Below are positions 1 through 64,000 of a stretch of 64,000 nucleotides of DNA, piece by piece (within the stretch, counting starts at the first letter, position 1; every line of letters begins with the position of its first letter). This stretch comes from Corynebacterium renale (GTDB lineage Bacteria; Actinomycetota; Actinomycetes; Mycobacteriales; Mycobacteriaceae): contig NZ_PDJF01000001.1 of assembly GCF_002563965.1 (NCBI RefSeq), positions 496,001 to 560,000 of the forward strand, in the 5' to 3' direction. The notes below the pieces were generated by a model. That model made no database searches, was not told the DNA's origin, and was given only the letters and a program-made list of their open reading frames with translations. Both the position numbers and the translations under genes were made by a program.

Positions 1-1
1 G

Positions 2-1138
2 ATGTCACGCGAGTTTGCGCTGGTGGTCGTGGTTGCTACGGCGATGGCGATGTTCCTGGTTGTGTCGATTACGTACTTGCAGGCTGAGCGCCTGGTCCGT
101 CCCGTGGCGGCCGCTGCGCTGGCGCGTCGTTTTGAGGACGCCACCCTAGAGCCGCCGATTAAGCACCGCTTGAACACCACGTGGGTTCTCACGTCTGCGA
201 TTCCGATGGGCGGTGTGCTCCTCCTACTGTGGGGCCACGAATCGGGCATCTTCACCGAGGACGCCTCCGACCTGTTGCCCGCCATCTTGTGGCTGTTGAT
301 CGCGGGCCTGGTGACCGGCTTCTGGGCGACGGCCCTGGCGATTATGAGCGTGGTCGACCCGATCGACGAACTGCAGGACGCGATCAACCGGGTACGCCGC
401 GGCGACGACCGCGTCCAGGTCGACATCTACGATGGCTCGGAGCTCGGCGTCCTCCAGGCTGGTTTCAACGAAATGATGCGTGGCCTGCGCGAACGCGAGC
501 GGGTGCGCGACATTTTCGGCCGCTACGTGGGCACGGAGGTCGCCCGCCGCGCGCTGGAAGAAAAGCCCACGCTCGGCGGCGAGGACCGCAAGGTCGCGGT
601 GCTATTTATCGACGTCGTCGGATCCACCACCTTCGCCGTAGAAAATCAGCCCGAGGAAGTGGTCAAGCAGCTCAACGAGTTTTTCTCCATCGTCGTGGAC
701 ACGGTGCACCGCAACAAGGGCATCATCAACAAGTTCCAGGGTGACGCCGCGCTGGCAGTCTTCGGCGCTCCCCTTTCGCTTTCCGACGCCAACTCGATGG
801 CCCTCCAGGCCGCCCGAGAACTCCGCCTCGCCCTGAAGAACGTGAAGTTGGAGGCCGGCATTGGGGTGTGCGCCGGCCACGTCGTCGCCGGCCACATCGG
901 TGGGGCCGACCGCTTCGAATACACGGTCATCGGCGACGCCGTCAACGAGGCCTCCCGGCTCACCGACCTGGCGAAAGACACCCCGGGCGGCGTGCTGACC
1001 AACGCCGCCACCCTCCGCGGAGCCAACGAGGCCGAGCAGGCGCGCTGGACGCTGTTGAAATCTATCGAGCTGCGCGGCCGGCATAAGATGACTCAACTGG
1101 CTCGCCCGATCCGCGAAACGATGGCCGACCAGAGCTAG
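2..1138 (+). CDS. cyaB: Membrane class III adenylate cyclase, 5'-truncated
   Basis: Makes cAMP from ATP. The gene is cut by the window edge, so the ATG at position 2 may be internal and upstream membrane segments are missing. What remains has about three hydrophobic segments (residues ~5-25, 60-80, 92-115), a HAMP linker (~118-168) and a class III cyclase domain from ~195. Visible catalytic features are the metal-binding Asp in FIDVVGSTTF, the Lys and second metal Asp in NKFQGDAAL (Lys favours adenine), and YTVIGDAVNEASR carrying the transition-state Asn. The position next to topA matches the Rv3645/C. glutamicum CyaB arrangement. The cAMP would be sensed by the GlxR encoded at 23.6 kb. The family is certain; the symbol is by synteny. 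Confidence 0.9.
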   Translation: MSREFALVVVVATAMAMFLVVSITYLQAERLVRPVAAAALARRFEDATLEPPIKHRLNTTWVLTSAIPMGGVLLLLWGHESGIFTEDASDLLPAILWLLIAGLVTGFWATALAIMSVVDPIDELQDAINRVRRGDDRVQVDIYDGSELGVLQAGFNEMMRGLRERERVRDIFGRYVGTEVARRALEEKPTLGGEDRKVAVLFIDVVGSTTFAVENQPEEVVKQLNEFFSIVVDTVHRNKGIINKFQGDAALAVFGAPLSLSDANSMALQAARELRLALKNVKLEAGIGVCAGHVVAGHIGGADRFEYTVIGDAVNEASRLTDLAKDTPGGVLTNAATLRGANEAEQARWTLLKSIELRGRHKMTQLARPIRETMADQS

Positions 1139-1223
1139 CCGGTGTGGGCCGGATTACTCTCCGGAACTACCGTGTTTTACCATTTAACGGATTTATCCAA
1201 TCCCTTTGATAGTAAGGCCCGGT

Positions 1224-3179
1224 ATGTCTTCACCTACGACGACCAAGGCTAGCCCCATCCGTGAGCTAACCCTGCGCGCCATCATCCTCGGCGGAGTGAT
1301 CACGCTCGTGTTCACCGCCGCCAACGTGTACCTGGGGCTCAAGGTGGGCCTCACGTTCGCCACATCCATCCCTGCCGCCGTGATCTCCATGGCGATCCTG
1401 CGCAAGTTCGCAGGCCACACCATCATGGAGAACAACATCGTGCAGACGATCGCTTCGGCCGCGGGTACGCTGTCGGCGATTATCTTCGTCCTCCCCGGCC
1501 TGGTGATGGTCGGCTGGTGGGCTGGCTTCCCGTATTGGACCACCCTGGCGATCTGCCTCGTCGGCGGTGTGCTGGGCGTCATGTATTCCATCCCGCTGCG
1601 CCGCGCCCTGGTCACCGGTTCTGATCTGCCGTACCCGGAGGGTGTGGCAGCAGCTGAGGTGCTCAAGGTTGGCGACGAGCAGGGTTCCGCCGAGGAAAAC
1701 AAGGCGGGTCTGCGTGTCATTGTGGCTGGCGCGGCCGCGTCGGCGGGCTACGCTCTGCTGTCCGCGCTGAAGGCTACGGCCTCGTCGGTGTCGAGTGCGT
1801 TCAAGATCGGGACCGGCGGTTCGGTCGTCGGCGCGAGCTTGTCCGTGGCGCTTATTGGTGTGGGCCACCTGGTTGGCGTGACCGTGGGTATCGCGATGCT
1901 GGTGGGCGTGTCAATCTCCCACGGCGTGCTGCTGCCGATCTTCTCGCAGGACAAGGTCGGCGCGGATGTCGCCGGCGACGTCTCGGCCGTGTTCTCTGCG
2001 GAGGTACGTTTCGTGGGCGCTGGCACCATGGCCGTTGCTGCGGTGTGGACGCTGCTGAAGATTATTGGCCCAATTTTCAAGGGCATGCGTGAGTCGTTCC
2101 GGTCGTCGCAAAGCCGGCACAGTGGCGTTCAGGTGCCGCTGACGGATCGCGACATCCCCTTCCCCATCGTGCTCACTGTGATCATTGGTTCCATGATCCC
2201 GATCGGGTTCATGCTGTGGAAGTTCGTGCACAATTCTGAGATTCACCACCACGCGACCTCACTGGTGCTGGTCAGCGTGCTGTTTACCCTGCTCATCGGG
2301 CTGCTCGTGGCGGCGGTGTGCGGTTACATGGCGGGTCTGATTGGTGCGTCGAATAGCCCAATTTCCGGCGTTGGCATCATCACGGTGCTCGCGGCTGCGC
2401 TCATGATCAAGGCCGTCACTGGCGACGAATCCGACACCAACCCCACCGCCCTGGTGGCTTACACGCTGTTTACCGCGGCCATCATTTTTGGTATTTCCAC
2501 AATCTCCAACGACAACCTGCAGGACCTGAAGACTGGTCAACTCGTCGGCGCGACGCCGTGGAAGCAGCAGGTCGCCCTGGTTATCGGTGTGTTCTTTGGC
2601 TCCCTGATCATCCCGCCGATTATGCAGCTCATGCTCACGGCCTTCGGTTTCCAGGGCATGGACGGTGCCGGCCCCGACGCGCTGGCCGCGCCGCAGGCTG
2701 CGTTGATGTCGTCGGTGACGCAGGGTATCTTCGGTGATTCCCTCGACTGGTCGAAGATCGGGCTCGGCGCGATTATCGGCGTTGTCGTCATCATCATCGA
2801 CGAGGTGCTGGGCCGCGTCAGCGGTGGCCGCTACCACCTGCCGCCGCTGGCCGTGGGCATGGGCCTCTACCTGCCGGCTGGCCTGAACATCATGATCGCG
2901 ATCGGCGGTTTCCTGGGCTTGTTCTACAACAAGTGGGCTGCCCGCCAGCAGAACCCGGAGACCACGAAGCGCATGGGCACGCTCATGGCGACGGGCCTCA
3001 TCGTCGGTGAGTCGCTGTTCGGTGTGCTCAACGCGGGCCTCATCGCTGCTGCCGGCGGCGACGAACCGTTGGCCGTCTTCGGCGAAAACTTCCCGGCGAA
3101 CGCCGTGGGCATCGTGGTCTTCGTGCTCCTCATCGGGTTCGTGTACCGCTGGGTTCGCACGCAGGCGAAGACCGTATGA
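1224..3179 (+). CDS. OPT family oligopeptide transporter
   Basis: Polytopic inner-membrane protein of about 651 residues with many hydrophobic segments along its whole length, of the oligopeptide transporter (OPT) family, which takes up small peptides or peptide-like metal chelates by proton symport. The N-terminal block PIRELTLRAIILGGVITLVF and the first helices through NVYLGLKVGLTFATSIPAAV are typical of bacterial OPT proteins. The start is placed at ATG 1224, preceded by an AAGG ribosome-binding site at ~1214; an upstream TTG at 1206 is less convincing. Its stop overlaps the ogt start by ATGA, so the two are translationally coupled. The substrate cannot be told from sequence. Confidence 0.9.
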   Translation: MSSPTTTKASPIRELTLRAIILGGVITLVFTAANVYLGLKVGLTFATSIPAAVISMAILRKFAGHTIMENNIVQTIASAAGTLSAIIFVLPGLVMVGWWAGFPYWTTLAICLVGGVLGVMYSIPLRRALVTGSDLPYPEGVAAAEVLKVGDEQGSAEENKAGLRVIVAGAAASAGYALLSALKATASSVSSAFKIGTGGSVVGASLSVALIGVGHLVGVTVGIAMLVGVSISHGVLLPIFSQDKVGADVAGDVSAVFSAEVRFVGAGTMAVAAVWTLLKIIGPIFKGMRESFRSSQSRHSGVQVPLTDRDIPFPIVLTVIIGSMIPIGFMLWKFVHNSEIHHHATSLVLVSVLFTLLIGLLVAAVCGYMAGLIGASNSPISGVGIITVLAAALMIKAVTGDESDTNPTALVAYTLFTAAIIFGISTISNDNLQDLKTGQLVGATPWKQQVALVIGVFFGSLIIPPIMQLMLTAFGFQGMDGAGPDALAAPQAALMSSVTQGIFGDSLDWSKIGLGAIIGVVVIIIDEVLGRVSGGRYHLPPLAVGMGLYLPAGLNIMIAIGGFLGLFYNKWAARQQNPETTKRMGTLMATGLIVGESLFGVLNAGLIAAAGGDEPLAVFGENFPANAVGIVVFVLLIGFVYRWVRTQAKTV

Positions 3180-3643
3180 TTCTGCAGTCACCGCTCGGCC
3201 CGCTCACGCTTCACGACGACGCCACCACCCTCACCGGCGTCACCTTCGGAGCGGACCCCAGCGGTGACTCCGGCCCCATCGCCGAGGCCGCCGCGACGCA
3301 AATAGCCGAATATTTCGCCGGCCGGCGCCACCACTTCGATATCCCGCTGCGCCTCGGCGACGATTTCCGCGGCCACGTGCTGCGCGCCATTTTTGAGATC
3401 CCGTACGGGTACACCGCCACGTACGGTGAGATCGCCGAGGAGATCGGGCACCCGGGGGCGGCACGCGCCGTGGGGACGGTGTGCCGGACGAATCCTTTCA
3501 TCCTCATCGTGCCGTGCCACCGCGTGGTACGCGCCGACGGCGCCCTCGGGCGTTACGCCAGCCCGGGCGGCACGGCCGACAAAGAGTTCCTCCAGGGTTT
3601 GGAGGCGCAGGTTTTAGGCCGTGAGGGCGTCGATAAGCAGTAA
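3176..3643 (+). CDS. ogt: Methylated-DNA--protein-cysteine methyltransferase
   Basis: Suicide repair protein of 155 residues that removes methyl groups from O6-methylguanine onto its own Cys. The active-site motif PCHRVV lies at about residue 108-113, followed by the AxGxY-type segment GALGRYASPGG that shapes the binding pocket, and preceded by the helix-turn-helix region IPYGYTATYGEIAEEIGHPGAARAVG. The start codon overlaps the stop of the OPT transporter gene (ATGA), which suggests joint translation although the functions seem unrelated. The last 30 bp overlap the convergent gene on the other strand. Confidence 0.95.
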   Translation: MILQSPLGPLTLHDDATTLTGVTFGADPSGDSGPIAEAAATQIAEYFAGRRHHFDIPLRLGDDFRGHVLRAIFEIPYGYTATYGEIAEEIGHPGAARAVGTVCRTNPFILIVPCHRVVRADGALGRYASPGGTADKEFLQGLEAQVLGREGVDKQ

Positions 3644-4339
3644 GTAGGCGCCGAGTTCGGCGCAGCGGGCGGCCGCATCGACGGGGGCCACGGGGCCGAA
3701 AGCCTCACGCGCCAACGCCCACCCCTGGGTAAGAAGCAGCAGGTTACCGGCGTGGCCGTAGCCGAAGGAGGGGACGTCGCGGACGAGGGCGCGATCATTG
3801 GCCAGCGCCGACAGCGCAACCAGCGGGCCACCGGCGAGCAGCGTCGGGACGACCAGGCGGGGGGCCTTCACCGCGGCGAGCAGCGTGCCCGCACCCCACG
3901 CCACCGCGCGCGGGACCACGCGTTCCCGGCTGAACCGCGCGCCCTTTTCATACAGCAGCCAGGCCAGCAGCCCGTAGTGGGCGGCCAACGCCACTGCGCC
4001 CACCGTCACGCCGGTCTTCGCGCCGCGGGCCTGACTGCCCTGCCCGATCGCCCCGGCGATCAGCGCTGCCGAGATCGCGGTGCGCTTGTCTTCTGGAAGG
4101 TCCGCACGGTTCACGGTGCCCAGCAGGAAGGGCAGGGCCGCAGCACTCGTGGTGGTGTTCACCGCCGACTCACCCCCCAGCTTGGCCAGGGCGCTTAAGC
4201 CCCCGACGCCCGCGAAAGCGAGCCGGTCGGGTTGGTCGGTGGTGAAGGTACGCAAAGACGCCACCAGGGCGGCAATCCCTTCGCGGGTGCGCCCGGTGGC
4301 GTCTTGTGCGATGCGTTGCAGGTTTGTTGTAAGCGTCAT
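3614..4339 (-). CDS. Hypothetical membrane-associated protein
   Basis: I do not recognise the family. The product is 241 residues, rich in Ala, Leu and Gly, with an N-terminal amphipathic stretch and about five hydrophobic segments after residue ~75 (for example TGVTVGAVALAAHYGLLAWLL and LVVPTLLAGGPLVALSAL). A Tyr/Gly-rich motif SFGYGHAGNLLL lies near residue 195. Codon use looks like that of the neighbours and the frame is open from an ATG at 4339, just downstream of topA on the same strand (21 bp gap), so it is likely cotranscribed with topA. Its 3' end overlaps the convergent ogt gene by 30 bp. Confidence 0.65.
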   Translation of the reverse strand: MTLTTNLQRIAQDATGRTREGIAALVASLRTFTTDQPDRLAFAGVGGLSALAKLGGESAVNTTTSAAALPFLLGTVNRADLPEDKRTAISAALIAGAIGQGSQARGAKTGVTVGAVALAAHYGLLAWLLYEKGARFSRERVVPRAVAWGAGTLLAAVKAPRLVVPTLLAGGPLVALSALANDRALVRDVPSFGYGHAGNLLLLTQGWALAREAFGPVAPVDAAARCAELGAYLLLIDALTA

Positions 4340-4360
4340 ACCTGCTAAGCGTACCCGGCG

Positions 4361-7273
4361 TTAGCTCTTCCGGGTGCCAGCTTTGACCACGCGTTTGGTG
4401 GTTTGTGGCGGTTTCTTCACCGTCTTCTTAGTAGACTTCTTCGCCGCTTTCTTCGTCGCCTTCTTGGAGGCCTTCTTGGTGCTGCGTTTCGAGGCCTTCT
4501 TCGTGCCACCTTCGGCGGCGACTTTGGCGCGGCGCTCGGAGAGTAGTTCGTTGGCGCGGGCGTCGGTCATGGTCTCTGGCGTGTCGCCACGGCGCAGCGA
4601 GGCGTTGGTTTCCCCGTCGGTGACGTAGGGGCCGAAGCGGCCGTCCTTGACGGACATGGGTTTGCCGGAGACGTCGTTGTCGCCGAGTTGCTTCAGCGGC
4701 GGCTTAGCGGCGGCGCGGCCGCGGCGCTTGGGCTCGGCGTAAATGCGGCGTGCCTCGTCGAGGGTGATGCTGAAGATTTGGTCTTCGCTGGCCAGGGACC
4801 GGGAGTCGGAGCCCTTCTTCAGGTAGGGGCCGTAGCGCCCGTTTTGGGCGGTGATGACTTCACCGTCTGCCGGGTCGACGCCAACCTCGCGCGGCAGAGA
4901 GAGCAGCTTGAGTGCTTCTTCCAGCGTGACGGTGGCCGGTTCCATGGAGGAGAACAGGGAGGCCGTCTTAGGTTTGAGCGATTCTTCGACGAATTCGCCG
5001 ATTCGCTTTTCCTTCTGCTTGGCAGCAGTTTTGGTGTCCCAGTTCTTGGCGCGCTTGCCTTCGGCGGCGCGTTGGGCGTCTTCCTCAGCGCGTTCCTTCG
5101 CCACCACTTTTTCTGCTTCAGCTTCGGCGCGTTCGCGTTCGTCGTCGCGCACGATTTCAGTGACGTAGGGGCCGTAGCGGCCTTCCTTCGCCACGATCAT
5201 GCGCCCGTTGTCGGGGTTTTCGCCGAGTTCGCGGCCGCCCTGTGGGGTGGCGAAGAGTTTTTCTGCGGCCTCGAGGTCCAGTTCGTCTGGGGTGGTGGAT
5301 TCGGGCAGGTTGGCGCGCTGGTATTCGGGTTCGCCGTCGGCGGTGACTCCGATTTGGCGTTCCAAGTAGGGGCCGTAGCGGCCGACGCGCACGTTGATGG
5401 CGCGGCCTTCTGCGTCGTCGCACAGGTGTAGGGAGTTGACCTGGCGGGCGTCGATGTGCTCGAGGTTGTCGTTGACCAGGGATTTCAGGCCGCCGTGGCG
5501 GGCGATGGCTTCGGCCAGGTTGTCGTCGGCGTTGGCGTCGCCGAAGTAGAAGGCGTTGAGCCACGCGGTGCCGTCTTCTTCGCCGGCGGCGATGTCGTCG
5601 AGTTGGTCCTCCATGGAGGAGGTGAAGTCGTAGTTGACCAGTTCGTTGAAGTTGGATTCCAGCAGGCCGACGACGGCGAACGCCACCCACGAGGGCACGA
5701 GAGCGTTGCCACGGGACATGACGTAGCCGCGGTCCTGAATGGTTTTGATGATCGACGCGTAGGTCGATGGGCGGCCGATGCCCAGTTCTTCCATCTTCTT
5801 GACCAGGCTCGCCTCGGTATAGCGGGCTGGCGGGTTCGTGGAGTGGCCTTCGGCGGACACCTTCTTGACCTGCACCGTATCGCCTTGCGCCAGCTGCGGC
5901 AGGTGCGCCTCTGCTTTGTCCTTATCCTTCGCGGGGGCGTCGGAGTAGGCGCGCAGGAAGCCGGGGAACGTGATGGTGCGGCCGGTGGCGGACAGCTCGA
6001 CGGGTTCGGAGGCCTCGTGTGTGAGCGTGACCTTCATCGAGGTGCCCTTGGCGTCGGTCATTTGGGAGGCGACGGTGCGCTGCCAAATCAGTTCGTAGAG
6101 CTTGAACTCTTCGGCGTCGAGTTGGCCGGCCAGCTGGCCTGGGGTGGCAAACGATTCACCGGCCGGACGGATGGCTTCGTGCGCTTCCTGCGAGTTCTTC
6201 ACCTTGCGGTCGTAGTTGCGTGGGCTCGGCGAAACGTAGGCCTCACCGTAGAGTTCGCGGGCCTGGTTGCGGGCGGCTTCGGTGCCCTGCTTGGACAGGG
6301 AGGTCGAGTCCGTACGCATATACGTAATGTGGCCGTTTTCGTAGAGGCGCTGCGCGATGCGCATGGTGCGCTCGGAGGTGAAGTGCAGCTTGCGGCCGGC
6401 TTCCTGCTGCAGCGTCGAGGTCATAAACGGTGCGTAGGGCCGCCGCGTGTAGGGCTTTTCCTCGACGTTTGTGACGTCGAGCGTGGCGTCGTCAAGCGAA
6501 GAAGCAATCGCCTCAGCTTTCTGCTTATCGACGACCACTACCGCATCCGACTTCACCCGCCCGCGATCATCAAAGTCGCGGCCGGTGGCCACGCGCTTGC
6601 CTGCGACGGCGGTCAGGCGCGCATCGAAGTCCAGGTCCTTGGCAACCGTGGCCAGGACGTCCCAGTAGTTCGCGGAGATGAACGCCATGCGCTCGCGCTC
6701 ACGCTCGACGATCACGCGCGTAGCCACCGACTGCACGCGACCCGCCGAAAGGCGTGGCATGACCTTCTTCCACAGGACCGGGGACACCTCGTAGCCGTAG
6801 AGGCGGTCCAGGATGCGGCGGGTTTCCTGCGCGTCGACCAAGTCCATGTCCAGCTCACGGGTATTTTCCGCAGCGGCCAGGATGGCGGGCTTCGTGATCT
6901 CGTTGAACACCATGCGGCGCACCGGCACCTTGGGCTTGAGCACCTCAAGCAAGTGCCAGGCGATGGCCTCGCCTTCACGGTCCGGGTCTGTTGCCAGGTA
7001 GAGTTCGTCGACCTGCTTGAGCTTGGACTTTAAGTCCGCGACCTTTTTCTTCTTGTCCGGGCTCACCACGTAGAGAGGTTCGAAGTCCTTGTCCGTGTTG
7101 ACGCCCAGGCGCGCCCAGGGTTCCTTCTTGTACTTGGCGGGCACGTCCGCAGCGCCGCGTGGCAGGTCGCGAATGTGGCCCACCGAAGCTTCAACGATGT
7201 AATCGTCGCCCAGGTATGGCTGAATCTTCTTCGCCTTTGTCGCTGACTCGACGATGACCAAACGCTTGACCAC
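4361..7273 (-). CDS. topA: DNA topoisomerase I
   Basis: Type IA topoisomerase of 970 residues that relaxes negatively supercoiled DNA. The N-terminal TOPRIM domain begins KRLVIVESATKAKKI and includes the acidic motif TDPDREGEAIAWHL. The catalytic Tyr lies in ITYMRTDSTSLS (~residue 318). Instead of zinc fingers, the C-terminal part carries several repeats of the form GRYGPYV/L (seen around residues 620, 700, 820 and 880), as in mycobacterial TopA, and ends with a very basic Lys/Ala/Thr tail (KKASKKATKKAAKK...) that binds DNA and aids processivity. The position beside the adenylate cyclase and dedA/cspA agrees with other corynebacteria and mycobacteria. Confidence 0.98.
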   Translation of the reverse strand: MVKRLVIVESATKAKKIQPYLGDDYIVEASVGHIRDLPRGAADVPAKYKKEPWARLGVNTDKDFEPLYVVSPDKKKKVADLKSKLKQVDELYLATDPDREGEAIAWHLLEVLKPKVPVRRMVFNEITKPAILAAAENTRELDMDLVDAQETRRILDRLYGYEVSPVLWKKVMPRLSAGRVQSVATRVIVERERERMAFISANYWDVLATVAKDLDFDARLTAVAGKRVATGRDFDDRGRVKSDAVVVVDKQKAEAIASSLDDATLDVTNVEEKPYTRRPYAPFMTSTLQQEAGRKLHFTSERTMRIAQRLYENGHITYMRTDSTSLSKQGTEAARNQARELYGEAYVSPSPRNYDRKVKNSQEAHEAIRPAGESFATPGQLAGQLDAEEFKLYELIWQRTVASQMTDAKGTSMKVTLTHEASEPVELSATGRTITFPGFLRAYSDAPAKDKDKAEAHLPQLAQGDTVQVKKVSAEGHSTNPPARYTEASLVKKMEELGIGRPSTYASIIKTIQDRGYVMSRGNALVPSWVAFAVVGLLESNFNELVNYDFTSSMEDQLDDIAAGEEDGTAWLNAFYFGDANADDNLAEAIARHGGLKSLVNDNLEHIDARQVNSLHLCDDAEGRAINVRVGRYGPYLERQIGVTADGEPEYQRANLPESTTPDELDLEAAEKLFATPQGGRELGENPDNGRMIVAKEGRYGPYVTEIVRDDERERAEAEAEKVVAKERAEEDAQRAAEGKRAKNWDTKTAAKQKEKRIGEFVEESLKPKTASLFSSMEPATVTLEEALKLLSLPREVGVDPADGEVITAQNGRYGPYLKKGSDSRSLASEDQIFSITLDEARRIYAEPKRRGRAAAKPPLKQLGDNDVSGKPMSVKDGRFGPYVTDGETNASLRRGDTPETMTDARANELLSERRAKVAAEGGTKKASKRSTKKASKKATKKAAKKSTKKTVKKPPQTTKRVVKAGTRKS

Positions 7274-7341
7274 TTAAGTGCCCAATCCTTCCTATCGCCC
7301 GGGTCACACGTCGGCCCGGGAACCTAGTCTTGAAACTACAC

Positions 7342-7349
7342 GTTATATA
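7342..7349 (-). promoter_or_regulatory. Candidate -10 element for topA
   Basis: On the minus strand this AT-rich block reads TTATATAA, giving TATATA/TATAAC-type -10 hexamers in an otherwise GC-rich gap about 70 bp upstream of the topA start. No convincing -35 was found, which is common for corynebacterial promoters. Confidence 0.4.
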
Positions 7350-7418
7350 AACAGTGCCCCCACGCGCACCCCCACCCCATCATTATGATGGGGCGAAAGT
7401 TGTTTTTTTACAGCTCGC

Positions 7419-7434
7419 ACGCGGGTGCGCAGAG
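7419..7434 (+). repeat. 16-bp direct repeat, left copy (flanks dedA)
   Basis: ACGCGGGTGCGCAGAG occurs here, upstream of dedA, and again exactly at 8110-8125 just past its stop. The similarity continues loosely for ~8 more bases (cctatgct versus agctaggct). Confidence 0.6.
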
Positions 7435-7466
7435 CCTATGCTGCGGAAAGGGAGTGAATAACCGTA

Positions 7467-8099
7467 ATGGACCAGATTACCCAATGGATCGAATCCATCA
7501 TGTCGCTCTGGGTGGTCTACCCATTACTATCGCTCTTCACGATTGGCGACGCCCTCCTGCCCGTCGTACCCGCAGAATCGCTGCTCACGCTGGCCGGATC
7601 ATGGGCTGGTTCGCGGGGCGTGCCGTGGGTGTGGGGCATCGTCTTGGCCGGCATTATCGGCGGCATGATCGGCGACAACCTTTCCTATCTATTAGGCGCG
7701 CGGATGGTCAAGATTGGGCGCCGCTTCAAGCGAGCGCCCGGCGCTAAAAAGGTGGCGCACGCGCTGACGTGGATCAACAAGTCCGTAGAGACGCGCCCCG
7801 GGCTCACGATCATCGTGGCCCGCTTCATCCCCTGGGCCCGCTGGGTATTGACCATCATCATGGGCGCGAACCGCTACCCGTGGTGGAAATTCTTCCTGTT
7901 CGACACCATCGGCGTACTCATCTGGGCCACGCAAGCCACGCTCATCGGCTTCGCGGGCGGCTGGGTGCTCCGCGATTACCCGCTGCTCGGCATGGCGTTG
8001 GGCCTGGTTATCGGCTCGCTCGTGGGGGTAGTTCTGGATAAGGTTGCAAACCGGATCCAGGAGATGCGCTCGATCCGGTCGGCGACGTCGTCGGCTTAG
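7467..8099 (+). CDS. DedA family membrane protein
   Basis: Integral membrane protein of 210 residues in the DedA/SNARE-associated family, which is linked to membrane homeostasis and undecaprenyl-phosphate or lipid flipping. It has the family pattern: an N-terminal re-entrant region with a conserved acidic residue (LFTIGDALLPVVPAESLLTLAG), a glycine-rich helix (GGMIGDNLSYLLG), and the segment VARFIPWARWVLTIIMGANRYPWWKFFLFD with the characteristic F.P..R motif. The ATG at 7467 has an AAAGGGAG-like ribosome-binding site at ~7447-7454. It stands alone between topA and cspA. Confidence 0.9.
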   Translation: MDQITQWIESIMSLWVVYPLLSLFTIGDALLPVVPAESLLTLAGSWAGSRGVPWVWGIVLAGIIGGMIGDNLSYLLGARMVKIGRRFKRAPGAKKVAHALTWINKSVETRPGLTIIVARFIPWARWVLTIIMGANRYPWWKFFLFDTIGVLIWATQATLIGFAGGWVLRDYPLLGMALGLVIGSLVGVVLDKVANRIQEMRSIRSATSSA

Positions 8100-8109
8100 G
8101 CGGCGCGGG

Positions 8110-8125
8110 ACGCGGGTGCGCAGAG
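8110..8125 (+). repeat. 16-bp direct repeat, right copy (flanks dedA)
   Basis: Exact second copy of the 16-mer at 7419-7434. It leads straight into the left arm of the long interrupted palindrome at 8134-8219. Confidence 0.6.
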
Positions 8126-8133
8126 AGCTAGGC

Positions 8134-8219
8134 TTACGAGCCAGCCTTAACATCCCAGGTCAGCGACGTGTGGCCGTAGGTGCGCGACCTGGCATGTTAA
8201 TCCTGGCCGATAAATATGC
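8134..8219. repeat. Interrupted palindrome, copy A of CCAGGTCGCG family
   Basis: The left arm starts TTACGAGCCAGCCTTAACAT and continues to CCCAGGTC; the right arm runs GCGCGACCTGGCATGTTAAT then ...GATAAATATGC. The arms are imperfect inverted repeats of ~33 bp around a ~15-nt centre. Related copies lie at 45845-45936 and 46328-46413, and a shorter relative at 46014-46076. It is not a transposon-like end pair and contains no gene. Confidence 0.7.
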
Positions 8220-8246
8220 AGCCGCGGGCGAGCTAGGCCGCCCATG

Positions 8247-8268
8247 AAAAAACCGCCCCGAAGGGCGG
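8247..8268 (-). terminator. Rho-independent terminator of cspA
   Basis: On the minus strand the sequence reads CCGCCC-TTCG-GGGCGG followed by six T residues, 20 bp after the cspA stop. The stem is perfect and has a stable UUCG loop. Confidence 0.92.
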
Positions 8269-8288
8269 CCTTCACGCTCTGCACGTAA

Positions 8289-8492
8289 TTAGAGTGCGCG
8301 AACCTGCTGAGCCTGTGGGCCCTTTGCACCTTCGCCGACCTCGAACTCGACGCGCTGGTTTTCTTCCAGGGTGCGGAAGCCGGAGCCCTGAATCTCGGAG
8401 TAGTGGACGAATACGTCCTCGGAGCCGTCCTCCGGTGCGATGAAGCCGAAGCCCTTTTCAGCGTTGAACCACTTAACAGTTCCTTGTGCCAT
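8289..8492 (-). CDS. cspA: Cold shock protein, CspA family
   Basis: A 67-residue single OB-fold protein that binds single-stranded RNA/DNA and acts as an RNA chaperone. Both nucleic-acid motifs are intact: RNP1 as KGFGFI (residues ~14-19) and RNP2 as VFVHYS (~28-33). Length and sequence (start [18 protein letters not shown]) are typical of actinobacterial CspA. It is monocistronic: a strong terminator follows, and a ~290-bp leader/promoter region precedes it, consistent with the structured 5' leaders of csp genes. Confidence 0.97.
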
Positions 8493-8786
8493 GGTGTTTT
8501 CCTTTTCGTAAGGGGTGAATCAGACGGTGTTTACCGCCCGGGTCGTACCGAAATCCCAGGTACCAACCCGCCTCTTACGAAATGGTGCAAAGAGGGGACG
8601 GACTAGGACACTCGCGTAATTCTCTTGTGCGAGCGCTTCAAACGGGTTAAAACTCTGCGCTAAGATACTAGCGACCAGCCCCCAGTGTTCCACGAATCGG
8701 CAACGCGCGTGGGTCGGCAGAATTTATTTCCAATAACCCGCAGGTCATGAACCATAGCGGGGGCAAGTGTAAGGGGTAGTCGTCTG
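8493..8786. other. Intergenic region between cspA and the helicase gene
   Basis: No gene seen. It must hold the divergent promoters of cspA (minus) and the helicase (plus). The cspA-proximal ~150 bp contains the inverted pair TTACGAAA...TTTCGTAAG-like around 8500-8582 (cttttcgtaag and cttacgaaatg), which could fold in the cspA leader RNA. I could not assign promoter hexamers with confidence. Confidence 0.5.
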
Positions 8787-11105
8787 GTGGGTGTCCCGCA
8801 GTCGGTCGGCGAGGAGTTGGCGGCTACTCTCCAGCAGCGTTTCCCGGGCAGTACGGCTACGTATGTGGGGACGGTGCCGGGCCGGGAGGCGTCGCTAAGC
8901 AGGTGGCCGGAGTGGACGCTGCCTTCCCTGCGTGAATATTTCTTTGAGCAGGGGATTTCTGCACCGTTTAGCCACCAGGTTGCTACCGCGGAGGCGGCGT
9001 GGGAGGGCCGGGACGTGGTGGTGGCGACGGGGACGTCGTCGGGAAAGTCGTTGGGGTATCTGCTTCCGGTGCTTACGGCATTGGCTCACGACGCCACCGG
9101 CACCGCCTTATACCTCACCCCTACGAAGGCTTTGGGCAGTGATCAGTGGGCCCGGTTGGACAGGATTTGTCGCGCGGTTCCTGAACTTCGGGGGGTCGTG
9201 CCCTCCCCCTACGACGGTGATACGCCCACCGAGGCACGCCGCGCGATCCGCGACAACTCGCGCCTCTTGTTGACGAATCCAGACATGGTGCATGCGGCGT
9301 TGTGTGGGGCGCATGCCCGGTTTGCGCGGATTCTGCGGCACCTGCGTTTCATCGTGATTGATGAATGCCACACCTACCGCGGAGTATTTGGGGCGCATGT
9401 GGCTATTGTGATTCGCCGTCTGCTGCGGATCGCTGCCCGCTACGGCGCGCACCCGACGATTATCCTGGCGTCGGCCACCGCTTTTGACCCAGCCGCCCAC
9501 GCGCAGCGCCTCACCGGGCGGCCCGCGGTTGCTGTCACGGAGGATGGCGCCCCGCGCGGTTCGCGCACAATCGTGTTGTGGGAGCCCGGCTTCCTCGAGG
9601 ACGTGGAGGGCGAACACGGCGCCCCGGTGCGCCGCGCTGCCACGACGGAGGCCGCGGACATCATGGCAACGCTCATCGGCGAGGGCGCGCGCACGCTTAC
9701 GTTCGTGCGCTCGCGTCACGGCGCGGAGGTGGTGAGTCTGCGGGCCCAGGAGACCCTTGCGTTGGCGGGCCGGTTCGCGGACGCGAAGCGTGTGGCGGCG
9801 TACCGCGCGGGTTACCTGGCGGAGGATCGCCGCGCGTTGGAGGCTGCGCTTGACGACGGCCGTCTGCTCGGTGTCTCCACCACAAATGCCCTGGAGTTGG
9901 GCATCGACGTCGGCTCCCTAGACACGGTGGTCAGCGCGGGTTTCCCGGGCACGATCGCTTCGTTCTGGCAGCAAGCTGGCCGCGCGGGCCGCCGCGGGCA
10001 GGGATCGATTGCGGTGCTGGTGGCCCGCGATGATCCGATGGACACGTTCGTGGTCCACCACCCAGACGCGCTCCTTGGGGCGCCGGTGGAAGATTCGGTG
10101 TTTAACCCCCGCAATCCGCATGTGCTGCGGGGCCATGTGGTGTGCGCGGCGGTGGAATTTCCGCTCACGCCCGCGGACGTGGAGGAATTCGGCGCGGGCG
10201 AGGTTGTCGCTGAACTTGTCGCCGAGGGCGTGTTGCGGTGGCGCGGCCACGCCTGGTTCCCCACGGTGGACGACCCGCACGGCGAGGTGCACATTCGGGG
10301 CACGGACCGGGAGATCATGATCGTGGATCAGACGGACGGCCGCCTCTTGGGCACGGTGGACGGGGCCCGCGCGCCGGCATCGCTACACCCGGGCGCGGTG
10401 TACACGCATCAGGGTGAAATGTTTGTGGTGGATGATTTGTTGCTTGACGACGCCCTCGCGCTCGTCCACCCGGACCAGCCGGAGTACACCACGCGTGCAC
10501 ATTCGTCGACGGACATCCGCATCGTGGACGCCCCGGTGCAGGAGGATATCGTCAAGCTTTCTACCGGGGTGTGGTTGGCCAACGTGGACGTTGAGGTCAC
10601 CCAGCAGGTGACGCACTACACGGTGCGCACCCCGAATGGGGAAACGATAGATACTGTTCCGCTTGATATGCCGGCGCAGCAGCTACGGACGCGCGCGGTG
10701 GCGTACACGGTGGATCCGTTGGTCTTGCGTGAGCTGGGTATCGCGGAGGCAGATGTTCCCGGCGCGCTGCACGCGGCAGAGCACGCGGCGATTGGCTTAC
10801 TGCCGCTTATCGCGACGTGTGACCGGTGGGATATCGGAGGAGTTTCTACCGCTCTGCATGCGGATACGCAGCTGCCCACGGTATTCGTGTACGACGGCAC
10901 CCCGGGTGGTGCGGGTTTCGCGGATGCTGGTTTTCGGCGTTTTGCGCAATGGATTACGGCAACGTACGAGGCGGTTAAGGCGTGCCCCTGCGAGTCGGGG
11001 TGTCCTTCGTGCGTGCAGTCGCCGAAGTGTGGAAATGGTAACCAGCCCTTGCACAAGGAGGGCGCGTTGGCGCTCCTTGGCGGGCTGGTCACGATGTTTG
11101 GTTAG
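8787..11105 (+). CDS. DEAH/DECH-box helicase with C-terminal DUF1998
   Basis: Superfamily 2 helicase of 772 residues resembling MrfA/YprA, a DNA repair helicase, and the 'helicase/secretion neighbourhood' helicase of Actinobacteria (Rv3649). Motif I is GTSSGKS (~residue 81), motif II is DECH (~191), motif III is SATAF, and motif VI is QQAGRAGRRGQGS (~395). The C-terminal DUF1998 region has the four-Cys cluster CPCESGCPSCVQS..C (~735), thought to bind metal. The start is GTG 8787 with AAGGGG ten bases upstream. The gene converges on the tad operon with a 4-bp overlap at 11102-11105, the conserved arrangement that gives this family its name. The functional link is unknown. Confidence 0.92.
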   Translation: MGVPQSVGEELAATLQQRFPGSTATYVGTVPGREASLSRWPEWTLPSLREYFFEQGISAPFSHQVATAEAAWEGRDVVVATGTSSGKSLGYLLPVLTALAHDATGTALYLTPTKALGSDQWARLDRICRAVPELRGVVPSPYDGDTPTEARRAIRDNSRLLLTNPDMVHAALCGAHARFARILRHLRFIVIDECHTYRGVFGAHVAIVIRRLLRIAARYGAHPTIILASATAFDPAAHAQRLTGRPAVAVTEDGAPRGSRTIVLWEPGFLEDVEGEHGAPVRRAATTEAADIMATLIGEGARTLTFVRSRHGAEVVSLRAQETLALAGRFADAKRVAAYRAGYLAEDRRALEAALDDGRLLGVSTTNALELGIDVGSLDTVVSAGFPGTIASFWQQAGRAGRRGQGSIAVLVARDDPMDTFVVHHPDALLGAPVEDSVFNPRNPHVLRGHVVCAAVEFPLTPADVEEFGAGEVVAELVAEGVLRWRGHAWFPTVDDPHGEVHIRGTDREIMIVDQTDGRLLGTVDGARAPASLHPGAVYTHQGEMFVVDDLLLDDALALVHPDQPEYTTRAHSSTDIRIVDAPVQEDIVKLSTGVWLANVDVEVTQQVTHYTVRTPNGETIDTVPLDMPAQQLRTRAVAYTVDPLVLRELGIAEADVPGALHAAEHAAIGLLPLIATCDRWDIGGVSTALHADTQLPTVFVYDGTPGGAGFADAGFRRFAQWITATYEAVKACPCESGCPSCVQSPKCGNGNQPLHKEGALALLGGLVTMFG

Positions 11106-11422
11106 AGGGGCCCGGCGCGTGCGACGGCGTCCCGGCCGCTGATGGTAGCGCGTATTTCTACGTCGGCGCCGTCGACGGCGCACGCGGTGACCGTCGCCTG
11201 GTTTTCGTGCGCGGTCGCCTCGGCGGCCGGGCAGGCTTCGCGGCCGACCGCGTGGGCGTAGGCCGCAGCGACGGCGGCCATGTCGGCGGCGACCTGGGCC
11301 CGGTGGCCGGCGACGACCCAGTGGGCGGCGCCGGCGATGGTCATGGCGGCGAGCACTAGGGCCGCAATCATGCCTGCTGCGGTGATGGTTGCGGACCCGG
11401 TGTCGTCGTGAAGCGATCTCAT
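11102..11422 (-). CDS. TadE-like secretion-neighbourhood protein (Rv3654c type)
   Basis: Small protein of 106 residues with an N-terminal hydrophobic segment (SATITAAGMIAALVLAAMTI) preceded by a DDTGSAT motif resembling prepilin/TadE N-termini. It is the last gene of the tad operon and starts by ATGA overlap with the preceding TadE gene. It matches the 'helicase/secretion neighborhood TadE-like' family by length, motif and position. In mycobacteria the homologue Rv3654c has been reported as exported. It probably serves as a pseudopilin or an assembly partner at the membrane. Confidence 0.8.
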   Translation of the reverse strand: MRSLHDDTGSATITAAGMIAALVLAAMTIAGAAHWVVAGHRAQVAADMAAVAAAYAHAVGREACPAAEATAHENQATVTACAVDGADVEIRATISGRDAVARAGPL

Positions 11423-11721
11423 GGGGCGAGCTCCACGGGGAAGCTGGCCTGCGCTGTGGCGGTGCCGATGGGTGCGGGCACTTCCGCCGTGACGTGGACC
11501 CAGGTGGGGTCGCGGCGGACGGTGATCGTGGCACGCTCACTGGCGGTGGCCGGGTCCTCCCCGATGGCTGCGGCCCGCGCGGCGCTGCCTGCGGCGTGGG
11601 TGGCGTGGATGTGCGCGCCCACGGTCGCAAGTCCAGCAAACGCCACCATCATGATGGTGATGAGGCTGGCGATGCCCATTGCCGCTTCGAGGGTGACTGA
11701 GCCGGTGTCGTCGTGGATCAT
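11419..11721 (-). CDS. tadE: TadE-family pilus assembly protein
   Basis: A 100-residue protein with the N-terminal prepilin-like signature DDTGSVTLEAAMGIASLITIMMV: Gly, then Glu at mature position ~5-6 within a hydrophobic helix, typical of TadE. The rest is a short extracellular domain. It is coupled by ATGA to the flp-like gene before it and to the TadE-like gene after it. It is likely processed by a prepilin peptidase not encoded in this window. Confidence 0.85.
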   Translation of the reverse strand: MIHDDTGSVTLEAAMGIASLITIMMVAFAGLATVGAHIHATHAAGSAARAAAIGEDPATASERATITVRRDPTWVHVTAEVPAPIGTATAQASFPVELAP

Positions 11722-11903
11722 GAGCCCGGGCGGTTGTTCAGCGCATCGGTGATGACCCCTTCGAGCGCATCGGTGACACCTCCTGAGTTGATGATGAGGT
11801 AGAGGATCCCGGCCATGGCGGCGGCCGCGACGGTCCCTAGCGCGTATTCGATGGTTGAAAGCCCCTCGTCGTTGGACAGGAGTAAGCGGATTTTGGTGAG
11901 CAT
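11718..11903 (-). CDS. Flp-type pilin subunit, DUF4244
   Basis: A 61-residue Flp/DUF4244 protein (Rv3656c type). The N-terminus MLTKIRLLLSNDEGLSTIEYAL contains the type IV prepilin pattern G|xxTIEYA, with Glu at position +5 after the likely cleavage site, then a hydrophobic helix to residue ~44 and a short tail. It would be the structural subunit of a tad-like pilus or pseudopilus. It lies 24 bp downstream of tadC and its stop overlaps the tadE start (ATGA). Unlike the other junctions in the operon, this gene has a recognisable ribosome-binding site (AAGGAG just upstream of its ATG), which suggests stronger independent translation. Confidence 0.88.
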   Translation of the reverse strand: MLTKIRLLLSNDEGLSTIEYALGTVAAAAMAGILYLIINSGGVTDALEGVITDALNNRPGS

Positions 11904-11927
11904 AGTTTTCTCCTTACGTGGTTAGTG

Positions 11928-12521
11928 TTAGAACATGTCGCTTGCCAGCGAGATCACCACCGGGGCGAGCCCCAGGATGAAGAAGGCGGGCAAGAAACAC
12001 ATGGTCAGCGGCATTGCAATGAGTACCCCGGCGCGTTGGGCCGCGGTGGCGTCGGCGGTGTGCGCGGTGCTGCGGGCGTCGTCTGCTAAACGACGTGCCT
12101 CACGCGCCACCTCAGACCCGGAGCGCCCGGAGGCGACCTCGACGGCTGCCAGCTCCGCGAGGACGGGGATCCCGGCGGCGGGTTCCCACGCCCGTTGCGG
12201 GCCCGTGCCCAGGGCGTAGAGTCCGGCAATTTCTTGCCAGATCCCCCGGGTCTGTTCGCCAGCAACCCACGCCACGACCTGCGTGGCGGTCGCTGCCGGT
12301 GCACCGCTGGTGACGGCTGCGGCGTAGACGTCGACGTCGCGGGCTAGTTCCCGAATGTCCGGGTCCGGCCCTTTTCCCCGAGTTATGCGATAGCGCATTC
12401 CCCGAAAGCCCCCGCCGCCTGGTGGCGGGCCGTCGCGGGGGTGGTTGGTGGCAAGCAGCCGGCGTGCCGGTCCGCGCAGGCTAGGAAGTACCAGCGCTAC
12501 TGCTAGGCAGAGTGCGATCAT
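11928..12521 (-). CDS. tadC: TadC-like type II/IV secretion membrane protein
   Basis: A 197-residue T2SF/TadC-type inner-membrane platform protein. The start at ATG 12521 is supported by ATGA overlap with tadB and by the hydrophobic N-terminus MIALCLAVALVLPSLRG. The middle holds the helical cytoplasmic T2SF domain (ELARDVDVYAAAVTSGAPA... through DDARSTAHTADATAA) and the end two hydrophobic helices (MPLTMCFLPAFFILGLAPVVI). It is shorter than proteobacterial TadC, as expected for the actinobacterial version. Confidence 0.85.
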   Translation of the reverse strand: MIALCLAVALVLPSLRGPARRLLATNHPRDGPPPGGGGFRGMRYRITRGKGPDPDIRELARDVDVYAAAVTSGAPAATATQVVAWVAGEQTRGIWQEIAGLYALGTGPQRAWEPAAGIPVLAELAAVEVASGRSGSEVAREARRLADDARSTAHTADATAAQRAGVLIAMPLTMCFLPAFFILGLAPVVISLASDMF

Positions 12522-13240
12522 GGTTGGCCTCCTGCCGAAGTCATGATGTGGTTCGACCACACCATCCCCGCGCACAACAACCCCACGCCGACAAGCAGCA
12601 GGATGTTGCCCAGCCCTGTGTGGATGAGCAGGCCCAGTGGGTCCGCCCCCATGGAAGCCCCAAGCCCGATTCCGGCGAGCGGGAGCAGCGTGAGGATGAT
12701 GGCCGTTGATTGGGGTCCCGCGAGCAGTGCTTTGAGTTCCCCACGTGCGCGTATCTGCTCGCTCGTATCGTGGGCGTGCGCCTCTAGGATGGGAGCGACG
12801 TGTAGCCCAAAGTGGGTGGTTGCTTGCCATAGCCGCGCGAGGCGGTCCTCGGGGCGCTTGGCCTCGTTTATCTGGGTACTGGCGGCGAGGAGTTCCGGCA
12901 CCGCGCTGCCATAGTCGAGTGCGGCCTGGTGGGCGGGCACGCCTGCCCGCACCTGGGCTGCGATTCCCCGGACTGCGTCCGCCTCCTTTTCCTTGGCCCG
13001 CCAGCGCTTGCGGGTCTCGCGGCGGCGCACCGTGATCGCCCAGAGCGTGATAGCCAGCATGCCCGCCGCCACGACCGCCATCTGCAGGCCAGCCGCCCAC
13101 ACGGCAACAACGGCGACGACCGCGGCCACGATTGTGTGGCGGGGTCGGAAGCGGAACGTGGATTTCGCGGCGACGATGCGCCGGGCGGGTGCGGGCCGTG
13201 CAACAACTACCGCACCAAACAATAGGAGCATCCAGGTCAT
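12518..13240 (-). CDS. tadB: TadB-like type II/IV secretion membrane protein
   Basis: A 240-residue T2SF-family membrane protein, partner of TadC at the base of the apparatus. The N-terminal hydrophobic segment (MTWMLLLFGAVVVA), two further helices (IVAAVVAVVAVWAAGLQMAVVAAGMLAI), a cytoplasmic helical domain (~100-190) and two C-terminal helices can be seen. ATG 13240 is preferred over GTG 13252 because it overlaps the tadA stop by ATGA and follows GGGAGGCACC. Confidence 0.85.
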   Translation of the reverse strand: MTWMLLLFGAVVVARPAPARRIVAAKSTFRFRPRHTIVAAVVAVVAVWAAGLQMAVVAAGMLAITLWAITVRRRETRKRWRAKEKEADAVRGIAAQVRAGVPAHQAALDYGSAVPELLAASTQINEAKRPEDRLARLWQATTHFGLHVAPILEAHAHDTSEQIRARGELKALLAGPQSTAIILTLLPLAGIGLGASMGADPLGLLIHTGLGNILLLVGVGLLCAGMVWSNHIMTSAGGQP

Positions 13241-14343
13241 GGTGCCTCCCACTGCGAAGTGGTAGTAAGTTCTCCACTCCGGTTCACACCGATGGACCCC
13301 AACTGCGCTACACGACGCTTCCCGTCACGCCCGCGCGCCATCACCACAATGTGTCGCAGCGCGGCCGCCACCTGCACCCCGCACGCCGGGCCCACGAGTC
13401 CACAGAGCGCGCACAACGCGGCCACGCGTGCAGGCACCTCTGCCAGAGAATTCGCGTGGATGGTTCCCGCGCCACCGTCGTGACCAGTGTTCAGCGCCAT
13501 GAGGAGGTCAACGATTTCGGGGCCTCGAATTTCACCGAGCACTATGCGGTCGGGGCGCATGCACAACGCTTGCCGAACCAACGTAGTGAGAGTGATCTCT
13601 CCGAACCCTTCCACATTCTTCCCGCGCGTGCTGGCGTACACGCAATGCGGATGCTCCGGGCGCAGCTCAGGAGTATCTTCCACGATGAGTACGCGCTCGG
13701 CAGGATCGACCTCCCCGAGTAGGGCAGAAAGCAGCGTGGTCTTCCCGGATCCCGTTCCCCCAACAACGAGGAAGGGTTCACGCGCTCGTACAATATCGCG
13801 CAACCGCGCTCCTGCCTCCGGGTGCACGCTGCCCGATTCCTCCAGCTCAGCAAGGCTGTGACGCGCATGGCGGAGCACCCGCAAGGATACGCTGGTACCC
13901 CTGCCGGCGATCGGTGCGAGGAGGGCGTGGACGCGCACGATGGTGCCGTCGTCGCGGCGCACTTGAGCGTCGGCGAAGGGCTGCGCGGCATCCAGGCGCC
14001 CTCCGGCCGAACTGACCAGACGGGTGGCCAGCGAACGCACGGCGTCGTCGTCGGCAAAGCGGACAGGCATGCGTTCTAGTCCGGCGCCGGCGTCAATGAA
14101 GACTTCGTCGGGCGCGTTGACCACGATGTCCGTCAGCCCAGGCCGCGCGAGCAGCGGTTCCAGAGGGCCCAGCCCCACCGAGCTGTGCTGCAGTTCCCGC
14201 ATGACGGCTACGACTTCAACGTCGCTGATCACGCCCGCGATCTCGCGGATGCGGCGCGCCACCTCACCAGGGCCTGGCATTCCGGTTCCCGCGAAGCTGC
14301 GCTGCACCTCTTCAGCAAGCCCCACGAGGTTCTGGCTGCTCAT
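13237..14343 (-). CDS. tadA: TadA/CpaF-type secretion ATPase
   Basis: Hexameric AAA-like ATPase of 368 residues that powers pilus or pseudopilus assembly. Walker A is VGGTGSGKTTLL (~residue 177), the Asp box is VEDTPEL, the Walker B region is ALCMRPDRIVLGEIRGPEIVDLLMALNTGHDGG, followed by TIHANS. The start at ATG 14343 (MSSQNLVGL) fits the ATGA overlap with ssd. It corresponds to Rv3659c and the 'heli_sec_ATPase' family. Confidence 0.93.
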   Translation of the reverse strand: MSSQNLVGLAEEVQRSFAGTGMPGPGEVARRIREIAGVISDVEVVAVMRELQHSSVGLGPLEPLLARPGLTDIVVNAPDEVFIDAGAGLERMPVRFADDDAVRSLATRLVSSAGGRLDAAQPFADAQVRRDDGTIVRVHALLAPIAGRGTSVSLRVLRHARHSLAELEESGSVHPEAGARLRDIVRAREPFLVVGGTGSGKTTLLSALLGEVDPAERVLIVEDTPELRPEHPHCVYASTRGKNVEGFGEITLTTLVRQALCMRPDRIVLGEIRGPEIVDLLMALNTGHDGGAGTIHANSLAEVPARVAALCALCGLVGPACGVQVAAALRHIVVMARGRDGKRRVAQLGSIGVNRSGELTTTSQWEAP

Positions 14344-15404
14344 GGGCGCACCTCCGCGGCCTGGACAATGGCCCCCACCACGGGCTTGAGCTTGCCGGGG
14401 ACTTTGCTCAAAGCGCCCAATTCGGTGGCTTTGGCCAGTCCGCGGATGTGGGGAATCTCGGCGATCACGTCCATGCCTGTTACGGCCGTCGCGTCGGCGG
14501 CGCTGAGCGCAGACCACTGCCGGTGGCGCAGAATACTCACCGGCTGCGCCCCCGCCGCCCGCAACCGTGCGGCCAGGTTGGTGGCTTGTGCGGTGGAGCG
14601 AATCTCCGCGGCATGGAGTATCACGTGGTAGTCGGCCGAAGCAATGATCGCTCCCAGTGCGTCGGTGTCGCCAGCGTCCACGACGACCGCAGGCACCGCA
14701 GAGCGCACCGCCCCGATAAGGTGTTCCGCCCGTTTACCGCCGTCGCCGGCAACACTCGCCAACCCGGGGGTGGCGGTCGCGGTCCGCGCCACCGTGAGCA
14801 CCGGCGTTCCCCCAGGTGCGTGCGGTAAGGCACCCAGCACGGCGTGCGCGTCCACGTGCCCTTCGGTACCGCCAACGTCCGCCCACCGCGCGCCGGTGGA
14901 ATCTTCGGCACCGATGAGGAGGTCCAGGCCTCCGGAGGTGACGGTGGCGTCGATAAGCACTGCACCAGGGACGCTGAGCGCTACAGCAGCGGCGAGTGTG
15001 CTGGCGCCTACTCCCCCGGTCGCACCGTAGATCGCGATGACGGGCGCGCGGCGGTCCGCGGCACGTGTTGGCGCCACGACGAGCGCGCGCAACAGTTCCA
15101 GCGCCTGGGCCGGTAAGCAGAAGCCGGCAGTGGCGCCCGGGATGTCGGGTGGTGGCCCGGGGTCGGGGGCAACGGCGAAGATTCGGTCGCGGGGCGGGCT
15201 GGTATCCAGGCCGCATTCGGCGGCGCCTTCGCGGTCGGCGAAGATGGCGTACGCCCGGTGGTACCAGCTCTCCAGGGAGCCTTCGCCGGCGAGGACGTCG
15301 ATGATTGGCCGCCCCGTAGCCGCGGCAATGTAGGTGGCTTCGGCGTGGCAGGTGGGGTCGGCGATGGCGAGGACGATGGATTTCATGGACTGTGTGTGGC
15401 TCAT
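14340..15404 (-). CDS. ssd: CpaE/Ssd-like MinD-family protein of the tad locus
   Basis: A 354-residue protein with an N-terminal receiver-like or linker region (1-130) and a C-terminal ParA/MinD ATPase-like domain. The P-loop region reads GATGGVGASTLAAAVALS: it has the GGVGAST of the deviant Walker motif, with Ala where most active ATPases have Lys (GGVGKST). This is the same change as in Rv3660c (Ssd) and the 'CpaE-like' secretion-neighbourhood family. It probably localises or regulates the tad apparatus or septation rather than acting as a classical ATPase. It is the first gene of the seven-gene operon. An alternative start is ATG 15386 (MKSIVLAIADP). Confidence 0.85.
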   Translation of the reverse strand: MSHTQSMKSIVLAIADPTCHAEATYIAAATGRPIIDVLAGEGSLESWYHRAYAIFADREGAAECGLDTSPPRDRIFAVAPDPGPPPDIPGATAGFCLPAQALELLRALVVAPTRAADRRAPVIAIYGATGGVGASTLAAAVALSVPGAVLIDATVTSGGLDLLIGAEDSTGARWADVGGTEGHVDAHAVLGALPHAPGGTPVLTVARTATATPGLASVAGDGGKRAEHLIGAVRSAVPAVVVDAGDTDALGAIIASADYHVILHAAEIRSTAQATNLAARLRAAGAQPVSILRHRQWSALSAADATAVTGMDVIAEIPHIRGLAKATELGALSKVPGKLKPVVGAIVQAAEVRP

Positions 15405-15584
15405 GATTTCATCGTCGCGGTCCGCCAGGCAGCTTTCCAGGACTTCTTTTTCGCCTGTGTATAACCCCTTTTATTCATCACTTCTGTCACAGGCCCTGTG
15501 GATAACTCCCGCTTCACGACGCCCTCCCGGCGGCCCACGCCTCCCCAACATGCACCCGTGACCCGCGCCACACATGCAGAGGTC

Positions 15585-15598
15585 TAGACTGCCTAACC
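15585..15598 (+). promoter_or_regulatory. -10 element for a probably leaderless panB transcript
   Basis: TAGACT at 15585-15590 matches the actinobacterial -10 consensus and ends eight bases before the panB ATG, so transcription should start at or within two bases of the initiator codon. There is no ribosome-binding site, consistent with leaderless translation. Confidence 0.5.
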
Positions 15599-16396
15599 AT
15601 GCACAGACTACGCACCCGTTACTTCACCACAGCCAAGGAACAAGGCCGCCCATTTACAGCCCTGACCAGCTACGACACCATGTCCGCGCGCATCTTCGAC
15701 GAAGCCGGCATCGACCTCCTCCTCGTCGGCGATTCTGCCGCGAACGTGGTCTTCGGGCACGCCTCCACCCTGCCGGTGACCTTAGATGAAATGATTTCGC
15801 TGGCGTCCGCGGTTGTCCGCTCCACCCAGCGCGCGTTCGTGCTCGTTGACCTGCCGTTTGGTAGCTACGAGGAGGGCCCGCACCAGGCGCTGCGTTCGGC
15901 GGCGCGGGTAATGAAAGAGTCTGGCGCCCACGGCGTGAAGCTTGAGGGCGGCGCCGAATGCGCGCCGACGATCCGCGCGCTCGTCGCCGCGGGCATCCCC
16001 GTCTGCGCGCACATTGGTTTTACCCCGCAGTCCGAGCATGCCCTTGGTGGTTACGTGGTGCAGGGCCGCGGCGAGGCAGCCCAGTCGCTTATCCAGGACG
16101 CCACGGCCGTCGCCGAAGCTGGAGCCTTCGCCATTGTGCTGGAGATGGTGCCGGCAGACATCGCCGGCCAGGTCACCCAGTCCGTTTCCGTCCCCACGAT
16201 CGGCATCGGCGCAGGTAACGCCACCGATGGGCAGATCCTGGTGTGGACGGATGCCTTCGGCTTCAACGCCGGTGCCAAGACCCCGAAATTTGTGCGCCAG
16301 TACGCGGACCTGGGCGACCAACTGTTGGCGGCCGCGCGCGAGTACAAGGCCGATGTAGAAAACCACACCTTCCCCAACCAGTCCGAATCGTTCTAG
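15599..16396 (+). CDS. panB: 3-methyl-2-oxobutanoate hydroxymethyltransferase
   Basis: First step of pantothenate synthesis: transfers a hydroxymethyl group from methylene-tetrahydrofolate to ketoisovalerate. The 265 residues carry the family blocks [31 protein letters not shown] (metal-binding Asp), [14 protein letters not shown] with the metal/substrate residues, [11 protein letters not shown], and [27 protein letters not shown]. It is followed 10 bp later by panC, forming the panBC operon. Confidence 0.97.
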
Positions 16397-16406
16397 GAGC
16401 CCTATC

Positions 16407-17225
16407 ATGCGAATCGTCACCACCATCCCCGAACTGCGCACCGCCCTGGCCGCCGCGACCGGCCAGGTGGGGTTCGTCCCCACCATGGGTGCACTTCACG
16501 ACGGCCACGCCACCCTCATCGACCGCGCCCGCACAGAATGCGACACCGTGGTTGTCAGCGTCTTTACCAATCCTTTGCAATTCACCGACCTGGGCGATTG
16601 CGACGACTACCGGAATTACCCGCGCGACCTCGCAGCGGACGCAGCGTTGTGCGAGGCCCACGGCGTGGATGTGGTTTTCGCCCCCGCGGTGGAAGAGATG
16701 TACCCCGGCGGGCTGCCCGAACTGTGGGTGCGTACCGGACGCATGGGCGAGATCCTGGAAGGGGCGTCCCGGCCCGGCCATTTCGACGGCGTGGCCACCG
16801 TGGTAAATAAACTGTTTAACCTGGTCAAACCCGACGTGGCTTACTTTGGGCAGAAGGATGCGCAGCAGGTGGTCATCCTGCAGCGCATGGTCTCCGACCT
16901 CAACCTAGACGTAGAACTGCGCACGGTCCCGATCGCCCGGACCCCGGAAGGACTTGCCCGCTCGAGCCGCAACACCCTCCTCAGCGAGACGGGCCGGACG
17001 CAGGCCCTGGCGTTGTCACGCACGCTGATGAGGCTTCGCGACGGCCACGTTGACCTCGCCGGCGCGCGGGCAGAACTCGCCGCAGCGGATGGTGTGACAT
17101 TGGATTACCTGACCGTGGTGAGCCCGGATGATTTACGTGAAGTAGATGCCGCCCAGGCTGGCGCGCTGGCACTCGTGGCCGCGTCCGTCGAAGGTGTGCG
17201 GCTCATCGACAACATGCTGCTGTAA
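16407..17225 (+). CDS. panC: Pantothenate synthetase
   Basis: ATP-dependent condensation of pantoate with beta-alanine (272 residues). The nucleotidyltransferase signature is [17 protein letters not shown] (HxGH-type motif here LHDGH), followed by [42 protein letters not shown] and the KMSKS-like loop SSRNTLLSE. It has a GGAG-type ribosome-binding site at ~16397 just after the panB stop. Confidence 0.97.
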
Positions 17226-17237
17226 TTAAGAAAAGGC

Positions 17238-17306
17238 GATGGCCCACGCCTCGGGGGGGTGTGCGTGGGCCATCTGTAACCCGGCCTCGGGGGGGGGTGG
17301 GCCGGG
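17238..17306. repeat. Two consecutive hairpins with long poly-G loops
   Basis: Hairpin 1: GATGGCCCACGC (17238-17249) pairs perfectly with GCGTGGGCCATC (17263-17274) around a loop containing seven G. Hairpin 2: CCCGGCC (17280-17286) pairs with GGCCGGG (17300-17306) around a loop containing nine G. Both loops begin with TCG then the G-run. They lie 12 bp after panC and are probably the end of the panBC transcript, although no T-run follows. Confidence 0.7.
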
Positions 17307-17454
17307 GCAGGCCACACAGTATATCGGGGCCTTGCACGTTCGATTATGGCACAGGTTTTCAGCCATGGCAAGCAACCGAGAAAAAGACGCTAACTGCGCA
17401 GGTAGTGGCGGTGTTACGCCACGCTTTACAAAGAAAACCGCTACTATGTTGGCT

Positions 17455-18291
17455 ATGAGTTCGAACGCTGAGACAGCGCCCCAGCCGCAGCGCCGGCGCG
17501 GGGAGGTCGTCGCGTTCTTTGACCTGGATAAAACCATCATTCATGCGTCCTCGGCGCACGCTTTTGGTAAGGACTTCATTTCCCACGGCGTGGTGTCGGC
17601 CAAAGAGGCGCTTATCTTATCGATTGCCCAGACCGGCTACATGATTTCCGGAGCCTCCGCGGAGACGATGGCGAACACCCGCGACCAGCTCGCCGGCCTC
17701 ATCGCCGGTAAATCCGTCGCTGACGTCCAGGCGATCGCCCAGGAAACCATCCACAACACGGTCATTCCCACTATCTATGCGGAGGCCCGCGACCTCATCG
17801 CCTTCCACCAAGACGCCGGCCACGACGTGGTCATCATTTCCGCGTCAGCAACGGACCTGGTGAAGCCGATCGCCCACGAACTTGGGGTACGCGATGTCGT
17901 CGCCACTGAGCTCGAAGTCCGCGACGGCAAGTACACCGGTGAGGTCCTCTTCTTTAACAAGGGCGACAAGAAGGCCGAGGCCATCACCGCGCTTGCCGAC
18001 GAACGCGGCTACAACCTAAACGCCAGTTTCGCCTATTCCGACGCCGCCACCGACATTCCCATGCTGGAACTCGTGGGCAACCCAGTTGCCGTGAATCCGG
18101 ATCGCCCCTTGAAGAAGCATGCCCTGGACAATGGGTGGGAGATCCGTACGTTCAAGAACCCAGAACCACTGTTCAGCGCCGCTGCTGTGAAGGAGGTCGG
18201 GATCGGCACCGGCGTCGTGGCAGGGATCGCGGCCGTCACCGCTGGGGCTCTGTGGTGGGCGGGGCGCCAAAAGCGTGAAGGTCCCGCCTGA
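17455..18291 (+). CDS. HAD-superfamily hydrolase, subfamily IB (SerB-like)
   Basis: Phosphatase-like protein of about 278 residues. HAD motif I is FFDLDKTII (nucleophile and general-acid Asp, DLDKT), motif II is VVIISASATDLV, a Lys follows in FFNKGDKKAEAI, and motif III is FAYSDAATDIPMLELVG. A C-terminal hydrophobic helix GTGVVAGIAAVTAGALWW suggests membrane anchoring. The start is uncertain: ATG 17446 or 17455 (MSSNAETAP) both fit the beginning of similarity; a longer frame would run through the hairpins and is rejected. Substrate unknown. Confidence 0.85.
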   Translation: MSSNAETAPQPQRRRGEVVAFFDLDKTIIHASSAHAFGKDFISHGVVSAKEALILSIAQTGYMISGASAETMANTRDQLAGLIAGKSVADVQAIAQETIHNTVIPTIYAEARDLIAFHQDAGHDVVIISASATDLVKPIAHELGVRDVVATELEVRDGKYTGEVLFFNKGDKKAEAITALADERGYNLNASFAYSDAATDIPMLELVGNPVAVNPDRPLKKHALDNGWEIRTFKNPEPLFSAAAVKEVGIGTGVVAGIAAVTAGALWWAGRQKREGPA

Positions 18292-18464
18292 CTGCCGCCG
18301 GGAAAACCACCGTGGCGTTGAAGGGTTGTGGCCGCGCCCAGTACACTGGTAGCCATTCGTCCAGTTAATCTGGGCTACGATAAGAAAGATAAGCGTCAAA
18401 GGTGCGTGGGGTGATTGCCCCGCGAGCCATGAAAACCAGCACATAAGTGGAGGAATCAATAACC

Positions 18465-18968
18465 GTGAGCACCAAGGACGGGTTTTTTACCGAAGGCGCT
18501 AAGACCTTTGAGCCCAAAGTAAATTCCATCCCCCTGTCGGATGTCGATGCCAGCACTGGGGACGAATCTTTAGGTACCCTGGTCAGCAACGCAACGTCCC
18601 AGATTTCCTCCCTGGTCCGTTCCGAGGTTGAGCTGGCCAAGACCGAGATTAGCGCTTCCGCCAAGAAGGCTGCCGTCGGTGGTGGCATGTTTGGTGTGGC
18701 TGGCGTTGTTGCTCTGTACAGCTCGTTCTTCTTCTTTTTCTTCGCCGCAGAACTGCTGGCTAACTGGCTTGAGCGTTGGGCTGCGTTCCTTATCGTGTTC
18801 GTCGTCATGCTGGTCCTCGCCGCGTTGATTGCCCTGATTGGCTGGCGCCAGGTCAAGAAGATGAAGACCCCGCAGCGCACCATCGACTCGGTTACCGAAC
18901 TGAAGAATTTGGTCCCAGGTAAGGCTGAAGAAAACCTGGAGTCCCGTAACCGCGGCCTCTACAGCTAG
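18465..18968 (+). CDS. Holin-X superfamily membrane protein
   Basis: A 167-residue protein of the 'putative actinobacterial Holin-X, holin superfamily III' type (Rv3669 position). It has an amphipathic N-terminal half with SLVRSEVELAKTEISASAKK, then two hydrophobic segments (GMFGVAGVVALYSSFFFFFFAAELLA and AAFLIVFVVMLVLAALIALIGW). The GTG start at 18465 follows GGAGGA with good spacing. Despite the name there is no evidence of lysis; these proteins are ordinary chromosomal genes beside ephE/marP-like genes. Confidence 0.82.
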   Translation: MSTKDGFFTEGAKTFEPKVNSIPLSDVDASTGDESLGTLVSNATSQISSLVRSEVELAKTEISASAKKAAVGGGMFGVAGVVALYSSFFFFFFAAELLANWLERWAAFLIVFVVMLVLAALIALIGWRQVKKMKTPQRTIDSVTELKNLVPGKAEENLESRNRGLYS

Positions 18969-18990
18969 GCCCCGCTACTTCAGACTCACG

Positions 18991-19914
18991 ATGGCTCATC
19001 GAATCCCCGGGTACGGGCACTTATCCCCGTCTACCGTGCTTTTCGATGGGTCATTTTCTCATTCCATGCTCCACGTGCGCGGCATTCGCCTCCACGCAGC
19101 CCAGGCCGGGAAACCCACCGACCCATTGATCCTGCTCCTCCACTCAGGGTTCGGTGGCTGGTGGGATTACCAGAAGGTGATTGCGCCACTGGCGGGGGCA
19201 GGTTTCCACGTCGCCGCGATTGACCTGCGCGGGTATGGTGCTTCGGATAAGCCACCGCACGTCGCGGGTGGTTTCACGTACGACGTCCGCACCGTCGCCG
19301 GCGACATCACCGGCATTATCCGCTCCCTCGGGCACAGCAGCGCAACCCTCGTCGGCGCTGATGTGGGCGGCGCGGTGGCGTGGTGTGTTGCCGGGGCGTA
19401 TCCGGAGGTCGTCGATAAGCTGGTTTCTGTGTCGGCGGCGCACCCCCAGGACCTGCGCCGGATTGTGTTCCGCCGGCCGTGGTTGTCACCGGGGACTGTG
19501 GTGCGGCATTGGGTGTCGCGCGTCCGGTGGCTGGCGCCGCGGCTAGTTTCGGAGCGGGCTTATCAGACTGCGACGCGAGTCGCTACAGCTTCGTCTTTCC
19601 ACACCACCGCGGCCTGCGAGGAGACTATTGCAACACGTATCCGCGCCGGCGGGATCAGTGGCGTGCGGGCGCATTCCCCGCGTATTCACCGCCTGCTCAC
19701 CGGCATTGTTCCCCTGAAGTGGCAGCGTGACGTGGTCTCCTGCCCGGTCCTCTACATTCACCCGCGCACCGGCTTGTGGCGGACTGTGGCGAAGCACGCT
19801 TCTCGACGCACCTCCGGCCCCACCACCGTGACGTCTATCCCCGGCGCACAGGACCTGCCCATGTTGGAGGATCCTGCAGGGTTCGTATCGACTGTTCTTG
19901 GGTGGCTGGACTAG
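18991..19914 (+). CDS. Alpha/beta hydrolase, epoxide hydrolase-like
   Basis: A 307-residue alpha/beta hydrolase in the position of Rv3670 (EphE). The oxyanion strand is LILLLHSGFGGWWDY, and the nucleophile elbow is VGADVGGAVAW with Asp as nucleophile, as in epoxide hydrolases and haloalkane dehalogenases. The region where the catalytic His is expected near the C-terminus reads IPGAQDLPMLEDP, with Gln-Asp where GH is usual, so activity is doubtful. There are 22 bp between it and the preceding holin-like gene, so cotranscription is likely. Confidence 0.8.
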   Translation: MAHRIPGYGHLSPSTVLFDGSFSHSMLHVRGIRLHAAQAGKPTDPLILLLHSGFGGWWDYQKVIAPLAGAGFHVAAIDLRGYGASDKPPHVAGGFTYDVRTVAGDITGIIRSLGHSSATLVGADVGGAVAWCVAGAYPEVVDKLVSVSAAHPQDLRRIVFRRPWLSPGTVVRHWVSRVRWLAPRLVSERAYQTATRVATASSFHTTAACEETIATRIRAGGISGVRAHSPRIHRLLTGIVPLKWQRDVVSCPVLYIHPRTGLWRTVAKHASRRTSGPTTVTSIPGAQDLPMLEDPAGFVSTVLGWLD

Positions 19915-19930
19915 GGGCGGCAGCAAAACC

Positions 19931-21130
19931 CTACTGCGCCACGCATTCCGCGGTGCCGACGGGCTGTGTGAGCATGTTTACGTCGCCAATCTGCGAGAGT
20001 ACTTCGCGTGCGGTGAGCACGTATCCGGTGTCGGTGGCGTCGACTGCCGCGCCGAAGACGACGCCGAGGACGTCGCCGTTGGCGTCGACCATCGGCCCGC
20101 CGGAGTTGCCCTCGCGGATGGATCCGCGGACGGTGTAGGCCTCGCGTTCGACGCGGTCGTTGGCGTAGATGTCGGGTCCGGCGATGGTGAGGACGTCGCG
20201 GACGCGTGCCGGGGCGGCTTCGAAGGGTCCGGAGGCGGGGAAGCCCATGACTACCGCATCTTGGCCGGTCACTGCGCGTTCTTCGGCCCATTTCAGGGCG
20301 GGTAAGCCGAGGTCGGGGGCGTAGAGCACGGCGATGTCGACGTGGGGGTTGTAGTAGACCACGTCCGCTTGGCGCATCCCGATCGTGGTGTCTAGGGTGA
20401 CGGCGGAGGCACCGGCGACGACGTGCGCGTTGGTGATCACGTAGTCGTCGGCGGTGACGAACCCGGAGCCCATGAGCCGGCGACGGCACGAGGGAGCTTC
20501 GCTGACCACGTGGATCACGGATGGGCGCAGTTCCTCGACGAGGAGCCGGTCGGCGACTTTGATGTTCGGGGCTTCGACCTGGGGCGATTTGCTGGCGTCG
20601 TAGGGGCTGACCAGCGGTGGCAGGCCGGTGTCGGAAAGGAGTGCGGAAACGGAAGCCGGCGCGTCCTTCCACGTTTCGGGTACCGCGCGGTTGATGCCGC
20701 CGAGCACTGTGGAGGAATGAATTCCGGCCGCTACGTTGCCGCCGATGCCCGTCGCAAGTGGGGTGGCAATGAACCAGGCAACCAGCATCGCAACAGCGGT
20801 CTGGAAGACGGCGCCGAATGAGGAGTCGAGGACCCGTAGGAATCGGCCGCGCACGCCTTGGCGCAGGGTACTTCCCAGCACGCCACCGACCACGTTGCCG
20901 AGTGCCACGAGCAGGATAAACAGCCCAAGGGCCAGCACGAAGCGCAGCGCCACCGAATCGGTCCAGCGCAGCACCACGGGCAGAAGTCCCGCGGCGACGA
21001 GCAGACCTGCGACGACACCGATCGTCGAGAGGATCGAGGACACGGCACCGCTGCGGTACCCGCTGATTGCTGCAAGCAGGAAGACAGCGACCAAGATGAT
21101 GTCGACGATGAGGGCTGCGGTCACGTGCAC
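19931..21130 (-). CDS. marP: Membrane-anchored acid-resistance serine protease MarP
   Basis: A 399-residue protein with four N-terminal membrane helices of the CvpA/colicin V production type (residues ~1-160) and a C-terminal trypsin-like protease domain. The catalytic triad is visible as His in VITNAHVVAG, Asp in VDIAVLYAP and Ser in GNSGGPMVDANG. A Cys before the protease domain (SCRRRLMGSGFV) and another at the extreme C-terminus (GTAECVAQ) match the MarP disulfide pair. Mycobacterial MarP (Rv3671c) protects against acid and oxidative stress. The adjacent genes follow the Rv3671c-Rv3674c order. Confidence 0.92.
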   Translation of the reverse strand: MHVTAALIVDIILVAVFLLAAISGYRSGAVSSILSTIGVVAGLLVAAGLLPVVLRWTDSVALRFVLALGLFILLVALGNVVGGVLGSTLRQGVRGRFLRVLDSSFGAVFQTAVAMLVAWFIATPLATGIGGNVAAGIHSSTVLGGINRAVPETWKDAPASVSALLSDTGLPPLVSPYDASKSPQVEAPNIKVADRLLVEELRPSVIHVVSEAPSCRRRLMGSGFVTADDYVITNAHVVAGASAVTLDTTIGMRQADVVYYNPHVDIAVLYAPDLGLPALKWAEERAVTGQDAVVMGFPASGPFEAAPARVRDVLTIAGPDIYANDRVEREAYTVRGSIREGNSGGPMVDANGDVLGVVFGAAVDATDTGYVLTAREVLSQIGDVNMLTQPVGTAECVAQ

Positions 21131-21161
21131 GTCACTTTCGCGGGGGTGGTTAGGATCGGTC

Positions 21162-21926
21162 TTACTTTAGTTCAGGTTCGTGTTTTTCGTTGTTACGGGA
21201 GCGCGCGAGCGCGTCCGGCAGGTCCACCGTGGGGCCGCCGTCCCAGGCGGGTGCCCATCCGGCGTTGCGGAGGATGGCGTCCACGACGACGGCCGTGAAT
21301 CCCCACAGCAAGTACCCGTTGACCCAGAATGCGGGGCCGGACCATTTTCCCCACCGCACGGTCAGCCGGTTGTCCGGGTTGATGAGCTCGCGGATGGGGA
21401 TGGTGAAGACGTCATCGGTTTCCTCCGGACTGTGTTCCCCGGTGCGCGCGGGCGTATGCCAGTGAGCCACGACCGGATGCACGGGGAAGGAAGTGGAGCG
21501 TACGGGCACGGGTGTCAGTTGGGCGATCGGGGTCACGGCGTGCCGGTCGAGGCCGGTTTCTTCCCAAGCTTCGCGCAGGGCTGCATCGACTACTGACGTA
21601 TCCTCCGGGTCTATGCCGCCACCCGGAAAGGCGAGCTGGCCGGCGTGCGAACGCATGGTGGGTGCGCGGTGGAGCATAAGGACGCGGGCGTCGTCGGGAA
21701 GCGTGTGCGTGTCCCCGCTCCCCCAGATGGCCACGAGCACCGCGGCCTTGCGGGGAGCGTCCTCGTCGGCGCGGATGCCCATGACGTTGCGCACGTGGGC
21801 GCCCACGTTCCCGGCGGCGGCTGCGCGGACGAGTTCACGCATCCACGGCGGCGCGGCGTGGGGTTGTAGCGTGGTGTTTTCCCCGGGGTGGTCGGGCGGG
21901 TAGTCGCCGACAAGTCGGTGTGGCAT
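21162..21926 (-). CDS. Nudix CoA pyrophosphatase
   Basis: A 254-residue Nudix hydrolase of the NudL/CoA pyrophosphatase type, which hydrolyses CoA to 3',5'-ADP and phosphopantetheine. The CoA-specific stretch VLMLHRAPTMRSHAGQLAFP precedes the Nudix box GGGIDPEDTSVVDAALREAW, which ends EETGL. It lies between marP and the TlpA-like gene on the same strand, with 3 bp to the upstream gene, so it is in the nth-tlpA-nudL-marP operon. Confidence 0.88.
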   Translation of the reverse strand: MPHRLVGDYPPDHPGENTTLQPHAAPPWMRELVRAAAAGNVGAHVRNVMGIRADEDAPRKAAVLVAIWGSGDTHTLPDDARVLMLHRAPTMRSHAGQLAFPGGGIDPEDTSVVDAALREAWEETGLDRHAVTPIAQLTPVPVRSTSFPVHPVVAHWHTPARTGEHSPEETDDVFTIPIRELINPDNRLTVRWGKWSGPAFWVNGYLLWGFTAVVVDAILRNAGWAPAWDGGPTVDLPDALARSRNNEKHEPELK

Positions 21927-21929
21927 GGG

Positions 21930-22487
21930 CTACACCACCTCGGCTACGGCTGCTGCGATGTCCGCGGCTGATTCGAAGGCACGCGGGAACATGGCGACCA
22001 GGTTGCCGTCGCGAAGCACCACGGTGATGGGCACTACCCCGGGCAGGGCGTAGCGGGCGGCGAACGCGCCATCTTCGTCCTGGAAGGAGGGCAGGTCCAC
22101 GCCGAGTTCGTTGAGCAGGGCGGCACCGCCCACCCCAGCACGGTCGGCGTGCACGCCCACGACGTGGTATTCCGGGTGCTCGTCAGCAAATTCCTGCAGG
22201 TAGGGCAATTCGTCCCGGCAGGGCGCGCACCACCAGGCCCACACGTTCACCACGACCGGCTTGGAGTCCTGCGTCCCCGTCACCTCCCCGCCGAGGCACG
22301 GCAGGTCAATGCCCACGTCGGAGCAGTCTGGTCGCTTCTCGACGACCACCTCCGGCGACGCCTCCTGCGCTGCGGTGGTCTCCTGCGGGCCGTTCACGGT
22401 CTCGAGCATCCGGGGCACGAGCAGTATAAGAAGTGCCGCGACGAGGCACACCGCGACGACGTATCCGGCGATGACCTTATTTTTCAT
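21930..22487 (-). CDS. TlpA/ResA-like membrane-anchored thioredoxin
   Basis: A 185-residue protein with an N-terminal membrane anchor (VIAGYVVAVCLVAALLILLVP) and a periplasmic-side thioredoxin fold. The redox motif is WCAPC in VNVWAWWCAPCRDELPYLQE, with cis-Pro region ALPGVVPITVVL. An extra Cys pair precedes the domain (CSDVGIDLPCLGG). The start is ATG 22487 (MKNKVIAG); it overlaps the nth 3' end by 11 bp. It corresponds to Rv3673c. Confidence 0.88.
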   Translation of the reverse strand: MKNKVIAGYVVAVCLVAALLILLVPRMLETVNGPQETTAAQEASPEVVVEKRPDCSDVGIDLPCLGGEVTGTQDSKPVVVNVWAWWCAPCRDELPYLQEFADEHPEYHVVGVHADRAGVGGAALLNELGVDLPSFQDEDGAFAARYALPGVVPITVVLRDGNLVAMFPRAFESAADIAAAVAEVV

Positions 22488-23289
22488 AGTGGCGGTCCTC
22501 CTCCCGTGCGGCCGCGACGAGTTCTTCTGCCCGGTCCCCTGTGACCAGCTTTTCTGCCTCAACCGGATCGGCGGGGCCTTCCAGCCCGAAGGACGGGCAG
22601 TCCGCGGCGATTACGCAGGCCCCGCAGGCAGCCTTCCGCGAGTGGCAGACGCGCCGGCCTTGGAAAATCATGCGGTGGGAGAACATGGTCCACTCCCGCT
22701 TCTCGATGAGTTCCGCCAAATCCTTCTCGACGGCCACGGGGTCCTCATTCTCCGTAAGCTGCAACCGGCGCGCAAGCCTTCCGACGTGCGTATCGATGGT
22801 CAGCCCCGGGTAGCCAAACGCATTGCCGCGGACCACGTGCGCCGTTTTACGCCCCACGCCCGGGAGCGCTACCAGTGATTCCATGTCTTCTGGTACTTCC
22901 CCGCCGTGTTCGGTAGCGAGCACGTGGCCCAATCCCACAATATTTTTGGCTTTCGCCCGGTAGAAGCCGGTGGGCCGAATGATTTCTTCGACTTCCTCAA
23001 TGTTCGCCTCGCCTAGTGCTTCCGGTGTGGGGTACGCGGCGAAGAGTGCGGGGGTGATGCTGTTGACGCGCACGTCCGTCGTCTGTGCAGAAAGTACTGT
23101 GGCCACGAGCAGTTCGAACGCATTGTTAAAGTCCAGCTCGCAGTGGGCATCGGGGTGCACCCACTCCAGCGTCCGGTTGATTCGCCGCGCGCGCCGCACC
23201 CGGGCTAGCTGCGATTCTCCGCGCGCTGCTGGGTGCTTGCCCGGCGCGTGCGGGGTGGGACGAGTCAGTGTGGAAGCCATGCCAGCCAT
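22477..23289 (-). CDS. nth: Endonuclease III (base-excision repair glycosylase/lyase)
   Basis: Removes oxidised pyrimidines and nicks the AP site. The helix-hairpin-helix GPD motif is LPGVGRKTAHVVRGNAFGYPG followed by TIDTHVGRLARRL, giving the catalytic Lys (GRKTA) and Asp (DTHV). A 4Fe-4S cluster is encoded by CHSRKAACGACVIAADC (C-x6-C-x2-C-x5-C). The start is ATG 23289 or 23280; an N-terminal basic extension (~30 residues) is usual in actinobacteria. It is the first gene of the minus-strand operon and diverges from the small ORF and glxR. Confidence 0.96.
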   Translation of the reverse strand: MAGMASTLTRPTPHAPGKHPAARGESQLARVRRARRINRTLEWVHPDAHCELDFNNAFELLVATVLSAQTTDVRVNSITPALFAAYPTPEALGEANIEEVEEIIRPTGFYRAKAKNIVGLGHVLATEHGGEVPEDMESLVALPGVGRKTAHVVRGNAFGYPGLTIDTHVGRLARRLQLTENEDPVAVEKDLAELIEKREWTMFSHRMIFQGRRVCHSRKAACGACVIAADCPSFGLEGPADPVEAEKLVTGDRAEELVAAAREEDRHYEK

Positions 23290-23332
23290 CTTAACTATCG
23301 ACCCAGACATAGCAGGGAGTAGATTGAGTGCC

Positions 23333-23449
23333 ATGTTCTACGTCGTCGTTATCGCGCTACCGATCCTGCTTGGCCTCTTCATGACCGGCATGGAGAAATT
23401 GGAGGCCAAAGTGCTCCCCCGCCGCGCTGAACCCACCACCACCGCGTAA
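23333..23449 (+). CDS. Small single-helix membrane protein (38 aa)
   Basis: An open frame from ATG 23333 gives 38 residues: hydrophobic MFYVVVIALPILLGLFMTGM, then a basic tail EKLEAKVLPRR and a Thr-rich end. A GGGAG ribosome-binding site sits ~15 bases upstream. It lies between the divergent nth and glxR starts. Composition (one membrane helix with basic cytoplasmic end) supports a real small protein, but I cannot confirm conservation. Confidence 0.55.
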   Translation: MFYVVVIALPILLGLFMTGMEKLEAKVLPRRAEPTTTA

Positions 23450-23465
23450 AACCGTCCATTTGTCC

Positions 23466-23481
23466 TGTGACAAATTTGGCA
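23466..23481 (+). promoter_or_regulatory. Candidate GlxR operator before glxR
   Basis: TGTGACAAATTTGGCA resembles the GlxR consensus TGTGA-N6-TCACA: a perfect left half and two mismatches in the right half. A TAGACT -10-like element follows at 23512-23517, so the site would be centred about 50 bp before the transcript start. Autoregulation of glxR is known in C. glutamicum; the match here is imperfect. Confidence 0.4.
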
Positions 23482-23614
23482 CCAAACATGCATTAGTGAC
23501 CCTTTTAACGCTAGACTTGCGTTAGCTAGCCCACATCCGGGCGAAAACGAAGAGGAGAGGCAACCGGCGTACACCGGAGAGCCTCACCATGTGAAACTCG
23601 AAGGAGTAAAGCAA

Positions 23615-24298
23615 GTGGAAGCAGTTCAGGAGATCCTGTCCCGCGCCGGCATTTTTCAGGGTGTTGACCCCGAGGCAGTGCGCAACCTCATCGAAGACAT
23701 GCAGACGGTCCGCTACCCGCGCGGTACCACGATTTTCGACGAAGGCGAGCCCGGCGACCGCTTGTTCATCATCACCCAAGGCAAGGTGAAGCTGGCACGC
23801 CACTCCAACGACGGCCGCGAGAACCTGCTCACCGTCATGGGCCCATCCGACATGTTCGGTGAATTGTCCATCTTCGATCCGGGCCCACGTACGTCCTCGG
23901 CGGTGTGCGTTACCGAAGTTCACGCCGCCACCATGGATTCGCAGATGCTGCGCGACTGGGTCACCGCGCACCCGGAAATCGCCCAGCAGCTGCTGCGCGT
24001 CCTGGCTCGTCGCCTGCGCCGCACGAACGCATCGTTGGCAGACCTCATCTTTACCGACGTTCCCGGCCGCGTCGCTAAGACTCTGCTGCAGCTGGCGAAC
24101 CGTTTCGGCTCCCAGGAAGGTGCTGCGCTGCGCGTCAACCATGACCTGACGCAGGAAGAAATTGCGCAGTTGGTCGGCGCTTCACGTGAAACCGTGAACA
24201 AGGCCCTGGCAACCTTCGCCCAGCGTGGTTGGATTCGCTTGGAGGGCAAGTCCGTGCTCATCATAGACACCGAGCACCTGGCTCGCCGCGCACGTTAG
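23615..24298 (+). CDS. glxR: cAMP-binding CRP/FNR-type global regulator GlxR
   Basis: A 227-residue CRP-family regulator, the same length as C. glutamicum GlxR. The cAMP-binding domain contains [17 protein letters not shown] and the phosphate-binding cassette [17 protein letters not shown]; the C-terminal helix-turn-helix is [22 protein letters not shown]. The start is GTG 23615 ([12 protein letters not shown]), supported by GAAGGAG nine bases upstream; an in-frame GTG at 23591 is too far upstream. It regulates hundreds of genes in corynebacteria according to cAMP level, which would be set by the cyclase at the start of the window. Confidence 0.97.
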
Positions 24299-24309
24299 AG
24301 AGCAACGCG

Positions 24310-24341
24310 AAAGGGCCGGCACCGTGTGGTGCCGGCCCTTT
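24310..24341. terminator. Bidirectional terminator between glxR and the MBL gene
   Basis: A perfect 14-bp stem, AAAGGGCCGGCACC / GGTGCCGGCCCTTT, with a 4-nt loop, placed between the convergent genes. A/T ends on both sides allow it to work in either direction. Confidence 0.9.
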
Positions 24342-24350
24342 GTATAGCGT

Positions 24351-25175
24351 TTAGGATTCCTTGGATTCCAGGTACCGCAGTGCCACGCGCGTGGACTGCT
24401 CGGCAGCGCCGCGGAGGACGGGATCGACGTCGTCATACATGAGGTCAATCATTTCCTGCAGGTCGATGTCCTTGCCGTGCTCTGCCCAGACGTCGCGAAT
24501 CTGCTGGAGGCGGTACTCGCGGCGGTCAATGTACTTGCGGGCAAATGGGGCCAGGTCAGGAGCGTCCGGGCCGTGACCTGGGAGAAGCGGGATACCAGCA
24601 CCGCGTTCTTCGAGCATGTGCAGGGTTTCTAGATACTTGCCCAAGTCACCATTCGTTTCGGAGATCATGGTGGTGTGGCGGCCCGCGATGGTATCGCCGG
24701 TAATGATGCCCTCGAGTTCAGACTCGTGCGGCACGCCCGACCAGACGAAGAAGCATGCACTGTCATTGGTGTGGCCAGGGGATGCGACGACCTCAATCTG
24801 CGGGGTTACACCCTCCACCGTGATGATTTCGCCGTCAACGAGTGGTTCGCCACCACCGTGGCACGAGCTCGGATCGAAGGCCCGGACTGGAGCGTTGGTC
24901 AGTTGGCGGAAACGGTGCGCACCGTCGGCGTGATCGTGGTGCCGGTGCGTGAGCAGCGTCAGCGCGACTTCCCCCTCCCCGGCTTTCGCGTGCAGTACGT
25001 TGAGGTGGCCCTCATCCTCGGGGCCTGGATCAACGACGATCGCGCGGGTATCACCCTCAGCGCGAATTACCCACGAATTTGTACCTTCCAACGCCGCGTA
25101 ACTTGGGTTGGGGCACAACACCACACCCACAGACTTAGTTACGGGACGAAGCTGACTATAAGCAGGATGCTCCAT
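24351..25175 (-). CDS. Metallo-beta-lactamase fold hydrolase (LACTB2-like)
   Basis: A 274-residue MBL-fold enzyme. The metal motif is LLTHRHHDHADGA (HxHxDH), with further ligands in VASPGHTNDSACF, GIITGDTIAG (Asp) and LLPGHGPD (His). A C-terminal winged-helix-like region (RREYRLQQIRDVWAEHGKDI) is typical of the LACTB2/Rv3677c group, whose members are ribonuclease-like. The substrate is unknown. It converges on glxR. Confidence 0.88.
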   Translation of the reverse strand: MEHPAYSQLRPVTKSVGVVLCPNPSYAALEGTNSWVIRAEGDTRAIVVDPGPEDEGHLNVLHAKAGEGEVALTLLTHRHHDHADGAHRFRQLTNAPVRAFDPSSCHGGGEPLVDGEIITVEGVTPQIEVVASPGHTNDSACFFVWSGVPHESELEGIITGDTIAGRHTTMISETNGDLGKYLETLHMLEERGAGIPLLPGHGPDAPDLAPFARKYIDRREYRLQQIRDVWAEHGKDIDLQEMIDLMYDDVDPVLRGAAEQSTRVALRYLESKES

Positions 25176-25240
25176 GGCCCCCAGCTTAGCGTGTACGCGG
25201 TGGTGGGGCTACACCCACCACCGCGTTAGTACCCCCGAAA

Positions 25241-25699
25241 TTAGTTAGCGACCTCGACGATTACTTCTACCTCGACGGGTGCGTCGAGGGGGAGTTCAGC
25301 CACGCCGACGGCCGAACGGACGTGCACGCCCGCATCCCCGAAGATTTCGCCCATCAGTTCCGAAGCACCATTAGCAACAGCCGGCTGACCGTGGAAGTCC
25401 GGCGCGGAAGAAACAAAAACGGTCAGCTTGGCCACGCGTGTGATCGCGTCAAGGCCGACGACCCCATCGATGGCCGCCAACGCATTCAGCGCCGCGGTAC
25501 GTGCGTAGCTGTATGCATCCTCGGGGCTAATTTCTGCACCTACCTGGCCGGTGGCCGGCAGGGAGCCGTCGATAAGCGGGAGCTGACCCGACGTCCACAC
25601 CTGGTTGCCGAATTGTGCAGCAGGGATGTAGGCGGCGACAGGCTTGGCTACGGCTGGGAGTTCGATGCCCAGCTCGGAGAGTTTCGCGGTCCAGGACAT
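25241..25699 (-). CDS. ridA: RidA/YjgF/UK114 family protein
   Basis: A 152-residue Rid protein, a small trimeric enzyme group that hydrolyses reactive enamine/imine intermediates. Landmarks are PVAAYIPAAQFGNQVWTSGQ near the N-terminus and the late segment GVHVRSAVGVAELPLDAPVEVEVIVEV with the conserved RxxVGVxxLP-type motif (Arg needed for substrate carboxylate in active members). Its ATG overlaps the stop of the DUF4177 gene (TAATG). Confidence 0.9.
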   Translation of the reverse strand: MSWTAKLSELGIELPAVAKPVAAYIPAAQFGNQVWTSGQLPLIDGSLPATGQVGAEISPEDAYSYARTAALNALAAIDGVVGLDAITRVAKLTVFVSSAPDFHGQPAVANGASELMGEIFGDAGVHVRSAVGVAELPLDAPVEVEVIVEVAN

Positions 25700-25854
25700 T
25701 ACTGCACCTCGCGCTTCATGTAGGCGACAGTGTTATCCGGGTTCGGGCCGGGGGTTACGGCGACGAGCTCCCAGCCGTCCTCACCCCAGGAGTCCAGGAT
25801 TTGCTTCGTTGCGTGGCTGAGCAGTGGCACAGTTACGTATTCCCATTTAGTCAT
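25699..25854 (-). CDS. DUF4177 small protein (51 aa)
   Basis: A short frame from ATG 25854 to TAA at 25701-25699 encodes 51 residues, including MTKWEYVTVPLL, the DUF4177 core WGEDGWELVAV and a basic end KREVQ. It matches Rv3678A in length and position beside RidA. Its stop overlaps the ridA start by one base (TAATG), so the pair is translationally coupled. Function unknown. Confidence 0.85.
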   Translation of the reverse strand: MTKWEYVTVPLLSHATKQILDSWGEDGWELVAVTPGPNPDNTVAYMKREVQ

Positions 25855-25907
25855 GGCACCACTGTAGCCAGACCGTGGCGCTTACGTCCACGGTTTCCTG
25901 CAATTAC

Positions 25908-26249
25908 TTACAGGGAGGCGAGGTCTCCCCCAGCGTCCACGTGCTCGGAGATGAAGTCGCGCCAGTCCACAACCTTCGGATGCTGGCGACGCAGGCTGCG
26001 ACGCTGGCGGGCCGTCTTGCCACCCCATACCCCGTATTCGGTTTCCGTGTTGAGCGCCTCGGCGAGGCAGCGTGCCTTCACTGGGCAGCCGTCGCAGTAG
26101 CGCGCCGCTTCGCGCTGGTGGCGTCCTTCCACGAAAAGGATGTCTGGGTCGAAGTTGCGGCACTGGGCGTGGAGTAACCACTCCGTGTATTCCTCGCCCG
26201 ATTGCTGATGTAGGCCCAGGTACTCATAGGTGCGGGCTGCAGTAGTCAT
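25908..26249 (-). CDS. whcA: WhiB-family iron-sulfur regulator (WhiB4/WhcA type)
   Basis: A 113-residue WhiB-like protein. The four cluster Cys are in AQCRNFDPDILF and RYCDGCPVKARC (C...C-x2-C-x5-C), followed by the signature YGVWGG and a basic DNA-binding tail KTARQRRSLRRQ. The position next to the class A PBP gene matches WhcA of C. glutamicum (beside pon1) and WhiB4 (Rv3681c) beside ponA2. WhcA represses oxidative-stress genes; WhiB4 senses redox. Divergent from pon1 with a 241-bp gap. Confidence 0.92.
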   Translation of the reverse strand: MTTAARTYEYLGLHQQSGEEYTEWLLHAQCRNFDPDILFVEGRHQREAARYCDGCPVKARCLAEALNTETEYGVWGGKTARQRRSLRRQHPKVVDWRDFISEHVDAGGDLASL

Positions 26250-26490
26250 GGCGGCCTCCGGTATTTCTTCGGTCTATCCTATGTGGTTAATTGTGAGTTT
26301 AGTTGGTCTTTCATTTTTGTTCATGTTTGAGTCGGTTTTATATTCACAAAAATCGGACTTTTGATGTAATTCTACTCACTATTAGGGCTATTTGCGCGCC
26401 ACGGCACCTGAATGGGGGTATATCCGCCGGCTTCAGACACCCTGCCACAGACACTTCACCGCACGCGTCCGATTGCGTAAGGTATTGCTC

Positions 26491-28896
26491 ATGTCTGTGC
26501 AAGCGCGTCGTTCACCGGGGAAGTCCTTCCTCACGCTCATTGGTGCAACTCTGGGTGCCGGAATCCTAGCCGCCACCGCCCTCGCACCCGCAGCTGGCGT
26601 CGGCGGCTTTGCCGTCGCGGAAACCAACGCCACCATGCAACAAGGCCTCGAAGACATGTCCGCCGGGCACGCCCCGGGCGTCACCACCATCACGGATCGC
26701 ACCGGCGAACCCATGGCCTGGATCTACAAGCAACGCCGCTACGTAGTCCCCGCTGACGCTATCGCGCAATCCATGAAAGATGCGATCGTCAGTATCGAAG
26801 ACCGCCGCTTCTACGAACACGATGGCGTGGATATCCAAGGCACAGCCCGCGCCATGGCCGCCAACTTGCTCTCCGGAGGCGTCGAGCAGGGCGCGTCCAC
26901 ACTGAACCAGCAGTACGTGAAGAACTACCTCCTTTTCGTCACCGCAGACTCCGAAGAAGAACAAGCCGCCGCAACCGAGCAGTCCGTCCCCCGTAAACTA
27001 CGCGAAATGCGCATGGCCTCCGACCTCGACGCCCTCCTACCCAAAGATGAAATCCTGGCGCGCTACCTCAACCTAGTGCCCTTCGGAAACGGCGCCTACG
27101 GCATCGAAGCTGCAGCACAAACCTACTTCGGCATCACCGCCGCCGAGCTTTCCGTCCCCCAGTCCGCGATGCTGGCCGGAATGGTTCAAGCTTCCGCTTA
27201 CTTAAACCCGTACACCAACCCCGACGGAGTTTTCGAACGCCGCAGCATGGTGCTCGACGCCATGGTCTCCACCGGCACCCTCTCCCCCGAAGACGCTGAA
27301 GCCTACAAGCAGGAACCTTTAGGCGTCCTCGAACAGCCCGGCGGGCTCCCTAACGGATGCATTACCGCAGGCGACAAGGGTTTCATGTGCGACTACGCAC
27401 TACGCTACCTCGAATCCAAGGGCCTCAGCCAAGACGAAATCCTCAACGGCTCCTATACCATCACCACAACCCTGGACCCTGCGACGCAGCAAGCCGCACA
27501 CACCGCGGCAACCAACCACGTCAATCCCAATACGCCAGGTGTGGCGGGGGTTGTGAACGTCGTAAAGCCGGGTGCAGATTCCCGTGAAATCATGGCCATG
27601 ACGTCCTCGCGCAACTACGGCCTCAACCTCGAAGCCGGGGAAACTGTCCTCCCCCAGCCGACCTCCATGGTGGGCAACGGCGCCGGCTCCGTGTTCAAGA
27701 TCTTCACCGCCGGCGTGGCACTCGAGGAAGGCATGGGCCTGGACACCGTGCTGCCCGTGCCTGCCCGCTACGAAGCACGTGGCATGGGCGACGGCGGCGC
27801 CAAGAACTGCCCGCCCGGGGTGTACTGCGTGGAAAACGCGGGCGTGTACAAGTCGCAGATGACGCTCCAGGAGGCGCTCGCGCACTCCCCGAACACCACG
27901 TTCGTGCAGCTCATTGAGAAGGTCGGCGTAGCGCCCGTCGTGGACTTGGCCGTGGGCTTGGGCCTGCGTTCGTACGCTGAGCCCGGAAGCTTCAACGGGG
28001 AAGCGTCCATCGCGGACTACATGAAGGACCACAACCTAGGTTCCTTCACCCTGGGGCCAACTGCTGTCAATGCGCTGGAACTGTCGAACGTTGGCGCATC
28101 CATCGCCTCCGGCGGGCGCTGGTGCGAACCGAACCCCATCCTCGAAGTTCTCGACGAGAACGGCAAAGAGGTGTTCATCGACCGCCCCGACTGCGAAGAC
28201 GTCATGGACGAAGGCGCTGCCGCGGCCCTGATGGCCGGAATGTCGCAGGACACCAAGGTCGGTACCGCCGCCGACTCCGCCAAGAGCTCCGGCTGGACCG
28301 ACCCCGTCGCCGCAAAAACAGGTACCACCGAGTCCAACCAGTCCTCCGCGTTCCTTGGGTTTAACACCGGCGTTGCGGCCGCGCCGTACATCTACAACGA
28401 CGGCACGTCCACCACCCCGCTGTGCACCGGGCCCGTCCGCCAATGCCAAAACGGCTCTCTCTACGGCGGCCTCGAACCCGCGCGCATGTGGTTCGACATG
28501 GGTAACGCCACCCCGGCAGCCCGCGACGGCGAACTTCTACCGCTGGATAACCGGTACCGCGCCGGCACTGCACAATCGCTTCTCGACGGCCTCCGGACCT
28601 ATCCCGAGGAGGAGGCACGTAAGCGTCTGACTGAGGAAGGCTACAAGGTCACGACACGCACGGTCCCGGGCATGGGGATTGTCCGCGGCGACGTAGTGCG
28701 CGCTGTCCCCGAAGGTGGAACGCTGAAAAAGGGCGGAACCGTTATCCTGGAAATCTCCGACGGCACGCGACCGGCGCCCACCACGCGACCCACTCCGGCG
28801 CCTGGCAACGACCAGGCCACCCCGGAGCTACCGAATATCAGCCGCGAGGACTTGGAGAACCTGACCAACGAATTCCTCCGTGAGCTCGGGCTGTAA
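26491..28896 (+). CDS. pon1: Bifunctional class A penicillin-binding protein with PASTA domain
   Basis: Peptidoglycan glycosyltransferase/transpeptidase of 801 residues. An N-terminal membrane anchor (LTLIGATLGAGILAATALAPAA) leads to the GT51 domain with SIEDRRFYEHDGVD (catalytic Glu). The transpeptidase carries SVFK (active Ser), SPNT as the SxN motif and AKTGTTES as the KTG motif. A PASTA domain near residue 700 (TVPGMGIVRGDVVRAVPEGG) precedes a Pro/Thr-rich linker and tail. The ATG at 26491 has AAGG eight bases upstream; an earlier in-frame start at 26392 lacks support. It works with MurT-GatD-amidated lipid II. Confidence 0.96.
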   Translation: MSVQARRSPGKSFLTLIGATLGAGILAATALAPAAGVGGFAVAETNATMQQGLEDMSAGHAPGVTTITDRTGEPMAWIYKQRRYVVPADAIAQSMKDAIVSIEDRRFYEHDGVDIQGTARAMAANLLSGGVEQGASTLNQQYVKNYLLFVTADSEEEQAAATEQSVPRKLREMRMASDLDALLPKDEILARYLNLVPFGNGAYGIEAAAQTYFGITAAELSVPQSAMLAGMVQASAYLNPYTNPDGVFERRSMVLDAMVSTGTLSPEDAEAYKQEPLGVLEQPGGLPNGCITAGDKGFMCDYALRYLESKGLSQDEILNGSYTITTTLDPATQQAAHTAATNHVNPNTPGVAGVVNVVKPGADSREIMAMTSSRNYGLNLEAGETVLPQPTSMVGNGAGSVFKIFTAGVALEEGMGLDTVLPVPARYEARGMGDGGAKNCPPGVYCVENAGVYKSQMTLQEALAHSPNTTFVQLIEKVGVAPVVDLAVGLGLRSYAEPGSFNGEASIADYMKDHNLGSFTLGPTAVNALELSNVGASIASGGRWCEPNPILEVLDENGKEVFIDRPDCEDVMDEGAAAALMAGMSQDTKVGTAADSAKSSGWTDPVAAKTGTTESNQSSAFLGFNTGVAAAPYIYNDGTSTTPLCTGPVRQCQNGSLYGGLEPARMWFDMGNATPAARDGELLPLDNRYRAGTAQSLLDGLRTYPEEEARKRLTEEGYKVTTRTVPGMGIVRGDVVRAVPEGGTLKKGGTVILEISDGTRPAPTTRPTPAPGNDQATPELPNISREDLENLTNEFLRELGL

Positions 28897-28911
28897 TTAT
28901 TGCGGCTAGTC

Positions 28912-30138
28912 TTAGTCTTCTTTCTTCCGTCGGTGCTTCGCCCGGCGCTGACGCTCCCGGGTGTAGTCCGCGACGGTTTGCGCCTCCCACTTGCCCTGCG
29001 GGGACAGTGGGCCCGTAGCAAGGCTGACTTCAAAAGTGCCATCCGTGTGCAACCAGATTGTGGTCCCCGTCTCCGGGTCGAGGATGTAGTGCAGGCCACC
29101 GTTGGTTTTATGGTTGTGATCATAGGAACACACGTCTAACAGGTTCTTGGAGGACGTTTCCCCGCCTTCCGCGTACTCAACGCGGTGATCCTTCTGGCAC
29201 CTATGCGCCGGGACGTTACACCCGGGAACCCCACAACCTCCGTCGCGGCCTTCCACGTAAGCCTTGATTCCCTCGCTGGGAGCGTAGGAGCCTGCGGCCT
29301 TGTCTTTGTAATCCGCTAAATCCCGGGTCTTGGTCACTTTAGCGAGTAGCTCTTCGCGAAGCTCTCCCGTAATCCACCCGATACCGGATATCCATGCGGG
29401 AGCATCGGGGATGTCCTCGGCTTGGTAGATGTTCAGCGTCAACTGGACGGTGACCTGATCGAAGATGAGTTTGTGGAAGGCTTCTTGCCTGGTGCAGGCG
29501 TACTGGGCGGCTATTTTGCGTAAGGTTTCGTCGAGTATTAAGCCTTCCATCTTAGTGAACTCTGCTTGCAGGCTCACGGGGCCAGCTTCGTCTTGGCCGG
29601 GTTGGTCGAGCTCGAAGTCGGGAGGGTCGGCCGGGTTTTCCTGCTCAGCAAGCTGGGGGTTGGTATCCAGCAGGATTCTGGTGACCCTACGGCGAAAAGC
29701 GGTGTAGTCCGGGAATGCTTGCCGTGGCATTGTCGGGGTGAGCATCCGGGCTAATTGGGCGTCGATGGCCGCATAGGTGTCCCCATCTGCTGCATCAAGG
29801 ACGGACGCCAGGATGGCGATGTGGGTGTCATCCAGCAAGTAAAGGGCGCGTTGGAGCGCGAGCGTTTGCGGCAGCCGTTTCATCAAGCGCATACCAATGA
29901 TGACAACTGTTTTTGCCCGGTGTTCGCTGTAGCCAGTAGCTTTGCGGATGGTTTTGATGACATCACGCATAGGATCGCGCCCGTTGGGCGTGAGGTGCTC
30001 GAGCGCCATAAAGGTAGTTTTTCTGGCATTTTCGAGCATGACTGCCACCGGGTCGGTTTGGTCGCTTCTAGTAAAGAAGGCTGGTGGGTTGACGTCTGGT
30101 CTGGTTCGGATATGTCGTGATTCAGCGGTAACGGTCAC
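28912..30138 (-). CDS. DUF222/HNH endonuclease-type protein
   Basis: A 408-residue protein of the DUF222-HNH (13E12-like) group common in Actinobacteria, often in several copies per genome. The N-terminal two thirds is helical; the HNH domain near residue 300-345 reads GCNVPAHRCQKDHRVEYAEG then NLLDVCSYDHNHKTNGGLHY, giving the Cys/His ligands and the His-Asn-His pattern. The C-terminus is basic (TRERQRRAKHRRKKED). It starts at GTG 30138. A mobile or housekeeping role cannot be decided; no partner gene is visible. Confidence 0.8.
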   Translation of the reverse strand: MTVTAESRHIRTRPDVNPPAFFTRSDQTDPVAVMLENARKTTFMALEHLTPNGRDPMRDVIKTIRKATGYSEHRAKTVVIIGMRLMKRLPQTLALQRALYLLDDTHIAILASVLDAADGDTYAAIDAQLARMLTPTMPRQAFPDYTAFRRRVTRILLDTNPQLAEQENPADPPDFELDQPGQDEAGPVSLQAEFTKMEGLILDETLRKIAAQYACTRQEAFHKLIFDQVTVQLTLNIYQAEDIPDAPAWISGIGWITGELREELLAKVTKTRDLADYKDKAAGSYAPSEGIKAYVEGRDGGCGVPGCNVPAHRCQKDHRVEYAEGGETSSKNLLDVCSYDHNHKTNGGLHYILDPETGTTIWLHTDGTFEVSLATGPLSPQGKWEAQTVADYTRERQRRAKHRRKKED

Positions 30139-30304
30139 TGAGTTGCCCCCTCGAGCATGGAAGCCCGCATACCCCTTGCGAGCTAGTTATGAAGTGATAC
30201 TAACAAGCATACAAACTTAGAACATGCTTGTCAATACTACGCCTTTTCCGCAGCCCACAGCCACATTCAAGGCATACATATTCGAACGCTACAGCGAGAA
30301 AAAT

Positions 30305-30338
30305 CTGGCCTAAGCCCCAAAGAAGGAACTTAGGCCAG
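30305..30338 (-). terminator. Rho-independent terminator of yqeY
   Basis: A perfect 10-bp stem CTGGCCTAAG/CTTAGGCCAG with a 14-nt loop, followed on the minus strand by ATTTTTC, located just after the yqeY stop. Confidence 0.85.
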
Positions 30339-30351
30339 GCCGTCCCGGCAA

Positions 30352-30810
30352 CTAGGCCAGCGCAGCCTTCACCGCTTCAGAAAGACGCTTCCCATCAACT
30401 TGGCCGGCGGCTTTCGCTTGGGCCGCCTTCATGACCTGGCCCATAATCTTCATGCTTGGGGCATCGTCGCCGGCAACCTCTGCAACGGTCTCGTTGACCA
30501 GTGCGGCGAGTTGGGCGTCGTCAAGCTGCTTCGGCTGGTAGCCCTCCAACACTGCCGCCTCCGCGAGCTCATTGTCGGCGAGTTCCGTGCGGCCAGCCTC
30601 CTGGTACACCTCCGCAGATTCCTTGCGCTTTTTAATCTCGCGAGCAATCACCTTGAGAATCTCCGGGTCGGTGAGCTCGTGCTTTGCGCCCTTGGTCTCC
30701 TCTTCCTGGATAGCGGCGAGCGCCATGCGGATGGTGCCCAGGCGGACCTTATCCTTGGCCTTCATGGCCTCTTTCATGTCAGTGCGCAGTTGATTCTTCA
30801 ATTCAGTCAT
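30352..30810 (-). CDS. GatB/YqeY domain protein
   Basis: A 152-residue YqeY-like protein, homologous to the C-terminal tRNA-binding domain of GatB. Typical segments are LRTDMKEAMKAKDKVRLGTIRM, LTDPEILKVIAREIKKRKES and the C-terminal GQVMKAAQAKAAGQVDGKRLSEAVKAAL. The exact role is unknown; a link to tRNA amidation or charging is inferred from the domain only. Single gene with its own terminator, divergent from the metallophosphoesterase gene. Confidence 0.9.
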   Translation of the reverse strand: MTELKNQLRTDMKEAMKAKDKVRLGTIRMALAAIQEEETKGAKHELTDPEILKVIAREIKKRKESAEVYQEAGRTELADNELAEAAVLEGYQPKQLDDAQLAALVNETVAEVAGDDAPSMKIMGQVMKAAQAKAAGQVDGKRLSEAVKAALA

Positions 30811-30843
30811 GCCACTACGCTACCCCCGGGTAGGGTTGTTCAG

Positions 30844-31746
30844 GTGAGTAACGCCAAAAAAATTCTGTCCCTCGCCGGCATCGGCGGTGCGGCGGCCCTC
30901 GGCGTCGCCGGGTGGGCCAATGCGGAGACCCACCACTTTAGGTTGCACGAGGTCACTGTCCCGCTTCTCGACGCCAAGGTGGCCCGCCGCTTGGGCGGGG
31001 AATTCACGATCCTGCACGTCTCCGACCTGCACATGGTTCCCGGGCAACAGGAAAAGATCGACTTCGTTAACGGGCTCGCGGACCTGCAACCAGACCTGGT
31101 TATTAATACTGGCGACAACCTCTCCGACGTTGGCGCAGTCCCCTACGCCCTGGAAGCGCTCCGCCCCCTACTTTCCATCCCCGGACTCTTTGTCTTTGGC
31201 ACCAACGACTACTGGGCGCCACGCCCGGTCAACCCGTTGAAGTACCTGACGCGTAAGAAGCGCGAGCCTTCCTACGTGGACCTGCCGTGGCAGGGGATGC
31301 GCGCGTTCTTCCAGGAGCACGGCTGGATGGACGCCACACACAAGCGCCACGAGTTCGTCGCCTCCGGGCTGCGGATCGCCGCAGCGGGCGTGGATGATCC
31401 ACACCACGACCTCGACGACTACTCCACCATCGCCGGTGCCCCACACCCCGACGCCGACCTGGCGATCGCACTCACCCACTCCCCCGAGCCACGCGTGCTG
31501 GAGAAATTCGCCGCCGACGGCTACGACATCGCCTTCGCCGGCCACACCCACGGCGGCCAGGTGTGCTTGCCCGGCGGGCGGGCGATCGTCACGAACTGCG
31601 AGATCGACCCGGCGCGCGCCTCCGGCCTGAGCGAGTTCGACGGCATGGCATTGCACGTCTCCAACGGACTGGGCACCTCCAAGTTCGCGCCGGTGCGCCT
31701 GTTCTGCAAGCCTTCGGCCACGCTGCTGCGGATCGTCGCGAAGTAG
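30844..31746 (+). CDS. Calcineurin-like metallophosphoesterase
   Basis: A 300-residue protein with an N-terminal hydrophobic anchor (ILSLAGIGGAAALGVAGWA) and a metallophosphoesterase domain: LHVSDLHMVPG (D-x-H), LVINTGDNLSD (GD), FGTNDYW (usual GNHD replaced by GTND), and FAGHTHGGQVCLPGGR (GHTHGGQ). Similar to Rv3683, which sits in the same place next to the PBP. The start is GTG 30844, after an AGGGTTG ribosome-binding site. A longer in-frame extension antisense to yqeY is rejected. Confidence 0.88.
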   Translation: MSNAKKILSLAGIGGAAALGVAGWANAETHHFRLHEVTVPLLDAKVARRLGGEFTILHVSDLHMVPGQQEKIDFVNGLADLQPDLVINTGDNLSDVGAVPYALEALRPLLSIPGLFVFGTNDYWAPRPVNPLKYLTRKKREPSYVDLPWQGMRAFFQEHGWMDATHKRHEFVASGLRIAAAGVDDPHHDLDDYSTIAGAPHPDADLAIALTHSPEPRVLEKFAADGYDIAFAGHTHGGQVCLPGGRAIVTNCEIDPARASGLSEFDGMALHVSNGLGTSKFAPVRLFCKPSATLLRIVAK

Positions 31747-31759
31747 GGGCCTGCACGTT

Positions 31760-31789
31760 TTGGGATTAGGGCCAACGCGGTGCTAGAAT
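31760..31789 (+). promoter_or_regulatory. tRNA-Pro promoter
   Basis: TTGGGA (31760-31765), an 18-bp spacer, then TAGAAT (31784-31789), about 38 bp before the tRNA. A good sigma-A type match. Confidence 0.6.
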
Positions 31790-31827
31790 GTCTCTTTGTT
31801 CGAAACCCTTATAGGTTCACCGAATAT

Positions 31828-31904
31828 CGGGATGTGGCGCAGCTTGGTAGCGCACCTCGTTCGGGACGAGGGGGTCGCAGGTTCAAATCCTGTCATCCCG
31901 ACCA
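31828..31904 (+). tRNA. tRNA-Pro, anticodon CGG
   Basis: A 77-nt cloverleaf: acceptor CGGGATG pairs with CATCCCG, D arm GCGC/GCGC, anticodon stem CCTCG/CGAGG with loop TTCGGGA (anticodon CGG, reading CCG), T arm CAGG-TTCAAAT-CCTG, and an encoded ACCA end. Confidence 0.97.
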
Positions 31905-31909
31905 CACGG

Positions 31910-31938
31910 AAACCCGCTGCTACAACAGCAGCGGGTTT
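31910..31938 (+). terminator. Terminator of tRNA-Pro
   Basis: A perfect 12-bp stem AAACCCGCTGCT/AGCAGCGGGTTT with a 5-nt loop immediately after the tRNA. No long T-run follows, but the stem ends in TTT. It could also stop transcription of the convergent excalibur gene. Confidence 0.8.
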
Positions 31939-31950
31939 CAGCATTGCACC

Positions 31951-32658
31951 TTACTCACATGCGACGCCATCACCATCGCGGTCGAGCTTCGCCCGATAGC
32001 CTGGCTGGCCTGCATACAGCGGAGAAGCGCCAGCGGCGCGGGCAGCTGCACAATTTGGGTAGTAAGTATTCGCCGATGCGGGAGCCGGTGCTGGGGCAAT
32101 AAAGCCTTGCATCTGCTGGTTCTGCTGGGCACGATCGGCTTCGGCGCTCATCTGGTCTGCACACTGCTGGGTCCAGTCCGTAGTTCCGTCGGTAAAGAAG
32201 GTAGTACCAGTTTCATGCACGCCGACTTCTCCGCAGTGGTCCACAGCTTTCTCTTCGATGGGCTCCGGGGTTGGTTCAGGCACACTGCTCGGGGTCCACG
32301 TCACGCGCACCTTCGTTGTAGACGTTGTCGTAGTTGTGGAAGTTTTCACGACGGTGGTAGTCGGTGTTGCTTCTCCAGTATTTAATTCTGCATCTGCACC
32401 ACCCACGAATGCCAGCCCCGCACAAGCAGATACAGCAGATGCCGCACCCACGGCAGTCCAGTGTCGCTTCAACGGGACCGCACCGTTCTTCTCCCGACGT
32501 GCGTGGAGGAGCCACCACAGTCCGGGCAAGCCGAACGCGATGCCAAGCAGAACAAAAGCGATGAAGCTCAGTACGCTGCCAATGACAAGACCAAACAGAC
32601 CCAAGACTATGAGCGCTGCCCCAATAAGAACCGAAACCAACGCCAACGCAAATTTCAT
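31951..32658 (-). CDS. Membrane protein with C-terminal excalibur calcium-binding domain
   Basis: A 235-residue protein. It begins with two hydrophobic segments (ALALVSVLIGAALIVLGLFGLVIGSVLSFIAFVLLGI), has a third near residue 75, then a Thr-rich linker (TTTVVKTSTTTTTSTTK) and ends in the excalibur domain YYPNCAAARAAGASPLYAGQPGYRAKLDRDGDGVACE, of which the key part is the DRDGDGVACE calcium loop with two paired Cys. Such proteins face the cell wall; the function of this one is unknown. Confidence 0.85.
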   Translation of the reverse strand: MKFALALVSVLIGAALIVLGLFGLVIGSVLSFIAFVLLGIAFGLPGLWWLLHARREKNGAVPLKRHWTAVGAASAVSACAGLAFVGGADAELNTGEATPTTTVVKTSTTTTTSTTKVRVTWTPSSVPEPTPEPIEEKAVDHCGEVGVHETGTTFFTDGTTDWTQQCADQMSAEADRAQQNQQMQGFIAPAPAPASANTYYPNCAAARAAGASPLYAGQPGYRAKLDRDGDGVACE

Positions 32659-32705
32659 GACGAGACCAACTTCTGACGAAAGAAAAGGATAAAAGCGCTT
32701 TTACC

Positions 32706-33293
32706 CTATACCTTCGGCCCCATCTCCACATCACCTAGCTCTGAGAGTTCTGACACAGAGTCGTAGTCCGCCTCCGCCCCATCACCGGGCACCTCCACCA
32801 CGTTCGCGCCACGTAGCAGCGCCCGCGCAGAAACGTCCCGCACCTCTCCCAGAGAAGCCAGCGCCTCTTCCAATGCACCGCGGCGCCACACGGCGCACAG
32901 CGGTTGCAGGAATCCATCGCGGGATTGCACGACGGCGACGTCCCCATCCGGGCTAGCAAGAAGCGCCGCGTGCAACCCTGGTACCGCGGCAGCAGATGCG
33001 GGCGCGTCCACAGAAAGCACGGCCACATACTCGGCGGCACCGTCAAGCGCAGCCACGCCCGCGGCGATTCCGGCGACAGGCCCGCCGAACGGCGGGTCCT
33101 CAGAAACGCACCGAACGCCGGGGACCGAAAGGTCATGGGAGCTCACGGCTATCACTCTGCCTGCCCAGTCGGCGCGGAGGATGTCGGCCGTGAGGACGTC
33201 GATAAGCCTGGTGCCATTGAGCTGGACCTGTGCTTTATCATGGCCACCCATGCGGGTGCTGCGCCCGCCGGCGAGGACGATGACGTCGATCAT
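32706..33293 (-). CDS. mobA: Molybdenum cofactor guanylyltransferase-like protein
   Basis: A 195-residue MobA-type nucleotidyltransferase that would attach GMP to molybdopterin. The N-terminal signature is VIVLAGGRSTRMGGHDKA (GGxSxRMGxDK), with LSVDAPASAAAVPGL where the usual LxxDxP metal site is seen. No other Mo-cofactor genes are in the window. It shares an ATGA overlap with the downstream YhgE-like gene (33290-33293), whose start lies upstream; they appear cotranscribed. Confidence 0.85.
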   Translation of the reverse strand: MIDVIVLAGGRSTRMGGHDKAQVQLNGTRLIDVLTADILRADWAGRVIAVSSHDLSVPGVRCVSEDPPFGGPVAGIAAGVAALDGAAEYVAVLSVDAPASAAAVPGLHAALLASPDGDVAVVQSRDGFLQPLCAVWRRGALEEALASLGEVRDVSARALLRGANVVEVPGDGAEADYDSVSELSELGDVEMGPKV

Positions 33294-34708
33294 GCTGCGT
33301 CAACCCAGTCCCCGCGGCGCCAGTGCCGGTACCCGGAGGCCACCCAAATTGCCGCGCCGGCCAAGACGGCGACGAGCGCCAGCACCGCGATCGCACCCCA
33401 CACGAGGCCGCCCATCACACCGTTGCCGGCGGCAGAGAGCACGATCGTGCCGTAGTGCAAGGGCATCAGACCAGAGATCACGGTTGCCCAGGCGGGGACG
33501 TCCGCGGTGGTGGCGGTCTTCCACACCCATCCCACGATTCCGACCTGCACCACCGCGGTCACCATGACCACAGTCGCCGCGACCGCGCCCGACCAGGTGC
33601 GGGCCACCAACGTGGACAATCCGGCCGACGCGGCGGCCAGCAGCGCCAAGGCGAGGGCGGACACCGCGATACCGGCAGCACCCACACTGCTTCCCACCAG
33701 CGCGAAGAGGATCACGCCAGCCACAACGGTGCCGGCGCCAAGTACCCACCGCGCGGGACCGCGGCCCCACGCCACGAGCACGCCACCCAAAACTGCGAGT
33801 GCCGCGATAAGGAGCGCGTACATGGGGGCGATCTGGGAACCGGTGTCCTCCGGTGTGGCCTCACCGGACGCGACCTGGACCGCGGGGATTGCGCGCTGGA
33901 TATTGGTCACGTTGTTCTTGTTCTGCTCCGCCATCTGGGCCAGGCGCGTGGTGCCGTCGACAAGCTCATCGACGCCACCGAGTGCGTCATCGACCCCACC
34001 CGTGGCTTCCTGGACGCGGGCGTTGAGCTCCTTCGCGCCCTTCGTGGCTGTGTAAATACCGTCGTGGTACGCGTACCCGGGGACAGCCAACTGGTTGGCC
34101 AAATCGCGGGAACCATCTTTCAGCCGCTTCAGCTGGTTCGTGACATCGTCGCCCATGGCGAAGGTCTCCACCTGGCCACGGAATCCGGCCAACTGTTCGC
34201 GCAGTTCCCCGGCGCGCGGGTCGGGGGAACTCTCCAATTCGCGGGCAATATGGTCGATCGCTTCGAGGAGTTGGCCCTGGACCACGGTCAGGCCAGTAAT
34301 GCTGTCGACGGCCTGGCCCACGCCGTCGGCGAGTTCGGTAGCTCCACGCCCGAGTTGGCCGGTGCCGGCCTGGATCTGGTTCATGCCGTCGGCAAGTTCC
34401 GCGGTTCCGGCTTTCAGTTCGTCGAGCCCACCTGTGAGTTCGCCCACCCCGCCGGCGGCTTCGTCGACGCCACGTTTGAGTTCGTCTGCGCCCGTCGCTA
34501 AGAATCCTGCCTGCGTGCCGGCTTCACCTGCCGCACGGCGGGCGGTGACCAGGTCTGCGGGATTAATAGTATCTGTGGGGGCACCCGTGGCCTCGTCAGT
34601 GGTCCACGTCTTCTCTGGTGAGGCGCCGAAAGCCACGATGCCTACTGCTCCCAGAAGTAGCGGTAAAAAGGCCAAAATTGCGAGGATGCGCGCGGAGACT
34701 CGACTCAT
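33290..34708 (-). CDS. YhgE/Pip-like membrane protein
   Basis: A 472-residue membrane protein with an N-terminal helix (ILAILAFLPLLLGAVGIVAF), a long external coiled region (~65-280) built from heptads with Leu and Gly (GVGELTGGLDELKAGTAELADGMNQIQ...), and about six C-terminal helices. This layout is that of the YhgE/Pip (phage infection protein) family, distantly related to ABC-2 type permeases and type VII secretion accessory factors. Substrate and role are unknown. Its ATG at 34708 is ~140 bp from the divergent mrpA. Confidence 0.82.
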   Translation of the reverse strand: MSRVSARILAILAFLPLLLGAVGIVAFGASPEKTWTTDEATGAPTDTINPADLVTARRAAGEAGTQAGFLATGADELKRGVDEAAGGVGELTGGLDELKAGTAELADGMNQIQAGTGQLGRGATELADGVGQAVDSITGLTVVQGQLLEAIDHIARELESSPDPRAGELREQLAGFRGQVETFAMGDDVTNQLKRLKDGSRDLANQLAVPGYAYHDGIYTATKGAKELNARVQEATGGVDDALGGVDELVDGTTRLAQMAEQNKNNVTNIQRAIPAVQVASGEATPEDTGSQIAPMYALLIAALAVLGGVLVAWGRGPARWVLGAGTVVAGVILFALVGSSVGAAGIAVSALALALLAAASAGLSTLVARTWSGAVAATVVMVTAVVQVGIVGWVWKTATTADVPAWATVISGLMPLHYGTIVLSAAGNGVMGGLVWGAIAVLALVAVLAGAAIWVASGYRHWRRGDWVDAA

Positions 34709-34845
34709 AGTGTAAAAATGTATCGCTTTCCTCTCAGGAAACGGTACAGGCGCACCGCGTCACCCTGCTAACCTTATGGCCATGTCTGTCTCTTAAGACA
34801 GTATGACCTTTTTCAACGAACTATGCGGGAAGTGCGAGGTACCTT

Positions 34846-37827
34846 GTGGCTCTCTTTTATCTTCTCGTGCTGACTGCGGCCGCCGTTGTGGTGTCGCCGC
34901 TTTTAGTGCGCGTACTCGATCGCGCCGCCGGTTATGTGCTTGGCCTGCTGCTTTTTGCAGCCGCCGCGCCGCTGGCAGTGCAGTTGCCCGCCGTTGCTCA
35001 AGGTGACGTACTTTCCTGGCATCGCACCTGGATCCCTAATTTCTTGGGTTCCGGGTTGGATGTCAATTTTGCGTTGCGTGGCGACGGCCTGGGCGTTTTC
35101 TTTGCCCTTCTAGCGTTGGGTATTGGCGGGGTTGTCCTTATATATTCCGCCGCTTATCTCCCTCGGCACGACGGGAATACCAGCTTCTACTTGATTATGA
35201 CGGCGTTCACTTTAGCCGTCGTTATGCTGGTGCTTGCCGACGACGCCGTGGTCCTCTTCGTGGGCTGGGAGTTGGTCTCTATCGCCTCCTTCCTGCTCAT
35301 CGCACGGTCGGGTTCCGGTGGTGAGAAGGGCTCGATGCGCACCCTGATCCTTACCTTCTTCGGTGGCCTGACCCTGTTGGCTGCGCTCGCGATTGCCGCG
35401 ACCAGCGCCGGGACCACCAACCTGCAAGGCATCCTGAACTCGGAGGTGTGGGCACAGAACCACACGTTGACGGCGTGGCTGGCCGTATTGATCGCGGTAT
35501 CCGCGTTCACCAAGGCCGCGCAGCTGCCGTTCCACTTCTGGCTGCCGGAAGCGATGGCCGCCGCCACACCAGTGTCCGCGTTCTTGCACGCGGCCGCCGT
35601 GGTGAAGGCCGGCGTGTACCTGCTGGTCCGCTTCTCTGGCATCTTCCACGACGTTGCCGTATGGAACTACCTGCTGGTCATCGTGGGTATTGTCACCGCA
35701 TTCGTCAGCGCGGTGTACGCCCTGACGAAGACGGACCTGAAGAAGTTGACGGCGTACTCCACGGTCTCCCACCTGGGTTGGATCGTGGCGACGATCGGTA
35801 TTGGTACCCGCGCTGCTCTCATTGCGGCCCTGGTACACACCTTGGCGCACGCCCTGTTTAAGTCTTCCCTGTTCATGCTCATCGGTGTCGTCGACCACGA
35901 GGCCGGCACCCGCGACACCCGCCGCCTGGGCGTGATCTGGAAGAAGATGCCGTTTACGTTTGGCTCGGCTGCGATTGCGGCCGCGTCGATGGCTGCGGTT
36001 CCGCCACTGTTTGGTTTCGTGTCCAAGGAAGGCATGCTCGCCGCATTTGAGGGCGGCCCGTTCGGTACGGCCGGCACGTGGCTGCTGCTCACTATCGCTG
36101 GTGTGGCTGCTCTGTTTACTTTCTTGTACTCGGCGAAGTATGTTTTCGGCGCGTTCGTCGATAAGGGCGTGGACGCCACCGCAGAGCGCGACGCGAAGGT
36201 CCACGAGGCACCCGTCGCACTGTGGCTTCCTGCCGCACTGCCTGGGCTGCTTTCCATCCCGCTGGGCCTGTACCCCGCCTTCCTGGATAACACCGTGGAA
36301 AGCGCAGTCACCTCGGTGGCTGGCCCCGCTGCCGCTGGCGAAGGCACGCACCTGGCGCTGTGGCACGGTATCAACGTGCCACTGATGATTTCGGTACTCG
36401 TGCTGGTCGTGGGCATCATCTTGGTGCTGCGCCGCCACCAGATTTTCCCGGCTTTCGAAGGCCGCGACTTCATGCCGTCCGGCAACCAGCTGCTCCACGG
36501 CCTGCTGCAGGGCCTGAACGCGTTTGGCAAGTTCGTGGGTTCCATGGCGAACTCCCTGAACCCGTCGCGCCACCTCATCTGGCCGGTGCTCACGCTGATT
36601 ACGCTCATGCTGTTTACACTCTTGGGTACCTCCGGTGTGGATGGCATCGCGATGGCTCCGCGCGCCGAGGGCCTGGACAACTGGCAGGACCTCTTCCCAT
36701 TCCTGATCATCACAATTTCGGTGGTCGGCCTGATGGTGACCCGCCACCGGCTCACCGGCGCCGTCCTGATTGGCACGGTGGGTGTGGGTATCACGTTCCA
36801 GATGCTGATCCTGGGCGCCCCGGACGTGGCGCTCACCCAGTTCCTGGTGGAAGCGTTGGTTGTGGTCATCATGATGATGGTGCTGCGCTACCAGCCTTCG
36901 CACTTCAAGCCGGTTCCGAAGCGCCAGACGGTCCGTTCCCTGATCGTGGCTGTCCTGGCTGGCCTGACCGCCTTCTTGGGTGTGTTCACTCTGCTTGGCC
37001 GCCGCGAGCGTTCCCCGCTGGCGATGTGGTTCATTGATAATGCCCCGGAGATTTCCGGCGGGCAGAACATCGTGGCCACGATCATCGTCGAGTTCCGTGC
37101 ACTGGATACCTTGGGCGAACTGTCCGTGTTGGGTATGGCCGCGATCGTGATTGGCGCGGTGGTCAATTCGATGCCACGCATGCCGTTTGCAGTCGGTGAG
37201 CGTCCGCGCCCGTTCGGCCAGTCGATGCTCAACTCGGTTCCGCTGAAGAAGGGCATCACCATGGTGATCCCGGTTCTTGCGGTCTTGAGCGTCCTTGTCT
37301 TCTTCCGCGGACACAATGATCCGGGTGGTGGCTTCGTCGCCGCGCTGATTGCGGGCGCAGCACTGATGCTGACGTACCTTGCCAAGGGCCGCGACTCGAT
37401 TATCTTCCGCCCGTCGACAGCCGCCTGGCTGACCGGCATCGGCATCGTCGTGGCGCTGGCCTCCGGCTTCCTCGGCCTGGCGTACGGTTCCTTCCTGTAC
37501 CCGATCGGTTTCCACGTCTTCGGGCAGCACATGAGCTCCTCGCTCATCTTCGACGGCGGCATCTACCTCGCCGTTCTGGGTATGCTCACCCAGGCGATTA
37601 ACTCGCTCGGCGGCTACCTCAAGCCGGGTGCCTGGTCGGTGAAGGCCACGGACTACTTCCGGGCCGACGGTTCCCCATTGCTTATCGACGACCACGTGGA
37701 ACTCACCCCAGCCTTCCCTGAACCCATTGAGCCGAACCCTTTACCGGCAGACTCCGGCCCCGATCGTGTGGCCGCAGAAAATGCCGTGAGCAGTTCTTAC
37801 ACCGTCACCCAAGGAGGTGAGCGCTAA
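34846..37827 (+). CDS. mrpA: Mrp Na+(K+)/H+ antiporter subunit A (with MrpB region)
   Basis: Large polytopic subunit of 993 residues related to NuoL. The complex exports Na+ or K+ in exchange for H+. The N-terminal NuoL-like domain includes the proton-channel helices with WELVSIASFLLI (conserved Glu), QLPFHFWLPEAMAAATPVSAFLHAAAVVKAG (Lys and His residues) and LKKLTAYSTVSHLGWI. The C-terminal third carries MrpB-like helices (VLVFFRGHNDPGGGFVAALIAGAALM, a hallmark MrpB motif), so A and B are fused, as in other actinobacteria. GTG start at 34846. First gene of a six-gene operon; strong AAGGAGGTGA just before mrpC. Confidence 0.96.
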   Translation: MALFYLLVLTAAAVVVSPLLVRVLDRAAGYVLGLLLFAAAAPLAVQLPAVAQGDVLSWHRTWIPNFLGSGLDVNFALRGDGLGVFFALLALGIGGVVLIYSAAYLPRHDGNTSFYLIMTAFTLAVVMLVLADDAVVLFVGWELVSIASFLLIARSGSGGEKGSMRTLILTFFGGLTLLAALAIAATSAGTTNLQGILNSEVWAQNHTLTAWLAVLIAVSAFTKAAQLPFHFWLPEAMAAATPVSAFLHAAAVVKAGVYLLVRFSGIFHDVAVWNYLLVIVGIVTAFVSAVYALTKTDLKKLTAYSTVSHLGWIVATIGIGTRAALIAALVHTLAHALFKSSLFMLIGVVDHEAGTRDTRRLGVIWKKMPFTFGSAAIAAASMAAVPPLFGFVSKEGMLAAFEGGPFGTAGTWLLLTIAGVAALFTFLYSAKYVFGAFVDKGVDATAERDAKVHEAPVALWLPAALPGLLSIPLGLYPAFLDNTVESAVTSVAGPAAAGEGTHLALWHGINVPLMISVLVLVVGIILVLRRHQIFPAFEGRDFMPSGNQLLHGLLQGLNAFGKFVGSMANSLNPSRHLIWPVLTLITLMLFTLLGTSGVDGIAMAPRAEGLDNWQDLFPFLIITISVVGLMVTRHRLTGAVLIGTVGVGITFQMLILGAPDVALTQFLVEALVVVIMMMVLRYQPSHFKPVPKRQTVRSLIVAVLAGLTAFLGVFTLLGRRERSPLAMWFIDNAPEISGGQNIVATIIVEFRALDTLGELSVLGMAAIVIGAVVNSMPRMPFAVGERPRPFGQSMLNSVPLKKGITMVIPVLAVLSVLVFFRGHNDPGGGFVAALIAGAALMLTYLAKGRDSIIFRPSTAAWLTGIGIVVALASGFLGLAYGSFLYPIGFHVFGQHMSSSLIFDGGIYLAVLGMLTQAINSLGGYLKPGAWSVKATDYFRADGSPLLIDDHVELTPAFPEPIEPNPLPADSGPDRVAAENAVSSSYTVTQGGER

Positions 37828-38277
37828 ATGATTATGGCGTTAACAATTGGCGTCCTAGTCACCGGCGCCGTGTACCTGATGCAACAGCGTGGCCTGGTGC
37901 GCATCGTCTTTGGCATGCAGCTCATGGGCCACGCCGGTAACCTCATGCTGCTGGCCGCCGGCGTCGGCGCGTGGCGTGGCGAAGTCTTCCCCGACCGCGC
38001 CGACATGGCCGATGCCGCCGACCCCCTTCCCCAGGCTTTCGTGCTGACGGCCATCGTGATTTCCATGGCCACCGCAACGATCCTGCTGACCTATTCGGCG
38101 TTGGGCCGCTCCGACGACACGCGCGTCAAGGACCCGTTCAACGACGACGTCCCGCAAACCAACCTGGAACCAATCGCGACCACGGGTTGGGCGCGGCAGA
38201 CCGAAGAGGACCGGAAGGTCGTCGCACAGCATCAAGAAGCCCAGTACCGGGCACAATTAGCACAGAAGGAGGACTGA
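37828..38277 (+). CDS. mrpC: Mrp antiporter subunit C
   Basis: A 149-residue NuoK-like subunit with three hydrophobic segments: IMALTIGVLVTGAVYLMQQRGLVRIVFGMQLMGHAGNLMLLAAG and AFVLTAIVISMATATILLTYSAL. The ATG directly follows the mrpA stop and is preceded by AAGGAGGTGA (37810-37819) inside mrpA. The C-terminal tail (~50 residues) is hydrophilic and longer than in many MrpC proteins. Confidence 0.94.
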   Translation: MIMALTIGVLVTGAVYLMQQRGLVRIVFGMQLMGHAGNLMLLAAGVGAWRGEVFPDRADMADAADPLPQAFVLTAIVISMATATILLTYSALGRSDDTRVKDPFNDDVPQTNLEPIATTGWARQTEEDRKVVAQHQEAQYRAQLAQKED

Positions 38278-38278
38278 C

Positions 38279-39802
38279 GTGGATATTGTTCTTCCTCTCT
38301 TTGTCGCGATCCCGCTGTTTTCTGCCGCGTTTGCCGTGATGGCACCGTGGAAGTGGCTGCGTGACGCACTGCACCTCCTCCTGCCTGGCGCTTCCCTGAT
38401 TGCTGCCGTGTGGCTGTTCATCTACACCGGCGAGCACGGCACGATGGCCCACAACGTCGGTCTCTTCCAGGAGGGCGCCGCGATTTCGTTTGCCGCTGAC
38501 CAGTTCAGCGCCATCATGATGATCACCACCTCCCTGGTGACCCTGGTGGCGAACTGGTTCGCCAGCGCCGTCGGGGAAACGCGCTCCAAGTACTACCCCG
38601 CCCTGACGCTGATCCTCCTGACCGGTGTGAACGGAGCACTGCTGACCGCGGACCTCTTCAACTTCTTCGTGTTCATTGAGGTCATGCTGCTACCGTCCTA
38701 CGGACTTATCGCGCTCAGCGGCACTAACGTCCGCCTGGCCGTGGGCCGCACCTTCGTCCTGGTGAACCTTGCGGCCTCGACGCTGCTGGTGATCGGCGTG
38801 GGCTTCGTCTACGGCGTGACGGGCACCGTGAACCTAGCCGCGCTGCAGGGCGTGGCCGCGGGCAACGGCCCGGCCGTCGTTGCGATGGGCATTGTGATTA
38901 TCGCCGTGGCCACCAAGGCTGGTGTCTTCCCCGTCCACACCTGGCTGCCGCGCACGTACACCGGCACGTCGGCCGCGGTGATGGGCTTGTTCTCCGCGCT
39001 GCACACCAAGGTTGCGGTGTACATGCTGTACCGCATCTACGTGGTCATCTTCGACCTCGAGGACCGCTGGAACTGGCTGATCATCGCCCTGATGGTGATC
39101 TCTATGCTCATTGGTGGTTTCGCGGGCTTGGCGGAGAATTCGATCCGCCGCGTGCTGGCGTACCAGATGGTCAACGGCATGCCGTTCATCCTGGTCATGC
39201 TGGCCTTTACCTCCGGCAATGCGCACCTGGCGCTCACTGGTGGCCTGCTGTACGCGCTGCACCACATGGTCACGGTCGGCGCCCTGATCCTGACCTCGGG
39301 TGCGATCGAGGAAACGTACGGCAGCGACAAGTTGGATAAACTGTCCGGCCTGATGCGCCGCGACCGCTGGGTAGCCTTCCTGTTTGCTGCCGGCGCGTTC
39401 TCCGTGGTGGGCTTCCCGCCGTTCTCCGGCTTGGTAGGCAAGGTGGCCGTGGTCTTCGGCGTGGCCCAACCCGCGTCGGGCGCGTCCTGGCTGGTCATCG
39501 CGGTGATTATCATTGCCAGCTTCGGTGCGTTGCTATCCATGCTGCGCGTATGGCGTGAAGTGTTCTGGGGCGCCCCGATGCAGAACCAGCCGGCAGACCT
39601 GCGCATCACGTTCGCGCATTCCGCCCCGGCGACTGCCCTGATCGGTGTGTCGCTGGCGATGTTCCTCGGCGCCGGCCCCGTGGTGGGTGCTGCCCAGGAC
39701 GCAACGGCCCAGCTTCTCGACGTCCCCGCCTACACCACCGCCGTCTTAGGCGATGATCCCGTCGGCGTCCCCGACATGACAGACCTACAAGGAGGCCGCT
39801 AA
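38279..39802 (+). CDS. mrpD: Mrp antiporter subunit D
   Basis: A 507-residue NuoM/N-like polytopic subunit that forms a proton pathway. Conserved features include FNFFVFIEVMLLPSYGLIAL (key Glu), KAGVFPVHTWLPRTYTGTSAAVMGLFSALHTKVAVYML (Lys, His) and NSIRRVLAYQMVNGMPFI. It starts at GTG 38279 with AAGGAGGA just upstream, one base after the mrpC stop. Confidence 0.95.
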   Translation: MDIVLPLFVAIPLFSAAFAVMAPWKWLRDALHLLLPGASLIAAVWLFIYTGEHGTMAHNVGLFQEGAAISFAADQFSAIMMITTSLVTLVANWFASAVGETRSKYYPALTLILLTGVNGALLTADLFNFFVFIEVMLLPSYGLIALSGTNVRLAVGRTFVLVNLAASTLLVIGVGFVYGVTGTVNLAALQGVAAGNGPAVVAMGIVIIAVATKAGVFPVHTWLPRTYTGTSAAVMGLFSALHTKVAVYMLYRIYVVIFDLEDRWNWLIIALMVISMLIGGFAGLAENSIRRVLAYQMVNGMPFILVMLAFTSGNAHLALTGGLLYALHHMVTVGALILTSGAIEETYGSDKLDKLSGLMRRDRWVAFLFAAGAFSVVGFPPFSGLVGKVAVVFGVAQPASGASWLVIAVIIIASFGALLSMLRVWREVFWGAPMQNQPADLRITFAHSAPATALIGVSLAMFLGAGPVVGAAQDATAQLLDVPAYTTAVLGDDPVGVPDMTDLQGGR

Positions 39803-40191
39803 TGCATGTCATCGGCTATGCCCTGTGGCTGATTAAAGAAATCTTCGTCTCCGGCTTCGGCCTTGCGTTCACTGCCGTGTTCCGGCCGGGCAACATTGAC
39901 CCCTGCGTGGTGCGTTATCCGCTGCGGGTCACCAGCGACTGGCAGTTGTACTGGTTTTCTTCCTCCATCACGGTCACCCCGGGCACCCTATCCCTGGGGT
40001 TCCGCGAACCGACCGAACCCGGCGGCCCGCGCTACCTGCTGGTCCAGGCCGTTGAGGGTTCTGACCCGGCGGCGGTCGTCGACTCACTGGCCGACATGGA
40101 GGCCCGCCTGGCTCCCTCGGTGCGCGATGTTCCGGTGGGCGCGTGGAGCGTCGATAAGCAGTACGAGGATCTGAAAGGAGCACGCAAATGA
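39802..40191 (+). CDS. mrpE: Mrp antiporter subunit E
   Basis: A 129-residue subunit with an N-terminal membrane region (IGYALWLIKEIFVSGFGLAFTAV) and the MrpE motif SSSITVTPGTLSLGF. ATG at 39802 overlaps the mrpD stop by one base (TAATG), and AAGGAGG precedes it. Confidence 0.93.
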   Translation: MHVIGYALWLIKEIFVSGFGLAFTAVFRPGNIDPCVVRYPLRVTSDWQLYWFSSSITVTPGTLSLGFREPTEPGGPRYLLVQAVEGSDPAAVVDSLADMEARLAPSVRDVPVGAWSVDKQYEDLKGARK

Positions 40192-40460
40192 CACCATTTG
40201 AATGGGTGCTTGTCATCGCAGCAGTCCTGATCGCGGGCTCGATCATCTCCGGGCTGGTCCTCATCGTGACCACGAAGGACCCCCTGACCCGCGCGGTCCT
40301 GTCCGACCTGGCGTTCTACGGCATGATCTGCCTGTACCTGGTGTGGACGCTCAACAATCAAACTTCCATCGCCTACGACATCATGATCCTGGCAGCACTC
40401 GCCGGTGGCGTCCTGCCGACCCTATCGATGTCGCGCATCATCTCGAGGGGGCGCCGCTAA
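40188..40460 (+). CDS. mrpF: Mrp antiporter subunit F
   Basis: A 90-residue subunit with three hydrophobic helices (WVLVIAAVLIAGSIISGLVLIV, AVLSDLAFYGMICLYLVWTL, IMILAALAGGVLPTLSM). Coupled by ATGA to mrpE upstream and by TAATG to mrpG downstream; AAAGGAG lies 9 bases before the ATG. Confidence 0.93.
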   Translation: MTPFEWVLVIAAVLIAGSIISGLVLIVTTKDPLTRAVLSDLAFYGMICLYLVWTLNNQTSIAYDIMILAALAGGVLPTLSMSRIISRGRR

Positions 40461-40771
40461 TGCAGATTGTTATTTCCATCCTGGTCATCGTGGCCGCCCT
40501 CATGGTCGTGGCCACCGCCGTCGCCCTGTGGCGCGCCCCCGACGCGCTCACCCGCGTCAACGTGCTCGGGCCCACCGTCTCACTCGCAGTGCCGCTGCTC
40601 ATTCTGGCTGTGGTGCTTAACGACGTCACCTCCGGCGGCCTCCGCCCCAACGAATGGATCCGGGCGATCCTCGCCGTCTGCGGCGTATGGTTCATCGGAG
40701 CGATTGGCTCCTTCTACATCGGCCGCTCCATCTACGGCGTAACCGTCCGCGACCCCGGCTCCGAAGCCTAA
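40460..40771 (+). CDS. mrpG: Mrp antiporter subunit G
   Basis: A 103-residue subunit with three hydrophobic segments. The MrpG motif ALWRAPDALTRVNVLGPTVSLAVPLLILA is clear. It starts at ATG 40460, sharing one base with the mrpF stop, and closes the operon before a terminator. Confidence 0.92.
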   Translation: MQIVISILVIVAALMVVATAVALWRAPDALTRVNVLGPTVSLAVPLLILAVVLNDVTSGGLRPNEWIRAILAVCGVWFIGAIGSFYIGRSIYGVTVRDPGSEA

Positions 40772-40787
40772 ACGGCACGTTAAGAGG

Positions 40788-40813
40788 CGCCCAGGTTATT
40801 CTGGGCGTCTTTT
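40788..40813 (+). terminator. Terminator of the mrp operon
   Basis: CGCCCAG (40788-40794), a 6-nt loop, CTGGGCG (40801-40807), then a T-rich run. Confidence 0.9.
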
Positions 40814-40900
40814 TCGTGCGCAATCTTGTGCTCGAGCGCAGCCATGCCTTGTACGACCACATATTTCGGCACGACAGAGGAGGGCCCAAGAATAGGAAGA

Positions 40901-40927
40901 AGCCCGGAAGCGTGGTGCTTCCGGGCT
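40901..40927 (-). terminator. Terminator of katA
   Basis: AGCCCGGAAGC and GCTTCCGGGCT form a perfect 11-bp stem with a 5-nt loop, 20 bp after the katA stop; on the minus strand TCTTCC follows. Confidence 0.8.
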
Positions 40928-40946
40928 AGTGCGTTCCAGTTACGGT

Positions 40947-42530
40947 TTAGAGGCCGTTTGCCTGGTGCTTTGCGTCTTCCTTGGCCTTGGTGAAGAGTTC
41001 CTTGACGCGTGCGCCGAGGTTCTCGTCGACCTGGGTCCAGTACCAGTAGCAGCGCTGCTCAACTTCTTCGGAGACGCCGTTCATGGCGCCGACGATGTTG
41101 TTGGCCAGCTCTTCCTTCTCCTCGTCGTTGTAGACGTCGCGGTAGAGGGTGCCTGCCTGGCCGAAGTCGTCGTCTTCAGCGTGCTTGACGTACGCTGCGC
41201 GGGTCAGATCCGTGCCGTGTGGATCTGGGTTGACGTAGACGTCTTCTGCCTGGCCGTAGGTGGTGTGGTTCGAGGACGAGGTTTCGCCGTCATCCAGGTA
41301 GCCTGCACCGTAGCCGTAGCCGTTTGGCGAATACGTCGGCTTTGCGCCGGAGTTGTAGTAGTACGCCATTGGGCCCTCGTGCTGGTAAGTGTTACGCGGT
41401 GCACGGGACTGGTTGATCGGCAGGTGGCGGTAGTTCGGTCCGATGCGGTAGCGCTGCGCATCCGCGTATGCGAAGATGCGGCCCATGAGCATGCGGTCCG
41501 GGGACAGGCCAATGCCTGGGACCAGGTTGGATGGGTCCAGAGCCAGCTGCTCGATCTGAGCGAAGAAGTTCTCTGGGTTGCGGTTCAGCTCGAAGTAACC
41601 GACCTTGATGCGTGGGTAGTCCTTCTGGGACCAGGTCTTGGTCAGGTCGAATGGGTTGAAGCGGTAGTTCTCAGCTTCGTCGAAAGGCATGACCTGAACG
41701 TAGACGTCCCACTTCGGGAAGTCGCCTGCTTCAATCGCGTTGTAGAGGTCCTCGCGCAGCCAGTCGGCGTTCTTGCCGGCCATCTCTTCAGCCTCGTCCG
41801 CGGTGAAGTTGTGGACGCCCTGCTGGGAGATGAAGTGGTACTTGATCCAGACTGGGGTGCCTTCTTCGTTGATCCACTGGAAGGTGTGGGAACCGTAGCC
41901 GTTCATGGTGCGCTCGGAGCGTGGTGTGCCACGGCCGCCCATGAGGTAGGTCACCTGGTGTGCGGATTCTGGGGTGCGGGTCCAGAAGTCCCACTGCATG
42001 TCAGCGTCGCGCAGACCATTCTTGCCCAGGCGCTTCTGGGAGTGGATGAAGTCTGGGAACTTGATCGCGTCACGCAGGAAGAAGGTCGGGGTGTTGTTGC
42101 CGACGATGTCGTAGTTGCCGTCTTCGGTGAAGAAGCGCAGTGCGAAGCCGTGGACGTCGCGCCAGGTGTCTGGGGAGCCCTGCTCACCAGCAACGGTGGA
42201 GAAACGTGCAACCATTGGGGTGACGGTGCCCTTCTGGAAGAGGCCCGCCTTGGTGTACTGGGAGACGTCTTCGGTGATGTGCAGTTCGCCGAATGCGCCG
42301 TTGCCCTTTGCGTGTGGGTTGCGCTCTGGGACGCGCTCGCGGTTGAAGTGCGAGAGCTTCTCAATCAGGTGGATGTCGTTGAGAATGGTTGGCCCCTGTG
42401 GGCCTGCGGTGACGGAGATGTTCTCGGAAGGAACTGGCGCGCCGTTCTCGCGACGGGAGTGTCCTTCAACGTCTGGGGACATGCCGGTGGTGGCGATGTC
42501 TTCTACAGAAGCGTTCTTGTCATGAGCCAT
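40947..42530 (-). CDS. katA: Haem catalase
   Basis: Monofunctional catalase of 527 residues that splits hydrogen peroxide. The active-site His is in [18 protein letters not shown], the Asn in [12 protein letters not shown], and the haem-ligand Tyr in [19 protein letters not shown]. Length fits small-subunit clade 3 catalases. A strong GGAGG ribosome-binding site precedes the ATG. It is divergent from sigC with a 126-bp gap, the same order as in C. glutamicum (cg0310/cg0309). Confidence 0.97.
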
Positions 42531-42656
42531 GATTTATAACCTCCCTGGAATTAATCTTGCTCAATTAATAACCAACGCTAACCATCTTACCCACATTGAT
42601 AGGTCCGGCAACTAAGCATGAACTAACTTTTACTCCCCCCTGCTAATCTCATTTTT

Positions 42657-44245
<1,589 letters not shown>

Positions 44246-44252
44246 TTAGGTT

Positions 44253-44771
44253 TTAGCGGCCGGTTCCGGCGTAGACGATAGCTTCTTCATCGCCGCCGAG
44301 CTGGAAACGCTCATGCAGCGCCTGTGCCGCCTTATCCAAGTCACCCTCGCGGATGAGCACGGAGATACGGATTTCAGAGGTGGAGATCAGCTCCATGTTC
44401 ACGTCGACGTCACGCAGTGCTTCAGTAAAGTCTGCGGTCACGCCCGGGTGCGACTTCATCCCTGCACCGATGAGCGAAACCTTGCCCACCTGGTCGTCGT
44501 AAAGCACATTCTCCCAGGAGCCTTCAGTCTGCAGACGACGCAGCAACTCCATGGCGCGCGGGCCGTCCTCGCGCGGGCAGGTGAAGGTGATGTCCGTGGT
44601 GTTGTCCTTCAGGGAGGACACGTTCTGGAGCACCATATCAATGTTGATTTCAGCGTCGGCGACGGCGCGGAACACCTTTGCCGCCTCACCCGGAGTATCC
44701 GGGATACCCAGGACCGTGATCTTGGCTTCGGTCTTATCGGTAGCAACGCCAGTCAGTACTGCTTCTTCCAC
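44253..44771 (-). CDS. lysC: Aspartate kinase beta subunit (internal start in lysC)
   Basis: In C. glutamicum, LysC is an alpha2beta2 enzyme, and the 172-residue beta subunit is translated from an internal GTG. The corresponding codon here is GTG at 44771-44769 ([13 protein letters not shown]), preceded in the mRNA by a purine-rich stretch (GGAGGATATTCCT). It encodes only the two ACT regulatory domains. Confidence 0.6.
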
Positions 44772-45518
44772 AGGAATATCCTCCATCGATCCGGCAACAA
44801 GAGTGCCAATGTCATTACTATACGAAGACCGCACACGCAGCGGCACATTCCACGCACGCGCATACTCCACACTGCGCAACATCAGAATCTTCGAACCCAC
44901 AGCCGCGAGCTCCAACATTTCCTCAAAGGAAATCTTGTCCAGCTTCTTAGCATTCGGCACGATGCGCGGGTCCGCGGTGTACACACCGTCGACGTCCGAG
45001 TAAATCTCACACACGTCAGCGTTCAGCGCCGCCGCCAACGCCACCGCCGTAGTATCCGAACCGCCACGGCCAAGAGTGGTGATGTCCTTCGACTCACGGT
45101 TCACGCCCTGAAAACCAGCGACGATACAAATCTTGCCCTGGTCCAGCGCCTCCTGGACGCGGCCCGGAGTAACCTCCACGATGCGGGCATTACCGTGACG
45201 TTCCGTAGTGATCACGCCGGCCTGCGAACCGGTGAAAGACTGAGCATCCGCACCCAGGGAATCAATTGCCATCGCCACCAGCGCGTTGGAGATACGCTCG
45301 CCGGCGGTCAGCAGCATGTCCATCTCACGAGCCGGCGGAACAGGACTGACTTGCGCTGCTAGGTCGAGCAGCTCGTCGGTAGTATCCCCCATCGCAGAGC
45401 AGACCACGACGACATCGTTGCCCTGCTTCTTGGTGGCGACAATACGTTCAGCAACATTGCGAATACGTTCGGCGCTCTCTAGCGAAGAGCCTCCATACTT
45501 CTGCACGACCAGAGCCAT
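44253..45518 (-). CDS. lysC: Aspartate kinase (alpha subunit; beta encoded in frame)
   Basis: Phosphorylates aspartate, the committed step toward lysine, threonine and methionine. The 421 residues match C. glutamicum LysC. The kinase domain has [13 protein letters not shown] and [16 protein letters not shown]; the regulatory part has two ACT domains ([20 protein letters not shown] and [22 protein letters not shown]) that sense lysine plus threonine. The start is ATG 45518. A second product, the beta subunit, should begin at GTG 44771 (Val-250), as in C. glutamicum. The codon and reading frame are conserved here. Confidence 0.97.
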
Positions 45519-45764
45519 CGCGGCCAGCCACCTTTCGTTCTGTACACATTTTAAGCCTCGAGATACCCACAAACGCGCCTCAGAAATGCCGCTTCTCGAC
45601 GACCAGATGTTGATATGCGTTTTATCTCGTTGTTTTACGCTTATTTTGTCTGGCTTTATGTTGTTTTGCGACGTTTTCACAAGGGTGCTCACTCATGAAT
45701 ATCTCAGTCTGTACCCCAAAACACTACCTGCACAGTTCTGTGACGAAAACTTATGGGTGACGAT

Positions 45765-45780
45765 TGTGAAAAATTTGACA
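45765..45780 (+). promoter_or_regulatory. Candidate GlxR site upstream of lysC
   Basis: TGTGAAAAATTTGACA matches TGTGA-N6-TCACA with a single mismatch in the right half (TGACA). It lies ~250 bp before the lysC start. Confidence 0.4.
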
Positions 45781-45844
45781 GAAGCGTCCCACGGCGCGGG
45801 ATTGCGGGGCGCGGGGGCGGGGGGTGAGCGGGGCGTGGTGGCGT

Positions 45845-45936
45845 GCATATTTATGAGCTGCGGTTAACTTGCCAGGTCGCGGACGATCACCGGGACACGT
45901 GCGACCTGCGATATTAAGGCCAGCTCGTAAATATGC
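45845..45936. repeat. Interrupted palindrome, copy B of CCAGGTCGCG family
   Basis: The left arm reads GCATATTTATGAGCTGCGGT then TAACTTGCCAGGTCGCG (45845-45881); the right arm GCGACCTGCGATATTAAGGC then CAGCTCGTAAATATGC (45901-45936) is its imperfect reverse complement. Both outer ends are GCATATTTA-type. Confidence 0.75.
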
Positions 45937-46013
45937 AAACCACGCATGCGTGCAGACCGCATTTTCTGTTAACCCTGTGGCTGGAGTTATCTTTCGTGTG
46001 AATATTTAGTGCG

Positions 46014-46076
46014 CATCTTGTATACGCCAGGTCGCGAAAACTGGGGTCGCAACCGCGACCTGGCGTATACAAGATG
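46014..46076. repeat. Perfect 23-bp inverted repeat, copy D (shared core)
   Basis: The arms at 46014-46036 and 46054-46076 are exact reverse complements (23 bp) around a 17-nt centre. The arms start CATCTTGTATACG and end CCAGGTCGCG. Only the inner core is shared with copies A-C; the outer ends differ. Confidence 0.85.
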
Positions 46077-46327
46077 TGAGTCAAGGATGTCAGTCAAGGA
46101 TGCGAGTCAAGAACTCACCTGCTCTTCTGCAAGCGCAACACCGCCGAGCCGAACGGGATTAGTCAGCCCGGCACCCCGCGCCGGTCCATTCCTGCCCACG
46201 CCTCCTCCAGAAAACACGCGAACCAGGACGAGGCGCGCGAGCGCGCCACGGATCATCCCATCCGGTGGGATTACGGCAGCTTCAGGCACCACCTCCAGGC
46301 CAACGCCGCCCTACGAAAACGCTAGCC

Positions 46328-46413
46328 TTACGAGCCATACTTAATATCCCAGGTCGCACGCTCCCTGCCAGCCAAGCGCGACCAGGCATGTTAACCGCAG
46401 CTCGTAAATATGC
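46328..46413. repeat. Interrupted palindrome, copy C of CCAGGTCGCG family
   Basis: The left arm TTACGAGCCATACTTAATAT then CCCAGGTCGCACG; the right arm GCGCGACCAGGCATGTTAAC then CGCAGCTCGTAAATATGC. Very similar to copy A on the left side (both preceded by GCTAGxCTTACGAGCC) and to copy B on the right. Confidence 0.75.
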
Positions 46414-46490
46414 GCGGAAGCAGATAAGACCTGGAACGCAGACGCCAAGCCCACCACATCAAACCTGACCAGCCCCTGTATGGTGGACGC

Positions 46491-47345
46491 GTGCATAATA
46501 ATCTCCTCGCTATCGTGTTCGCGCTGCTTTCAGCACTCACGATTGCTTGGGGTACCGTCGTCCGGCATCGCATCGCCGAGGAATCGCCCAACGATGGTTC
46601 GCTCGAAGGCTCTCCGCTGTGGCGCGCGGTGTCGCGGCCGTTGTGGTGGGCTGGCACGGGTACTGCGCTTTTGGGGTATGGCTTGCAGATTGTGGCGTTG
46701 GGGTTCGGAACGTTGCTGGTTGTGCAGCCGATTTTGGTGCTTTCGCTGATGTTCACGATTCCCTTGTCGGCGCGGTATAACGGCACGAAGGTCTCTCAGG
46801 TGGAGGTGTTTTGGTCGGCGGCGTTGACGGCGGCGGTCGCGATCTTGGTTTTGGTCGGCCGGCCGACCGCGGGTGATCCGTTCCCGCCGCTGCGTCTGTG
46901 GTTGATCGCTCTTGGGGTTGGGGCCATCGTTATGCTGGGACTTATCCGGCTGGCCCGCCATCTCATGCGCGGTGAGCGCGCTCTTCTTCTGGGGATTGTG
47001 ACGGGTGGAATTTTTGGTTACGTGGCATTGCTTTCTAAAGCTGTCGTAGATATTGCGCTTAACGACGGCCCCTTCGCCCTGCTTACCACCTGGGAGGGAT
47101 ATGGCCTAGTGGCTGGTGCTGCGTTGGGGACGATTGTCCAGCAGTATTCGTTTAATGCGGGGGCGTTGCGCAAGTCGTTGCCGGCGATGACCGTGACCGA
47201 GCCGCTTGTGGCCTTCGGTTTGGGTTATGTGGTGTTGGGCGAGAGTTTCCAGGTGTCCAGTTGGGGCGGGTGGCTGGTCATGGCATTAGCTGTGGTGACG
47301 ATGGTCTTGAGTACGTTTGCGTTGTCGCGGCGTTCCGTCGGTTAG
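46491..47345 (+). CDS. DMT-family permease (EamA/NIPA-like)
   Basis: A 284-residue membrane protein with nine or ten hydrophobic segments. The N-terminal pattern LAIVFALLSALTIAWGTVVRHRIA, the mid-protein LLVVQPILVLSLMFTIPLSAR and the C-terminal TVTEPLVAFGLGYVVLGESFQVSSWGGWLVMALAVV are typical of the drug/metabolite transporter group, close to actinobacterial DMT proteins next to leuA. The substrate is unknown. It starts at GTG 46491. Confidence 0.8.
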   Translation: MHNNLLAIVFALLSALTIAWGTVVRHRIAEESPNDGSLEGSPLWRAVSRPLWWAGTGTALLGYGLQIVALGFGTLLVVQPILVLSLMFTIPLSARYNGTKVSQVEVFWSAALTAAVAILVLVGRPTAGDPFPPLRLWLIALGVGAIVMLGLIRLARHLMRGERALLLGIVTGGIFGYVALLSKAVVDIALNDGPFALLTTWEGYGLVAGAALGTIVQQYSFNAGALRKSLPAMTVTEPLVAFGLGYVVLGESFQVSSWGGWLVMALAVVTMVLSTFALSRRSVG

Positions 47346-47379
47346 CAATTCCCAAAGTGTGGGATATTCTTCCTCCCTT

Positions 47380-47411
47380 TTGAAACGCCGGAAGTGTGAA
47401 TACGCTACACT
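47380..47411 (+). promoter_or_regulatory. Promoter of the leu leader-leuA transcript
   Basis: TTGAAA (47380-47385) and TACACT (47406-47411), with a long 20-bp spacer. The -10 box ends seven bases before the leader-peptide ATG, so the leader ORF is probably leaderless. Confidence 0.5.
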
Positions 47412-47418
47412 GTTAGTC

Positions 47419-47466
47419 ATGTTCACGCGGTCGAACCTCCTCCTACTGAGCCGCGGCGGGAACTAA
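47419..47466 (+). CDS. Leu-rich leader peptide (15 aa) of leuA
   Basis: ATG 47419 to TAA 47464-47466 encodes MFTRSNLLLLSRGGN, with four consecutive Leu codons (CTC CTC CTA CTG). This is the classic sensor of charged leucyl-tRNA for ribosome-mediated attenuation; leu leader peptides have been predicted before leuA in actinobacteria. Confidence 0.8.
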   Translation: MFTRSNLLLLSRGGN

Positions 47467-47520
47467 CCAGGTCAGACACGGCCGGCGCCCCGTCGCGGTC
47501 TTTGTGCATGCCGGTCGTGG
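47451..47520 (+). promoter_or_regulatory. Alternative RNA hairpins of the leuA attenuator
   Basis: Two mutually exclusive stems can form: CCGCGGCGGG (47451-47460, end of the leader ORF) with CCCGTCGCGG (47489-47498), and CACGGCCGGC (47477-47486) with GCCGGTCGTG (47510-47519), each with one G-U pair. A ribosome stalled on the Leu codons would change which one forms. The second stem lacks a U-run after it, so whether it acts as terminator, Rho-dependent site or translational switch is unclear. Confidence 0.55.
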
Positions 47521-47586
47521 AAGCGAAAATTACCTGCACCCGACCGCCTAGAAGGGGCGAAATCGGGGGTAGGACAACCAAGTTAG

Positions 47587-49437
<1,851 letters not shown>

Positions 49438-49451
49438 CCTTCTTGATTCTT

Positions 49452-49493
49452 AAATAGGATCCTCGCAGTTTGGCGACTGCGAGGATCCTATTT
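49452..49493. terminator. Bidirectional terminator of leuA and the toxin gene
   Basis: An 18-bp perfect stem, AAATAGGATCCTCGCAGT / ACTGCGAGGATCCTATTT, with a 6-nt loop. Its right edge overlaps the toxin stop codon (49488-49490). It lies inside the repeat-bounded cassette, so leuA now uses a terminator brought by the cassette. Confidence 0.92.
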
Positions 49494-49757
49494 TTGATAC
49501 ACCTCCCTACGGTGAACAAGCCGCAGCACGAGGACCCGTAGCTTCCCATCCCATATTTCGTACACCACTCGGTAATCCCCTACGCGGATTCGATAGAGGT
49601 CTGCGGCGCCTTTAAGCTTCTTAACACCCGCTGGTCGTGGATCGTGCGCAAGAGATTCAACTGCTGAAACAAGCCGCTGTTGCGTTGGCTTATCCAGCTT
49701 GCGCAAACTCTTAGCTGCAGAGGGCTTGTAGGCAATCTGGTAGAGCTGATCTGTCAT
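49488..49757 (-). CDS. RelE/ParE-family toxin
   Basis: An 89-residue type II toxin that probably cleaves mRNA at the ribosome. The N-terminal YQIAYKPSAAKSLRKLDKP and the later RIRVGDYRVVYEIWDGKLRVLVLRLVHRREVY match the RelE core (RxGxYRVxYxI, then HRxxxY). The gene lies 21 bp after the antitoxin gene on the minus strand. It ends in the stem shared with leuA's terminator. Confidence 0.93.
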   Translation of the reverse strand: MTDQLYQIAYKPSAAKSLRKLDKPTQQRLVSAVESLAHDPRPAGVKKLKGAADLYRIRVGDYRVVYEIWDGKLRVLVLRLVHRREVYQK

Positions 49758-49778
49758 CAGTACGAAGTGCTGTGCAGG

Positions 49779-50033
49779 CTAATCCAACCCGAGCTCCCTC
49801 TTCAGGTCATCGTGGGTTATTTCGCCAACTTCGTTTCGCGCTAGCTCAGCGGCACGTATATCAATCTTGTCTTCGAGCGCTTCGACCGCTTTGGCGAAGA
49901 ACTCCGGTGAAACGACAACTGCCCGGGTCCTTTTACCGCGGCTCATAATTGAGATTGGGGTACGTTGGGCCTCTTCCAGGAAACGGCTTTGCTCTTGGCG
50001 GAATTGGGAAGAAGTAACAGCTGCAGTCTTCAT
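49779..50033 (-). CDS. Phd/YefM-family antitoxin
   Basis: An 84-residue antitoxin. The N-terminal DNA-binding half is VTSSQFRQEQSRFLEEAQRTPISIMSRGKRTRAVVVSPEFF, and the acidic C-terminal tail EVGEITHDDLKRELGLD is the toxin-neutralising part. It precedes the toxin, as is usual, and likely represses the operon through the repeat just upstream of its start. Confidence 0.92.
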   Translation of the reverse strand: MKTAAVTSSQFRQEQSRFLEEAQRTPISIMSRGKRTRAVVVSPEFFAKAVEALEDKIDIRAAELARNEVGEITHDDLKRELGLD

Positions 50034-50040
50034 GCCATTG

Positions 50041-50058
50041 AGTGTACATCTTGTACAT
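50041..50058 (-). promoter_or_regulatory. TA operon -10 element overlapped by a repeated operator
   Basis: On the minus strand TACACT (50046-50041) ends seven bases before the antitoxin ATG, implying a leaderless mRNA. It overlaps two copies of the palindromic heptamer TGTACAT (50043-50049 and 50052-50058, period 9), a likely antitoxin operator. Confidence 0.55.
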
Positions 50059-50271
50059 GTCTCACCCGTTTCTCGAGACTCTTCCCAGCATCAGAAACTG
50101 CCACCAACTTTCACCACCGGAACCCCTTTCTTACTGCTGAGCACTTAAGCGATTTTGAATAAAAGGCTCGCAAAACTACTTTCTAGCGTGCTACACAAGG
50201 AATAGACCTCTGAAAAATCGTGCATCGGCACCCTAGCGATGCCCTTATGAACCGAAAGGCATCTGCAAAAA

Positions 50272-50496
50272 ATGAAAAACAGTAAATTCAAAAACCGCGC
50301 AGCCGTAGCTAAAGGAACACTCGCCACACTATTAGGCGTGCTGTTTTACTGTTTCGCAGTTGCACCTATTTTCAAACAAGGCACATATTCCGAAGTAGCC
50401 ACACACACGTTTCGGACTGTCGGCGCTGGACTGGGGCTAGCAATCGTAGTTATTGGAGGGCTCTGGATTACGGTCCTATCTTTGAAACGTCACTAA
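50272..50496 (+). CDS. Small two-helix membrane protein (74 aa)
   Basis: A 74-residue protein not recognised. It has a basic N-terminus (MKNSKFKNRAAVAKG) and two hydrophobic helices (TLATLLGVLFYCFAVAPIF and VGAGLGLAIVVIGGLWITVL). GAAAGGCAT precedes the ATG. It lies inside the cassette bounded by the 49-bp repeats, is more AT-rich than the leuA side, and is divergent from the antitoxin. It might be cargo. Confidence 0.6.
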   Translation: MKNSKFKNRAAVAKGTLATLLGVLFYCFAVAPIFKQGTYSEVATHTFRTVGAGLGLAIVVIGGLWITVLSLKRH

Positions 50497-50529
50497 GGAG
50501 CAACCTGCCCATCGCAAGATTCGCGTCCG

Positions 50530-50578
50530 TAACCGCGCCCTCACCCCAGAGACTGCGGTGGCTCGCGGTATCTAAAGG
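50530..50578 (+). repeat. 49-bp direct repeat, right copy (leuA 3'-end duplicate)
   Basis: Exact copy of 49389-49437, here non-coding (no leuA frame upstream). It contains the former leuA stop TAA and adjoins the start of the next gene's upstream region, so it probably marks the original leuA/downstream junction. Confidence 0.92.
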
Positions 50579-50605
50579 TTGGCCCATGGCCGTGCTGGCC
50601 GTTCT

Positions 50606-51769
50606 ATGATGGCTAGCATGAGTTTTCAACCGTATCCTCTGGCGTCGTCAGCGTTGGGTGGCGGCGCGGAGGTGCCTTTGTCTGGCGTGAGCCAGGCTTT
50701 TCTTTTTTCACTCCTCGGCGAGTCGCGCCTGCGGGTGGATTTGCTGCCGGATCCTGCCCACGGTGGTTTTATTGTTAGCCACAAGCGTGTGCATTTGGGC
50801 CGGTTGCCGCAGGAGATGCGTGAGCAGTACCCGCAGTTGGATTATCTGCGTTCGCTGCATCAGGCGCCGCAGGCGGCACTGGCGGTCCGCCTCAATGAGG
50901 AGTCGGGTCAGGTTGAGGCCACGGTATCGTTCCCGGCCCCGGGCGCGGTAATGCCGCAGAATATGCCCCCGGAGGAGCCGTGGGCATTACTCCCCGAGGG
51001 CCCGCCGCGCCCGCTGGATGTGACACGCGGCGATGGCACAGCATTGCCCCAAGGTGAGGCCCCCGCGCAGTGGTTAGCCCAGGTGAGCATTATCGACGGC
51101 ACCGTCGTCGCCCTGGTGCAAGGCAAGGTTGTGGGTCCGCTCAGCGCGGAGGATTCGGACGCAACGGCGGGGATTATCCAGCACTTTGAGGCCTTGGGGG
51201 TGGTGCCGGTGGCCCGCCTCCTGGACGTCGAGGGCGGTCCGGTTCTCCTGTTGCGCGCGACGGACGAGTGCACGGAGGAAGACCTGGAGCCGGTTGTGGA
51301 TCCGCTTCCTCGCCTGCACCCATATGAACTGTCGACGGGCGAATTCCCGGCGGTGAGCGTGGGCGAAGATGGCTGGGCGATTACCTTCGATGCGGAGACC
51401 GCTGCCACCCCGATTGAGTACGACCCGGATGTGATACTGCGCCCTATCACTTCGCCGTCCCTGTTGGCGATGCGTCCGGACGGGACCCCGGTGAAAGCGC
51501 CACAACCCGAACCGGAACCGGAGCCACAGCCCACACCCGAGCCAGAACCGGAGGCCCAGCTCTCAGAACCGGAACCCGCACCGGAGACCAAGAAGAACAA
51601 CGGCGGTATTGCCCTTATTGTTATTGGGATTGTCCTCATCGCCGTAGGAGTAGCACTTCCTACTTTCGCTACCGGGCTTTCGGCCGTGGTGACGTGGGCC
51701 GTGCTGGCGGTAGGTATCGTTAGTGCACTGGTAGGCATCTTCCGTGCTGTGAAAGGATTCAGGTCATGA
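50606..51769 (+). CDS. Hypothetical protein with C-terminal membrane helices
   Basis: About 387 residues; the family is not recognised. The N-terminal ~120 residues (LPDPAHGGFIVSHKRVHLGRLPQEM) and a second similar-sized region (VVALVQGKVVGPLSAEDSDATAGIIQHFEALGVVPVARLL) look like two related small domains, possibly HIRAN-like; this is a guess from pattern only. A Pro/Glu repeat linker (PEPEPEPQPTPEPEPEAQ) leads to two membrane helices (GIALIVIGIVLIAVGVALPTF, VVTWAVLAVGIVSALVGIF). The start may be ATG 50606, 50609 or 50618. Its stop overlaps the next start by ATGA, so it belongs to the murT-gatD operon. Confidence 0.7.
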   Translation: MMASMSFQPYPLASSALGGGAEVPLSGVSQAFLFSLLGESRLRVDLLPDPAHGGFIVSHKRVHLGRLPQEMREQYPQLDYLRSLHQAPQAALAVRLNEESGQVEATVSFPAPGAVMPQNMPPEEPWALLPEGPPRPLDVTRGDGTALPQGEAPAQWLAQVSIIDGTVVALVQGKVVGPLSAEDSDATAGIIQHFEALGVVPVARLLDVEGGPVLLLRATDECTEEDLEPVVDPLPRLHPYELSTGEFPAVSVGEDGWAITFDAETAATPIEYDPDVILRPITSPSLLAMRPDGTPVKAPQPEPEPEPQPTPEPEPEAQLSEPEPAPETKKNNGGIALIVIGIVLIAVGVALPTFATGLSAVVTWAVLAVGIVSALVGIFRAVKGFRS

Positions 51770-52863
51770 GCGAACAGGAGCATAAGCCGCGGCGGCGTCG
51801 TCGGCGCAGGCGTGGGTCTGGCCGTGGGCGGGCTCGGTCGCATCAGCCGGTGCAGGTGACCCCGGATGAGGAGGTCCCGTTTGTTGTGGTGACGGTGGTT
51901 CCTACGGGGATTCATCCGTCGACAAGCAGGCTGGTAGCCGTGGATGCGGTGACGTTCGACGCTGACGGCCAGCCACGCGACGAGTTTTTCGCCGTCCTCA
52001 ACCCGGGCGGCAAGACGAATCCGGGCCCGACGCATTATCACGGCCTGCAGCCGGAGGAGATCGCGGAGGGGCGGAAGTTTTCGCAGGTGTTGCGCACGCT
52101 TGATTCGCTTATCGACGGCCGCACCGCCATCTTCCATTACGCCCCGCGGGGCTGGGGCTTTGTGGTCTCGGAGGCGCGCCGTGCGATGAACGCGGCGGCG
52201 CGAGCGAACCGGTCCCGCAAGCGGTCGGGTGGTAATCATAAGACGCAGAAGGTTGGCCATGTGCCGCAGCCAGTTGCGGTGGTGGATACGTTGGCATCTG
52301 CGCGTCGTAGTGGCGTGGTGCTCACGGACACGCGCCCGGGCGCGGTGGCCCACGCGGTGGGTGTCCCGGCGGCTTCGCCGGTGGCGTCGGTGGAGCGTGC
52401 TGCCCGCCCCGCCGCCGAGACCGCGCGTGAGGCGACGTTGCTGGTCTTTGAGCTGTACAAGTATTTCCGGGGGCACGGGACCGTCGTGAAGCGGGACCCG
52501 CAGACGCTCAAGGGTGACCGGTTTGGCCTGCAGCGCTCCGAGATCCGCGTCGATGCGCATGGCGCCCCGCGTCAGGGTGAGAACCCGGGGCCGTATGTGC
52601 CGGGCACGGAGTTGAAGCCGGGCATGGAGTTTGTGGTCGCGCCGGAGGTAGAGATTGATCCGAACGAGCTCATCGCGGCGGGCACGAAGGCGGGCCTGAA
52701 CTATGTGGAGAAGCTGTCGCGGGAGACGTCCGTGGTGGTGACCAACTCCACCGCCGCCGGTGAGCTGCGCGGAAAGGCGATGCATGCGCATCGCAAGGAG
52801 ATCCCGCTGATGGGCGACACGGCGTTTATGGCAGCGATCCGGCGCATGGAGCCTACAGAGTAA
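51766..52863 (+). CDS. DnaQ/Pol III epsilon-like exonuclease-fold protein, degenerate
   Basis: A 365-residue protein with a basic N-terminus (KPRRRRRRRRGSGRGRARSH) and a DEDD exonuclease-like region. The first motif, normally VVxDxETTG, is VVVTVVPTGIHPSTSRLVAV: both acidic catalytic residues are gone. The second motif, normally HNAxFDxxFL, is FHYAPRGWGFVVSEARR: the Asp is replaced. It is therefore probably inactive as a nuclease. The C-terminal ~150 residues may form a BRCT-like domain (VVTNSTAAGELRGKAMHAHRKEIPLMG). It is encoded between the hypothetical gene and murT, in the same place as cg0302. Confidence 0.8.
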   Translation: MSEQEHKPRRRRRRRRGSGRGRARSHQPVQVTPDEEVPFVVVTVVPTGIHPSTSRLVAVDAVTFDADGQPRDEFFAVLNPGGKTNPGPTHYHGLQPEEIAEGRKFSQVLRTLDSLIDGRTAIFHYAPRGWGFVVSEARRAMNAAARANRSRKRSGGNHKTQKVGHVPQPVAVVDTLASARRSGVVLTDTRPGAVAHAVGVPAASPVASVERAARPAAETAREATLLVFELYKYFRGHGTVVKRDPQTLKGDRFGLQRSEIRVDAHGAPRQGENPGPYVPGTELKPGMEFVVAPEVEIDPNELIAAGTKAGLNYVEKLSRETSVVVTNSTAAGELRGKAMHAHRKEIPLMGDTAFMAAIRRMEPTE

Positions 52864-52873
52864 TATCGGCGCC

Positions 52874-54121
52874 ATGAGTTTTCTGCAGACAGCACGCACG
52901 AAGTTGGCCGTGACGGCCGCGCGCGCTGCCACCGCAGCGTCCCGTGCCACGGGTCGCGGCGCCGGCGGCATGATCGGCGGCTTGGTGGCCCAGGCTATCG
53001 ACCCACACCTGATGGAAGGTCTCGCCGGCCGCCCAACCATGCTGGTCACGGGCACAAACGGCAAGTCGACGACCACGCGCATGCTGGTCGCCGCACTGCG
53101 CACCCAGTTCACGGTGGCTACGAACGACGGCGGCGACAACATGGACGCCGGCATCATCTCCGCCCTGCTGGCTGATCAAGCTGCGGACCGCGTTGTCCTC
53201 GAGGTCGATGAGCTGCACGTGGCGCACGTCGCGGACGCGCTGCACCCGGAGGTGCTGGTGCTACTGAACCTCTCGCGGGACCAGTTGGACCGCGTCGGCG
53301 AAATCAATGCGATTGAGCGTTCCCTGCGCGGGGCAGTAGAAAACCACCCGGACATGACCGTGGTGGCTAACTGTGACGACCCACTGATCGCCTCCGTGGC
53401 GTGGGATCACCCCAAGACCGTGTGGGTATCCGCGGGTGCAGGCTGGACCGGCGACGCCGTGACCTGCCCACGCACCGGCGGGCCCATCATCCGCGATGGC
53501 GCGCACTGGTACTCCCCGCTCTCCACCGAGGAACACGGGGAGGCTGGTTTCCAGCGCCCCGAACCCGCCTGGGCTGTCGACGCCATGGCGTTGCACACCC
53601 CCACCGGCGATGTGGAGTTGAACCTATCACTTCCCGGGAACGCGAACCGTGGCAACGCCGCCCAAGCACTCGCCGCCGCGACCGTTGCCGGCGTACCGGT
53701 TACCCAGGCGGTGCCCGCAGTCGAGGCCGTGGACAACGTGGCCGGCCGCTACTCCACCATCGACTTCGAAGGCCGCCAGCTGCGTTTGTTGCTGGCCAAA
53801 AACCCGGCAGGCTGGCAGGAAGCCCTCTCGATGCTAGACCGGAGCGCACCCGGCGTCGTCATCGCCGTGAACGGGCAAGTCGCTGATGGTGAAGACCTGT
53901 CCTGGTTGTGGGACGTCCGCTTCGAAGACTTCGAAGGCGTGAACGTGAAATCCGCCGGCGAACGCGGCACGGACCTCGCCGTGCGCCTAACCTACGGCGG
54001 CATTGCACACGAGCACTTCACCACCCCCATCGAGGCGATCCGCGCCTGCCCGCCCGGCCGCGTCGACGTACTGGCCAATTACACCGCGTTCCGCGACCTG
54101 AAGAAGGAGCTTGAACAGTGA
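52874..54121 (+). CDS. murT: Lipid II isoglutaminyl synthase, subunit MurT
   Basis: A Mur-ligase-like subunit (415 residues) that with GatD amidates the D-Glu of lipid II. The ATP site is LVTGTNGKSTTTRMLVAAL, followed by FTVATNDGGDNMDAGIISAL and LEVDELHV; the C-terminal DUF1727 domain begins near residue 300 (LAKNPAGWQEALSML). The short insert with the usual Cys ribbon reads VTCPRTGGPIIRDGAHWYS, with only one Cys. It overlaps gatD by GTGA and is preceded by the DnaQ-like gene. Confidence 0.95.
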   Translation: MSFLQTARTKLAVTAARAATAASRATGRGAGGMIGGLVAQAIDPHLMEGLAGRPTMLVTGTNGKSTTTRMLVAALRTQFTVATNDGGDNMDAGIISALLADQAADRVVLEVDELHVAHVADALHPEVLVLLNLSRDQLDRVGEINAIERSLRGAVENHPDMTVVANCDDPLIASVAWDHPKTVWVSAGAGWTGDAVTCPRTGGPIIRDGAHWYSPLSTEEHGEAGFQRPEPAWAVDAMALHTPTGDVELNLSLPGNANRGNAAQALAAATVAGVPVTQAVPAVEAVDNVAGRYSTIDFEGRQLRLLLAKNPAGWQEALSMLDRSAPGVVIAVNGQVADGEDLSWLWDVRFEDFEGVNVKSAGERGTDLAVRLTYGGIAHEHFTTPIEAIRACPPGRVDVLANYTAFRDLKKELEQ

Positions 54122-54819
54122 TCCGCATCGGTCTTGTCCTCCCCGACGTCCTGGGCACCTACGGCGACGACGGCAACGCACTCGTGCTGCGCTCCCGGGC
54201 CCGTATGCGCGGCCACGACGCCGAAATCGTGCGCATCACCCTGGGCGAACCCGTACCCGACGACTGCCACGTCTACACCATCGGCGGCGGCGAAGATGCA
54301 GCCCAAGTCCTGGCCGTGCAGCACCTCCGCCAGGACGGAACCCTGCGCGCCCTCGCCACCTCAAAGCCAATCCTGGCGATCTGCGCCGGCTTCCAAATCC
54401 TGGGCCACAGCTTCCACGCCGGCGGCAAGGTGGTCGAGGGTTTAGGGCTTATCGACGCCACCACCTCCCCCCAGGACAACCGCGCCATCGGAGAACTCAT
54501 CACGGACCCCGCACACGTGGACGGTCTTACCGAACCCCTGACCGGGTTCGAGAACCATCTCGGCGCCACGGTCCTGGGCCCTGGTGCCCGCCCCTTGGGC
54601 AACGTACGCCGCGGCATGGGCAACAACGCCGACGACCAGACCGAAGGCGCCATCCAAAACCAGATTATCGCCACCTACATGCACGGCCCGGTCCTGGCAC
54701 GTAACCCCCAGTTGGCGGACCTGCTGCTGGCCCGCGGTATGGGCGTGGAGCCTTCCGAGTTGGAGCCCCTGGATCTGCCGGAGGTCGCGGCCCTGCGGGC
54801 GGAGCGTCTGAAGGCGTAG
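54118..54819 (+). CDS. gatD: Lipid II isoglutaminyl synthase, glutaminase subunit GatD
   Basis: A 233-residue class I glutamine amidotransferase-like protein that supplies ammonia to MurT. The nucleophile Cys is in ILAICAGFQILGHSF (~residue 94), and the catalytic His in ATYMHGPVLARNP. It starts at GTG 54118 overlapping the murT stop. A 22-bp terminator follows. Confidence 0.95.
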   Translation: MIRIGLVLPDVLGTYGDDGNALVLRSRARMRGHDAEIVRITLGEPVPDDCHVYTIGGGEDAAQVLAVQHLRQDGTLRALATSKPILAICAGFQILGHSFHAGGKVVEGLGLIDATTSPQDNRAIGELITDPAHVDGLTEPLTGFENHLGATVLGPGARPLGNVRRGMGNNADDQTEGAIQNQIIATYMHGPVLARNPQLADLLLARGMGVEPSELEPLDLPEVAALRAERLKA

Positions 54820-54828
54820 ACGGCATAC

Positions 54829-54875
54829 AAAGGAGGGCGGGGCTGTCGCTTGGAGCGACAGCCCCGCCCTCCTTT
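54829..54875. terminator. Strong bidirectional terminator between gatD and spaC
   Basis: A perfect 22-bp stem (54829-54850 with 54854-54875) and a 3-nt TGG loop; the outer bases are AAAGGAGGGCGGGG and CCCCGCCCTCCTTT. It separates the core murT-gatD operon from the convergent pilus operon. Confidence 0.93.
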
Positions 54876-54902
54876 TGGTGGAACTGTGTTGGTTACTACT
54901 CG

Positions 54903-57900
54903 TTAGAACTTACGAGCCGTTTTGCGCGAAGTCATGAACGCTGCACCAGCCGCCAAGACACTTCCGATAATCAGCCAGCCGATTCCGTAACCGCCAGTCT
55001 TGGGGAGGTCACCCTTACGGATGTCAGCCACCTGCATAATCGAGTGCGTTACTTCATTCTTATCTACCTTGATAGATATTTCGGGGTACTCGCCAGCACC
55101 TCCTTCAAGCCTAATCTCAGGATTGCCGGACTCATTCTTGACCACATCGAAAACGATGGGGCGTGCAAGCAACTGATAACCTGCTGGCGCCAAAGTCTCA
55201 ACAAGCTCATAACGCTTGCCGACGCCGAGATTTTCAACTCGCGATTTACCATCTGTAATAACTGCGACTTCAGTCCTTTGGTCACCATTTACTTCAAAGA
55301 GCGTGAATTCTGCTCCAGAAAGTTGTTCGGGCTGATCATCAAAACTTACTTTTTCGAGTGACAAATCAATCTCCACGGCGACCTTTTCGTTCTCGATGAC
55401 ACAGTTCACGATCCCCCGGAAAGGAACATTAACGCCAAATCCGGGGCGAGAAGCATCGTTGATATTCCGAATTGTGGTGGGTTTGTCTTTCCACTCCGCT
55501 TTTCCATTAGTGGTCACATACTGGCGGGTAGTGCACACAGCGTTCTCGCCATTTTGCGGTCGAAGGTTATACCCGTCTTGTTGGTGTTCAACAACCGTTA
55601 CGGCTTGACCTTGGCCATCAGACTGATTGAGGGTGCGACCATAGCTTCCATCTGCACTGGTCACATCACGAGTCTGCTCAGTAAGCACGCCATCACCGAT
55701 GAGAACCTGCTTTCCTGAATCGACGGATGTATCAAAGGTCCAGCCTTGTCCTGGGGATTTGATACCGTTTTCGTCATAGACATTCTTCGTGATGTTAATC
55801 GAACCAAAACAGTTATCTAGGATGAGGTCACTCAGTTCCTTTACCAGATTTTGGTAACTATCAACAGTAGTTACAGCATCGGGGCTGGATATGTCTGCTG
55901 CCATTCTATGGGTGTTCCGAACACCTGCCCGCCAGAGTTCGGGCTGGTTATTGACGATATACTCGGTGCCTTCTGGTTTGTCCCAGATGGCCACAGGCTG
56001 GCCATCAGCAAGCAAGTCACGTACCCATTCCTGTTCATTTGGAGTATAACTGGGGTAACCGTACGAATTGGTTGGCCAAGTAGACGGATCTTTCTTACGT
56101 AATTCGACAATGTCGAAGTAGTCGTCTTTCAAGATATGCTCATTGAACGATTCAACGCCAACCATAACCGTTTCAATACGCGTGCCACTGTCTTTCAGAC
56201 GGTTGGCTTCTGTTACAGCCCTAGACAAGTCACTTTGATTAATCAATTCGCCAGCATCGAATCCAGGATCTGGGTAATCACGGTTACTGGTGGTCGGAAT
56301 GCCGTCAGTAATGAAATACACTACATCGTATTCACCTGATGGCACCTGTTTCAAACCATCTTCATAGTTGGTGCCGCCTCTACTAGAATTCTCAATTGCA
56401 CCAACTGCGCGACGCAAATCTTGCACGTCCGATGGGACGTTAAGGTTTTTCGGCGTGGTTGAAACGGCCGGATAGGTGTTTGCTGTCGTTGAGAAGTTAT
56501 AAATAGCCATGGAGCTACCTGTGCCCTGCAGGGCGTCAATAACAGCAAGGCCAGCATCTCGGCTTGGTTCTAAGCCGCCGGCACGGCGTACCGAGCCTGA
56601 AAGGTCAAAGACCAACGCAATTTTTCCACCACAGCGAGGAGGAATGGCAGGGTTTTTCGAAGGGTTTGGTAGCCAGTCCAATTGTTCACGAGGAGTCTCT
56701 GGGGCGTTGATTTCCAGCTTTGGCGCATTCCGGTCCAGCCAATGCGGTCCTTCATGCCAAAGATTCACGGCGCAGTTACTGGTTGATTCAGCTATTGGTA
56801 TGTATGCTTCAACGTCGAAATAACGTGGCTTCCAGCCCTCCTTTGAATCGTAGCTACCTGCGAAATATACGCGCTTCATCGGTTCGCGAAGATCAAAAAA
56901 CAGACTATTCCCGGAAACAGTAACTGTGAAGTCAGAATCTGCGCGCAATTCGGTCCAACCAGATTCGTCGCCACCATAGCGAAGGCGCAAGCGAGGATCG
57001 TTTAGAGCTACCTTTTGTGCGAGGTTACTTACATTATTGACTACTACTTCAACGACATCTGTTTGTCCGCGCTGTTTCGTAGATTGGTACTGATCCCAAT
57101 ATGTTCGCGAATACAGAACTCCACCAGCATAAGTACACTTGTCATCGACTCTATCATTGGGGATTTTTACGAAATTTGACGGACTAGTGGGATTCCCCTC
57201 GGCAGGTGCCTCATATTCGTTCCACAAGGAAACTTTACAGCCACTTGCTCCGCCTTGAATCGGCAGATGCGCTTCGACATCATACGACACAACGTTCGCT
57301 GGCGGGCGCATTTTTGTCGTTTTTAAAGCGAAAAATACTGAATTCCCGCTGGCAAAAACAGTGTAATCTACTCCATTTTGCAGCTCTTGCCATCCGTCTC
57401 CTTGGCTACCAAAGCGAAGCTTGAGTCGAGAATCAGAAACATCTAACTTAGAAGGGACGTCAACATCGTTGACATCGACCTGTACGACATCCACGCCCCC
57501 GTTAGCCAATGCGGAAGATGTGTTATCCCACCAAGTTTTCGCAACAACTACGCCACGATTTGAAGAGCAGGAATCCCAAGTCCTCGAAAGTGGAATTTCG
57601 CGGTAACTGCCAGAATGAAGCGGGTTACCTTGTGTTGGAGGAGTTACTGGTCCGGACGAGATCGGCTGGCCCTGCATCGTTGCTTTCAGGTTAGATGGCT
57701 GTTGGCCTTGCCCCCATTCGATGACGATAGAGCTGTATGGCTGTACTTCCACACCGCCTGGGATCGACACAGTTAATGTCTTACCGCTAACAGACATGTA
57801 GGATATTGGATAATCGACGCCATCAATTGTTAACTTTCGGAGCTTTTCATTCGACCTAGCCGCGAAGTTAACATTACTGGTTAACGTAAGTTTACTCATA

Positions 57901-58145
57901 TTCATGGAAGTACTTGGTTGCATTTCCACAACAAGCTTCCCTACATTCCTATTGAGGTATGAATTAGTAATCTCAACAGGCTCAGTAGAGGTCTGTGCTA
58001 CAGCAGTAGCGGACCTCCCTACTTTTTGGCTTCCATTTCCAGCAGCTGGTAAAAGTGAAAAAACGAGTAGCAGCGAAAAAGTTGCTGCAAGAGCCTTCAC
58101 CGCAGTCGATTTCAGCAAACTCAACGTTATAGTCCTTCTCTTCAT
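54903..58145 (-). CDS. Pilus tip adhesin with von Willebrand A domain (SpaC-like)
   Basis: A 1080-residue surface protein, last gene of the pilus operon. It has a signal peptide (LLKSTAVKALAATFSLLLVFSLLPA), two tandem ~130-residue domains (about 180-330 and 335-475; each has CTYAGGVLYSRTYWD / SSNRGVVVAKTWWD-type starts and an xYDVEAYIPI / SYDVEAHLPI ending with a Cys), a vWA domain (~505-740) with MIDAS start LVFDLSGSVR, and a SpaA-like domain with E-box YELVETLAPAGY. It ends in sorting signal LPKTGG, a helix and KTARKF. It overlaps spaB by TAATG. Confidence 0.93.
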   Translation of the reverse strand: MKRRTITLSLLKSTAVKALAATFSLLLVFSLLPAAGNGSQKVGRSATAVAQTSTEPVEITNSYLNRNVGKLVVEMQPSTSMNMSKLTLTSNVNFAARSNEKLRKLTIDGVDYPISYMSVSGKTLTVSIPGGVEVQPYSSIVIEWGQGQQPSNLKATMQGQPISSGPVTPPTQGNPLHSGSYREIPLSRTWDSCSSNRGVVVAKTWWDNTSSALANGGVDVVQVDVNDVDVPSKLDVSDSRLKLRFGSQGDGWQELQNGVDYTVFASGNSVFFALKTTKMRPPANVVSYDVEAHLPIQGGASGCKVSLWNEYEAPAEGNPTSPSNFVKIPNDRVDDKCTYAGGVLYSRTYWDQYQSTKQRGQTDVVEVVVNNVSNLAQKVALNDPRLRLRYGGDESGWTELRADSDFTVTVSGNSLFFDLREPMKRVYFAGSYDSKEGWKPRYFDVEAYIPIAESTSNCAVNLWHEGPHWLDRNAPKLEINAPETPREQLDWLPNPSKNPAIPPRCGGKIALVFDLSGSVRRAGGLEPSRDAGLAVIDALQGTGSSMAIYNFSTTANTYPAVSTTPKNLNVPSDVQDLRRAVGAIENSSRGGTNYEDGLKQVPSGEYDVVYFITDGIPTTSNRDYPDPGFDAGELINQSDLSRAVTEANRLKDSGTRIETVMVGVESFNEHILKDDYFDIVELRKKDPSTWPTNSYGYPSYTPNEQEWVRDLLADGQPVAIWDKPEGTEYIVNNQPELWRAGVRNTHRMAADISSPDAVTTVDSYQNLVKELSDLILDNCFGSINITKNVYDENGIKSPGQGWTFDTSVDSGKQVLIGDGVLTEQTRDVTSADGSYGRTLNQSDGQGQAVTVVEHQQDGYNLRPQNGENAVCTTRQYVTTNGKAEWKDKPTTIRNINDASRPGFGVNVPFRGIVNCVIENEKVAVEIDLSLEKVSFDDQPEQLSGAEFTLFEVNGDQRTEVAVITDGKSRVENLGVGKRYELVETLAPAGYQLLARPIVFDVVKNESGNPEIRLEGGAGEYPEISIKVDKNEVTHSIMQVADIRKGDLPKTGGYGIGWLIIGSVLAAGAAFMTSRKTARKF

Positions 58146-58948
58146 TATTTACTTCCCCTAGCACGTCGTATAGCCAAACCACCGAACATAACCATGATGA
58201 GACCAATCACGATAATTCCGAGAACTGATGCTCCGGTCTCAGGAAGCCGACCTGTACCGGGTTTGTCAGGCGTGGTTTCTGTTGTTGGGGGTGGCGTTTG
58301 AGAAGTTGTTAGCGGGGGTGGCGTAGGTGTTGGCGTGGGATTAGGATTTGGTATTTCTTTTGGAGGGGTTGGCGTTGTTATACCGTTATCGGATTTCACC
58401 TCGATAGTCACCTCATCAAGCCAAGCTCCAGATTTGCTGGTCATCGGGAGCAGCACTAGCAACGGTTTAATGCTCTTGTGCTTCACACCGGGAATGGCAG
58501 GTGGTTCAGTTTCAATGAGATATAAGCCAGGCTTCATTCCTTCAAAGCGAGCCTGTCCTTCGGAATCGCTTACGGCACTGCGATATGTCTTAGCAAAGCC
58601 AAGTTTCTCGGCCTCCGGGACCGTAAGGCTACGAGCGCGCGAGTATCCATCTTCAGTTCGGACGTCAATTCGATCAATCTGCCGGACCGTAAATGTGTAT
58701 CCTTCCAACGCACCTGGGGGTAACTCGCCTGTTGGAATATCATCAAAAATATTATTTCGGGGCAAGGTGATTATCAGAGTGGTGTTCCGCTCACCAATCG
58801 ACCGTGGATTTACAACAGTTCCAGTATTTGCATAACCAGAAATTACACCGACATCAGCTTGTGCCTCCTGTAGGCCCAGACCCACACAACAGCTCACTGT
58901 CATAGCCGTGGTTAGGGTGGTAGCAAGCGCATACCGTTGAAGATACAT
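58145..58948 (-). CDS. Minor/base pilin, SpaB-like
   Basis: A 267-residue protein with an N-terminal signal peptide (ALATTLTTAMTVSCCVGLGLQEAQA), a pilin-fold core with YLIETEPPAIPGV at ~125 (E-box-like), a Pro/Thr-rich stalk (PNPTPTPTPPPLTTSQTPPP), and a sorting signal LPETGA followed by a helix and RRARGSK. Its size and its proline-rich stalk suit a basal pilin that links the fibre to the wall. It begins 2 bp after the sortase stop. Confidence 0.9.
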   Translation of the reverse strand: MYLQRYALATTLTTAMTVSCCVGLGLQEAQADVGVISGYANTGTVVNPRSIGERNTTLIITLPRNNIFDDIPTGELPPGALEGYTFTVRQIDRIDVRTEDGYSRARSLTVPEAEKLGFAKTYRSAVSDSEGQARFEGMKPGLYLIETEPPAIPGVKHKSIKPLLVLLPMTSKSGAWLDEVTIEVKSDNGITTPTPPKEIPNPNPTPTPTPPPLTTSQTPPPTTETTPDKPGTGRLPETGASVLGIIVIGLIMVMFGGLAIRRARGSK

Positions 58949-58950
58949 TC

Positions 58951-59865
58951 TTAAGCACCATCTTTCAGATCCGCCAGCGAACGGAGTTTATCGTTATGTC
59001 TTTTCGTGGTCTTGCGCACCCATAGGAATAGCAGAATTCCTATGAGCAACGCTCCCGCCAGCATTGCCCACATCCACCATGCCCACTGCAGTCCACTTGT
59101 TTGAAATACTTCCTCTTCAGTGGAATCCATCGGCACGCGTTGAGCTGTTACTAAAAGGCTGTGGCTATTGATGCCGTAAGGTGTGCACGTAATAAGCGTG
59201 ATTTGGTCTTTTCCGGCTTCGGGGCGCAATGTGTTTGTTTCATGCGGGAGGACTACCCGAATATCGTCGACAACATACTTGAGCTTCTCACCGGAGACCC
59301 CCAAATAGATAGCATCACCTTTGACCACATCATCAAGGTTGTCGAACAATGTGGCATTTGTAAGTCCTGTGTGCGCAGTGAGTACAGCATGAGTCCCTTG
59401 ACCACCAACTGGTAGATCCGAGCCGTAAAGGTGTCCCACGCCTTTCTGAAGCGTTTTTTCACTCGTCCCGTGGTAAACCGGTAAATCTACTTTGATACCA
59501 GGAATTACCAAACGCGCCATCACATCATGGGTATCTAATTCTGCCAGATAATTTTGATAATCAGTATTGTCTTCCGATATTCGGTTAAGCCATGGATCAA
59601 GAATTGGCCCGTCCGAATGATTCGAATTATAGACCTGCGCAGAAGTATAGCGTTCTTCGAGTTCAGAAGTATTAGCTCCATCTATACTTCTAGTGTATTG
59701 CGCGGCCACCCTCATTTGTTCCCAGTTATTTAATTGTGTCACGACTACTGGATACACCAGGAGCACTATAGCAATAAGCGCGAGTAAACACGTGGGAATA
59801 AGTTTCTTCGCAAGGGACGCTTGATCGCCATCCCGCTTTTGCCTCTGCGACGTTGATAAAACCAT
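58951..59865 (-). CDS. Class C sortase (pilin polymerase)
   Basis: A 304-residue transpeptidase that joins pilin subunits. The catalytic Cys is in ITLITCTPYG (TLxTC), the His in VLTAHTGLT, and Arg downstream in TAQRVPM. The class C lid motif DPW is present in GPILDPWLNR. N- and C-terminal membrane helices (LIPTCLLALIAIVLLVYPVVV and WWMWAMLAGALLIGILLFLWV) flank the domain. It lies 88 bp after the major pilin gene, with a hairpin in the gap. Confidence 0.95.
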   Translation of the reverse strand: MVLSTSQRQKRDGDQASLAKKLIPTCLLALIAIVLLVYPVVVTQLNNWEQMRVAAQYTRSIDGANTSELEERYTSAQVYNSNHSDGPILDPWLNRISEDNTDYQNYLAELDTHDVMARLVIPGIKVDLPVYHGTSEKTLQKGVGHLYGSDLPVGGQGTHAVLTAHTGLTNATLFDNLDDVVKGDAIYLGVSGEKLKYVVDDIRVVLPHETNTLRPEAGKDQITLITCTPYGINSHSLLVTAQRVPMDSTEEEVFQTSGLQWAWWMWAMLAGALLIGILLFLWVRKTTKRHNDKLRSLADLKDGA

Positions 59866-59912
59866 TTCAACCTATCTTGGTGCACCAATTAGCCGTTAAA
59901 AAGTCCCTCCCG

Positions 59913-59931
59913 TCCGCCCTATTAGGGCGGA
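59913..59931 (-). terminator. Hairpin between major pilin and sortase genes
   Basis: TCCGCCC / GGGCGGA with a 5-nt loop (TATTA), followed ~10 bases later on the minus strand by CTTTTTAAC. A partial terminator here would give more pilin than sortase. Confidence 0.65.
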
Positions 59932-59953
59932 ACAAGAGTGGTGACTAAGGTGT

Positions 59954-61481
59954 TTAAGCCTTAGCGTTGTTACGACGTGCGACCCAAGCAGCTAGGCCTG
60001 CTACAAGAGCAGCCAATGCTGCAAGAATGCCAACACCCATACCACCGGTAAGAGGTAGTTGCGGCATTTCGGAGCGCTTGTTCTCAACCTTTGCGGTGTA
60101 TTGAACTGGTTCGCTAGTGTTGAGCTTCTCATCGCTCGAGACTAGCTTGAAAGAGATAATGTCTTTCGTAGCCACAAAGCCCTTCGGTGCCTTGGTCTCG
60201 ACCAAGCAGTAGGTCTTATCGATCGTGCTGCTGTTGTTTTCCACATCGGTCACGTGCAGACCGTCGATGACGACCTTGCCGTCCTCGCCGGTGGTCCACT
60301 TATCAGTGCTGCCAACGGTGATCTTGTCGGTTAGCTGAGAAACTTCAGTCTCTGCACCCGTGCAGCGGTAAAGCTCGAATTCAGCGCCTTGAAGAGGAGT
60401 TTCCTTGCCTTCTTCGGTCTTGACGATGTTTACCAGACCCCAGTAGGTCTTGACTTTTTCAGACGTGGTTGTCGTCTCTTGGTCCTGGCCTGGGTAATGA
60501 ATATGCTGACGTGCTTCGTTTACGGCAATACCGTCGGTTCCCGCTACAGGCTTAACCTTTGCGGTGATTGTCAAATCGACGGTGGTCGCAGGTGCGAGTC
60601 CGGAGAGCTTCTTCAGGCCATCCTGAGTGAACTTAACCTCAACTTCACCAGTAGCTTGGTTGATGGTTAGATCATAGTCTGCACCATCCGCGATTGCGGT
60701 GCCATCCGACAGCGCTACTTCTGCACGAATATTTTCCAGGTTTTCCACATCAAGGGTGTCGGTGATACGGAACGCCTTGAGAGTTTCACCCTGTGGAATT
60801 ACTGGCACGGTACCCTTAACCAGGTACTTAATGTCGTCACTAACGTTTTGGTCAGCGTCAACTACTTCCTTAGTAATTCCGGATGTAGTGTTTTTCGGCT
60901 GAACCGTTACGTTGTAATTCCAACCGTTACCTTCAGAATTCGTGTACGGAAGAGAGACGATGAACGGAGTTGAAGGAGCGACGTCGGCTGCAGCATAAGT
61001 CTTCTGAGTGACCGTGTCGGTGACTTCACCTTCAATTGTTTCGGTGAACAGCCAGATGCCCTGGTCGATGGAGGAAGAGCCTTCCTCAAATACCAACTTG
61101 CCGTCCGCACCGGTCGTGCCTGTGACAGTGGTCTGTGTGAGTGTAGCCCCGAGCTCTTTATAGTTTGCTGCGGTGAGAGTACCAAGCTTAGCTGGATCAA
61201 CGTTGTCAACGTTCAGCAGCGTACCAGTGAATGTAGCGCCCTGAAGAGGATTGCCTGTTACGGCTGGATCTGCAACACCAGAACCAGGTCCACCGATCGC
61301 GGTCGGGTTGAGACGCTTGTCAATGGTGAGAGTAACCTTAGCATCAGGATCAATTGTCGGGGAAACTACAGAGGGCTGCTGGCTCTGAGCGCTAGCTACA
61401 GACCCCCCCCGCTACTAGCGCAAGGCCCAGAACGGCTGCTGCGCTGGCGGAGCGAATATAAGTCGTACGCATGGAATTCAT
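59954..61481 (-). pseudogene. spaA: Major pilin (SpaA-like), out of frame in the signal peptide (G8 tract)
   Basis: The start codon (ATG 61481 or 61472) opens a signal peptide MNSMRTTYIRSASAAAVLGL then ALVAGG, but a run of eight G at 61410-61403 shifts the frame to VCS and a stop. With seven G the frame continues as VAGGSVASAQSQQPSVVSPT and stays open to 59954, giving ~508 residues with a pilin motif WNYNVTVQPKN (~Lys donor), an E-box YCLVETKAPKGF and sorting signal LPLTGG plus a helix and RRNNAKA tail. The downstream part is intact with no other stops, so this is more likely a phase-off allele or a homopolymer error than a decayed gene. Confidence 0.85.
61403..61410 (-). repeat. Homopolymer tract C8 (G8 on coding strand) in spaA
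   Basis: Eight C on the plus strand, flanked by GA and GCTAC. The tract sits in codons ~26-28 of spaA, at the end of the signal-peptide hydrophobic core. Seven G restores the frame. Confidence 0.95.
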
Positions 61482-61960
61482 GCTCTTTCTACTAGGTGTG
61501 AAGGAATGTCCTAGACTCTATTTCCCTATGTCTCGACGTAACCTATCTCCATCGAGCCTAGGGAAATACCTGGAAAATTATTATTTCCACAGGAAAAGCC
61601 GAACACGTAGGCAGCTTACAGCAACATTCCATTCATGTAAAGGTCTGCATCGTTCCTGACTGGGTGAGCAACCCATCACGTGCGAGCTGACATTCAAAAT
61701 ATCAATCTCAAGCTGATGTGGTCCGCGTTCGTACTTAAAAAAACCTTGCTGGTAGTACGCAATGAAACAAGCAACCACAGGGGAATGGTTGTGGTTACCT
61801 AGGAGCCCTACAACAGCTAACTGCCAAAGAATATTTTTCGGGCTTTGCTTGAAAAAATATCAATCACAGCCGACGCATAGCTCCTAGACGCAGCTCCATT
61901 CACGAGCAATCTTGTCATAGTTTCTTTAATCACATTTCAGCTCGGCGGACATTCCAGTTT
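61482..61960. other. Non-coding region between spaA and recR
   Basis: AT-rich, no convincing gene. It contains a structured leader element (61521-61566), a hairpin AACCACA/TGTGGTT (61773-61796), an ATATTTTTC/GAAAAAATAT hairpin (61831-61860) and an outer pair CTAGGAGC/GCTCCTAG (61799-61806 and 61880-61887) that encloses it. The spaA promoter must lie here; candidates such as TAGAGT near 61517 are weak. Confidence 0.6.
61521..61566. promoter_or_regulatory. Two-part inverted repeat upstream of spaA
   Basis: TTTCCCTA (61521-61528) pairs with TAGGGAAA (61559-61566), and inside it CTCGA (61532-61536) with TCGAG (61553-61557). It starts 40 bp before the spaA ATG and could be an operator or a 5'-UTR hairpin. 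Confidence 0.55.
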
Positions 61961-62617
61961 TTACAGCGTCAACCGCCCGGACAGGGCGCGGGATAGGGTC
62001 AGTTCGTCGACGAACTCCAAGTCCCCGCCCAACGGCATGCCGGACGCTAGTTTGGAGATCTTCAGGTCCGGGAAGTCGCGCAGCAGTCGCACCAGGTACG
62101 CCGCCGTGGCCTCGCCTTCGGTGTTGGGGTTCGTTGCGAGGATGACTTCGGTGATGGTGGGGGCGTCGTCGTAAAGCGGGGCCTCCGGGGTGGAATCAGC
62201 CAACTCCCGGTCCTGCACAACACCACCAATGCGCTGCAGGAGGGTCGTGATGTTGAGGTCCTTCGGGCCCACGTTGGCCAGCGGGTCCAGCGAGCCGCCG
62301 AGCACGTGGTAGCGGCCGGAGTATTCGCCGGTGCGCTCGATGACCTGGATGTCCTTCGGCTCTTCGACCACGCAGACGGTGGCTCGGTCGCGGCTGGAGT
62401 CGGCGCAGATGCGGCACACGGCGTCTTGGGAAATGTTGTTGCAGATGCGGCAGAAGGTCACGCCGTCGCGGACTTCGCCGAGTGCCTTTTGGAGGCGGTC
62501 GATGTCCTCGGGTTCGACGGTCAGCAGGTGGAAGGCGATGCGTTGCGCGCTTTTCGGGCCTACACCGGGGAGGCGGGAAAGTTCGTCGATGAGGTCTTGA
62601 AGTGGGCCTTCAAACAC
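61961..62617 (-). CDS. recR: Recombination mediator RecR
   Basis: A 218-residue recombination repair protein acting with RecF/RecO at gaps. It has the HhH segment [20 protein letters not shown], a Cys4 zinc finger [16 protein letters not shown], and a TOPRIM domain ([29 protein letters not shown]). The start is GTG 62617 ([13 protein letters not shown]) with AAGGAAG upstream. It follows ybaB and normally precedes or faces gatD-murT in related genomes; here the pilus cluster lies between. Confidence 0.96.
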
Positions 62618-62641
62618 GGTTTCTTCCTTTCGCAACGAAAA

Positions 62642-62662
62642 CGGGGCGCCGGAAGCGCCCCG
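62642..62662 (-). terminator. Hairpin between ybaB and recR
   Basis: CGGGGCGC/GCGCCCCG, 8-bp stem with a 5-nt loop, followed on the minus strand by TTTTCG. It may partly terminate dnaX-ybaB transcription before recR. Confidence 0.6.
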
Positions 62663-62679
62663 CAACACGGTTGTAAAGT

Positions 62680-63018
62680 TTAGCCGAAGAGTTCGCCGAG
62701 GCTGCCCCCGCCGAGGCCCTGGGAAAGTGGGCCGATCTTTTCTTCAGCCAGCTTGCCGATCTTCTGGTGGCCGTCGGCAAAAGCACCAACGATGAGGTCC
62801 TGCAGCGTCTCGACGTCCTCAGGGTCTACCACCTGCGGGTCGATGGATACGGCCTTGACCTCGCCACCGCCGGACAGGGTGATCTTGACCAGGCCGTTGC
62901 CGGCTTCACCGACGAGCTCGGTAGCCATGATCTCAGCCTGTGCGTTCTGCAGCTGGGACTGCATTTCCTGCGCCTGCTGGAGGATCTGCTGCATGTCTGG
63001 GAGGTTTGCTTCGCTCAT
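62680..63018 (-). CDS. YbaB/EbfC nucleoid-associated protein
   Basis: A 112-residue DNA-binding protein of the YbaB/EbfC family. The N-terminal coiled region is [22 protein letters not shown], and the core [37 protein letters not shown] is typical. It sits between dnaX and recR, the near-universal arrangement. Confidence 0.95.
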
Positions 63019-63066
63019 TCTTCAGTACCTTTCTCGGGCGTAAATTTCTTCCAACTAGTGTACCGA

Positions 63067-64000
63067 CTACATCGGCGTAGCGCCGAGCTCCTTGTGCAGA
63101 AGGTCCATGGCCACCGACATTGCGTCACGACGGTCCAGGTGGCCCGGCGTCTGCGACTCCTCAATCATCTCCCGGGCCTCCTCCGACTGGTCGAAACTGT
63201 CCTCGGGTGGGACGTCCTCGCCGGGCGGTTCGGGCGGCAGGGGAACCTCTTCCGGCTCGCGCGCCTTGTTCTGTCGGGCGCGTTGCACCGCCTCCGCCAC
63301 GTTGATGCGGCGCCGCGGTGCAGGCTGCTCAGGTTGGGGCGCGGGTGCCGGCTCCGGCTCCGGTGGCTGGGGTTGGCCGCCTAGTTTGGCGGGTTCGCCC
63401 CACGTCGGCGCCGGTTCAGGCTCCGGTTCGGGTTCCGGTTCTGGCTGGGGTTCCGGCGTGGGCGCAGGTTTCGGCGCTCGCGCCGCTTGCGTGCCGACGA
63501 CCACGTGAACCCCAACCTCACGCTGCGCATAATGCGACACCGCCTGCACGATCGCCGCATTATTCGGATCCGCGTTGAGGCGTTCCGCCAACGCGCCCGT
63601 GGTGTGCCCCAGCGTCAGCGCATTGTCCGCGAAGTCGAGGACCTTCGCCTCCGCCATCATGATCTCGGCGGTGCGTGCCTTCGTGCCCACTTCACGACGA
63701 ATCTGCGCCCAATTCTGCGTCACCTTGTCCAGGATTTCTGCGTCAGAAAGCTCCGACGATTCCTGCTTTGGCTCGGGCTGCGGTTCGGGAGCTGGAGCCT
63801 GGGGTTCGGGCTCGCGTTGCGGTTGCGGTGCCGGCTGCGCAGGTTCCGGCTCCGGCTCCCGCTGCGGCTGCGCCGGCTGGGAGGCTTGCGCCTGCTGGCG
63901 TGCCATCTCGCGGGCTTTCTCCACACGCGACTGTTCCGCACCCGCGGCCGCCTGGCCGGCCTGCTGTTGGGACCTACGCCCATAGACGCGCCCGGAGCGG
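63067..64000 (-). CDS. dnaX: DNA polymerase III subunit gamma/tau, 3' part only
   Basis: The gene runs off the window, so only the C-terminal ~310 residues are seen; the ATPase domain is outside. Visible are a Gln/Ala-rich linker, a long Pro/Glu/Gln repeat (PQPEPEPEPEPEPAPTWGEP), a tau-like middle domain (NWAQIRREVGTKARTAEIMMAEAKVLDFADNALTLG) and an acidic tail. The identity rests on position before ybaB-recR and on this typical actinobacterial DnaX tail. Confidence 0.88.
   Translation of the reverse strand, partial: RSGRVYGRRSQQQAGQAAAGAEQSRVEKAREMARQQAQASQPAQPQREPEPEPAQPAPQPQREPEPQAPAPEPQPEPKQESSELSDAEILDKVTQNWAQIRREVGTKARTAEIMMAEAKVLDFADNALTLGHTTGALAERLNADPNNAAIVQAVSHYAQREVGVHVVVGTQAARAPKPAPTPEPQPEPEPEPEPEPAPTWGEPAKLGGQPQPPEPEPAPAPQPEQPAPRRRINVAEAVQRARQNKAREPEEVPLPPEPPGEDVPPEDSFDQSEEAREMIEESQTPGHLDRRDAMSVAMDLLHKELGATPM

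What the first reader, a model, noticed from the sequence alone, without database searches (positions are those of the whole stretch)
61403..61410. Phase-variable switch in the major pilin gene: G8 tract in the signal-peptide coding region
Seen directly: the pilin ORF opens with a good signal peptide, hits eight G residues, and in the given sequence shifts into VCS-stop. Deleting one G gives ...ALVAGGSVASAQSQQPS..., a textbook end of signal peptide, and an uninterrupted frame of ~508 codons to an LPLTGG sorting signal. The rest of the operon (sortase, base, tip) is intact, and there is no other damage in spaA. Established: homopolymer G/C runs of 7-12 near the 5' end of surface protein genes cause ON/OFF switching by slipped-strand mispairing in several pathogens and commensals. 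Inference: this strain is captured in the OFF state and the whole fibre would be gated by one base. I do not know of such a switch described for corynebacterial SpaA-type pili.
Basis: partly seen in the sequence, partly recalled or inferred. Interest (0 to 1): 0.88.

Follow-up and report, generated by a model that had tools for sequence, protein, structure and literature searches.

The report
Poly-G switch in corynebacterial pilin gene
A run of eight G's splits the main pilus gene of a Corynebacterium between its export signal and its body, and related species repeatedly carry long G runs beside the same kind of gene, which suggests that these bacteria switch their surface fibres on and off by chance slips in such runs.

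Summary
G8 (coding strand, 61403-61410) lies where a 29-codon signal-peptide-like frame ends and the body frame of an SpaH/EbpB-type major pilin opens; the frame change must fall in 61395-61411. Sortase and two further pilins are open. The 2.35-Mb genome has eight G/C runs of 8 or more. The main new evidence is genus-wide: around 97 further pilin genes (95 stretches, 1.30 Mb), runs of 8 or more are about 90-fold denser within -600..+150 of the pilin start than elsewhere (16 in 72,528 nt against 3 in 1,231,367 nt); 15 of 16 are G on the sense strand, in 11 flank groups. The three others are at the large surface-protein gene next to the pilin, and one (C11) again splits a signal-peptide frame from the body. 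Near-identical loci differ in tract length (12/10; 9/10/11). In one group the tract lies between promoter-like hexamers. Closest precedent: the demonstrated G-tract switch of Bifidobacterium sortase pili; ten paper searches listed none for Corynebacterium. Switching itself is not shown: no second isolate, no reads, and G8 is short. Verdict: probable slipped-strand phase variation, a new variant of a known kind, and seemingly recurrent in corynebacterial pili.

The parts
61403..61410 (-). G8 homopolymer on the coding strand (C8 on +)
   Evidence: one of eight G/C runs of 8 or more in the genome
61392..61481 (-). signal-peptide-like frame: ATG 61481, 29 codons, TAG 61394-61392; ends just past the tract
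   Evidence: read directly; full-length relatives have a similar N-terminal layout
59954..61411 (-). body frame of the major pilin (SpaH/EbpB family), open from 61411, LPLTG near the end
   Evidence: NF033902 321 bits, cut-off 95; 485-codon open frame
58951..59865 (-). class C (pilin-polymerising) sortase
   Evidence: NF033745 266.7 bits, cut-off 160; PF04203
58145..58948 (-). small LPETG pilin, probably the basal subunit (inferred from size and order)
   Evidence: partial NF033902 match, 71.3 bits, under cut-off 95; no Pfam match at 0.001
54903..58145 (-). 1080-aa LPKTG pilin, probably the tip subunit (inferred from size and order)
   Evidence: PF17802; 57.3 bits to NF033902, under cut-off
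61482..61960 (-). intergenic region upstream of the pilin; no G/C run of 8 or more and no sigma-70 consensus match

Best explanation
The tract is a slipped-strand phase-variation switch for a sortase-assembled pilus. Replication slippage in the G run changes its length, so that the export signal and the pilin body lie in one frame in some cells and not in others. In the recorded state translation stops at codon 30, no pilin is exported, and the downstream sortase and minor pilins are probably lowered by polarity. In other Corynebacterium species G tracts upstream of the pilin gene probably do the same job by changing promoter spacing or the 5' leader. Shown here: the split frames, the open downstream genes, the scarcity of such tracts, their strong concentration at pilin genes, and length differences between near-identical loci of relatives. 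Inferred: reversible slippage, the OFF state, polarity and any benefit to the cell.
For: Two frames meet exactly at G8. Eight tracts of 8 or more in 2.35 Mb. Around 97 further pilin genes, 16 tracts in 72,528 nt near pilin starts against 3 in 1,231,367 nt elsewhere, 15 of 16 sense-strand G, p 7e-18 treating loci as independent; against other noncoding DNA by a crude ORF prediction, 15 in 35,463 nt versus 2 in 137,273 nt. Pilin-free control stretches of three genomes: 0 in 320,000 nt. G006, the best match among the first 201 genomes searched (62%), has a single G run of 9 or more in its whole genome, at 2225714-2225723, and its pilin match begins at 2225928. L151/L152 carry G12 and G10 with 104/104 nt to the start and 1500/1500 nt of the gene identical; L086/L093/L094 carry 9, 10 and 11 with 500/500 nt to the left identical. 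L139 (G180): signal-peptide-like frame, C11, then a 1675-codon surface-protein frame. The post-tract frame is constrained (pN 0.22-0.33 against pS 0.73-0.75). Precedent: PMC9187656.
Against: No length change at this tract itself has been seen; no second isolate of the species is held. G8 is short (Bifidobacterium tracts run 8 to 13, mostly 10-11). 81 of 97 pilin loci have no tract of 8 or more in -600..+150, and none of the 97 has one inside the major pilin's signal-peptide codons. The one other signal-peptide tract examined in this genome (protease, C1:228054) has a second frame change downstream, so that gene may simply be broken. Length differences between relatives could include assembly error. 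Only one of 11 flank groups has the tract between promoter-like hexamers, and the scan expects 0.1-0.3 such promoters by chance there. In P. acnes, G/C tract variation followed clades and was read as slow accumulation (PMC4746626, passage).
Confidence: 0.74

Rival explanations
1. Assembly error: the tract length is misread and the gene is intact in every cell.
For: Homopolymers are the usual place of such errors, as PMC5406005 says of Ion Torrent data (passages). The sequencing method of this genome is unknown. A second gene in the genome, the protease in L002, is frame-split at G10 and again elsewhere.
Against: No frameshift was found in about 38 kb of window matched by related ORFs (383 of 640 100-bp bins). 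The one candidate, at 30.8 kb, is a complete YqeY gene beside an antisense match to a phosphoesterase gene. An error would not explain why tracts gather at pilin genes.
Confidence: 0.13
2. Plain pseudogene: a one-off frameshift ended the pilin, with no switching back.
For: Frameshifted spaA is reported in most but not all C. pseudotuberculosis Equi strains without a switch being invoked in the passages seen (PMC5406005).
Against: No other damage in 485 codons, constraint on the post-tract frame (dS saturated, so a very recent loss is not excluded), open sortase and minor pilins, position exactly at a rare tract, genus-wide link.
Confidence: 0.09
3. Productive slippage by RNA polymerase or ribosome at the tract gives a constant low level of pilin without any DNA change.
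For: G runs can in principle be slippery for other polymerases (recalled).
Against: Natural DNA length differences between near-identical loci and the intergenic position of most tracts in relatives point to DNA slippage; no downstream frameshift stimulator was sought.
Confidence: 0.04

Closest known systems
G-tract ON/OFF switch of Bifidobacterium breve sortase pili, bbr_0113 and bbr_1889 (PMC9187656; abstract, sections 12, 15, 21 and passages read)
   Same: First pilin gene of a sortase-pilus cluster; export signal and LPXTG body in two frames separated by a G tract (8-13 nt over their Table 1); recorded genome state out of frame; pilus-like structures seen in derivatives with the two frames joined and not in the parent.
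   Different: Different genus and pilin; here the tract is in the major pilin, within the signal-peptide codons, and is G8; relatives of the window mostly have the tract upstream of the gene.
Cutibacterium (Propionibacterium) acnes homopolymeric tracts, incl. DsA1 adhesin (PMC6560440 and PMC4746626, passages)
   Same: Actinobacterial G/C tracts at 5' ends of surface-protein genes and in promoters, including one said to lie between -10 and -35 elements.
   Different: Not pili; variation is said to follow clades.
Neisseria porA promoter poly-G (PMC3639595, start of abstract in the listing)
   Same: Poly-G inside the promoter sets expression; like the arrangement in L115/L118/L151/L152.
   Different: Gram-negative porin; the window's own tract is in coding sequence.
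Streptococcus gallolyticus pil1 phase variation (PMC3894217, passages)
   Same: Slipped-strand repeats control a Gram-positive sortase pilus.
   Different: GCAGA repeats in a leader peptide acting on a terminator, not a homopolymer in pilin or promoter.

Membership tests
SpaA/SpaH-type sortase-assembled pilus | major pilin matches the SpaH/EbpB model above its cut-off | tested here: met
   321 bits, cut-off 95, on the post-tract piece
SpaA/SpaH-type sortase-assembled pilus | dedicated class C sortase beside the pilins | tested here: met
   266.7 bits, cut-off 160
SpaA/SpaH-type sortase-assembled pilus | export signal in frame with the pilin body | tested here: not met
   split at G8 in this assembly
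Homopolymer (slipped-strand) phase variation | long homopolymer placed where a length change switches the frame or promoter | tested here: met
Homopolymer (slipped-strand) phase variation | length differs between otherwise near-identical loci | tested here: inconclusive
   seen for upstream tracts of relatives; not testable for the window's own tract
Homopolymer (slipped-strand) phase variation | reversible switching within one population | not testable with these tools
   no reads or cultures
[quoted passage not shown]
   against PMC9187656
Bifidobacterium-type sortase-pilus G-tract switch | tract length decides whether pili are made | not testable with these tools
   needs cells

The most novel reading that the evidence does not exclude
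Poly-G contingency switches are a recurrent feature of Corynebacterium pilus operons, gained several times independently: upstream of the major pilin in most cases (between promoter hexamers in one group, just after a TATAAT in another), and inside export-signal or early codons of the major pilin (this window) or of the large surface protein beside it (L139). All 19 tracts of 8 or more in the fetched stretches are at pilus genes. Piliation in the genus would then be widely phase-variable.
Probability: 0.68. Interest if true: 0.76.

Novelty: new variant of a known kind. Interest (0 to 1): 0.66.

Why it matters
Corynebacterial Spa pili are a classic model of sortase-built fibres (recalled). If their pilin genes are widely gated by poly-G slippage, then single-genome calls of 'pilin pseudogene' may be snapshots of a switch, adhesion results may differ between colonies of one strain, and similar solutions have arisen in Bifidobacterium, Cutibacterium and Corynebacterium. 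The tract list makes the question testable from existing read sets.

Tried and rejected
Protease as a second clean switch in the same genome: rejected as clean evidence, because a second frame change follows the G10 tract. Other long tracts of the genome: one looks like part of a tRNA gene (L010), one lies in a terminator-like intergenic repeat after a panC-like gene (L005), one late in an acyltransferase-like gene (L008), and three are intergenic or unplaced (L011, L012, L013). These labels are recalled from sequence and were not searched; they give no support. Wider taxonomic test: the class-level search found the pilin family at E 1e-40 in 4 of 296 genomes, own included; the loci of the other three (L226, L227, L229; 4.4-4.6 kb each) hold no G/C run of 7 or more, which says little. 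General promoter model: 4 of 16 tracts (one flank group) lie between -35/-10-like hexamers, 3 of 16 (one group) begin 12 nt after TATAAT, and 9 of 16 have no convincing placement. In-frame allele of this very species: none among the 120 best of 611 protein hits; the next protein after the window's own is 75% identical (which scored only the 7997 candidates sharing most words). The own cluster has 3 member sequences on 2 contigs, which could not be opened. P0024 and P0033 look like out-of-frame alleles of other lineages by their N-termini; no DNA was available. L154 comes from G129, whose assembly has many poly-G artefacts; dropping it changes the ratio from 90.5 to 85.1. G/C runs of 7 (e.g. 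L090, L105, L126, L136, L137, L149, L189) are not in the main count; at 7 or more the first 80 loci give 21 near pilin starts against 9 elsewhere, 40-fold. Three pairs of the 95 stretches overlap, so 13,617 nt are counted twice; no tract is counted twice.

Full report
What is there. The window belongs to a Corynebacterium: the 'same genus' set of the own-genome search includes a genome whose pilin contig has the length of the named C. phoceense contig (878,083 bases). It is one contig of 2,348,927 bases, of which the window is 496001-560000. At 61403-61410 there are eight C's on the + strand, eight G's on the coding strand. Reading the minus strand, ATG 61481 opens a 29-codon frame with the look of an export signal, closed by TAG 61394-61392. 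The pilin body frame is open from 61411 to its stop ending at 59954. Each frame is closed on the far side of the tract, so the change of frame must lie in 61395-61411. The post-tract piece is a SpaH/EbpB-family major pilin (NF033902, 321 bits, cut-off 95) with an LPLTG signal. Behind it come a class C sortase, a small LPETG protein and a 1080-aa LPKTG protein, all in open frames. Calling the last two basal and tip subunits is inference from size and order.

Is it chance? Long G/C runs are scarce here. In the window, runs of 4, 5, 6, 7, 8 and 9 number 367, 82, 6, 1, 1 and 1. The whole genome has eight distinct runs of 8 or more. One of eight falls on the 17 nt where a pilin gene changes frame.

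Is it an error or decay? Comparing the window with 805 ORFs from 320 kb of three relatives covered 383 of 640 100-bp bins and gave one frameshift candidate, at 30.8 kb. That one is not a frameshift: the lower part is a complete YqeY gene (163.9 bits), and the upper part is an antisense match to a phosphoesterase gene on the other strand. So the assembly is not riddled with frameshifts, although homopolymer errors stay possible. The post-tract frame has no stop and is constrained: pN 0.22-0.33 with pS 0.73-0.75 against three relatives. dS is saturated, so a very recent loss cannot be excluded.

The genus-wide test. From 242 Corynebacterium genomes, 89 (own included) matched the C. striatum pilin P0004 at E 1e-30 or better. 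I fetched all 97 listed places other than the window's own, as 95 stretches, with placement. G/C runs of 8 or more: 16 within -600..+150 of the pilin start (72,528 nt) against 3 in the other 1,231,367 nt, a 90-fold difference, p 7e-18. Fifteen of the 16 are G on the sense strand. Without L154, whose genome G129 is full of poly-G artefacts, the figures are 15, 3 and 85-fold. By a crude ORF prediction, against other noncoding DNA of the same stretches it is 15 in 35,463 nt against 2 in 137,273 nt (there the L151 tract falls in predicted coding). Stretches without pili from three genomes gave 0 in 320,000 nt. The p-values treat loci as independent. By flank similarity the 16 fall into 11 groups, of which two (L116, L124) are related loci of one genome, so the link is not one inherited tract. 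The 16 loci lie in 15 genomes; 81 of 97 loci have none in that region. Three stretch pairs overlap by 13,617 nt in all, without effect on the tract counts.

The three 'elsewhere' tracts are also at pilus genes: each is at the large gene directly upstream of the pilin, presumably a tip protein. L081: G9 about 500 nt before the open frame of a 1244-codon LPKTG protein. L087: G9 inside a 1231-codon protein (LPAAG near its end), in frame. L139: a signal-peptide-like frame runs into C11 and stops, and the 1675-codon frame (LPASG near its end) opens 16 nt before the tract. That is the same design as in the window, on a different subunit.

Length variation. L151 and L152 have G12 and G10; the 104 nt to the start codon and the first 1500 nt of the gene are identical, while the left 500 nt aligns with 28 gap columns. 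L086, L093 and L094 have 9, 10 and 11 with identical left flanks (500/500) and 282-283 of 285 nt on the right. L115 and L118 both have 10. In G006 the only G run of 9 or more in the genome is at 2225714-2225723, and its pilin match begins at 2225928. All these lengths are as assembled; no reads were seen.

Mechanism. In the window the recorded state ends translation at codon 30, so the pilin would not be exported. Polarity on the sortase and minor pilins is likely by analogy with B. breve, where transcription falls beyond the first frame's stop (PMC9187656 section 15). In the L115/L118/L151/L152 group the tract lies between TGGACA and TAAATT or TAGATT. The scan reports a promoter with spacer 18 in L152 and L118 and none in L151, whose spacer is 20; with 0.1-0.3 expected by chance per region, this is modest evidence. 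In L086/L093/L094 the tract begins 12 nt after a TATAAT. For the remaining 9 tracts no promoter placement is convincing, so 'promoter switch' is seen as anatomy in one group and is otherwise a guess.

What is known. Replication slippage at a G tract in the first gene of sortase-pilus clusters is shown in B. breve, with tracts in B. longum, B. dentium, B. bifidum and B. pseudocatenulatum (PMC9187656: abstract, sections 12, 15, 21 and passages). P. acnes has G/C tracts in adhesin genes and promoters, said to vary by clade (PMC6560440, PMC4746626, passages). S. gallolyticus switches a sortase pilus by GCAGA repeats in a leader (PMC3894217, passages). Ten paper searches listed no paper that I recognised as describing poly-G switching of Corynebacterium pili; several listings were capped (for example 20 of 57), and most subscription papers are not held. 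Frameshifted spaA in C. pseudotuberculosis Equi strains is reported without a switch being invoked in the passages seen (PMC5406005).

Verdict. The thing works like a slipped-strand switch, with the closest match in Bifidobacterium pili. It meets the anatomical tests; the tests that need populations of cells could not be run. The larger result is that G tracts gather at pilus genes across the genus.

Noticed in passing
G000 C1:228054-228063 (L002): G10 in the signal-peptide region of a subtilisin-like secreted protease gene (label recalled); frames change at the tract and once more downstream, so it may be decayed or a further switch. 14 of 151 genomes, own included, have a relative at E 1e-40.
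   Followed up: partly
L139 (G180:C12 about 116581-116591): C11 between a signal-peptide-like frame and the 1675-codon frame of the large surface protein beside the pilin: a second intragenic pilus tract in the genus.
   Followed up: partly
window 17289-17297: G9 after a panC-like gene, inside a G/C-rich inverted repeat that looks like a terminator; label recalled.
   Followed up: no
G000 C1:578765-578773 (L008): G9 in frame near the 3' end of an acyltransferase-like gene (label recalled), another possible contingency locus.
   Followed up: no
P0024 and P0033 (protein hits): N-termini read the relatives' signal-peptide region in another frame or start past it, which suggests out-of-frame pilin alleles in other lineages.
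   Followed up: partly
G129 genome: 388 overlapping G9 matches, in long runs such as those on C4 and C14: probably sequencing artefacts; its tract L154 should not be trusted.
   Followed up: yes
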